The translations under genes and the position numbers were made by a program. A stretch of DNA of 41,226 nt from Candidatus Methanoperedens sp. (GTDB lineage: Archaea; Halobacteriota; Methanosarcinia; Methanosarcinales; Methanoperedenaceae), in the NCBI GenBank assembly GCA_027460465.1, contig JAPZAV010000066.1:1-41226 (forward strand), written 5' to 3'. Below, piece after piece: positions 1-41,226 of this stretch (the first letter of the stretch is position 1; every line of letters starts with the position of its first letter). The notes beneath the pieces are model-generated. The model worked only from the letters and a program-made list of their open reading frames with translations. It was not told where the DNA came from and did not search any database.

Positions 1-1382
1 TTCTCAGGCAAGAGTATCAAACTCTCAATTATATCATCTTCCAGCATCCTGCTCCTGATAGCCTGCTCCTTGCCACCTCTGAAAAGACATCCGTTATCAA
101 TAACTACGCCCACCCTTCCAGTATCATCCTTTGCGCTTGCAAGCATGTGCTGCACCCATGCCCAATCCGCGGATTGCTTCGGGACAAAGCCGTATCTGAA
201 GCGCTGTTTCCAGAACTCACCTTTCTTTATAACTTCCTCGTCATAACCATCCTGATTCCAGGGTGGATTGGCAATAACAACATCAAATTGTTTCAGCCCT
301 TCACCCTCTTTGAACTTGGGGTAGAGGATTGTATCGCCATAAGCAAGATTGGCATTCTTTATATCATGGATATACAGGTTCATCCTTCCAAGCGCCAGTG
401 TTTTCTGGTTTGCCTCCTGGCCGTAAAGGAACAGCTTATCGACTTCTGCTTTACCATATTTTTCTTCAACATGCTTGTAAGAAATGATCAACATACCATT
501 GGAAGCTGATGCCGGGTCATACACACTCTCGCCTGGCTTAGGGTCAAGTATCTCGATCAGGAGTTTGATTACCTCTCTCGGAGTATAGACCTCACCCTCT
601 TTTGCTTTCATCGGGGCAAAATATCTTAAGATCCACTCGTATGCATCCCCCAGGATATCAGGGGAAACATGGTGAAGCTTCTGAATACTAAAAAGTTCAA
701 CAAGCTGCCGCAATATCTCAACATTTTCCCTGCTTGTGGTAAACTGGATAAAATCAACGTTATCAAGGACATCTTTTAAATGGGGATTTCGCTCAGCTAA
801 CGTCTTTAATGCATGGGATAACTTTTCTGGAAGCGTGCTTACATCCTTTCTTATATTGTCCCACAGGAACTCTGGAGGAAAATCGAAGTCGTGATATGCA
901 GAATTCTTGGCTTCTTCTTTTGCCTCTTCTTCGCTTAACCCATCCTCAATAGCTTCCTTATACGCTTTATCATATTCAAGTTCCCACTTATCGCTAAACC
1001 TTTTCAGGAAAAGAAGGATTAAGATGAACTTATAATCAACCCTGGTCCTGATGAGATCTGCGGCTTTTTTTAATAACCCTTCAACCTCCCCCCGGTCTAA
1101 TTTATTATTGTTAAGAGCGAAAATCTCACCGATGATTTTTTCTTTGCTTTTGAGTTTGTATAATCTTTTTCTGGCGTCATGAGGATCTGGCTCGTCGGTA
1201 AGCCATCCAGCCTTTCTTATTTCTGAAAGGTATACTGGGATTTCTTCCCTTTTATCTTTGTTCTTCTCTTCTAATATTTTTGCAGCTTGCTCAATATTGA
1301 ATTCTGAATCGCTGAATGAATCCCATAATAAAGAATATCTTTTCTCGACCCATGTTGGTACTTTAAATTCTACCGTCACCAT
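1..1382 (-). CDS. hsdM: Type I restriction-modification DNA methyltransferase subunit (HsdM-like), 3' end beyond window
   Basis: Open minus frame from ATG at 1382 (MVTVEFKVPTWVEKRYSLLWDSF...) to window edge; contains YTPREVIKLLIEILDPKPGESVYDPASASNGMLI and VVIANPPWNQDGYDEE (N6-adenine MTase motifs, NPPW). Missing from ORF track because truncated. Confidence 0.9.
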   Translation of the reverse strand, partial: MVTVEFKVPTWVEKRYSLLWDSFSDSEFNIEQAAKILEEKNKDKREEIPVYLSEIRKAGWLTDEPDPHDARKRLYKLKSKEKIIGEIFALNNNKLDRGEVEGLLKKAADLIRTRVDYKFILILLFLKRFSDKWELEYDKAYKEAIEDGLSEEEAKEEAKNSAYHDFDFPPEFLWDNIRKDVSTLPEKLSHALKTLAERNPHLKDVLDNVDFIQFTTSRENVEILRQLVELFSIQKLHHVSPDILGDAYEWILRYFAPMKAKEGEVYTPREVIKLLIEILDPKPGESVYDPASASNGMLIISYKHVEEKYGKAEVDKLFLYGQEANQKTLALGRMNLYIHDIKNANLAYGDTILYPKFKEGEGLKQFDVVIANPPWNQDGYDEEVIKKGEFWKQRFRYGFVPKQSADWAWVQHMLASAKDDTGRVGVVIDNGCLFRGGKEQAIRSRMLEDDIIESLILLPE

Positions 1383-1459
1383 GAATCTTACATATGATTA
1401 ATAAGTATATAAGTTTACTGCTTATCAATAAGTAAATAGCCAATTGACTTATATTTTAC

Positions 1460-1687
1460 TCAAAATTTATGCTCTTTAGATAAAATTCCCTCTTCCTGTG
1501 CTTTTTTTATTAAATCTTCTAAATCGTTTTTCGGAAAGAATGGACAAAACTGACCCCATGCCCATTTATCTTTCATTTTTCCATTTTTCCCAACTATATA
1601 ATAACCAATCCGTATCTCTTTATTTCCATTGCCAAAGGTTAGTTCTTGAAGAACGAAAATCTTGTCTGGTTTATTGGTCTGTGGCAT
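1460..1687 (-). CDS. Small hypothetical protein upstream of hsdM
   Basis: 75-aa ORF MPQTNKPDKIFVLQELTFGNGNKEIRIGYYIVG..., RBS-like GGTGA upstream, same strand as hsdM. Confidence 0.6.
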   Translation of the reverse strand: MPQTNKPDKIFVLQELTFGNGNKEIRIGYYIVGKNGKMKDKWAWGQFCPFFPKNDLEDLIKKAQEEGILSKEHKF

Positions 1688-1706
1688 TCTAATCTCACCT
1701 TCAATT

Positions 1707-1799
1707 TTAAAAGGTACCTTCTTTTCTTATAAGAACCTTCTCTATCAAGTTTATATCACTCTTGAGCTTTCTGATGGCTTCGGGGTGGAAATTTTTCAC
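1707..1799 (-). CDS. Possible 30-aa microprotein or remnant (VKNFHPEAIRKLKSDINLIEKVLIRKEGTF)
   Basis: Short GTG-start ORF immediately upstream of the 75-aa ORF on the same strand; charged, helix-like composition. Confidence 0.3.
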   Translation of the reverse strand: MKNFHPEAIRKLKSDINLIEKVLIRKEGTF

Positions 1800-1886
1800 T
1801 AATTTTTATTACCACAAGTAATGTCGGATAGCCTCTTCAATCCACCACACCATGCCGAGTACGCATCCATAATTGCAATATCAGGA

Positions 1887-2822
1887 TCATTGGAAGATAT
1901 ATGTTGTCCCTACGGTATTAAGAAGGAACTGTTCAGGCATCTCCCTGGCAAATTGATTGATAGCTTTCCAGCCGGTACAATGCATGGGTACGACAAAATC
2001 CGGGGCTATCTTCTTCATCTCCGCAATGGTTGGTTCGATGATTGGCTCAAATATCGGCCCTGTAAGATGGAATCCACCCAGAACCGCGTGAACCTTTCTA
2101 GTTCTGGTAACCTTCTGGACATATTTGATCGTATTAATGATACCAGCATGAGAACATCCACCAATAATTACAAGTCCCCGGTTCTTCACATTGACCGCTA
2201 TCCCCTGGTCATCATGAAAAGGATCAACAACCCATTTGCCATCGATTTTTGCCTCTGCCCAGGGAAAACCCATCTCAAAATCTGTTATTCGCGGCACTTC
2301 TCCCGAAACCATTATCAGATATGATGCCAGTGTTGAAGCTTCATTAACTTTATGGGGCATCACTCCGGTTTTTTTTAGATCTGCTTCATCTAGCGCGGGT
2401 AAGTCTACTACCCCTATACCGGGGATATTGAGGCGGCGCTTGAGAAAAGCATCCGGATGCAGGACAAGGGTTTTTACTTTGGAGGCACTCTTTAGAAATT
2501 CTATTAGAGCTCCGAAATGGTCGAAATGACCATGGCTTATAACCACAGACTCAACTTTGCTCAAGTCCGTTTTTAGAACATCTGCATTGTGAAAGAGACA
2601 GGTCTTTGACACGCCTGCATCCATCAGCACCGTATGTTCCTCTGAGCCCTCAGAGATTTTGAGAAGACACGATAATCCATGTTCTGCCAGAGGCAGATTC
2701 GGAGGGGGAGTACCTGGCCGCCTGGCGACTTCAGTACTCTGAACCAAGAGTACATCGGTGTAATTGTCTACCAGTACTGTAACTTCCAGTTTGTCAGCTT
2801 TTAGCAAATTTAATTCACTCAT
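1887..2822 (-). CDS. MBL-fold metallo-hydrolase (dihydropterin ribofuranosylaminobenzene phosphate synthase-like)
   Basis: Contains SHGHFDHFGAL, GGCSHAGIINTI, VPMHCTGWKA; likely start at MSELNLLKADKLEVTVLVDNYTD. Confidence 0.85.
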   Translation of the reverse strand: MSELNLLKADKLEVTVLVDNYTDVLLVQSTEVARRPGTPPPNLPLAEHGLSCLLKISEGSEEHTVLMDAGVSKTCLFHNADVLKTDLSKVESVVISHGHFDHFGALIEFLKSASKVKTLVLHPDAFLKRRLNIPGIGVVDLPALDEADLKKTGVMPHKVNEASTLASYLIMVSGEVPRITDFEMGFPWAEAKIDGKWVVDPFHDDQGIAVNVKNRGLVIIGGCSHAGIINTIKYVQKVTRTRKVHAVLGGFHLTGPIFEPIIEPTIAEMKKIAPDFVVPMHCTGWKAINQFAREMPEQFLLNTVGTTYIFQ

Positions 2823-3237
2823 CGTGTAGAACCTCCCTATCAGATTTTCCCAACTTCTTCTATTATCCCCTCGCGAACACATGCGCATTTTCAATTTTAG
2901 TGTGCCAGAAGCCTCATCGAAATGCCATTCTGCCACAAGTCTCATATCGTTTTTCGCTTTAGTAATACATAACGCTTCCGAAAAAAGAATAATATATATT
3001 TATTATTTCTATTAGATACTTGAAGCCAAAAATATTTCTGATGTGTGCCAGGATTTCAAGTTTTTAACTCCTTATTTTGACTCATATGCGTTAGCGATAT
3101 TTCGATCCTTTACCCGTGGGAAGGGTCCAGCCGGAAATATCCGCCCAGTTCATAGAATTCTGTATTGTGTCCCTTGATTAAAACATTGAATTCTTGATAG
3201 ATAAGAAATATAAATAGATAAGTAGGATATTGTAATT

Positions 3238-3855
3238 ATGAACAATAGTACCGTAAAATTAGGTTTTTACTCGGCGCTCATAGCCTTTATAGCAAGTGTT
3301 GGATATGATGTCGCACAAATTCTGCAACTTGCAGGTTATTTTAAATTTCCTTTGGATGCAATTCTTATATTTGGATTCTCCCTTTTAATCCCGATACCAT
3401 TTATCCTTGCCATGCTTGCGCTTCACTACTCAGTCTCTGACGATAAGAAAATTTGGACTCATGCAGCCCTTATTTTTACCGTAATGTATGCAACGTATGT
3501 TACTTTGAATTATGTTGTTCAATTGGCGACTGTAATCCCAATGACTCTCCGAGGTGCTTTGGATGAAGTTCGTATACTTGACCAAACACCACACTCTCTT
3601 TTCTGGGACATTGATGCATTAGGGTATATATTCATGGGCTTGGCAACATTATTTGCAGCGCCGGTGTTTGCAAAGAAGGGGCTTGAACTGTGGACCAGAC
3701 GATTTTTTTTAGCTAACGCACTGATTACTCCTGTGATTGCGCTGGTATATTTTTATCCGACTTTTTCCATTACTTTACTTCTTTTAGGTTCGCCCTGGAT
3801 GATTACAGCTTCGGGATCAATGTTGTTTTTAGCACTCTACTTTAACAGAAAATAA
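3238..3855 (+). CDS. Multi-pass membrane protein, unknown function
   Basis: 205-aa ORF with several hydrophobic helices; TATA-like AAATATAAATAG upstream. Confidence 0.7.
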   Translation: MNNSTVKLGFYSALIAFIASVGYDVAQILQLAGYFKFPLDAILIFGFSLLIPIPFILAMLALHYSVSDDKKIWTHAALIFTVMYATYVTLNYVVQLATVIPMTLRGALDEVRILDQTPHSLFWDIDALGYIFMGLATLFAAPVFAKKGLELWTRRFFLANALITPVIALVYFYPTFSITLLLLGSPWMITASGSMLFLALYFNRK

Positions 3856-3939
3856 TTTCTCAAGTAGTATGTCTGTCATGTCCATGTTCCATCTTTTGCT
3901 GTTTCTTTCGCAACCCTTTTTGAAAATAAAGATTACTTC

Positions 3940-4733
3940 TCAGAGGCTTTTGAGAAGCTTCAGACTGGCTGCACCTTCTGTGATCGTCCTTGCCTCGGTC
4001 ACGAATCTTCCTCTATATCCATTCAATTTCCTGAGCACGTCCTTCCATTTTATATTCCCTTTTCCAAGCTCAAGATGTTCATCGCTCGCTCCTCTGTTAT
4101 CGTGAAGATGCACGTGGATGACCCTGCTCAGATCAGCGAGGAACTCTTCCACCATGCCATTGGTATTTGCATGCCCTATATCAAGCGTCATACCCACATT
4201 CTCCCGCTCGATCGACTCTATCATACCGAAGACCTCGCCAGGCTGTTTTCCAAGGATGAACTGCATGTTCACCATATTCTCGACGCCGATCTTGATATCG
4301 AAATCTTCCGCAAAATCACATATCGTGCGCAGCCCTTCTATATTCTGGCGCCATGCGATCTCTGGCAGCTGCATACCAAGAGGTGACAGGTGGCCTGGAT
4401 GTATGACAGCAAGTTCAACGAAATCAGAAGCCCTCTCAAGGCATTTGCTCATCTGCCTGATCGTCTCTTTCCAGATCGGATGGTTGAGGCTTGCAAGGTT
4501 GAGGTCAGAGAAAGGAAGATGAAGCGTGAGAACAAGATCTGTGGTCTCGACGATATTTTTTATCTCTGAAAGCGTGGCATCGTTCAGCTGCTGCTTCCCC
4601 TCGCTAACCACTTCCCAGCCTGTGAATCCCAGTTCTTCAAGGTCATATGCCCAGTCAAAAGGATTTCTTCAAGGTCATATGCCCAGTCAAAAGGATTGTT
4701 AACAAGTGCAAGGGACGAGAAGCTGACTTCCAT
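3940..4733 (-). pseudogene. Sugar phosphate isomerase/epimerase (xylose isomerase-like TIM barrel, AP endonuclease 2 family), frameshifted by a 32-bp tandem duplication
   Basis: ORF 3940..4611 holds the body (MTLDIGHANTNGMVEEFL, VIHVHLHDNRGASDEHLELGKGNI). The N-terminus MEVSFSSLALVNNPFDWAYDLEE is read in another frame; removing one 32-bp copy restores MEVSFSSLALVNNPFDWAYDLEELGFTGWEVVSEGKQQ. Confidence 0.8.
4633..4696. repeat. Exact tandem duplication, 2 x 32 bp
   Basis: TTCTTCAAGGTCATATGCCCAGTCAAAAGGAT at 4633-4664 and 4665-4696, identical. Confidence 0.97.
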
Positions 4734-4797
4734 GGGGGCTTAATAGCATTCAAGATATAAGGATTATCTCATTTGCAGCAGATAAAGAAGGGTTAAA

Positions 4798-5487
4798 ATG
4801 AAGCTTAAAAATAAAACCATCATAGTCACAGGCAGCGGACGCGGCATAGGAAGATACATTGCCAAAAGACTGGGAAACGAAGGGGCAAATGTCGTTGTGA
4901 CTGCGCGCACTGAAAAGGAGATTCAGGATGTATCCGGGGAGATCAGCGATGCCGGCGGAAGTGCGGTGTTCGTCAGAGGGGATGTCAGAATAGAAGAAGA
5001 TGTAAAAAATGTGATCGAGATCACGCTTGAAAAATTCGGGAAAATAGATGTGCTGGTAAATAATGCAGGTGTGGGCTTGAGAAAATATCTATGGGAAACA
5101 CAGATCAGGGAGTTTGAGGAAGTGATGGACGTTAACCTCAAAGGCACGTTCCTCTTCATGAAGCATATCATTCCTGAAATGGAAAAAAAGGGGGGTTTGA
5201 TCATAAACATCTCCTCAGGTGCTGGGAAGGCGGGCATCCCCACTCTGAGCGCTTACTGCGCATCGAAATTCGGGGTTATCGGTCTTACCGAGGCTGCTTC
5301 AGCGGAGGCAAGTGAGAAGATAAGAATAGTTGCTCTCTGTCCGGGCAGTGTTAATGCAGGGATGTTCAAAAGGCTCTTTCCAGGAGAAGAGGCTGATCTT
5401 GAGCCAGAAGAAGTTGCCGAGAAGATCGCCCGGATCTGCATCCATCCTGAGAGATATCGCAGAGGGGCTTCCATAGAACTTTATTGA
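4798..5487 (+). CDS. SDR family NAD(P)-dependent oxidoreductase
   Basis: TGSGRGIGRYIA, VNNAGVG, YCASKFG motifs. Confidence 0.93.
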   Translation: MKLKNKTIIVTGSGRGIGRYIAKRLGNEGANVVVTARTEKEIQDVSGEISDAGGSAVFVRGDVRIEEDVKNVIEITLEKFGKIDVLVNNAGVGLRKYLWETQIREFEEVMDVNLKGTFLFMKHIIPEMEKKGGLIINISSGAGKAGIPTLSAYCASKFGVIGLTEAASAEASEKIRIVALCPGSVNAGMFKRLFPGEEADLEPEEVAEKIARICIHPERYRRGASIELY

Positions 5488-5548
5488 GTTTTCCGCAACA
5501 ATTTCAATACATTTAAATACAAAAAGCCTGGAATCTTCAGAGGTGGCT

Positions 5549-6301
5549 ATGATAGGAAAAAACCTTATTAAAATATCAGTTATAATACTGGCACTCGTAC
5601 TCCTGACATCAGGATGCGTTGAACGGGTAGAACAGGTCTATGGTAAGTCCAGTGTGGGCGAAAGCCCCAGGACACCGTGGAGCAACTTGAACATAAAACC
5701 GGATATTGATCCCTCGGCTTATGTTTCTCCCCAGGCTTCCGTGATAGGCAACGTGCACATCGGCAAAAATGTGATGGTCTCGCCTCAGGCTTCAGCAAGA
5801 GGAGATGAAGGAATGCCCATCTATATCGGTGATGACTCAAATGTCCAGGACGGTGTATCAATCCATGCACTTGAGACCTCGGATGAGGAAGGCAGAGCGA
5901 TCGAGAAGAACCTGGTCGAGGTGGGAGGTAAAAAATATGCCGTGTACATCGGAAACCGCGTTTCTCTTGCACATCAGTCCCAGGTGCACGGTCCTGCAAG
6001 CATAGGTGATGACTCATTTGTGGGCATGCAGGCATTTATTTTCAAGGCAAGGGTCGGGAACAACGTGGTGGTCGAACCGGGAGCAAAAGTTGTGGGAGTG
6101 ACGATCCCTGACGGCAGATACGTACCGCTCGGCATGATCGTTTCGAACCAGTCCGCTGCGGATAATCTTCCTGTGATCACACAGGATTATGTGTTCAAGG
6201 ATCTCAATAAAGGCGTGGTGCATGTGAACACGAACCTTGCGCAAGGCTATAATAGAATGAACGGAAAGACTGCCGAAGCTGAATCAGCCGGGCATGAATA
6301 A
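5549..6301 (+). CDS. cam: Gamma-class carbonic anhydrase (Cam), predicted exported lipoprotein
   Basis: Left-handed beta-helix hexapeptides; PQASVIGNVHIGKNVMVSPQAS, SNVQDGVSIHALET, SLAHQSQVHGP closely resemble Methanosarcina Cam; N-terminal signal with LLTSGC lipobox. Confidence 0.92.
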   Translation: MIGKNLIKISVIILALVLLTSGCVERVEQVYGKSSVGESPRTPWSNLNIKPDIDPSAYVSPQASVIGNVHIGKNVMVSPQASARGDEGMPIYIGDDSNVQDGVSIHALETSDEEGRAIEKNLVEVGGKKYAVYIGNRVSLAHQSQVHGPASIGDDSFVGMQAFIFKARVGNNVVVEPGAKVVGVTIPDGRYVPLGMIVSNQSAADNLPVITQDYVFKDLNKGVVHVNTNLAQGYNRMNGKTAEAESAGHE

Positions 6302-6326
6302 ATCTGATGCCCGTAACGGGCATCGG

Positions 6327-6767
6327 TTATTTTACTTTCTCATAGACGAAAGCAAGCACAGCGCCCATTACAAGCAGATTGATAAGACCTCCGAACAACC
6401 ATGAAGCTATGATCTCTGAAGGCACGGTCATACTGAGGTACGTGATCGCCATGCCTGGAACAGTTCCAACGAGCCAGAGGATCACTGCATAGATGAGCCC
6501 TCTGTTGATGTTCTTGCCCGGAATAGCACTGTACAGAATGGAATAAACAACACCATACAGCATCCCCTCAAAGATCGTCAGAACCCATACCTGTGCAAGC
6601 CAGATCTCAAGTGGCTCCATGGGCTTCCAGAGCGATGAACTCGCTATGTAAAGCGGCATGAGATAATTTTGCGTCGTTCCCCATACCACAATGCCGGTAA
6701 GAACCATGGCGATCCCTGCAGAAAAACCTGCTATCACACCTTTCTTTGCATCCATATCTGATCCCAT
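6327..6767 (-). CDS. Membrane protein, unknown
   Basis: ORF 6327..6848, probable start MGSDMDAKKGVIAGFSAGIA; four hydrophobic segments. Confidence 0.65.
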   Translation of the reverse strand: MGSDMDAKKGVIAGFSAGIAMVLTGIVVWGTTQNYLMPLYIASSSLWKPMEPLEIWLAQVWVLTIFEGMLYGVVYSILYSAIPGKNINRGLIYAVILWLVGTVPGMAITYLSMTVPSEIIASWLFGGLINLLVMGAVLAFVYEKVK

Positions 6768-6856
6768 ATCATTTAATGAATCATATAAAATAAAAGTTTC
6801 GGTTATATTTCTGAGAGAAAATCTCAGGAGAAAAAACTTAAGGAGCAAACACTATC

Positions 6857-7795
6857 ATGAAGAACATGATCCTCCTCACAGGAGCAACAGGCTTCATAGG
6901 CAGCCATGTCCTCAAAGCACTGTCTGAAAAAAACGTACAGGTTCGATGCCTGGTCAGAAGACCTGTGGTCTTTGAAGATCCGAACATAACCCATGTGATC
7001 GGAGACGTGCTTGATTACAATTCCCTTGTGAGAGCAACCGAAGGCGTAGATACCGTCTATTATTTCATCCACATGATGGGAAAGCAAAAAGAGCAGGAAA
7101 AGTTCGACATTCTTGACAGAATCGCGATAGAGAACATGGTCAGAGCGTGCAGGTTCAATGGTGTTAAGAGGATCATTCACTTAACAGGCATCACAAATCC
7201 GCAGGAAAAGCTCTCCAGGCACCTTTCGAGCAGGAAGGAAGTGGAGGAGATCATCAGGAACAGCGGCACAGGTTACACGATCTTCAGAGCCTCTGTGATC
7301 ATGGGCAGAGGTGGAGCAGCTTTTGAGATCCTTGACGCTGCGGTGCGAAAATTACCAATAATTCCGGTCTTCAGCTGGGCGAGCACAAAAGTCCAGCCTG
7401 TTCATATTGAGGATGTGATCCGTTATCTCGTGGAATGCCTTGATAAAAAAGAGACGATCAACAGATGCTATGATATCGGCTGCTCAGATGTCTTCACGTA
7501 TAAAGAGTTGATGCAGGTGTATGCTAATGAACTTGGATTAAAACGGATCTTCGTATCCATCCCCGGCTCATGGCACAGGGCATCGTCGTTCATACTGGGA
7601 AAGCTTGCTCCCGTGAATGCGGATGTGGTTCACTGGCTGATAGGGTCGCTGCAGAACAGTATGGTCTGTGAACAGAGCGATCTCGGTGAGATCTTTGGAT
7701 TTGAACCGATCTCGTTCAGGGAGAGCATAAGAAAGATTGCTCACCAGAATGTCCTGAAACCAGAGACCATGAGAAGAAAGATAAGCAATGGCTGA
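6857..7795 (+). CDS. NAD(P)H-binding extended SDR / NDUFA9-like epimerase
   Basis: LLTGATGFIGSHVLKAL nucleotide-binding motif, YYFIHMMG. Confidence 0.87.
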   Translation: MKNMILLTGATGFIGSHVLKALSEKNVQVRCLVRRPVVFEDPNITHVIGDVLDYNSLVRATEGVDTVYYFIHMMGKQKEQEKFDILDRIAIENMVRACRFNGVKRIIHLTGITNPQEKLSRHLSSRKEVEEIIRNSGTGYTIFRASVIMGRGGAAFEILDAAVRKLPIIPVFSWASTKVQPVHIEDVIRYLVECLDKKETINRCYDIGCSDVFTYKELMQVYANELGLKRIFVSIPGSWHRASSFILGKLAPVNADVVHWLIGSLQNSMVCEQSDLGEIFGFEPISFRESIRKIAHQNVLKPETMRRKISNG

Positions 7796-8475
7796 TGGAT
7801 AAGATAGATCGTCAGGGAATTTTTTCCAAGGAAAAGGAAGATGCTGGCAAGCTTGCTCCTGAATTTCATATGTGCAGTTGTTTCAATTATCCATTTTCCA
7901 GAATATATCCCGAGCAAAAGCATGCCAAGCCAGGGCAACAGGGGAAAGTAATCGAAGGTGGAAAAATTCTCAGGTATGAAGCCAAGCCAGAATAGATATG
8001 GAAAGCTGAATTCTTTTATCTGCAAATAGATCCCGGAATAGATGATCAATAACCCTGAGAACAGGTTGAGTTTATCATATCTGATGAAAAGCGGTACAAG
8101 AAAAGAGGTGAATGCGAAGAAATGCAGTATGCCGAAATATATCGTTCCTCCGGGTAAGAACACGGAAGTAAACAGGGTTATGAATGCTGCAAAAAAAAGC
8201 AGCTTCCCCCCTCTTTTAAAATACCTTTTGCTGAAGTTCTCTTTATTGTTCTGGAAGCTTGAGAATGCAGCAGCGCCTGAAATGAAAATAAAGATCGAGG
8301 CTATGGAAACAGGAAAAATGGTCCAGTAAACAGGATCTGGCCGGGCATTGATCAGTCCAAAGTAGCGCAGAGTAACTGAATAGTTGAAAATGACCATTAG
8401 AACTATATCAATTCCTCTGATAAAATCTAAGGTCTCTACCCTCGATTTCGGGCAGGTTATGAAAGAAGACAGCAC
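7741..8475 (-). CDS. DUF1624 / heparan-alpha-glucosaminide N-acetyltransferase-like membrane protein
   Basis: RVETLDFIRGIDIVLMVIFNY start, multiple TM helices, GKNSLTIYLIHQPLL C-terminus. Confidence 0.8.
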   Translation of the reverse strand: MLSSFITCPKSRVETLDFIRGIDIVLMVIFNYSVTLRYFGLINARPDPVYWTIFPVSIASIFIFISGAAAFSSFQNNKENFSKRYFKRGGKLLFFAAFITLFTSVFLPGGTIYFGILHFFAFTSFLVPLFIRYDKLNLFSGLLIIYSGIYLQIKEFSFPYLFWLGFIPENFSTFDYFPLLPWLGMLLLGIYSGKWIIETTAHMKFRSKLASIFLFLGKNSLTIYLIHQPLLIFLLMVSGFRTFW

Positions 8476-8477
8476 GT

Positions 8478-9224
8478 TTACGATTTTATCGCCCTGACAA
8501 GTTCTTCTATCTTTCCTCTGATATCCTGCACCTGTTCAACAACAGTGCCTGTCACTATCATATCTGCACCTGCCTTTACCCTTTCCTTTGCTGTTGCTCC
8601 ATCCCTGATCCCTCCGCCCACAATAAGCCTGGTTTCCCTGCCGATAGCCTTTTTCACTGCTGCCACCATCTCAACAGGCACAGGTTTATCTGCTCCTGAG
8701 CCAGCCTCAAGATAGATGCAGTGCATGCCGAGATATTTGGCTGCAAGGGCATATGCAACAGCCAGTTTTGGCTTGTTCCTGGGAATAAGGCGCGCATCAC
8801 CGACCCAGCCTGCTGCTCCTCCGGGTTCTATTACGATATAAGCCATGGATATGGGCTCTATACCGTACTTATACACCAGCGGCGCTCCTATTGCCTGGTG
8901 TGTGGTGATATAATTGACATCCCTTGAATTGAGCAGGCTCATAAAAAAAACCGCATCCGCGCCCTCGCATAAAGCACTTGCATTTGCAGGGAATAATATC
9001 ACAGGCAGGTCGCACATTGATTTTATCGACCTGACAGTCTTTTCGACAGTAACGCCTGTCGCACCTGAAGAACCGCCCACCATTATGGCATCTGTTCCTG
9101 CCCCTGACGCTTCTTTTGCAATTTTACCTGCTTCCTCCGGTTCCTGTGAGTCGGGGTCAATAAGCGTGAGATGGACCGCGCCTTTTTTTTCTATTGTCTG
9201 GTTGAGGCTTTCCTCGACACCCAT
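8478..9224 (-). CDS. Geranylgeranylglyceryl phosphate synthase
   Basis: TIM barrel; [57 protein letters not shown]. Confidence 0.93.
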
Positions 9225-9228
9225 TATA

Positions 9229-9384
9229 TTACGTTCCTTTGCCCTTTATTTCCTTGGATTTTGGACGAAGACCTGTATATCCACATTTTCTGCATCTTGT
9301 CGCGCGCAGTGAGTTGCGTGCATTGCACTTCATGCAAATCTTCATATGCAGGAGTACTTTTTCAGCTTCGGGGAATCTTGCCAT
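9229..9384 (-). CDS. rpl40e: 50S ribosomal protein L40e
   Basis: 51 aa: [51 protein letters not shown] with C-x2-C...C-x2-C zinc ribbon; below ORF-track length cutoff. Confidence 0.93.
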
Positions 9385-9425
9385 AATTTACCTCTGGTGA
9401 ACTGCCTACTAATATGTCATCGGAT

Positions 9426-9818
9426 TTAATCCTTTGCTCTTTTCCTTTCTTCCACCTGCCTGACTATCTGGGGATAATTACCGAACACAGTTGCAAGATC
9501 TATCGTGCATACCACATCAACGATCCCGATGGCAGCGATCGGGTTCCCTTCAGTGTCCTGAATAGGTGAGACCACGACAGGTACTCCCTTATAAGCTCCC
9601 CTGTCAGGTATTGTGTGTATCACCCGGTTCTTCACAATCGCCTCTTCGAGTACAGGTCCGGTATAATCCATGTCAATGACCTGTCCTTTTTCAAGCCTTA
9701 CCCCCTTTTTATTTTTACTGCGCATCGTGACAGGGAGAGAGAGAAGCTCGTGCACCATTTTCGCAAAAGGAAGAATTTCCTCGCTTGCAGAATCATCAGA
9801 TATTCGTAATTCAGCCAT
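9426..9818 (-). CDS. DUF2111 domain protein
   Basis: MAELRISDDSASEEILPFAKMVHELLSLPVTMRSKNKKGVRLEKGQVIDMDYTGPVLEEAI; resembles archaeal DUF2111 family. Confidence 0.7.
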   Translation of the reverse strand: MAELRISDDSASEEILPFAKMVHELLSLPVTMRSKNKKGVRLEKGQVIDMDYTGPVLEEAIVKNRVIHTIPDRGAYKGVPVVVSPIQDTEGNPIAAIGIVDVVCTIDLATVFGNYPQIVRQVEERKRAKD

Positions 9819-9839
9819 TTTAATACTCCATTTTATCAA

Positions 9840-10448
9840 TTAACATTCATTGGATAATATTTTTTCCCTTATCTCCCCGCCGGGTTCGATCTCTTCGAAT
9901 ATCTGCCCCTGGAATGAATATACATCCGCACCATTGAGCCATGCATCTGGCATGAGCCCTGCCTTCATGGAGGTCTGGCACAGAAATTCAGAACAATCAA
10001 AACCGTGCTCAACAGCCACCTGCGGAAGCAGTAATCCCTGGCATCTGCCTGTCGCGATGATCAGTCCATCTCTCCCTATTTTGATCTTGTCCGGAATATC
10101 TCTGGGTTTTGCTTTGATTTTCCTGGGAAGTGTAAGCACTGTGACCTCGATCACGAGGTCGCCTATCTCACCTGGTTCCACTGGATCAAAGCGCGGGTCC
10201 TCGCGGGCTGCGTTGATCGCAGACACTATTATAGCTTCTCCAAGAGGCAGTATCGGATAGGGTCTTCCGATGCAGCCCCTGAGCTCTTTTATGGTTTTTT
10301 TCTTGTTGAGAGTGACGAAAACGCCCCTTTTTTCTTTGAAGAGCGAGGGCAGATTATCTGGCATGATTTTTATTTTATTTCTAAGACATTCCTCCATCGC
10401 CCTGCGTGCAAGGCGTACTGCAGTTTCTCCCTCTGTTTTTGTGAGCAT
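9840..10448 (-). CDS. AMMECR1 domain protein (TIGR00296 family)
   Basis: GVFVTLNKKKTIKELRGCIGRPYPILPLGEAI; RGCIG motif. Confidence 0.9.
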   Translation of the reverse strand: MLTKTEGETAVRLARRAMEECLRNKIKIMPDNLPSLFKEKRGVFVTLNKKKTIKELRGCIGRPYPILPLGEAIIVSAINAAREDPRFDPVEPGEIGDLVIEVTVLTLPRKIKAKPRDIPDKIKIGRDGLIIATGRCQGLLLPQVAVEHGFDCSEFLCQTSMKAGLMPDAWLNGADVYSFQGQIFEEIEPGGEIREKILSNEC

Positions 10449-10534
10449 AATCAAAGATTATCCTGCCTGGATATATGTTTTTTGAAGTTCATGGATTCAG
10501 CATATATACATGCTGTGAAAATAAGTTCAAAAGG

Positions 10535-11893
10535 ATGAAAAAGCTTATCATAATCGGCAGTGCCTCAGGCGGTCTGCCTGTAGCCTCCAGGGTGGCGCGA
10601 TATAAACCTGAGAGTTTCGAGATCACAGTTATCACACGAGATCACGATATTGCTTATTCCCCATGCGGCATCCCGTTTGTGCTGAAAGGTGACATACCAT
10701 CTTACGAGAGCCTTATCATGAGATCGAAAGAGGATTATGAAAGGCAAAGGATAAAGATACTCACCTGCACCACAGTTGAGGAAATAGATTCTGAAGAAGA
10801 GAAGGTGTACTTCAACGATACCTGCCTTGATTATGATTATCTCGTGATCGCCACAGGCACTTCCCAGAAAATGCCAGAGAAAAGAGGCATAGAGCTTGAA
10901 GGTGTATTCAGCGCACACATAAAAACCCTGAAAGATGCGCGAGATTTCGAAGAATACCTCAGCAGAAGAAAACCTCTTAAGGCAGTAATAACCGGCTCAG
11001 GTTCCATAGACCTTGAAATAGCAGTCGGGTTAAAGGAACAGGGTCATGAAGTCACGGTGGTTGAAAAAAGAGGACATCTCATGTCAGATCGGCTTGACAG
11101 TGACATGGCAGAGTTTGTAAAAAAATATCTGCAGAGCAAAGGGATCAATATCATAATGGAAGAGAAACTTCTTGAAATAAAAGGAAAGGAGAGCATTGAA
11201 TCCGCGGTGTTCGAGAACCTGACTCTACCGGCAGATGTTTTACTCCTCGGAACAGATTTCATTCCAAATGTGGAACTTGCGAAGAGAGCAGGTTTTGATA
11301 CAGACGAACATGGGATAATAATCGATGATAAAGCACATGTACTCAAAAAAGGAAAAGCAATGGAGAACGTTTTCGCATCAGGTGCATGCGCCAGGGTATT
11401 GAATAGAGCCACGGGCAAACCTGATTTCATGTACTTTGGCTCAACTTCGATACAGAGCAGCAGGATCGTGGCAGAACAGCTGATCGGAAAAGAGGTGAGC
11501 ATAACAGGAAGCACCAATCCAAGAATCGCTGTTCTCTGGGACATGTACATCGGAGCAGTGGGTTTGACCTCGAATGAGGCAGCATGGCATGACATCGAGA
11601 TAACTGGCAGGGTTGCAGAAGGAGAAAATATCGCAAGATACTATCCTGGCGGCGTGCCTGTGTATCTCAAATTGCTCTTTGAAAAAAATAGCTTGAGGCT
11701 TGTGGGCGCTCAGGTCATATCCACAGGATATGATGTGAAAGAGAGGGTGGATGCCCTGTCTATCGCGATGCACTGCGGACTTACGGCAAAGCAGCTTGCC
11801 CACATCGAAACTGCCTACACGCCCCCTGTTGCAACCATAATTGATCTGCTTGTTGAGGCTGCAAGCAAAGCGTGGCTGGGGGATGAGGATTGA
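10535..11893 (+). CDS. FAD-dependent pyridine nucleotide-disulfide oxidoreductase (CoA-disulfide reductase / NADH oxidase-like)
   Basis: IIIGSASGGLPVASRVARYKPE, YSPCGIPFVLKGDI (active-site Cys region), FASGACARVLN. Confidence 0.88.
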   Translation: MKKLIIIGSASGGLPVASRVARYKPESFEITVITRDHDIAYSPCGIPFVLKGDIPSYESLIMRSKEDYERQRIKILTCTTVEEIDSEEEKVYFNDTCLDYDYLVIATGTSQKMPEKRGIELEGVFSAHIKTLKDARDFEEYLSRRKPLKAVITGSGSIDLEIAVGLKEQGHEVTVVEKRGHLMSDRLDSDMAEFVKKYLQSKGINIIMEEKLLEIKGKESIESAVFENLTLPADVLLLGTDFIPNVELAKRAGFDTDEHGIIIDDKAHVLKKGKAMENVFASGACARVLNRATGKPDFMYFGSTSIQSSRIVAEQLIGKEVSITGSTNPRIAVLWDMYIGAVGLTSNEAAWHDIEITGRVAEGENIARYYPGGVPVYLKLLFEKNSLRLVGAQVISTGYDVKERVDALSIAMHCGLTAKQLAHIETAYTPPVATIIDLLVEAASKAWLGDED

Positions 11894-11900
11894 AAGTGTT

Positions 11901-13565
11901 TCACATCATCATGCCAGGGGGCATGCCTCCCATACCTCCCATGCCGCCGCACGGAGCGCCAGGTGGACAGGTACCTTCTTCAGCACCGCCTGTTGCAGCA
12001 AGAACATCGTCTATTCTCAGTATCATTATTGCAGCTTCGGTAGCAGAGCTTATTGCCTGCGTCTTCACGCGGAGCGGTTCGATGACACCGTTATCCCACA
12101 TGTTCTCCACATTTCCTGTGAACACATTGAGCCCGCTGTTCCTGTTTCCCTTCTCATGCTGATTTCTAAGTTCAGTGAGCATATCTATGGGATCAAGACC
12201 TGCATTCTCAGCCAGTGTTCTCGGAATGACCTCGATTGCCTCTGCGAACTTTATCACTGCAAGCTGCTCCCTTCCTTTCAGCGTTGAAGCATAATCGTTT
12301 AATCGAAGTGCGATCTCGATCTCTGGCGATCCTGCTCCTGCGACCAGCTTTTCATCTTCGATCGCAACGCTGACCGCGCGCAGGGAATCTTCCACAGCAC
12401 GCTCTGTGCTATCCACCACGTGCTCTGTCCCTCCCCTGATCAATATTGTTACTGATCTCGGATTGCTGCATTCTGTGATATACAGCATCTTGTTCTCGCC
12501 ATGCCCTCTTATCTCAACAAGTCCCGCGCTTCCGATGTCGGATTCGGTGAAATCATCAACACTGGTGATGAGATTTGCCCCGATGGCGCGTGCGAGCTTC
12601 TCCATATCTTTTTTCTCCACTCGCTCTACTGCAAGGATATTAGCTTTCACAAGGAAGTGCTGGCCAATATCTTCTATACCGAGCTGGCACAGGACAACAT
12701 TCGCACCGACTGCAGCTATGCGGTCCACGATACCTTTCACTATATTCTCTTCCTGGTCAAGGTAAATCTGAAGCTCACCGGGTGTTGAGATCTTGATCTC
12801 TGCATCGAGTTCCATCTTGCTGAACTCAATAGGTCTTGTTATCAGCGCGATTTTTGCATTTTTTACTCTGTCAGGCATGTTGTGGTGCGCTTTATTTTTG
12901 TCAAGGATTATGCCTTTTATTAACTCGCAGTCATCCAGGCTCATCCCTACTTTTTTCTCGATCTTTATGTTATCTATATCAACTAATTTCTTTCCGTCCT
13001 CTTCGTCCACGACCGATTTAACTGCCGAGACTGTGATCGCAGCGAGCTTTTCCTTTGTGGCTTCAGCGCCTTTTCCTGTCATGGCTGTTCTTGCGATGCT
13101 CAGCAGCGCTTCCTCATCATTCTCGCTGATCGTCTGCGTTATATCTTTCAGGATCTCAGCCGCTTTCGCAGCAGCCATCCTGTAGCCGCTCGCTATGGTC
13201 GTGGGATGGACATTTTGTTCAAGTAACTCCTCTGCCTTTGCGAGCAATTCTCCTGTGAGCACAGCAGCCGTAGTCGTTCCGTCCCCGACCTCGTCGTCCT
13301 GCGTCTTTGCAACTTCGACAAGCATCTTTGCTGCAGGATGTTCGATATCCATCTCTTTCAGGATGGTAACGCCGTCGTTTGTGATCGTTATGTTCCCGCC
13401 GCTCACTAGCATCTTGTCCATGCCCTTTGGTCCGAGGGTGGTCCTTACTGCTGCCGCAACAGCTTTCGCTGCCATGATATTGTTACTGCGTGCTTCTTTT
13501 CCCCTTTTTCTCTCTGTACCTTCTCTTAGAATTATGATAGGCTGTCCGCCAAGTTGTGCTGCCAT
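11901..13565 (-). CDS. Thermosome subunit (group II chaperonin)
   Basis: [65 protein letters not shown]-terminal [15 protein letters not shown]. Confidence 0.98.
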
Positions 13566-13703
13566 AAGTATTATCCTCCTGTTATGGTTATTTTGACATA
13601 TGCAAATTTTATGATTTGCAGTTTGGCGCAAATCAATGTTTGAGGTTCTATATAAGATTAACGGTTGGGCTTTTTTTACTTATGGGGTCAGGGGGTAGAG
13701 AAG

Positions 13704-13726
13704 TACCCATGCGCAAGCGTGGGGTA
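13704..13726. other. GCAA-tetraloop hairpin
   Basis: TACCCATGCGCAAGCGTGGGGTA: 9-bp stem with one bulged G and a GCAA loop, in the gap between the thermosome gene and ORF 13737..14342. Confidence 0.5.
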
Positions 13727-13736
13727 GTTCACATCC

Positions 13737-14312
13737 TCAATCGTACCACAGGCTTCTCGCAGGGAGATTGATTACCTGCCATCCCTTTATCAGCTTCTCC
13801 TCTCCTTTCGTTCCTATGCTTATTTCTCTTCCCCAGCCGTTATCCCTTTTTACGGAAAAACTGAGCGCTGTGCCATTCTCCTCTGAATACACCCATACAT
13901 CAAAGCTGCCAGAGCTCTGTCCGTAACTTGTGACATTGCTCGTGCTGAGCGTGAATCCATTCACGAACTTCTCGTTTGCTTCCTGGTTAAAAAGCAACAG
14001 ATCACCTTTCTGGTTCATGCTTATTTCAATCGCTCCTGAGCCTGTTATCCTGAGGGCTTTTCCGTATTCAGTGTCTATTATATTTGCAGAAGCAGTACCT
14101 TTTATCCCGGGTTTCCCGAACATCTCAAGTACCTTTCCATTTTCATCAAGCACAACAGGGACATCCACAGTTACATTTTCTCCTGAGATCAGGATCGAAG
14201 CTGAGGTGCTTGAAGGCTTTGCATTGCTCACCAATATAGGAATAAAATAAGAGAACAGAGCAAGGATCAGGAGAACCAATCCTGCGATAATTATCATCTT
14301 CGAACCCTTCAT
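13737..14312 (-). CDS. Membrane-anchored hypothetical protein
   Basis: MKGSKMIIIAGLVLLILALFSYFIPILVSNAK... single N-terminal TM then soluble beta-rich domain. Confidence 0.65.
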   Translation of the reverse strand: MKGSKMIIIAGLVLLILALFSYFIPILVSNAKPSSTSASILISGENVTVDVPVVLDENGKVLEMFGKPGIKGTASANIIDTEYGKALRITGSGAIEISMNQKGDLLLFNQEANEKFVNGFTLSTSNVTSYGQSSGSFDVWVYSEENGTALSFSVKRDNGWGREISIGTKGEEKLIKGWQVINLPARSLWYD

Positions 14313-14355
14313 ATTAACCACCATTTCAATAATGATTGTCACTGCTGATATACTT

Positions 14356-14601
14356 TTACCATGATACTACTTTATCGAACTCGAACAGCATCTCCACTAT
14401 TCTTCCATAGCTCACACGTTCATGGTTCGTGACCCCTCTTGCCTCAGCATCATCAGCGCATGCATACGCTTTCAGTCCAGGATTTGCGTACACGGCATCG
14501 TGCAGCAGGAGCACCGCGACTTCATTGTCTTTGCTCTGGGCTTCCGCTATCTCCACAGGCGCGGCATCATTCGGGTTCCGGATAATGTGCAGTATCTTCA
14601 T
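14356..14601 (-). CDS. DsrH/TusB family sulfur-relay protein
   Basis: 81 aa, MKILHIIRNPN...VAVLLLHDAVYA. Confidence 0.75.
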   Translation of the reverse strand: MKILHIIRNPNDAAPVEIAEAQSKDNEVAVLLLHDAVYANPGLKAYACADDAEARGVTNHERVSYGRIVEMLFEFDKVVSW

Positions 14602-14603
14602 GA

Positions 14604-14948
14604 TCAGAACGGTATCACAATGTCGGATTCGGTTATCATTCTAACGATCTCTTCTCGTTCAACAGGTCTAATATTCGAAAAAAGCTTGGTTATTCTTCTC
14701 TTTTTCATGGAATCTTTGTCCGCAACCATGGGACAGTTCAGCATCGTAAGCGCCTCGAATTCCCTCCTGGGAGGCTGAAGATGTATCAGCTCTGATCTGA
14801 TAGGGGTGGCTGTATAAACCCCGTCATCCAAAAAAATAACCGCTACCTTATCCTCGCGCAGGGTAAGTCCCACGCTCATTCGCAGCGCCTCTGCGTTTCT
14901 CCTTGTGTTCAATGGAAGGTTTCTTACGACCACTATTATTTTTTTCAT
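14604..14948 (-). CDS. DsrF/TusC-like DsrE-family protein
   Basis: MKKIIVVVRNLPLNTRRNAEALRMSVGLTL...VAVIFLDDGVYT. Confidence 0.78.
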   Translation of the reverse strand: MKKIIVVVRNLPLNTRRNAEALRMSVGLTLREDKVAVIFLDDGVYTATPIRSELIHLQPPRREFEALTMLNCPMVADKDSMKKRRITKLFSNIRPVEREEIVRMITESDIVIPF

Positions 14949-14953
14949 GCCTC

Positions 14954-15256
14954 TCACCCGAAGGAGACGAACCTGTCAACATCGCTTGCGATGCATGCAT
15001 GGTCGTACTGGCTTCCATAGAGTATGCCCTCCACTCTTCCCAGCTTTCGCTGTTCAAGGTTCAGGGCGCAGACAGCGATGCTGACACCTTTATCAACAAG
15101 CTCCACGAACTCCTTTTTATTGACGTTATACACTCCGTCGTACATCAGAAAAATGGATACCTCATGCCCCAGTTCCCTCGCTGCTTTGCAAAGAGCGATG
15201 ACCGTACCGGTATTCTCGTTCTCAGGGCTTGTAGTGAGGAGTATCCCGAGTTTCAT
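14954..15256 (-). CDS. DsrE/TusD-like sulfur-relay protein
   Basis: MKLGILLTTSPENENTGTVIALCKAARELGHEVSIFLMYDGVYN...GVSIAVCALNL with putative persulfide Cys. Confidence 0.8.
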   Translation of the reverse strand: MKLGILLTTSPENENTGTVIALCKAARELGHEVSIFLMYDGVYNVNKKEFVELVDKGVSIAVCALNLEQRKLGRVEGILYGSQYDHACIASDVDRFVSFG

Positions 15257-15477
15257 GCCTTGCGTATCCTTACTTTCCAGAGATGGTCCCCCATCTGTTC
15301 GATCCCCAGGATCTTATGTCCTTCGTTCTTCAGGCTGCGCGGCACGTTCTCGACCGCTGGGGCATGATCGAATGTCACGGCCAGTTCTTCGCCGATTTCA
15401 AGTTCTTCGAGCTTGAGTTTTGTCTTTACAAAGGTATACGGGCAGACATCGCCCTTTAGATCAAGTTCTGTTACCAT
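15253..15477 (-). CDS. TusA family sulfurtransferase
   Basis: MTELDLKGDVCPYTFVKTKLKLEELEIGEELAVTFDHAPAVENVPRSL; CP motif in TusA position. Start could be the upstream codon at 15495. Confidence 0.87.
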   Translation of the reverse strand: MVTELDLKGDVCPYTFVKTKLKLEELEIGEELAVTFDHAPAVENVPRSLKNEGHKILGIEQMGDHLWKVRIRKA

Positions 15478-15482
15478 GATCA

Positions 15483-16289
15483 TCATATCCTGCACGATTC
15501 TCCATATATCTCTTCCTGTATCGAGGTGATCTTTGGCTTCTCACCGCATGCAGGGCAGTTCCTATTCCAGCGCATCTTGATCTCATCAAATGTCATATTG
15601 AGAGCATCGTAATAGACAAGCCTGCCCACAAGCAGCTCTCCGATCCCGAGCAGGTATTTCACCACTTCGGTCGCCTGAATCAATCCTATTATACCTGGCA
15701 GCACTCCGAGCACTCCAGCCTCCTGGCAGCTCGGTACCATCCCTGGTGGGGGCGCATGTTCAAAAAGACATCTGTAACAAGGCCCTTTATGCGGTATTAT
15801 CGTTGTTACCTGCCCTTCGAACCTGTATATGCTGCCGTGCGAGAGAGGCGTATCTGTAAGCACGCAGGCATCGTTCACAAGATATCGTGTGGCAAAGTTA
15901 TCCGAGCCATCCACGACCATATCATATTCCTTGAAAATATCAACCACATTGTGTGCATTCAGCCTCTCCGAGTATGTCCTGACATCGATATCAGGATTGA
16001 GGTTATTGACAAACTGTTTTGCAGACTCGACCTTGGGTTTCCCCACATTTCCTCCATGGATGACCTGCCTCTGCAGATTGCTCAGGTCAACCGTATCATC
16101 GTCTATTATGCCCAGCCTTCCCACGCCTGCTGCAGCAAGGTATTCGATTATGGGTGCACCAAGCCCTCCTGCGCCAATGCACAGGACTTTAGAGGAAAGG
16201 AGCTTTTTCTGACCCTTCCCGCCTACTTCAGGAAGGATTATGTGACGTGAATATCTTTTTATCTGCTCTTCACTGAATCCGCCTAACAT
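15483..16289 (-). CDS. HesA/MoeB/ThiF family adenylyltransferase
   Basis: RYSRHIILPEVGGKGQKKLLSSKVLCIGAGGLGAPIIEYLAAAGVG; DGSDNFATRYLVND; CYRCLF and CPACG zinc ligands. Confidence 0.93.
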   Translation of the reverse strand: MLGGFSEEQIKRYSRHIILPEVGGKGQKKLLSSKVLCIGAGGLGAPIIEYLAAAGVGRLGIIDDDTVDLSNLQRQVIHGGNVGKPKVESAKQFVNNLNPDIDVRTYSERLNAHNVVDIFKEYDMVVDGSDNFATRYLVNDACVLTDTPLSHGSIYRFEGQVTTIIPHKGPCYRCLFEHAPPPGMVPSCQEAGVLGVLPGIIGLIQATEVVKYLLGIGELLVGRLVYYDALNMTFDEIKMRWNRNCPACGEKPKITSIQEEIYGESCRI

Positions 16290-16421
16290 TTTTTCACCAG
16301 ATTATTACTGCGAGTATTATTTACCCCTCTGAAGTATTACCACGATAAATAATTTATGGTCTCAACGGGACAACTTCAGACTTTAGGTAAATATTTATCG
16401 TTTGCTGTGCTATGAGCGGTG

Positions 16422-16877
16422 ATGCGACCAACGTTAGATGAATACTTTATGGAAATTGCAGGCATCGTGTCAAAACGTTCCACATGCCTGAGAAACCATG
16501 TCGGCGCAGTGATAGTTAAAGATAAAAGGATCCTTTCCACGGGTTATAACGGCGCGCCGCGAAACCTCGAGCACTGTCTCGATATAGGTTGCATAAGACA
16601 GCAGAATAACATTGCTTCAGGCACCAGGCATGAACTGTGCCGCGCGGTACATGCGGAACAGAACGCCATCATACAGGCAGCTCTGCACGGTGTGAGCATA
16701 GAAAACGCTACGGTTTACTGCACGCATCAGCCCTGCATCCTCTGCGCAAAAATGATGATCAACGCAAATATCGAAAAGGTGGTCTTCGGAACCCCGTATC
16801 CTGATGACGAAGCCTTGAAATTCTTTGAAAAAGCAGGAGTTAAAGTAGAACAGCTATCTTCAGTCAATCCTTCCTGA
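16422..16877 (+). CDS. dCMP deaminase / cytidine-deoxycytidylate deaminase family
   Basis: MRPTLDEYFMEIAGIVSKRSTC, VHAEQNAI, TVYCTHQPCILCAKMMI. Confidence 0.92.
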   Translation: MRPTLDEYFMEIAGIVSKRSTCLRNHVGAVIVKDKRILSTGYNGAPRNLEHCLDIGCIRQQNNIASGTRHELCRAVHAEQNAIIQAALHGVSIENATVYCTHQPCILCAKMMINANIEKVVFGTPYPDDEALKFFEKAGVKVEQLSSVNPS

Positions 16878-16884
16878 GTACAAT

Positions 16885-17433
16885 ATGTTTGAAATAGTAA
16901 TACTGGTTTTGGTGTTAACAGTGCAGGCAGCATGGTTAATGATACCTGCATATATCTCAAATCCCATGGCTGTGGTACTCGGAGGCGGAAAGCCCATCGA
17001 TTTTGGAAAGAACTGGATTGATGGAGAGCGAATACTCGGTGATGGAAAAACCATACGCGGGTTAACAGGAGGAACGATATGCGGCATTATCGCAGGCATT
17101 ATCCAGATGCAGATTTCACCTTTAAACACGCTCTTCGTAAGTCCGCCGCTGATCGCTGTGATCACCCTTTCGTTCGGGGCTCTTTTTGGAGATATTGTGA
17201 AAAGTTTTTTCAAACGCAGGATGCGATTCAGGCGCGGCGCGCCTCTTCTTCTGATAGACCAGCTTGATTTTGTGCTCGGAGCCTGGGTTCTCACGTATAT
17301 TTTTGATCCTGTGTGGTTTATTGATAACTTTACGGTCATAACGATGCTCGTGATCCTTGTCATAACACCTGTACTCCACCGCCTTACCAATATTCTGGGA
17401 TATCATGTAAAGCTAAAAAAGGAGCCGTGGTAG
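16885..17433 (+). CDS. carS: CDP-2,3-bis-(O-geranylgeranyl)-sn-glycerol synthase
   Basis: AYISNPMAVVLGGGKPIDFGKNWIDGERILGDGKTIRGLTGGT; GDIVKSFFKRRMRFRRGAPLLLIDQLDF. Confidence 0.93.
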   Translation: MFEIVILVLVLTVQAAWLMIPAYISNPMAVVLGGGKPIDFGKNWIDGERILGDGKTIRGLTGGTICGIIAGIIQMQISPLNTLFVSPPLIAVITLSFGALFGDIVKSFFKRRMRFRRGAPLLLIDQLDFVLGAWVLTYIFDPVWFIDNFTVITMLVILVITPVLHRLTNILGYHVKLKKEPW

Positions 17434-17961
17434 ATGAACATCGCAGATGTCCTCAAGGAGAGCGGAGCCATAAAATTCGGAGATTTTATTCTTGCTTCTG
17501 GGAAAAAAAGCAGATATTATATTGATATAAAGAAGGCAAGCACAAATCCAAAGATACTGAAAATGATGGCTTGCCAGATCTCGGAAATGATGAAGCTGCA
17601 TTCCATCTCAGCAGATTACATCGCAGGTGTTGCGCTCGGAGGTGTGCCAATCGCGGTCGCAGTGTCGCTTGAAACAGGTATACCATTCGTGATGATCAGA
17701 AAAGAGGTAAAAGAATATGGAACAAAAGGGCAGATTGTGGGCGATCCTGAAAGGGGTAAATCAGCAGTACTGGTGGAGGATGTAACCACATCAGGGGATT
17801 CAGTTTTGAAAGCACTGAAAATATTGAGGGATGAGGGGCTGGAGGTCAGGCATGTTGTGGTGGTGGTTGACCGTGAAGAAGGGGCTTTGAAGGCTCTTGC
17901 TCATGCTGATGTTGAATTCATCCCGCTTATCAGGATAAGCGAGCTATACAACGACCTTTAG
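17434..17961 (+). CDS. pyrE: Orotate phosphoribosyltransferase
   Basis: GDFILASGKKSRYYIDIKKAST; VLVEDVTTSGDSVLKAL PRPP motif. Confidence 0.93.
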   Translation: MNIADVLKESGAIKFGDFILASGKKSRYYIDIKKASTNPKILKMMACQISEMMKLHSISADYIAGVALGGVPIAVAVSLETGIPFVMIRKEVKEYGTKGQIVGDPERGKSAVLVEDVTTSGDSVLKALKILRDEGLEVRHVVVVVDREEGALKALAHADVEFIPLIRISELYNDL

Positions 17962-18804
17962 CAGATCCTTGTCCCGCAGGAGACCTACGAGCTTACGCGT
18001 GCTTGTTATTACAGGCAGCTGGTCTATCTTATTGCGCCTCATCTTCCTGGCACAGTCGCTGACCTGCGAACTTGATACAGCAGTCTCCTGTTCTCCTTTC
18101 AATTTTGTGATCTCATTTACGGGTGAGGTCGGAAGCTTGATCTTGGAAACGCTGTAGTACAGGCTCATGGTATCCCGGAGAGATTCCCAGGTCCATGCAT
18201 CGTCGTCAGAACCGGCAGACATATTTGACATTTCAGTTCTGTCTTCTATGATACTTGCACTGATCAGGTCTTTATCAGTTGCCACTCCGACCAGCTCAAG
18301 GTCTGAATCCAGGATTGGAACTGCTTTTACATCTGCAAGTTCCATTATGGCTCCAACCACAGAGATCGGCGTCTCGCTCCATACCGAGACCACGTTATTC
18401 CCGGTACATTCGCTGATCGGGGTGGTTATGTTCATTCTGGCTATTGCCCCTATTATATCAGCAATGGTGACAAGTCCCACAAGCACATGATTATCAACGA
18501 CTGGCAGACGTCTTATCTTATTTTCCAGTATCACCCTGGCTGCATCTGCAATTGATCTACCGGGTGAGATCGTGACAGGGTTGCGGGTCATTATTAATGC
18601 AATCTGCTCTTCTTCCGGGTTCTTCAGCAGGTCTGTCCTTGTTACAATCCCCACAAGCTCGCCACTTTTCACTATCGGAACGCCTGAGATATGTTTGGAC
18701 TTCAGGATCTCAAGCACCTCATCCCTGGATCCAGGCAGTTCGGAAAATGCAACCTCTCTGACCATCACATCTCTGACTTTGATGCTTTCAGGGGTTTCAG
18801 CCAT
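17944..18804 (-). CDS. CBS-domain protein (four CBS motifs)
   Basis: Repeated ...SGVPIVKSGELVGIVTRTDLL / RRLPVVDNHVLVGLVTIADII / KAVPILDSDLELVGVATDKDLI / DQLPVITSTRKLVGLLRDKDLL. Confidence 0.9.
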   Translation of the reverse strand: MAETPESIKVRDVMVREVAFSELPGSRDEVLEILKSKHISGVPIVKSGELVGIVTRTDLLKNPEEEQIALIMTRNPVTISPGRSIADAARVILENKIRRLPVVDNHVLVGLVTIADIIGAIARMNITTPISECTGNNVVSVWSETPISVVGAIMELADVKAVPILDSDLELVGVATDKDLISASIIEDRTEMSNMSAGSDDDAWTWESLRDTMSLYYSVSKIKLPTSPVNEITKLKGEQETAVSSSQVSDCARKMRRNKIDQLPVITSTRKLVGLLRDKDLLKVVV

Positions 18805-18819
18805 TGTTTTCTCCTTTTT

Positions 18820-19266
18820 CTATTTTTCTCCGCGCACCACAAGTACGGGTATTTTTGATGTTCTGACCACTTTCTCTGCAACGCTCCCGAGAAGGAATCT
18901 GTCAAGCCCGCTTTTCCCGAGCGTTCCCATCACAATGAGATCTATGGAGTTCTTGTCTGCATATTTTATTATTTCTTCTGCAGGATGCCCTTCAATGGTA
19001 ACCCTTTCAATTTCCAGACCTTCAGACGTTGCTTTTTCTTCCACGTACTTTGTGGCTTCATCGCCTTCCTGTCTCAGAAGCCCGTACATGCTTTCCCATG
19101 CAGCGTCCATGGGTATGGATGCAAAGGCAGCCGTGTCAACGATGTACGCAGCATACAGTTTTGCTCCTAAGCTTTTTGCAAGGTCTACTCCATAGTCTAT
19201 CGCCTTTTTTGTGTACTCCGAACCATCCGTCGCGATCAAGATCTTCGCAATTAATCTGCTTGACAT
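18820..19266 (-). CDS. Universal stress protein (UspA family)
   Basis: KILIATDGSEYTKKAIDYGVDLA; DLIVMGTLGKSGLDRFLLGSVAEKVVRTSKIPVLVV. Confidence 0.94.
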   Translation of the reverse strand: MSSRLIAKILIATDGSEYTKKAIDYGVDLAKSLGAKLYAAYIVDTAAFASIPMDAAWESMYGLLRQEGDEATKYVEEKATSEGLEIERVTIEGHPAEEIIKYADKNSIDLIVMGTLGKSGLDRFLLGSVAEKVVRTSKIPVLVVRGEK

Positions 19267-19278
19267 TTTATCTCTCCT

Positions 19279-20319
19279 TTAGATTATCCTGATAATATCA
19301 TCTGGTCTTGCACGCCTCACTAAACTGCTCAGGGGGTCTCTTAAACCCTGCAGGTTATTGGTTTTTTTTGAAAGTATCATCAATCTTGCTTTTTTCCCCT
19401 TTTTTATCGAGCCCAGTTCTTTTTCTATTCCTAATATTTTCGCTCCATTTAGTGTGCACAGTTTAAATACTTGTCTGTCATCGTGAAGGCTGGTCTTGGC
19501 AAGGAATTCCATCTCTGAGAACATGCTGACGGAGTTGAACATCACGTTATCCGTGCCTGCGGCAACCAGTATGCCCTCATCCAGCATTTTTTTTATGGGC
19601 GGGATGCCTGATCCTGTGAAAAGATTTGAGCGCAGGCAGACAGCGACAGGGATACCTGCGTCAGATATGGACATGATGTCCTTTTTTTCCGCATGGATCA
19701 GATGAATAAGGAGATCAGGTTCAAGTTCAAGGGCAGAAGAGATGTCTTTCGAATCTCTTTCTCCTGCATGGATGGCAAATCTTTTTCCTTTTTCTCTTGT
19801 GTGCCTGATAATATCCATTATGAGCTCGATTTTCATATCACCTGTGCTGCTCAACCCTGTTCCATCGCAGTGATCAAGATAGCTCATATCCTGATCCGCA
19901 GGTCTTCCGAAAATCTGTGCTCTGATATTGTTGCTTTCAAGAGCATCCCTGAGCGCAAGTACGCCGTTTCGCCCTCCTTCTCGAAAGTCTGCAAAAGCAC
20001 AGGTGCCTGTTCTTATCATGTCCCGAATGCTTGCCTTCATTGAGGCAACAAGGTCATCATAGGAGGTCTCGTGCAGGATCCTGTGCTTCAATCCATGCGG
20101 CGGCTGCACGAGGTCGGAAAGGGGCAGATACGGCGGATCCTTTATCACCGAATCTCCTATGTGAGTGTGCGCGTTCACAAAGCATGGGGCGATTATGATA
20201 TCTGAGGTGATCTTTTTCTCTTCAATGTCTTTTATTATGTCGCCCTCGATAGTTATACACCCGTCGAGAGGTTCGAATTCATCACCGTGGATTATGGTGC
20301 CCTGCAGGGTCTGTTCCAT
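19279..20319 (-). CDS. Amidohydrolase family protein (cytosine deaminase-like)
   Basis: IIAPCFVNAHTHIGD; FAIHAGE; AGTDNVMFN. Confidence 0.88.
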   Translation of the reverse strand: MEQTLQGTIIHGDEFEPLDGCITIEGDIIKDIEEKKITSDIIIAPCFVNAHTHIGDSVIKDPPYLPLSDLVQPPHGLKHRILHETSYDDLVASMKASIRDMIRTGTCAFADFREGGRNGVLALRDALESNNIRAQIFGRPADQDMSYLDHCDGTGLSSTGDMKIELIMDIIRHTREKGKRFAIHAGERDSKDISSALELEPDLLIHLIHAEKKDIMSISDAGIPVAVCLRSNLFTGSGIPPIKKMLDEGILVAAGTDNVMFNSVSMFSEMEFLAKTSLHDDRQVFKLCTLNGAKILGIEKELGSIKKGKKARLMILSKKTNNLQGLRDPLSSLVRRARPDDIIRII

Positions 20320-20748
20320 GGGGTCTTTATTGTTTTTTTTGTATTTGCGCTTTTCGTCTGATAACCACGGATAGGTTTATTTGCATTCAATCCATTATTC
20401 ATTATGGTGTGCCTGAAAATGAATGGAGATGGTTCTATGAGTGGTGGTATTGTTGAATTACAGGGATCTTGAACTTAAGATATCCAAGGAGTCGCCCAAC
20501 CTGTATTGCGCTTCGGCTCTTGAAAATGGCAGCACTGCGGCATCGCATGCTTTTGAGCTGAGATCGGGTGAGCTCAGGGTGTCGGAGGCTTTTCTCATCT
20601 TGAGCTTCATAGCTCTCATGATCGCTCTTGCTCATTACCTGGTTTCAGTTCCAGGAGGGAAATGATGGCAGCATATCAGGCTGAGTTTCAAATATCTGCA
20701 AGTTTTACACCAGAATAACGGCATGGAAGTTTATATATGCTTTAATTT

Positions 20749-20773
20749 CTTACATAGTAAGTAGGTGTCTTAC
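20749..20773. promoter_or_regulatory. Operator-like inverted repeat CTTAC-ATA-GTAAG plus third half site CTTAC before vapB
   Basis: Inverted repeat 20749-20761 and CTTAC 20769-20773, between TATA-like TTTATATATGC and the vapB start. Confidence 0.4.
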
Positions 20774-20774
20774 A

Positions 20775-21002
20775 ATGGAAATACTGACAATAAGCACAAA
20801 AGGACAGATAGTCATACCTGCTCGAATCAGAAAAAAGTACAGACTGAAAAAAGGTGAAAAGTTGATCATTGAGGATGAGGACGGCTATCTCAAGCTAATC
20901 CCGCACACTGATCTTACTACATTATGTGGTTCATGGCCTGACCTTGATCTTGAAACTATCCGAAAAGAGATAGAAGAGATGCGGAAAGAGGATAGGTTCT
21001 GA
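20775..21002 (+). CDS. vapB: AbrB/MazE-type (SpoVT-AbrB) antitoxin, VapB
   Basis: MEILTISTKGQIVIPARIRKKYRLKKGEKLIIED. Confidence 0.92.
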   Translation: MEILTISTKGQIVIPARIRKKYRLKKGEKLIIEDEDGYLKLIPHTDLTTLCGSWPDLDLETIRKEIEEMRKEDRF

Positions 21003-21421
21003 TGAATACGATTTTGATCGATACAATGCATCTCGTAGAAATGCTAAAGCTAAAAAACGAGTTCCATATCGAGTTAGCAAAAGCAATCAATAAAAAAAAG
21101 CTGGTTGGTGTTGTTTCGGTTGTATCTCTCACTGAATTGATCAAAATTCTGGCCAAGCGTGAAAAAGAAGGTCAGGCATCCAGAACTATCCATCAGCTAA
21201 CATCATCCAATCTAACGTTTGTAGATGTTAATCACAGCATAGCTATCCGTGCTGGTGAGCTGCGTGTAAAATACGATCTCCCTACGGTTGATGCACTAAT
21301 AGCTGCAACAGGCGTAGCTGGAAATGTCAAGCATTTTTTGACTGACGATGATCATTTTGATTCTGTAAAAAATCTGATCAAACCAATAGATTTGAAGGCT
21401 GCTTTAAAGTTGGCAAAATGA
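21002..21421 (+). CDS. vapC: PIN-domain toxin VapC
   Basis: TGATG overlap with vapB; PIN-like acidic residues: ILIDTMHLVEML, VSLTELIKIL, LPTVDALIAATGV, FLTDDDHF. Confidence 0.88.
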   Translation: MNTILIDTMHLVEMLKLKNEFHIELAKAINKKKLVGVVSVVSLTELIKILAKREKEGQASRTIHQLTSSNLTFVDVNHSIAIRAGELRVKYDLPTVDALIAATGVAGNVKHFLTDDDHFDSVKNLIKPIDLKAALKLAK

Positions 21422-21550
21422 GCTTGGATAAGATTCTAATGTCCAACAAACTGCTATTTATGAACTTGCAGAAGGCTGTATGATCAACCAGATACTTGAT
21501 TTTTGCAAAAATCTGTAACAACTTTAATTGAAGGGTGGTGAAATATATAT

Positions 21551-21568
21551 CTGTGTGTGCATACACAG
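21551..21568. promoter_or_regulatory. Inverted repeat CTGTGT-GTGCAT-ACACAG upstream of orphan VapB
   Basis: 6-bp perfect arms just before ATG at 21575, downstream of AT-rich AAATATATAT. Confidence 0.4.
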
Positions 21569-21574
21569 ACTATT

Positions 21575-21793
21575 ATGGGCACAAAGACAATATCGATAAG
21601 AGATGAAGTATACAGTACTCTTAAAAATTTAAAAAAAGAGAATGAAAGCTTCAGTGATGTTATAGGAAAGCTGGCAAGGAAAAAAGGATCGAACCTGAGT
21701 GATTATTCTGGAGCTTTGAAAGATAGCAAAGTAATGAGCGAAATAGCGGAAGATTATCAAAAAATAAGGGCATCTGCCAGGTCACGAGCATGA
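21575..21793 (+). CDS. VapB-type antitoxin (UPF0330/DUF217-like), no adjacent toxin
   Basis: MGTKTISIRDEVYSTLKNLKKENESFSDVIGKLARKKGSNLSDYSGAL. Confidence 0.82.
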   Translation: MGTKTISIRDEVYSTLKNLKKENESFSDVIGKLARKKGSNLSDYSGALKDSKVMSEIAEDYQKIRASARSRA

Positions 21794-21856
21794 TATTTTG
21801 TCAGTGTTCATCCGGTTAATCCTTATATGAAGTTCTGCGGGATACTATAAATCCGC

Positions 21857-22414
21857 TCAGCGCGAATACCTCTCCTCCTTCCATGGGTCTGCACTGTTGC
21901 TGTACCCCCTCTCTTCCCAGAAACCCAGTTCCTGCTCCCCGGTGAACACCACCTTTCTCACCCACTTTGCGCTCTTGTATGCGTATTTTCTCGGAACCAC
22001 GAGCCTGAGAGGACCTCCGTGAGAAGGCTCAAGAGGTCTATCATCAAGCCTGTAAGCAAAGAGCACGTCAGGCTCCAGAAGATCCGCAAGAGGCAGACCT
22101 GTGGTATAGCCTCCATCAGCCTCTATCGTGGCAAACCCTGCGCTGCTTTCCGGGTTTGTGAGCTTTACTATCTCGCTAAAGAGCACACCCTCCCACTTCA
22201 GATCAAGCCGGCTCCACCCCTTGACGCAGTGGAAGTCGCCCGTACTGGCTGTGCTCCGGAGAGCCAGGAATTCATCGTACGTAAGCTTCAATGGATTCTC
22301 CACCGCTCCCCCCACAGTAAAATCCCATGATTTCCTGTCGAATTCAGGCACTTTCCCGAAGTGCAGGACAGGGAAGTCTGCCGTCTGGCGCTGGTTCGGA
22401 GGAAGTCTTTGCAT
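21857..22414 (-). CDS. Sulfite oxidase-like molybdopterin-dependent oxidoreductase
   Basis: GDFHCVKGWSRLDLKWEGVLFSEI (Moco Cys), PLRLVVPRKYAYKSAKWV. Confidence 0.92.
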   Translation of the reverse strand: MQRLPPNQRQTADFPVLHFGKVPEFDRKSWDFTVGGAVENPLKLTYDEFLALRSTASTGDFHCVKGWSRLDLKWEGVLFSEIVKLTNPESSAGFATIEADGGYTTGLPLADLLEPDVLFAYRLDDRPLEPSHGGPLRLVVPRKYAYKSAKWVRKVVFTGEQELGFWEERGYSNSADPWKEERYSR

Positions 22415-22425
22415 TTTATCAGGAC

Positions 22426-22623
22426 CTATATGCAGCCTGCTGCAGATGCTTCATGCCTTGCAGTATGGTCTTTCCACTTCTGGATCCCGCTCTCATCAGG
22501 CTCAAAAAGTATTGGCCTGTTTACTATTTTGATGTTATTATATAGTATGTAAAGCCTTTCGATCTCTTTGCTCGGGATCCCGGCTTTCAATAATTTTACT
22601 CGTTCTTCTGGAGTCTCTAACAT
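22426..22623 (-). CDS. Small hypothetical protein
   Basis: 65 aa MLETPEERVKLLKAGIPSKEIERLYILYNNIKIVNRPILFEPDESG... Confidence 0.55.
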   Translation of the reverse strand: MLETPEERVKLLKAGIPSKEIERLYILYNNIKIVNRPILFEPDESGIQKWKDHTARHEASAAGCI

Positions 22624-22696
22624 AACCCTTTGATATACACTTTCCCTTTTTTTATTACATATGCATATTGCACATATCTGGTAATAAAAATTGTGG

Positions 22697-23224
22697 TCAG
22701 ATCCCTTTCAACTTGAATTCCCACAGACTTCTACCTTTTATTTCTTTATGTATCAGGTGTTCTATCTCATGAGCGATATCGTACGCTGTTGAACCTTCAA
22801 ATACAAGCTCTGTATCCTTCAGATCTTCCACTTTTATCTCCTTCTCAAGAGGGTGAACTGTCGCCTTTATTATTCGATCACTTATGACTCTCACTTTATA
22901 GGGGCGCTTTACAAGCAGTCTCATCTCCTCGCTCCCGCACTTCTCAAGCCTGAATACATCTCCCTCCTGGCTTTCAAGGACAGGATTCACAAACAGGTAT
23001 ATCTCTTCAAGCGAGTATCCAAGTTTCTTCTTATCATCATAGACAGTGGTCTTGTCCATCACTGCCACTGTGTTTATGTTCTCTGCCGAGTAACTCCAGT
23101 CGCCTCCATCTCTGAGCGATAATAGAAGCGGGATAAAAGCATCTGCAGGTATATCAAATCTTGAGATCAGCTTTAATTCTGCGCTCGTGAATTCTATTGC
23201 CTTCTTAAGATCCTCCATTTTCAT
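22697..23224 (-). CDS. Divergent peptide deformylase-like protein
   Basis: MKMEDLKKAIEF...; IYLFVNPVLESQEGDVFRLEKCGSEEMRLLVKRPYKVRV aligns with PDF INPE...EGCLS...R.EKVKI; AYDIAHEIEHLIHKEI matches HExxH motif. Starts 8 nt after the pheS stop. Confidence 0.75.
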   Translation of the reverse strand: MKMEDLKKAIEFTSAELKLISRFDIPADAFIPLLLSLRDGGDWSYSAENINTVAVMDKTTVYDDKKKLGYSLEEIYLFVNPVLESQEGDVFRLEKCGSEEMRLLVKRPYKVRVISDRIIKATVHPLEKEIKVEDLKDTELVFEGSTAYDIAHEIEHLIHKEIKGRSLWEFKLKGI

Positions 23225-23232
23225 GAGATAGC

Positions 23233-24723
23233 TCACAGCACAGTGCTCTTCCTCAGCCATTCGATGTCGCTCTGATACAGCTCGCGAAGATCTTTGAGCC
23301 CGAGCCTGAGCATCGCCACCCTGCTCACTCCCAGCCCCCATGCAAGCACCGGATACCTGATCCCGAGCGGCTGTGTGACCTCTTTCCTGAAGATCCCCGC
23401 ACCTCCAAGCTCAACCCACTTTCCTCTACTTTCGATATATACCTCAGGCTCCACGCTTGGTTCTGTGTAGGGGAAGTATCCGGGTCTGAACCTCACTTCC
23501 TCAAAACCCATTCTCTGGTAGAACTCCTTCAGGCACCCCAGCAGGTTACTGAAACTCACGCCTTTATCCATCACCACGCCCTCAAGCTGCTCGAACTCTG
23601 GCGTGTGCGTGGGATCAATAGCTTCGCGCCTGTATGCTCTGTCTATGCAGAAAGCCTTCACAGGCGGATCCGGATGCTGTGCAAGGTATTTGATCGTGAT
23701 CGCCGTGGTATGGGTCCTCAGCACCTGCTTTCGTGCAACCTCTTCGCTCCACTTCCCGCCCCAGCCTGAGGATATGCCCCCTCCTTTTTCATGCATCTCT
23801 TTCACCTGCCTGAGATATTCTTCCGGAAGGTCGCATTCTGTATCCAGATGGAAGGTATCCTGCATTTCGCGCGCCGGATGGTCCTGGGGTTGGAATAGCG
23901 CATCGAAGTTCCAGAACGCGCCCTGCACGATATCGCCCTTGATCTCAGTGAAACCCATTTCAAGGAAGATCTGGCGCATCTCGTTGATGAGGCGCTGGTA
24001 TGGATGTATCTTCGCGCCAAAGAGGGGTTTCACAGGAGTATGGATGTTGTATGGGCGGATCCTTGCTGTCTTCCATTCACCTCCTGATATGATTGCGGAA
24101 GTAAGCTGTGCAACTTCTTCTTCTATTGTCAATCCTGCTGCTGCAAGAGCTCTTCCTGACTCTATGATTGCAATTGTGCGGGTTTTTTTCTCGATTTTCT
24201 CAATGAGATTCCTTTTTATCAGGTTCCCGATGATCTCAGCATCAGTGTTGCCGGGAACTTTCTTTATATCGAGTTCTACTGTCAGCGGCTTTTCTTTCAA
24301 TTTTGCAAGCAACTTCTCATCATCCCCTGTCTCAGATTTTCCAGAAGGGATTATCATGTCCCCTTCTATCCTTGCCCAGTTCTTCCTGCGAAGCCATCCC
24401 AGAGCAATTCCCACCATCTGCGGAGGGAATTTCTTTTTCAGATCAGAGAGCGAAACAGGAGACGTGATTGAGCTGATGACCTGGCGCTCCGGAAGTCCCA
24501 CCTCTGCATACTGCTCCCCTTCTTTTGTGAGCGTGTATACCGAAGCGAGAGACTCCCTTATCTCGCAGAGACCTTTTTCAGCGAGAAGAAATGCAGACTG
24601 CATCGCTGCCTCGATACTGAGAGCCGGGGATACAAGCTCATCAGGGGAGAACCTGTCGTGTCTTGACAGTGCCTGTAAAACTCGCTTTTCGTTGTTCGTG
24701 AGGTTGAAATTCATTACAGCCAT
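23233..24723 (-). CDS. pheS: Phenylalanine-tRNA ligase subunit alpha
   Basis: [85 protein letters not shown]. Confidence 0.98.
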
Positions 24724-24754
24724 AAAACAGGCTTTACAATGATCAGCAGGATAT

Positions 24755-25930
24755 TTAAATTATTTGCGATCTTCCTGTGTACTGGCTGAACTCCCATGGC
24801 TGTCTCTTGATATCCCCGAGCACCTTCCCTGCAGCATCCTCAGGCAGTGCAAGGATGAGCGCTCCGATGTGTTTGCAGAAACGTCGCTCCTTCGCCGCTC
24901 TTTTCCAGTCAGGACAGTCGTGCAGTATGAACTTTTTTTCAAGATCAATATATACTGAATAACCACTGACATCAGCCACGATCCTGTCCCCTCCTGATTC
25001 AATGATCTCTATATCTTTTATCTCTTTTGCCTTTTCAAGTCTTGCAGCATCGATATGAACAGAGAGCAGGGCAGATATATCCTCTTTTTCCTGCTCTTCG
25101 AAATCACTGAGGGTCCTTGTGCCAGTTTTGATCCCTGCTCTTATCTTCCTGTACTCTGAAATATGCTTTCCTGCCTCTTTCTGCACAGGTACAGCTATCC
25201 CGAGCATTTCCAGCACTTCCAGGCAGTTCTCTGGAGCATAGCCGTGGTAGTGATTATTGAAATACCCGTAAACCTCTGAACTCTGGGACATCTGACTGAG
25301 CCTCGGAACCCACTCTTCTAACTCTTCCCTGGAATAGCGGTAGTTGTACCACATCTTCCTGCCCCTTCCGTGCCAGCGCACATAGGCAAGATCCGAGGTC
25401 AGCCTGATCATGGGGGGAAGCAGAGGCTCATCTACGGTAACAGCCGCAACATCGTACTCTGAAAGCAGGCTGTGCACCTCATCAACAAGCCATGTTTTGT
25501 TCCTGTACTCAATGGCAAAACGCAGATCGTCGGGTAATATTTTCAGGAACGCCTCCACTTTATCTTTCCTGAATTTCATTCCAGGCGGAAGCTGGATCAG
25601 AATGCATGCAAGCTTTCCCGCATCCTGAAGCGGTTTCATGAGTTCGCAGAACCTGTTCAGATCATCCTTCACACCTTTTGACGGATCAAGGCGCTTTTCA
25701 TGGGTTATGAGACGGTTAAGTTTAACAGAGAATTTGAAATCCGAAGGAGTGTGCTTTGCCCACCCGAACACAATGCCCTGTGATGGATAGCTGTAGAACG
25801 TGGAATTGATCTCTGCTGTATTGAAGATCCTTGAATATGCATGAAGTCTTGACTCATCTTCACTTCTGTAGAATACATCTGCCCAGTCCCGGTAATCCCA
25901 GCCCGAGCATCCAAGTCGGATCATACCCAT
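24755..25930 (-). CDS. DUF72 domain protein with C-terminal SWIM-like zinc-finger extension
   Basis: [28 protein letters not shown]-terminal [26 protein letters not shown]. Confidence 0.85.
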
Positions 25931-25963
25931 AAAGGATAATTATATCCTTTCTGATTAATACGT

Positions 25964-26869
25964 ATGTCCATGCACATAGGTACAGGCGGCTGGGATTACT
26001 TCCAGGTCGAGGGGCTTGATTCACTTACTGCTTATTCAAAAGCATTTGACTTTGTGGAGGTCAATTCAACCTTCTACTCACCTCCTTCCCCTGACATGGT
26101 CAGGTCGTGGAGGCGGCGGGTGAGGGAGAATTTTGAGTTCTCGGTACGCTGCCACAGAGACCTGACGCATAAGTACCTGCTTTTTCCTTGCAGGGAAAGT
26201 TATGAAATACTGAATTACTCGCTCCGGATCTGTGATGTACTGAGATCCGGGATACTGCATATCCAGACCCCGCCGTATTTCAAAATCCGGGAAAATATAA
26301 AAGATATCAGGGATCTTTTATCATCCTTCGATTTTGGCAGTACAAAGCTGGCATGGGAGATACGCGGGAATTCCCATGAAGCCACAGGATTGATGCAGGA
26401 TTTCGGGATAATACACTGCACTGATATTTCAAAGCAATTTCCAGCTGTGGATTCTGACATCCTCTACTCGCGCCTTTTCGGGCATGGAAAACACAACCTC
26501 TATCAGTTCGATGATGCCGAGCTGCTGCAGATCAATGACAGGATCAGAGGGATGAATAAAGGTGAAGCATACCTCACCTTCCACGGAGCAAGGATGTACA
26601 AAGATGCTGCAAGGCTCAGGGTATTCCACAGGAACGGGACCTTCCCCGGCATCACAAAAGCCACAGGACTGGCATCGCTCAAGATCATACTTGAAGAAGA
26701 TGCAAGATTCCCTGCAGCAAAGAACGAACTCATGGAGAAGCAGGGCTGGAAAGTGTTTGATCTTTCAGAGAATGAACATGTTCATGCGAGAACAATGCTT
26801 GAGAAGCTGCCTGACAGGGAATATACAGGGGTTGAAGAAGTGATTGAGGCTTTAGGATCACTTCAGTAA
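25964..26869 (+). CDS. DUF72 domain protein
   Basis: IGTGGWDYFQ, VEVNSTFYSPPSPDMVRSW, LTFHGARMYKD. Confidence 0.9.
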   Translation: MSMHIGTGGWDYFQVEGLDSLTAYSKAFDFVEVNSTFYSPPSPDMVRSWRRRVRENFEFSVRCHRDLTHKYLLFPCRESYEILNYSLRICDVLRSGILHIQTPPYFKIRENIKDIRDLLSSFDFGSTKLAWEIRGNSHEATGLMQDFGIIHCTDISKQFPAVDSDILYSRLFGHGKHNLYQFDDAELLQINDRIRGMNKGEAYLTFHGARMYKDAARLRVFHRNGTFPGITKATGLASLKIILEEDARFPAAKNELMEKQGWKVFDLSENEHVHARTMLEKLPDREYTGVEEVIEALGSLQ

Positions 26870-26874
26870 AAAAC

Positions 26875-27087
26875 TCAGATCTCGCAGGTGCCGCGGGGGC
26901 AGGATAACTTTGCTGCGATTTCCATGATGTCAGATGCTGTGTCCTCTTTTGCATTCGCCCATATGCCAAGAGGAAAATGCCTGTTGCAGATCTGGCAGTA
27001 GTAACCATAATTGAGGCACAGCCATGAATGATTATGTGCTGAGCAGAGTTCTTCAGGCGTCATACTGATCTCAAATTGAACTGTCAT
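26875..27087 (-). CDS. Small Cys/His-rich (putative metal-binding) protein
   Basis: MTVQFEISMTPEELCSAHNHSWLCLNYGYYCQICNRHFPLGIW...LSCPRGTCEI. Confidence 0.6.
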   Translation of the reverse strand: MTVQFEISMTPEELCSAHNHSWLCLNYGYYCQICNRHFPLGIWANAKEDTASDIMEIAAKLSCPRGTCEI

Positions 27088-27197
27088 GATTAAAAGAAAT
27101 GCCAAGCGGGGTGAAAGTAATAGACTTGACCTCCAGAAAAGTTTCAAATGCTTTTTAAGATGGAGGCTATTTATGGATCAACACCGAACTGTGATAT

Positions 27198-27656
27198 ATG
27201 CAGCAGAATGGATCGAATGGTCCTGATGATTACATCTCCAGGGAAGAAAGGGAGCATTTGCTTTCTGAGCTGCATCGCTTCCTTGTATGGGTGGGTGAAC
27301 AGCTTCCAGAGGAAGTGGATGTGAACGGGGAAAAAGTAAAGCTCCATGAGATGATCTGGCACTGCATACATCAAGACCAGCTTTCTGAACAGGAAAAAGA
27401 AAGGTACATGGAACTTGTCCGTCTGCTTGAGGCAAAAGAGAGAAGGGATGAAGAACTTCTGAAAACGGAAGAACTCACACATGAAGAGGCAAAAGAATTA
27501 TACCATGAAGCAGCAGCCCTGATAAGAGCAATAATGGATCTGAGGGAATGTGAGGAAGGAAAAGTCAGGCTGAAAGAGGCTGGTGAAGAACAAAAAAAGA
27601 AAATCGATGATGCCAGGAGATGGCTCAGTTTCCTGAAAAGTATTGGAAAGAAATAA
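27198..27656 (+). CDS. DUF5788-like hypothetical protein
   Basis: Charged helical protein EREHLLSELHRFLVWVGEQLPEEVDVNGEKVKLHEMIWHCI..., reminiscent of archaeal DUF5788. Confidence 0.6.
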   Translation: MQQNGSNGPDDYISREEREHLLSELHRFLVWVGEQLPEEVDVNGEKVKLHEMIWHCIHQDQLSEQEKERYMELVRLLEAKERRDEELLKTEELTHEEAKELYHEAAALIRAIMDLRECEEGKVRLKEAGEEQKKKIDDARRWLSFLKSIGKK

Positions 27657-27661
27657 AACAA

Positions 27662-27919
27662 CTACCCGTGCTGACCAGCCTCCTTTATGCCTTGAAGGTT
27701 TTTTATTCCATACAGGCTCTGACGCGCATCCTTGAAATAAAAGCGCTCTTCAAGTATATTTTTTTTCTTCAATCTATCCAGTGCGTACCTCACAGTCCTG
27801 GCGGGAAGATAGCTCTCCCTTGCAATGTCTTTCTGAGTCAATAATCCACCTTTCTCAAGTATTTTAAAAACGAGTTTTGCCGAAGGAGGAAGAGACTCTA
27901 TTCTATTATCTCTGTTCAC
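27662..27919 (-). CDS. Winged-helix (MarR-like) transcriptional regulator
   Basis: SLPPSAKLVFKILEKGGLLTQKDIARESYLPARTVRYALDRLKKKNILEERFYFKDARQSLY. Confidence 0.83.
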   Translation of the reverse strand: MNRDNRIESLPPSAKLVFKILEKGGLLTQKDIARESYLPARTVRYALDRLKKKNILEERFYFKDARQSLYGIKNLQGIKEAGQHG

Positions 27920-27988
27920 TGCAGGTGCGTCTTTTTCAAGACCATTGTTGTTAACGGCAAAGATGATCCCTCATGGTTGTCACCAGAT

Positions 27989-28007
27989 CAGTTAACGGCG
28001 TTAACTG
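27989..28007. promoter_or_regulatory. 19-bp perfect palindrome CAGTTAACG-G-CGTTAACTG
   Basis: 9-bp arms exactly complementary, 1-nt center; extra half-site GTTAACGGC at 27950-27958; upstream of the winged-helix gene. Confidence 0.65.
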
Positions 28008-28369
28008 CTATAAAGGTTTCTGTAATCTGCCTCTATCTTTATTTCTTCCACCCTGGTTGGCGGCTTCTCTCCTGAGATATTGGCGCTCGTCGAGGTTATG
28101 GGAACGCCCGCACATTCGATAAGCTGGGCTGCGATCCTGTGGTCAGGATAGCGTATTCCAACAAGATCCGTCCCTGGAGTCAGGATATCAGGAACTGCCT
28201 TCTTTTTCTTGAGCACGACGGTCACAGCCCCCGGGAGAAACCTTTTGATAAAATCTGAAAAAACGTTCGCTCCAAGACCATATACAGTCTCGGTCGGGTA
28301 GATGACAGTGCCTCCCCTTTTTATGATAGCTGCGGCTTTTCTGATATCCCTGCCTGTGGAAAGCGGCAT
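28001..28369 (-). pseudogene. Sua5/YrdC-family (threonylcarbamoyl-AMP synthase) gene, internally deleted and C-terminally truncated
   Basis: GGTVIYPTETVYGLGANVFS joins directly to DFIKRFLPGAVTVVLKKKKAVPDILTPGTDLVGIRYPDH...TSTSANISGEKPPTRVEEIKIEADY then RNLYSS-stop; lacks the central K-R-P..S segment. Confidence 0.75.
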
Positions 28370-28381
28370 GTGGAGGATTAA

Positions 28382-28618
28382 TTATACAGGAACCATTGCC
28401 AGAGAACTGACTGGACAGTTCTTTGTGCATATCCCGCATGCTATGCATGTGTCGTAATCTATCACGGCAGCGCCGTTGCTCACATATATAGCAAGTTTTG
28501 CGGTATTGATATCAAAATCTTCTGCTTTAGATTGTTTCGTATTGGTGGGACAGATTGTAACACATATCCCACATCCATTGCAATTCTCTGATTGTACCAG
28601 TTTCTTATCTTTTGCCAT
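28382..28618 (-). CDS. 2[4Fe-4S] ferredoxin
   Basis: CNGCGICVTICP and CIACGICTKNCP. Confidence 0.94.
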   Translation of the reverse strand: MAKDKKLVQSENCNGCGICVTICPTNTKQSKAEDFDINTAKLAIYVSNGAAVIDYDTCIACGICTKNCPVSSLAMVPV

Positions 28619-28685
28619 GAATGAATGATACAGCAGCGAAAGATATGAACATTTCGATTCATTTAATAACGAAAGCTTAATATAA

Positions 28686-28704
28686 ACGTGATTCTTACGT
28701 GATT
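28686..28704. promoter_or_regulatory. Direct repeat ACGTGATT x2, 11-bp period, downstream of TATA-like TTAATATAAA
   Basis: ACGTGATT at 28686-28693 and 28697-28704, before the HdrE-like gene. Confidence 0.35.
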
Positions 28705-28735
28705 AAAGCCATCACAGGCAGAACAGGAGGATAAA

Positions 28736-29566
28736 ATGACAGAAGGCCTTGAAATATTTGGAAAAACAGTATTCGATACACTCTTTGTAGATTACAGGAT
28801 TATGGTTGTGACAGCCATCATTTCAATAGTCATATTCCTTATAGGGATGTATCTTCAACTGGATAAATGGGGACGTGGAACCCTTGAAGGAGCGACAAAA
28901 CCCCTTGGTGCATGGGGCACTTTTAAATTGATAGTTCACAGGATATTCGAGAAAGGCATAGGTCCTGCACTCGGAGTAATAATCCTTGACGGTTTGTTCC
29001 AGCGCAGGACATGGCGCAGGAGAAAGACCGAATGGTTGATGCATATATTGATCTTCTGGGGATGGTTCGGGTTGTTCATACTCACAGTAACCGCTGCAGC
29101 AGCTGAGTTCTATGGACCGTTCATCTTAAATGAGCAGCCAGGACAGCCGGAATTATTTATCACCACATTCCAGGTACTTAAGATTCCAAACCTGATTTTC
29201 GCTTCAATGCTGACGATCGGGATCATAGTAGCAGTCGTGAGAAGGATATTCTTCGCAGATGTCCCGCCTGCAAGATTCACAAGCGTTGACTGGATATCTA
29301 TTGCTGGAATCAGCATAGTAATAATTACTGGCTTTCTCGCATATTATCTCAGGATAGATTATTATGGGATAACAGGGAGGATGCTGGTGGATCAATACGA
29401 GGCCGCAGTTCCTGCATTTTTCAACAACCCAACAGTACTTTTCCATGAGGTGTTTACTCTGCTGTTCTGTGTTGCCTACCTGCCTTTCAGCAAGCTATTC
29501 CATATGTTCGTTACACCTCTGGTGATTATGATCAATAAGGGCGGCTATGTGGAAGTGAACGAATAG
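28736..29566 (+). CDS. HdrE/DsrM/NarI-like membrane cytochrome b subunit
   Basis: 276 aa, 5-6 TM helices, heme-ligand-like His in LMHILIFWGWFGLF and VLFHEVFTLLFCVAYLPFSKLFHMFVTPL; followed by HdrD-like gene. Confidence 0.8.
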   Translation: MTEGLEIFGKTVFDTLFVDYRIMVVTAIISIVIFLIGMYLQLDKWGRGTLEGATKPLGAWGTFKLIVHRIFEKGIGPALGVIILDGLFQRRTWRRRKTEWLMHILIFWGWFGLFILTVTAAAAEFYGPFILNEQPGQPELFITTFQVLKIPNLIFASMLTIGIIVAVVRRIFFADVPPARFTSVDWISIAGISIVIITGFLAYYLRIDYYGITGRMLVDQYEAAVPAFFNNPTVLFHEVFTLLFCVAYLPFSKLFHMFVTPLVIMINKGGYVEVNE

Positions 29567-29627
29567 GAGAGTTTGTTAGTCATCTAACGAACAATATTTA
29601 TATCAATGGAAACATAGGAGAATTATC

Positions 29628-30892
29628 ATGGCAAAAAATAAACCGGCAATAAAGACCAGGCAATCGAACCAAGGGATAAGATCCTGAGATGGCGGGAGTA
29701 CGTTACCAAGAGTTACGGCTGGAAAGCAAAACTTTTTGGACCCGCTGCAATCCCCCAGGAAGATATCAAGAAATATACGGATGATCTGTACAACTGCACC
29801 ACATGCGGTATGTGCGGCACTGTATGCTGTGCTGGTATAGATACCATCGAACTCTGGGAATCCAACCGCGCAAACCTTGTGAAGCACGGAACAGGACCAT
29901 ATGGCAAGCAGAGTCTTTTCCCCAAGCTCATTGGAGAGGGACATAATCCATATCTCAAACAGCAGAAAGACCGACTCGCCTGGATGACGCCTGATATCAA
30001 GATAGCAGATAAGTCGGATATAGCGTATTTCATCGGCTGCACAGCAGGTTACAACCAGCAGGCGCTCTGCGTCAGCACTGCAAGGATACTGAACAAGCTC
30101 AATGTCCCGTTCATGGTGCTTGGAGAAGATGAATGGTGCTGTGCCTCAGCTCTGATAAGGACAGGTCAGCAGCATCTCGGCGAAGTGCCGAAGCAGGCAG
30201 CACTGCACAATGTAGAGGCATTGAAAGCACGCGGCGCAAAGAGGGTCGTATTTGCATGCGCAGGATGTTTCAGGGCAGCAAAGATAGACTGGCCTCGAGC
30301 ATATGGAAAACCTCTGCCGTTTGAGGCGATCCACATGTCCCAGTTCCTGGCAGAACAGATGGACGCAGGGAAGATAAAATGGGAGAAGAGCTTTGATAAG
30401 ACGGTTACATACCATGACCCCTGCCACCTCGGAAGGCATGTGGGCGTATTTGAAGAGCCAAGGAAGGTCCTGAAGAGCATGCCAGGCATCAAACTTGTGG
30501 AAATGGAAAGGAATCGCCATGAGCAGAGGTGCTGCGGTGCGGGCGGAGGTGTGAAAGCAGGCATACCTGACCTTGCGCTTGGTGTTGCCAAGGACAGGAT
30601 GACTGACGCCGGGGCAACAAAGGCTGAGGTACTGATCAGCACATGCCCGTTCTGCAGGCGCAACCTCCTTGATGGCAGGGATGACCTGAAGATGGAGATG
30701 AGGGTGGACGACCTCGTGGTTCTCGCAGCCAACCTCATGGGTCTGAGCACAGACATCAAATCCCCTGCTCCAGGAGCGCCAAAGGAGACCATAAGCGACC
30801 TGTTCAGGACACAGACCATACCTCCAAAGCCGGCTGAGCCCAAGAAAGAAGAGCCAAAGGCTGCTCCTGCGGCTGAAAAGAAGCAGGCATAA
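29628..30892 (+). CDS. HdrD-like (Fe-S)-binding protein with CCG domains; N-terminus frameshifted relative to body
   Basis: Body frame (mod 2) reads [30 protein letters not shown]...[19 protein letters not shown]...; CCG motifs [14 protein letters not shown] and [14 protein letters not shown] at 29628 (MAKNKP) lies in a different frame. Confidence 0.85.
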
Positions 30893-30960
30893 AGCCTGCT
30901 CTGATTTTTTATAGCAGGTCTCATAGAAAAGCTTTTTATCAAGACCTGCGATGTTCACTC

Positions 30961-31605
30961 ATGAACATCGCCTCTCTCGGGCGCAGGATTGAACATCTTA
31001 TTCATACCGATCCATCTGTTCTTGCCTCCATGGTCTTTGATTCTGGTTTTTCCTGTCAGCGCTGCGGCTGGTGCTGCAGGGAGAATTTCAGTATCAGGAT
31101 AACACGGGATATCCTTCGTCCATCCAATGCGGTCTCTGTTTTTCCGGACGATGTCAGGCATATAATCAAAAATACCGGGATGCAGTGGGATGAAATAGCT
31201 GAACCTGATATCTATTCGTGTTTATCGGATGGGAATATAATATGGGTCATCGGCTGGATACTGCGGCGCAGCAGGGAAGATGATTGTATTTTCTACAGGA
31301 ACCATGAGTGTTCAGCGTACGAGTACCGCCCTCTGATCTGCAGATGCTATCCTTTTTTCATGGGAGAGAACGGGGTCGAGGTCATGTACTGCAATGGAAT
31401 GGGGAACAAAATGACCCCGGAAACGGCTGCTGAGATCGGAAAATTATTGAAGAAGTATGAGCTTAAGAAACTCAGAAATTATATCAGCATCATCAGGCAG
31501 ATGGGAGACGTGCTGCGTCTATCCAGCCTGCGTTCAATCCCCGGGGATTACTCAGGGGAGATCATATTATGCGATGGAGAAGCGGTATCTGTGCGCAGAT
31601 TGTAA
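30961..31605 (+). CDS. YkgJ-family cysteine cluster protein
   Basis: FSCQRCGWCCRENFSIRIT, CIFYRNHECSAYEYRPLICRCYPF. Confidence 0.88.
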   Translation: MNIASLGRRIEHLIHTDPSVLASMVFDSGFSCQRCGWCCRENFSIRITRDILRPSNAVSVFPDDVRHIIKNTGMQWDEIAEPDIYSCLSDGNIIWVIGWILRRSREDDCIFYRNHECSAYEYRPLICRCYPFFMGENGVEVMYCNGMGNKMTPETAAEIGKLLKKYELKKLRNYISIIRQMGDVLRLSSLRSIPGDYSGEIILCDGEAVSVRRL

Positions 31606-31680
31606 TGGGATAGCGCGGATTTGAACCGCGGTCTAAGCGTCCCAAACGCTCAAGGATGGACCAGGCTACCCTACTATCCC
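31606..31680 (-). tRNA. tRNA-Pro (anticodon TGG)
   Basis: GGGATAG...CTATCCC-A acceptor, GAGCG-TTTGGGA-CGCTT anticodon arm, CGCGG-TTCAAAT-CCGCG T arm. Confidence 0.96.
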
Positions 31681-31722
31681 TTTGGGCGTCTAACTAACAG
31701 CCTGATAAGATAAAAACCTTGC

Positions 31723-33987
31723 TCAACCTTTATACTCACAGCTTACAACCTCTTTGATCCTGTCCGCGGTCTTTGGTCCCACAAGTCCAACCTCCATCAG
31801 TTCTTCGCGTGAGGCTGCCATGATCTTTTCCACGCTTCCAAAATGTTTGAGGAGATTTCTTGCAACAGCAGGACCGATCTCAGGGAGCGATGAGATCACA
31901 TATTCCTGCTGTTCTTTAAGTGTCATGGAAGTTTTCTTTCCATGTGTACTGAATTCCCTTTTTTCATCGTTCTGTTCCCTCTTTGCCATGATATTTATCA
32001 ATGCCGCAGTATCTTCCTCGTCAGTGCTGAAGATGATCGGAACCTTGAAATCAATAGCTATCGAGGATAGGACGCCTCTGATGGAGTTCGGGTTTATCTG
32101 TCTTGCTGTATAGAGCCCTTCACCTTCAATGATAAGCAAAGGACGCTCAAACGTGCGGGCAAGATCAGAGATCTGCCCGAAGAGATCTCTTCCGTCCATG
32201 AGCGTGCTCAGGAAATCTTCCACTGTCTTGCGCTCGATGCCTAACCTGTCGCTCACCACATAATCGGCGACCTCAAGCGTCCTCAATTCCACATCAATTC
32301 CAAGTCTTTCAAGAATTTTTGCAACAGGAGAACGGATCTCTCTCTGGTCAACCAGTACCTTAAGCCCTCCTGATTTTTGTTCAGGCATCTTATGCAGAGG
32401 GAAGTCGAGCAATTTTTTCTGACCATCGCCCTGCTGCCCTCCATTCGTATTATCCTCCAGTTCATTATTCAGGTTCTTCATCGTCCTGATCATCGATCTC
32501 TCTTTCCTGTTGCTCGTCCAGTGATATGCTTCGTCCTTTGATCCTTTTGCCATAAGGATCACCACGCGCCCGGCATGCTTTCGTCCGGTCCTTCCTTTCC
32601 GCTGTATGCTCCTTATTTCAGAAGGGATGGGTTCAAAGAAAACCACGAGGTCTGTTGCAGGGATATCCAGCCCTTCTTCTGCAACAGATGTGGCGACAAG
32701 GGTATTATACTCGCCTTCCCTGAATTTCTGGATTATACCCACCTGCTGCTTCTGCGTCAGACCTGTGTCCCTGTACCTGCTCGCCTGTCCTACGAACCTC
32801 ACTGGCTTTATGCCTTCCACATCTTTCAGGGATTCTGTAACATGTTCAGCCATATCCCTGTAATTGGTGAAAACTATCACCCTGGACTGCGGGTTCTCAC
32901 TGATCTGTTTCTGGACAAGTTGCTTCACGACATTTAATTTAGGATTGTTATCATTGCAGCCTGCAAGATGATGCACTGCCTGGCGCATGTTCATGTCCTC
33001 CATGAGGCGTTTTGCTGCTTTGCTGCCGCTTTTTGATCTTGCCTCGTTCTCAAGCCTCTCAAAATATCTGGATAAGGCAGAAACACCCTGCGTCTCAGCG
33101 ATCTCTATCGCATGGCTGATCTTGAATATTTCAGCAAGCACCGATATACCCTGATACACCTTCTGGTCAGGTGCCGAGCCGAGCCGCGACTGCATCCGCG
33201 CCTGAAGATCAAGCATTTCCCTCTTTGATAGCTTTGTCTGGTAGGGTGAGATAAAACCAAGCTCTCGCAGTTTATTCATTCTGTCTGCAAGCACCTTATC
33301 CATCGGCTGTTTCAAGCTTTTGATCTCAACAGGGATGGGTACGTATATCCATTCAACATCCTTATCAAAGATATAAGGTCTGACATCAGGGTCAGAGTCA
33401 GAGCGTATCTCGACAGCTGCGATGTGAAGATTCGCACATACCTCCTGGATCTTTGCCGGGTCGCTGCCTGGACTTGCAGTTATCCCGAGAACAAGCGGTT
33501 CTTTGTTCTGCTGCATATATTTTTCTGCGATATATACGTATGAATAATCCCCTGTTGCCCTGTGCGCCTCATCAAAAATGATGCATGAAACATTCTCAAG
33601 GTCTATTTTTTTCCCCAGGAGATCGTTCTCTATCACCTGGGGCGTGGAAACTACGACCTGTGCGGTCTCCCACATGGACGCTCGCTTTCCGGGAGGTGTG
33701 GTGCCTGTGAATAGCACGATCGTCTCCGGCATTATGGTCAGGGCACTCTTCAGAAAAGCAGCATGCTGTTCAACAAGCGGCTTTGTGGGGGAAAGGAGCA
33801 GCACCTTACCTTTCGAAAGGTTCGAGACCATTACAAAAAGAGCAACAATGGTTTTGCCAAGACCTGTCGGAAGCACCACAAGAGTTGATTTTTTAACCGC
33901 TTCTCCCGCAATTGAGAGCTGATACAGCCTCTGCTCTACGGTATCTGGCTTTATGAGCGGGTGATTTATATACTGAACATCAGTCAT
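31723..33987 (-). CDS. hef: Hef-like (FANCM/XPF) DEAD/DEAH helicase-nuclease
   Basis: STLVVLPTGLGKTIVALFVM, IIFDEAHRA, RKGRTGRKHAGRV, VLVDQREIRSPVAKIL...ERKTVEDFLSTLMDGRDL (ERCC4 nuclease), C-terminal HhH. Confidence 0.97.
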   Translation of the reverse strand: MTDVQYINHPLIKPDTVEQRLYQLSIAGEAVKKSTLVVLPTGLGKTIVALFVMVSNLSKGKVLLLSPTKPLVEQHAAFLKSALTIMPETIVLFTGTTPPGKRASMWETAQVVVSTPQVIENDLLGKKIDLENVSCIIFDEAHRATGDYSYVYIAEKYMQQNKEPLVLGITASPGSDPAKIQEVCANLHIAAVEIRSDSDPDVRPYIFDKDVEWIYVPIPVEIKSLKQPMDKVLADRMNKLRELGFISPYQTKLSKREMLDLQARMQSRLGSAPDQKVYQGISVLAEIFKISHAIEIAETQGVSALSRYFERLENEARSKSGSKAAKRLMEDMNMRQAVHHLAGCNDNNPKLNVVKQLVQKQISENPQSRVIVFTNYRDMAEHVTESLKDVEGIKPVRFVGQASRYRDTGLTQKQQVGIIQKFREGEYNTLVATSVAEEGLDIPATDLVVFFEPIPSEIRSIQRKGRTGRKHAGRVVILMAKGSKDEAYHWTSNRKERSMIRTMKNLNNELEDNTNGGQQGDGQKKLLDFPLHKMPEQKSGGLKVLVDQREIRSPVAKILERLGIDVELRTLEVADYVVSDRLGIERKTVEDFLSTLMDGRDLFGQISDLARTFERPLLIIEGEGLYTARQINPNSIRGVLSSIAIDFKVPIIFSTDEEDTAALINIMAKREQNDEKREFSTHGKKTSMTLKEQQEYVISSLPEIGPAVARNLLKHFGSVEKIMAASREELMEVGLVGPKTADRIKEVVSCEYKG

Positions 33988-34118
33988 CCGAGGAATAATA
34001 TCTTATATGATAATAAATCTAATGCGAGCGGGGTGAAAGTTTTCCTTAAATAGTAAGAAAAGTTAATATATCCATAGAAAGATTAAACATATACAATCAA
34101 CTCTGGAGGTAAATAAAC

Positions 34119-34280
34119 ATGTGCAGTGTCGGTGATGCATTCAACATTGAGATCACATCGCTGGAAGCTAAATTTTTCAAGTGCGATGAATGCAGAAATG
34201 AGTTCAGAGGTATTGGGAGAAAAGTAGTGTGTCCTTCCTGCCACTCGAACAAGGTGAAGCCAATGTTCAAGGAAGAATGA
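34119..34280 (+). CDS. 53-aa zinc-ribbon protein
   Basis: MCSVGDAFNIEITSLEAKFFKCDECRNEFRGIGRKVVCPSCHSNKVKPMFKEE; RBS TGGAGGT upstream; not in ORF track. Confidence 0.85.
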   Translation: MCSVGDAFNIEITSLEAKFFKCDECRNEFRGIGRKVVCPSCHSNKVKPMFKEE

Positions 34281-34738
34281 TCCCCCTCGATCATGATGAA
34301 ATGCTCCTTCTGAAAGGCATGGAAGGTGTCCTGGGGATCGTCAAAGCAGGTGAACATAATAAATTTTTCCTCGAGACAGATAAGGAGGAGATCCTCCTTT
34401 TCCTTGAGCCTGAAGACCTGCTCGTGGCATCGGGTTTTGAAAAGGATGAAAAGACAATGAAGGGTTTGAAATGTGTGCTTTATATGATCCGGGAACTGGG
34501 ATCGCCTTTTATCGTCCTGCCAAAAAAACACCCTGCTTCAAGGCGACTTAAGATCGTGGTCTCAGCAGGAGACAGAACAAGGATCAGCTGCAGCATAACC
34601 CCCGGGACTCATCCTGAACAGGATATACTTTGCGGAAGTGATGAGTTCGACGGTGTGGAGATCAGAGGTGTGAAAGGCGGGGTGGAGTTCAAGAACCTCA
34701 AGGAAGTTCAGATCGACCGCATCCCGTTTAAGATCTAG
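34277..34738 (+). CDS. Hypothetical protein translationally coupled to zinc ribbon
   Basis: ATGA overlap; MIPLDHDEMLLLKGMEGVLGIVKAGEHNKFFLETDKEEILLFLEPEDLL... Confidence 0.7.
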   Translation: MIPLDHDEMLLLKGMEGVLGIVKAGEHNKFFLETDKEEILLFLEPEDLLVASGFEKDEKTMKGLKCVLYMIRELGSPFIVLPKKHPASRRLKIVVSAGDRTRISCSITPGTHPEQDILCGSDEFDGVEIRGVKGGVEFKNLKEVQIDRIPFKI

Positions 34739-35067
34739 CGAATCGCCTGCTTCAATGCCTCTATTGAAGGTGGAGCACCAACAAAAGCACATTTTCCATT
34801 GATGAAAATAGTTGGAACAGCCTGCACTCCGTAAAGCGCTGCTTTTGCAGAACCCTGTGGAGTTGAGGTTGATTGCTCAACAACTTTGACCTCTGGCATC
34901 CGGGCAGCGAGCTGCTTTGCCATGATAAGTGCCCTTGGACAGTGAGGACAGGCAGGAGATGTGAACACTTCTATCATAACCTGCCTGGGAGACAGGACCT
35001 CCTGCTGTCGTTTCATCAGTTCTTCAAGTTTCTTCTTCCTTATCTGCGCAAGTTCATCTTCTGTCAT
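34735..35067 (-). CDS. Thioredoxin/glutaredoxin-like protein with N-terminal PDCD5-like helix
   Basis: MTEDELAQIRKKKLEELMKRQQE then VMIEVFTSPACPHCPRALIMAKQL...GVQAVPTIFINGK. Confidence 0.82.
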   Translation of the reverse strand: MTEDELAQIRKKKLEELMKRQQEVLSPRQVMIEVFTSPACPHCPRALIMAKQLAARMPEVKVVEQSTSTPQGSAKAALYGVQAVPTIFINGKCAFVGAPPSIEALKQAIR

Positions 35068-35351
35068 ATCTTTTCTTTCCTGATTGCAGAGCGGATCGTA
35101 TTCTCTTCTATCCTGTATGTATTTTTCCCGATCATCACAGCAGGCAGTTCTTTGATATCAAACTGGCTTATAATTTCTGGATGAAGCGAAGTATCTATTA
35201 TGGAGAATTTCGCTCCCTCTTCGATCGCGATCTTTTTCACGATCCGGGTGATTTCAGGCGAGGGGTCCTTTGGCAGCACCGCCATACCGCAGGTGCAGTC
35301 TATGCGCTCATATCCCATTTCTTTTATGAGCTTCACTTCAGGTCGAGCCAT
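35064..35351 (-). CDS. Thioredoxin-fold-like protein (atypical CTC)
   Basis: MARPEVKLIKEMGYERIDCTCGMAVLPKDPSPEITRIVKKIAIEEG...FDIKELPAVMIGKNTY; overlaps next gene by 4 nt. Confidence 0.6.
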   Translation of the reverse strand: MARPEVKLIKEMGYERIDCTCGMAVLPKDPSPEITRIVKKIAIEEGAKFSIIDTSLHPEIISQFDIKELPAVMIGKNTYRIEENTIRSAIRKEKI

Positions 35352-35459
35352 GATATAAGATAGCGCGCAGGGTGTAAAAAAAGTTTGGTGTTCAGAAGCG
35401 GCTGATGTTCCATTCCGACAAATAGATATTTATCAATTCAAATGGTAATCAAATAACGT

Positions 35460-35663
35460 ATGAGCATAGAATATACAGCATTGAACAAAGAAACCGCTGC
35501 CGGGGAGATAAAAAACTTTCTTGAATCCTGTCCTGAGGAGGCTGTATTCAGGATGGTGATTAACTCAAAAAGGGGTTATCTCAGGATCAAGGTCAAAAAC
35601 GTGAGCAGGAGCAGATTTAGAAAACTGATTGGCAGACTTAAAATAAGAAAATCGCGCAAGTAG
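35460..35663 (+). CDS. Small basic hypothetical protein
   Basis: 67 aa MSIEYTALNKETAAGEIKNFLESCPEEAVFRMVINSKRGYLRIKVKNVSRSRFRKLI. Confidence 0.5.
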   Translation: MSIEYTALNKETAAGEIKNFLESCPEEAVFRMVINSKRGYLRIKVKNVSRSRFRKLIGRLKIRKSRK

Positions 35664-35716
35664 AGACCGGGTTCTATAAACATAAACTATTCAAATATGT
35701 AAGCCTACTATGTCAT

Positions 35717-36280
35717 ATGAATAACGAGATTATCATAGGCATCAGCGGGGCCTCGGGCGTGCAGTACGGACTGCACCTCCTTGAAATCCTGAAAAACATG
35801 AAAAGTTTTGAAGTCCACCTGGTTGTCTCGAAATCTGCAGAGAAGCTCATCCAGATCGAGACCGATGTCTCGATGAGCGATGTTGAGGCGCTGTGCGATC
35901 ATCTTTATGCTGATGATGATTTCACTGCTCCCGTTGCCAGCGGTTCGCACAGATCAAAAGGCATGATAATCGCACCCTGCAGCATGAAAACCCTTGCATC
36001 CGTGGCAGTGGGTATGTCAGATACATTGATCTCAAGGGCTGCAGATGTCTGCCTGAAAGAAAAACGCCCTCTCGTTCTGATGGTTCGAGAAACCCCTCTC
36101 AACCTGATCCATATAGAAAACATGGCAAGAGCAGCAGGAGCAGGGGCTTCGATACTGCCGGCGTGCCCTGCTTTTTATCCAAAGCCCAGAACCATAGATG
36201 ATCTCCTTGATTTCATGTCTGGTCGTGCACTTGACCTTCTGGGCATAGAGCACAATGTGTACAAACGGTGGCATGGATGA
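35717..36280 (+). CDS. ubiX: UbiX family flavin prenyltransferase
   Basis: IIIGISGASGVQYGLHLLEIL; MIIAPCSMKTLASVAVGMSDTLISRAADVCLKEKRPLVLMVRETPLNLIHI. Confidence 0.95.
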   Translation: MNNEIIIGISGASGVQYGLHLLEILKNMKSFEVHLVVSKSAEKLIQIETDVSMSDVEALCDHLYADDDFTAPVASGSHRSKGMIIAPCSMKTLASVAVGMSDTLISRAADVCLKEKRPLVLMVRETPLNLIHIENMARAAGAGASILPACPAFYPKPRTIDDLLDFMSGRALDLLGIEHNVYKRWHG

Positions 36281-37536
36281 GTTTCAGGGGATTCCTGGAA
36301 AAGCTCAGGTCAGAGGGAAAGCTCAAAGTGGTCAATCAACCCCTCTCACCTGTATATGAGGTCTCGGCATCCGTGGGAAAAGAGCCCACTCTTTTTACGA
36401 ACGTGAACGGCGGGAAAGTCGTCATGAACATCCTGGGTTCGAGGGAACTGCTGGCAGAGGCTCTCGGCGTGGCGCAGACCAGCATAATTCAGCATCTCTC
36501 CTCCTGCCATACCCTGGGTGAGGTAAGAGTTGTCACGGATTCGGCTGCAAAGGAAGTGAGCGAAAAACCAGACCTGTCAAAGCTCCCCATACTCACGCAT
36601 TATGAAGGGGACGGCGCCCCTTACATCACATCTGGCGTGGTGGTGTCGGAATATGAAGGGGTGATGAACGCATCGATACACAGGCTGCGGGTGATAGGAA
36701 AGGATACGCTCGCAGCGCGCCTTGTTGAGTTCAGGCATACCTACAATCTCCACAGGAAAGCGGCTGAAAAAGGAGAGCCACTTCCGATAGCGATCGTTAT
36801 CGGCATAGACCTTGTTACGCTGTTTGCAATATCGACCCGCGTGCCTGAAGGGCAGGAGTTCGGCTATGCTGCAGCCCTCAAAGGTGAACCTCTTGAGGTT
36901 TTCGAATGCACAAACGGCGTCAGGGTCCCGCATGCAGAGTTCGTGCTTGAGGGTTATATCCACCCGACAGAACTGGTAGATGAGGGACCGTTCGTAGATA
37001 TAAGCGGCACCTACGACATCGTCCGGAAGCAGCCTGTTATCCATCTCACCAATATGATGCACAGGCGCGACCCGATATACCATGCTCTCATGCCAGCGGC
37101 GAACGAACATAATATCATGATGGGAGTACCCTACGAACCTCTGATATTCAATGAAGTGAAAAAAGTGGCTGATGTAAAAAACGTTGTGATGACTCCAGGT
37201 GGATGCTGGTACTTCCATGCCGCGGTGCAGATACACAAGAAGAGCGATGAAGAGGTAAAGAAGGCTATTGACGCTACTTTTGCAGCGCATAAGAGCTTGA
37301 AGCACGTCGTGATAGTGGATGATGATATCAATATCTTCGACCCGGGCGACATAGAGTTCGCGATAGCCACGCGCGTCAAAGGGGATGAGGACATTTACAT
37401 TTACCCGAACGTGAGAGGAAGTACGCTTGATCCGCGCTCTGATAATGGGATAGGGACGAAAGTGGGGATAGATGCGACCATGGACCTGAGCAAGAGATGG
37501 AAATTCGAGAGGGCGAGGAGGCCGAAAGTTGCATGA
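36268..37536 (+). CDS. ubiD: UbiD family prenylated-FMN decarboxylase
   Basis: SFRGFLEKLRSEGKLKVVNQPLSP; IVIGIDLVTLFAISTRVPEG; HRRDPIYHALMPAANEHNIMMGVP; overlaps ubiX. Confidence 0.95.
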   Translation: MAWMSFRGFLEKLRSEGKLKVVNQPLSPVYEVSASVGKEPTLFTNVNGGKVVMNILGSRELLAEALGVAQTSIIQHLSSCHTLGEVRVVTDSAAKEVSEKPDLSKLPILTHYEGDGAPYITSGVVVSEYEGVMNASIHRLRVIGKDTLAARLVEFRHTYNLHRKAAEKGEPLPIAIVIGIDLVTLFAISTRVPEGQEFGYAAALKGEPLEVFECTNGVRVPHAEFVLEGYIHPTELVDEGPFVDISGTYDIVRKQPVIHLTNMMHRRDPIYHALMPAANEHNIMMGVPYEPLIFNEVKKVADVKNVVMTPGGCWYFHAAVQIHKKSDEEVKKAIDATFAAHKSLKHVVIVDDDINIFDPGDIEFAIATRVKGDEDIYIYPNVRGSTLDPRSDNGIGTKVGIDATMDLSKRWKFERARRPKVA

Positions 37537-37572
37537 AGATTTTCCGTAAAATTGAAAAAAACCGCAGATGAA

Positions 37573-37725
37573 GGCGCCCAGAGTCAAGGACCTCCTGAGT
37601 TGCGCCTGTCTTCGACACGCTTTGCGAGCGGGAGGGCGCACACACGTATGGCTAGCGCCATACGTGTTGTGTGGGAGTCGAGAACCGTTAGGTTTCGGTC
37701 TGAGAACCCGCAGGGTTTCGGCATT
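37573..37725. repeat. Hairpin-rich ~153-bp insertion-like element flanked by GATGAA
   Basis: Flanks GATGAA at 37567-37572 and 37726-37731; removal restores AACCGCAGATGAACGCAGATG. Internal 11-bp stem 37642-37652/37657-37667 and two tandem hairpins 37680-37721. Confidence 0.45.
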
Positions 37726-37802
37726 GATGAACGCAGATGTTTCAATTATGGGATTAATGAGAATACATATATGAGACATCCACAATAAAAGAGATAGTTA
37801 TA

Positions 37803-38105
37803 ATGTCCAGATCGAGCGAACCGGAAAAGAAACCCATCGACCAGTACGACCACAAAAGCAAGGAGCGCTGCAGTAACCCTCCCGTCGGTCTCGTAACCCT
37901 GGAAACCGACTGCGACAGCGGCAAAAAGACCTTCTCCTGCGACCCGCACTTCGATCCCGCGCTCGAGTGGGCAGGAAAAAGCAGAGCACAGAACCCGCCC
38001 CTTCACGAAGCCATCGAGTTCTACAAACACAGGCACAACTGGTCAAACCGGATGAATGCAGGAGTATTGCAAATGATTTTTTTAAGCGGTATGAATTATG
38101 AATAA
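37803..38105 (+). pseudogene. Remnant of type III-like site-specific DNA methyltransferase (Mod) N-terminus
   Basis: KPIDQYDHKSKERCSNPPVGLVTLETDCDSGKKTFSCDPHFDPALEWAGK fused to NPPLHEAIEFYKHRHNWSNRM; the MTase core is absent. Confidence 0.7.
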
Positions 38106-39832
38106 CTTCAGTGAAAAGGTAAATTTTATCTGGTCGATTGCTGAATTAATCCGCGATACATTCAAACGGAGCAAGTATCAGGATATCATTCTCCCACTCA
38201 CCGTGCTCAGACGCATTGACTGCGTTCTTGAACCCACGAAACAGGATGTTCTGGAGGTAAATGCAAAGCTGAAAGGGAAGCTCGATAATCTCGCCCCTCA
38301 GCTCTGCAAAGCATCTGGTTTCGCGTTTTATAATACCTCACTCTACAATTTCGAGAAGCTCCTGGGTGATGCACCGAACCTTGCAGGTAATCTTCGTGCC
38401 TATATCACCGGCTTTTCTGACAATATGAGGGAGGTACTTGAAAAATTCGATTTTGATAACACGATTACAAAGCTTGATGAATCTGGTCTTCTCTTCCTTG
38501 TATTGGAAAAGTTTAGAAAAATCGATCTGCATCCGGATAAGGTTTCAAATCATGAAATGGGGTATATATTTGAGGAACTTGTCAGAAAGTTCAATGAAGC
38601 ACTGAATGAGAATCCGGGTGAGCACTTTACTCCACGCGAAGTAATCAGATTTATGGTAAATCTTGTGCTGTCGCAGGATAAGGATGCTTTAAGCCGCAAT
38701 CATATAGTGCGCACAGTCTATGATCCATGCTGTGGTTCAGGTGGGATGTTGACCATTGCCAAGGAACGGATCATTGAGATAAATCCGGTGGCGGATGTCC
38801 ACCTTTTCGGGCAGGAAGTAAATCCTGAGACATTTGCGATGTGCAAGTCAGACCTTTACATGAAAAGCGCAGATGGTCGTGATGCTGAGAACATCAAGTA
38901 CGGCAGTACACTTTCCAGGGATCAGCATACTGACAGGGGATTTGATTATATGTTCACCAATCCTCCTTTCGGCAAGGAATGGAAGATGGATGAGGAGGCG
39001 GTGAGAAATGAAGCGGATAGGGGCTTTGCAGGACGCTTCGGAGCGGGTCTGCCGCGAATCAGCGATGGGCAGCTGCTCTTTTTGCAGCACATGCTTGGAA
39101 GGATGAAAGACCCGAATGACGGTGGGAGCCGCATCGCGATCGTCATGAATGGTTCACCTCTTTTCACGGGAGATGCGGGGAGCGGTGAAAGCGAGATACG
39201 GCGCTGGATACTGGAAAATGACTGGTGTGATGCCATCGTGGCGCTTCCTGAGCAGCTTTTCTATAATACTGGGATCTCGACATATGTATGGGTCCTCACA
39301 AACCGCAAGGAAACCCGGAGGCGCGGAAAAGTGCAGTTGATCGATGCTTCTTCATTCTGGGTACAGATGCGAAAGAGCCTTGGCAATAAGCGCCGCGAGA
39401 TATCGGCAGAACAGATCAAAACGGTTTCGAAGATATACGAAGATTTCAAGGAAAGCGAGTACTCCCGGATATTCAATACGAAAGGCAATTTTATCTTCCC
39501 TGTCAGAACGGGATGAGACCGCAGAATTATGCCGCGATAAGGATGGAAACCATGAACCTGACCCGGAGCTTCGCGATACTGAGAATGTACCACTTAAAGA
39601 AGATATCACTGCATACTTTGATCGTGAGGTCAGACCCCATGTGCCTGATGCATGGATAAATACATCGATTTGCGACCACAAGGACGGCGCTGTCGGAAAG
39701 GTGGGTTATGAGATCAATTTCAACCGCTATTTCTACAAGTATCAGCCGCCACGTCCTCTCGAAGTGATTGAGGCTGATATCAGGACGCTTGAGAAGGAAA
39801 TCATGGGGATGTTGAGGGAGGTGGCGGGGTGA
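38098..39832 (+). pseudogene. hsdM: Type I R-M HsdM with internal deletion/frameshift
   Basis: Frame 1 (38098..39516) NNFSEKVNFIWSIAELIRDTFKRSKYQD...YDPCCGSGGMLTIA...FTNPPFGKEW...FKESEYSRIFNT; the HsdM C-terminus KAILSSLSERDETAELCRDKDGNHEPDPELRDTENVPLKEDITAYFDREVRPHVPDAW...VGYEINFNRYFYKYQPPRPLEVIEADI is in frame 2 (ends 39832). Confidence 0.88.
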
Positions 39833-40833
39833 AGAAAAAGCCAGCAAAGACTGATATCGTGTCTGTCACAAATGTTCAAGATATGCCTGGCAGACCGGAA
39901 ACACTGGCTCTATTGAGCGATATCCGTTCGCTCATAGAGGCTGCGCGCATGCGTGTTTCTACGACGGCTAATGTAGAAATGGTACTGCTCTACTGGCATA
40001 TAGGAGATCGCATCCGGAAAGATATTCTCGGCATGGAACGCGCTGATTACGGGAAACAGATTGTCCAGACACTGGCTGGACAATTAGGCTGGAGCCATTT
40101 CGTGCAGATAACCGCTCTTGACGACCCACTAAAGAGGGATTTCTATTCAGAAATGTGCCGGATCGAACGCTGGAGCACCCGTACCCTCCGTGCCAAGATC
40201 CAGGGTATGCTCTATGAGCGAACAGCCCTCTCGAAAAAGTCCGAAAAACTCATCCAGCGGGAACTTGCCACATTGCGCGAGGAAGACCGTATGACCCCTG
40301 ATCTTGTGTTCCGTGACCCATATTTTCTTGATTTTCTGGGTCTTTCCGATTCATTCAGCGAGCGCGACCTGGAGGCTGCCATCCTCCGGGAACTTGAAAG
40401 GTTTTTGCTTGAACTTGGCACGAATTTTACATTTGTAGCGCGCCAGAAAAGGATTACCGTTGATAACGAAGATTACTATCTCGACCTGCTGTTCTATCAT
40501 CGCAGTATGCGCCGTCTGGTGGCAATCGAACTGAAACTTGGAAAATTCCAGGCACAGGATAAGGGACAGATGGAGCTTTATTTACGCTGGCTTGACAAAT
40601 ATGAGAGGCGCGAGGGTGAAGAAAGCCCGCTGGGGCTGATATTATGCGCGGAGAAGACTACTGAGCATGTTGAGCTACTGCAGCTTGAGACAAGCGGGAT
40701 ACGGGTGGCTGAGTATCTTACCGAACTTCCGCCGCGCCGGTTGCTTGAGGCAAAACTGCATGAAGCGATCCGTCTGGCGCGGGAACAATTCGCAGCCCGT
40801 GAAGTGCCCAGATTGGAGGGGAATACTGAATGA
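39829..40833 (+). CDS. DUF1016 (YhcG-like) PDDEXK nuclease domain protein
   Basis: ANVEMVLLYWHIGDRIRKDILGMERADYGKQIVQTLA; DYYLDLLFYHRSMRRLVAIELKLGKFQAQDKGQMELYLRWLD. Confidence 0.93.
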   Translation: MKKKPAKTDIVSVTNVQDMPGRPETLALLSDIRSLIEAARMRVSTTANVEMVLLYWHIGDRIRKDILGMERADYGKQIVQTLAGQLGWSHFVQITALDDPLKRDFYSEMCRIERWSTRTLRAKIQGMLYERTALSKKSEKLIQRELATLREEDRMTPDLVFRDPYFLDFLGLSDSFSERDLEAAILRELERFLLELGTNFTFVARQKRITVDNEDYYLDLLFYHRSMRRLVAIELKLGKFQAQDKGQMELYLRWLDKYERREGEESPLGLILCAEKTTEHVELLQLETSGIRVAEYLTELPPRRLLEAKLHEAIRLAREQFAAREVPRLEGNTE

Positions 40834-41226
40834 GCGAAGAACTCACCCTGAAATCCTCAGGTACACCCGCCCTCAGGGGGAAGATCTATCCTGTGTATAA
40901 GGATTCTGGCGCGGAATGGCTGGGGGCGCTTTCGGGAAAGCAGAAACAGGAACCGCAGATCAACGCAGATGAACGCAGATTAATCACATCGGCTCACCGC
41001 AAAGGACGCGAAGAACGCAAAGTTCCGCAGCAATATTTGCACTTTTGTATTGGGGAACATCTACGAAACAGCACACGGATGACACGGATCGGACGGATTT
41101 ACACGGATAATTCGATCCGTGAGCATCCGCGTCATCCGCGCAATCCGTGTTCCATCACGTTCGCCCTTGAAAGTATAATCCGCCAACAGAAATGTTGTTC
41201 TGTAATAACACAACAGGAGGCAGCAT
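40830..41226 (+). pseudogene. hsdS: HsdS 5' fragment read through by a repeat element; open to window edge
   Basis: MSEELTLKSSGTPALRGKIYPVYKDSGAEWLGALSG (HsdS-like YKDSGxEWLG) then repeat-derived QEPQINADERRLITSAHRKGREERK...; no stop before 41226. Confidence 0.65.
40951..41150. repeat. Periodic repeat cluster: 3 x 10-nt (ACGCAGAT), 3 x 9-nt (GCAAAG), then CGGAT units forming a 36-bp imperfect inverted repeat
   Basis: AACCGCAGAT/CAACGCAGAT/GAACGCAGAT 40951-40980; ACCGCAAAG/GACGCGAAG/AACGCAAAG 40996-41022; arms 41073-41108 and 41115-41150 with AATTCG loop. Confidence 0.85.

Follow-up and report, generated by a model that had tools for sequence, protein, structure and literature searches.

In bacteria, peptide deformylase removes the formyl group from newly made proteins, and deformylases are regarded as partners of formyl-methionine initiation. 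The window analysed here (the whole stretch of 41,226 nucleotides, from Candidatus Methanoperedens) encodes, directly behind pheS, a small protein with deformylase-like motifs, raising the question of whether an archaeal protein of this kind is a genuine relative of deformylase and, if so, what it could act on. The original prediction, made from the window alone, proposed a repurposed amidase, with aminoacyl- or peptidyl-tRNA processing as one possible role.

The gene and its locus

The features considered in this analysis are as follows.

22697..23224, minus strand: deformylase-like metalloprotein gene, 175 amino acids plus stop (start codon at 23224, stop at 22697-22699)
23233..24723, minus strand: pheS, phenylalanyl-tRNA synthetase alpha subunit (PF01409, 2e-92; a neighbour that is not regarded as functionally linked)
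23084..23107, minus strand: GGDWSYSA, residues 40-47, the conserved GGxWS(Y) at the position of deformylase motif I (GxGxAAxQ) in the 45-sequence alignment
22937..22951, minus strand: RLEKC, residues 92-96, equivalent of motif II, with C96 a predicted metal ligand and E94 corresponding to the Glu of EGC (invariant in 45/45; aligned to E. coli EEGCLS)
22757..22771, minus strand: HEIEH, residues 152-156, motif III, with H152 and H156 predicted metal ligands and E153 the predicted catalytic base (H, E, E and H invariant in 45/45; aligned to E. coli HEMDH)

The open reading frame is intact, with 175 codons on translation, and is present in one copy in the host genome. Its translation contains EKCGSEEMRLLVKRPYKVRV and AYDIAHEIEHLIHKEI, the two segments quoted in the original prediction, and the gap of 8 nt between the end of pheS (23233) and the start codon of the gene (23224) is as had been described. 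Elsewhere in the window, two divergently oriented DUF72 genes occupy 24755-26869, the minus-strand one being extended at its C-terminus (CPDW...FCKH) by what looks, on inspection of the sequence, like a possible SWIM-type zinc finger. Genes for a MazE-like antitoxin, a PIN-domain toxin and a lone VapB-type antitoxin lie in that order at 20775-21421 and 21557-21793.

Conserved residues and altered motifs

Conservation was read from an alignment of 45 sequences (A2) with identities down to 41%. C96, H152, E153 and H156, which make up the predicted metal site, are invariant in all 45, as are E94, R102 and R107; among the other invariant residues are E16, P32, S36, G40, G41, W43, S44, Y62, E73, P81, R92, L93, K95, V105, G144, E155 and G164. 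The three metal ligands of deformylase are matched by C96, H152 and H156 and its catalytic Glu by E153, and in the register of the profile alignment E94 lies opposite the Glu of EGC, and R102 and R107 coincide with two Arg of E. coli Def. The Cys-His-His-Glu site anticipated from the window sequence is conserved in every member of the alignment.

The three deformylase motifs are retained to different degrees. Motif III (HExxH), which supplies two His ligands and the catalytic Glu, is present throughout (H152, E153 and H156 in 45/45), and motif II (EGCLS) keeps an invariant Glu and Cys, with the Gly replaced by an invariant Lys, the Leu replaced by Gly and the Ser not conserved. Motif I (GxGxAAxQ) is absent, as had been noted, and its place is taken by GGxWS(Y), in which GG, W and S are invariant and Y is found in 44 of the 45 sequences. 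In deformylases the Gln of motif I contacts the formyl group, and the motif orients formyl-Met peptides; no conserved counterpart of this Gln was found in the 45-sequence alignment.

Relationship to the peptide deformylase superfamily

The window protein scores 18.5 bits against the Pfam deformylase model PF01327, below the cut-off of 22.8, and the maximum among eight family members scored singly is 22.1 bits, so that the case for homology rests on alignment. NCBIfam gave no match to the protein, and sequence searches of PDB chains reached deformylases at E values of 0.025-1.1 only. Profile comparison of A2 with deformylases by hhalign (target profile, E. coli Def plus 61 deformylases from viral contigs) gave a probability of 96.2% (P 2.2e-9), placing Cys on Cys and HExxH on HExxH. 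The score of 61.4 compares with 13.7 +/- 2.7 for 150 column shuffles (maximum 23.9) and with 20.0 for a reversed-alignment control, and together with the invariance of C96, H152, E153 and H156 it indicates that the motif resemblance on which the original prediction was built is not due to chance. A comparison with eight near-identical archaeal deformylases gave 1.1% and still paired the same motifs; the low figure is put down to how little diversity this target contains (Neff 1.5). The motif I region was left unaligned to deformylases in both hhalign modes.

An AlphaFold2 model built on A2 (pLDDT 93.5, pTM 0.87, all five models above 92) contains helices at 3-21 and 27-39, a strand at 43-47 at the motif I position, further strands and the HExxH helix at 145-158. 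In a Foldseek search of the PDB with this model the top 22 matches are all deformylases, with probabilities of 0.98-1.00, followed by unrelated proteins at no more than 0.54; the similarity itself is moderate (TM 0.30-0.41, rmsd 6.6-11.4 A, best E value 2e-3). This model supersedes an earlier one from a 15-sequence alignment (pLDDT 76.7), which retrieved no deformylase and nothing useful from the PDB. Comparison with viral structures produced a single confident match, to an unnamed entry.

On profile and model evidence, the window protein is best described as a divergent relative within the peptide deformylase superfamily, and not as a close structural copy. It shares with E. coli Def and PF01327 the succession of secondary-structure elements that begins with the helix preceding motif I and ends with the HExxH helix, the E-x-C and HExxH metal site and the Arg at positions 97 and 102 (E. 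coli numbering), whereas it differs from them in having GGxWS(Y) for motif I, EKCG for EGCLS, longer hairpins and no C-terminal helix past the HExxH helix. Also unlike the bacterial deformylases, it falls under the Pfam cut-off and is encoded by a host without formyltransferase.

Comparison with type 3 deformylases

Type 3 deformylases, present in Archaea, protists and some bacteria, resemble the window family by their partly archaeal occurrence and by their substitutions in motifs I and II. Several motif-substituted members, some archaeal ones included, are described as weakly active or inactive (PMC5591237, PMC12690207), while motif-substituted deformylases of T. brucei are active (PMC12690207). 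PF01327-positive archaeal relatives with altered motif II were also found here (loci L250-L252, L253 and L254-L261). These retain motif I, for example as ALAAPQ or GLSAPQ, and score 108-144 bits, unlike the window family, which scores below 23 bits on PF01327 and has lost motif I. Judged by sequence, the window family is clearly different from the PF01327-positive archaeal proteins found here. Since motif I and the family score are both lacking, the protein is not classed as a peptide deformylase. Archaeal type 3 deformylases have already been described, and the window family is taken to be a further variant of this kind; literature searches found no description of the family itself.

The PF05618 label

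All 45 family members match PF05618 ('Zn_protease'), with E values down to 2e-19 in the G148 orthologue, and the window protein does so at 27.8 bits against a cut-off of 27. It is barely credible, all the same, that the protein is an ATP-dependent zinc protease or RimB retropepsin-like aspartic protease, as this label would have it. The matches always start at profile position 25, past the DTG of true members (DTGA, positions 22-26), and the family has no DTG motif, carrying HExxH and other catalytic residues instead; hhalign comparison with genuine RimB-type proteins from related genomes gave a probability of 0.5%, leaving the HMM score label as the only likeness. The 'zinc protease' label was rejected on these grounds. 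The PF05618 scores drop with distance from one sequence (70, 50, 40, 28 and 23 bits), suggesting that a member of the family sits in the PF05618 seed. PF05618 therefore looks mis-built, its seed seemingly including a member of the deformylase-like family, and archaeal genes of this family may be mislabelled as ATP-dependent zinc proteases.

Genomic neighbourhood

Neighbouring genes were clustered for the window and 51 other loci, covering about 6-8 kb on each side where the contig allows, with a few genomes counted in two collections. A pheS homologue is carried within the examined stretch by the window only (0/51 of the other loci), and no neighbour gene recurs across host groups or genera. 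More local arrangements are seen in five Methanoperedens loci (L020, L221, L225, L229 and L230), which share upstream uracil-DNA-glycosylase-like and Nudix-like genes, and in Methanolobus loci, which share a downstream TPR-like gene, all named by reading the sequences. The adjacency to pheS, for which the original prediction had asked whether synteny extends to the family, is, on the loci examined, a coincidence of the host genome, and inference of function from operons was rejected because there are no conserved neighbours. An amidase for aminoacyl-, N-acyl-aminoacyl- or peptidyl-tRNA, coupled to phenylalanyl-tRNA synthetase, had been suggested by the short gap to pheS in the window; with pheS missing near the gene in every other locus and about half of Methanoperedens genomes lacking the gene, this role is highly improbable.

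Distribution, selection and decay

Orthologues are present in 18 of the 34 genomes of the host family, about half of Methanoperedens lacking the gene, in 73 of 186 sampled genomes of the order and in 65 of 394 sampled genomes of the phylum, in both of which many genera are without it. Besides Methanoperedens they occur in Methanosarcinaceae and Methanomicrobiales, and a scan of a named collection places Methanolobus and Methanoculleus among the carriers; the nearest relatives in that collection, at 67-80% identity, are Methanoperedens or archaeal MAGs, and the named M. acetivorans genome also matches PF01327 and PF05618. Identity between orthologues is 67-79% inside the genus and 41-57% in other families. 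In the sampled genomes the family is confined to methane-metabolising lineages, the scan reaching beyond the phylum having used strict patterns that also missed Methanosarcina, and no relatives were found in the viral contigs or plasmids searched. In a protein tree with midpoint rooting only, Methanosarcinaceae stand apart from a group formed by Methanoperedens and Methanomicrobiales.

The gene is under strong purifying selection, with a median pairwise dN/dS of 0.086 among Methanoperedens pairs, for which dS is near saturation. Decayed copies also occur, with internal deletions in G020 and G030 and stops in G123, G125 and G149, indicating that the gene is dispensable over evolutionary time; taken with the patchy presence, they point to an accessory role.

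Formylation in the host archaea

The formyltransferase domain Formyl_trans_C (PF02911) is absent from 33 of the 34 host-family genomes, the exception being a weaker match in G029 (1.7e-8), and from six carriers of the deformylase-like gene in other families (G148, G177, G270, G251, G289 and G479). According to a 2026 review, the formyltransferase is missing from archaea, and canonical deformylase is generally missing too (PMC13234167). Canonical PF01327 proteins were found in 12 of 394 sampled genomes of the phylum, one of which, G289, carries both a PF01327 protein and a member of the window family.

In genus g90 all eight genomes found encode an intact-motif deformylase beside a formyltransferase gene, which is the bacterial arrangement, and no match to the window family was found for this genus in the phylum sample. 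Within the sample, the bacterial enzyme serves the formyltransferase-bearing lineage, and formyltransferase is missing from the lineages that have the window family. The absence of the formylating enzyme from the host makes a role other than nascent-chain deformylation likely. The idea of a repurposed amidase accordingly keeps its general part, in view of the superfamily, the Cys-His-His-Glu site and the host without formylating enzyme, and loses its link to tRNA processing.

Several features of these canonical and altered proteins are recorded here in their own right. The g90 genomes are 1.6-2.0 Mb in size, two of them single-contig. The def-fmt cluster lies at L268:2927-4446 (G471:C1), with matching pairs in G305, G327, G368, G373, G412, G454 and G475; in G471 there is a 4-nt overlap between the gene for the canonical deformylase (GVGLAAPQ, EEGCLS, HEYDHLDG) and that for a two-domain Met-tRNA formyltransferase. 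The g90 initiator tRNA retains the A1-U72 pair, as in related archaea without formyltransferase. To judge from its genes, formyl-Met initiation in this archaeal genus is possible, and a literature search on the subject found nothing. A second PF01327 protein of g90 (L254-L261) has motif II as EGSPC, with Ser at the position of the metal Cys and a Cys two residues on. The proteins of L250-L252 (genus g62, DSCYS) and L253 (G289, ESCMC), from genomes in which formyltransferase was not found, are PF01327-positive with altered motif II and resemble published descriptions of type 3 deformylases.

Candidate functions

The explanation we favour, held with slightly more confidence than doubt, is that the protein is a divergent hydrolase of the peptide deformylase superfamily, an active Cys-His-His metal amidohydrolase whose probable role, outside translation, is the removal of formyl or comparable small acyl groups. 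It starts from computed properties, namely superfamily, fold class, an invariant predicted metal site, selection, the lack of operon logic and the lack of formyltransferase; metal binding, catalysis and the kind of substrate are inferred. The protein would act as a small stand-alone hydrolase in which C96, H152 and H156 would bind a single divalent metal, for which Fe2+ would suit anaerobic hosts, and E153 would activate a water on this metal for attack on an amide with formyl or another small N-acyl group. Since the hosts lack initiator Met-tRNA formylation and the protein has GGxWS(Y) in place of motif I, nascent proteins are most likely not its substrate; small acyl groups, of which formyl is the simplest, would most likely be removed from peptides, amino acids or metabolites that are damaged or scavenged. 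Against this explanation stand the moderate fold similarity, the changes in motif I and most of motif II, and the several type 3 deformylases with motif substitutions that are weak or inactive (PMC5591237, PMC12690207).

The same type 3 enzymes, together with the loss of motif I and the reduction of motif II to E-x-C, are what could be expected if the protein were a weak or dead relative of deformylase, its metal site kept for stability or binding and its role that of a binding or regulatory factor. This is possible, though doubtful, since the HExxH Glu and the three ligands are invariant over three host groups, which is stricter than expected of a dead enzyme, and since the motif-substituted enzymes of T. 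brucei are active (PMC12690207). A genuine peptide deformylase working on nascent chains that start with formyl-Met would agree with the superfamily membership and the metal site, but is very unlikely in hosts without Met-tRNA formyltransferase, when the formyltransferase-bearing genus of the same phylum has a canonical PF01327 def-fmt cluster and no match to the window family, the motif I Gln is without counterpart and the gene is dispensable.

A more specific form of the favoured, non-translational hydrolase would be a lineage-specific deformylase that restores proteins or metabolites N-formylated by accident through formyl-methanofuran and formyl-tetrahydromethanopterin metabolism. A formyl source in this chemistry would, at a guess, fit the methane-metabolising hosts, and it is the hosts only that suggest the link to one-carbon chemistry. 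A loose parallel is offered by the def mutations that arose in formaldehyde-tolerant evolved strains of Methylorubrum extorquens (PMC8153426). The gene is, against this, missing from many sampled genera and from about half of Methanoperedens species, and a role in formyl damage is considered unlikely.

The window family represents a metal-site relative of deformylase that is conserved in archaea without formyl-Met initiation and masked by a Pfam label, and as such a testable case of a repurposed deformylase scaffold. The presence of orthologues in genetically tractable Methanosarcina opens its function to bench testing.
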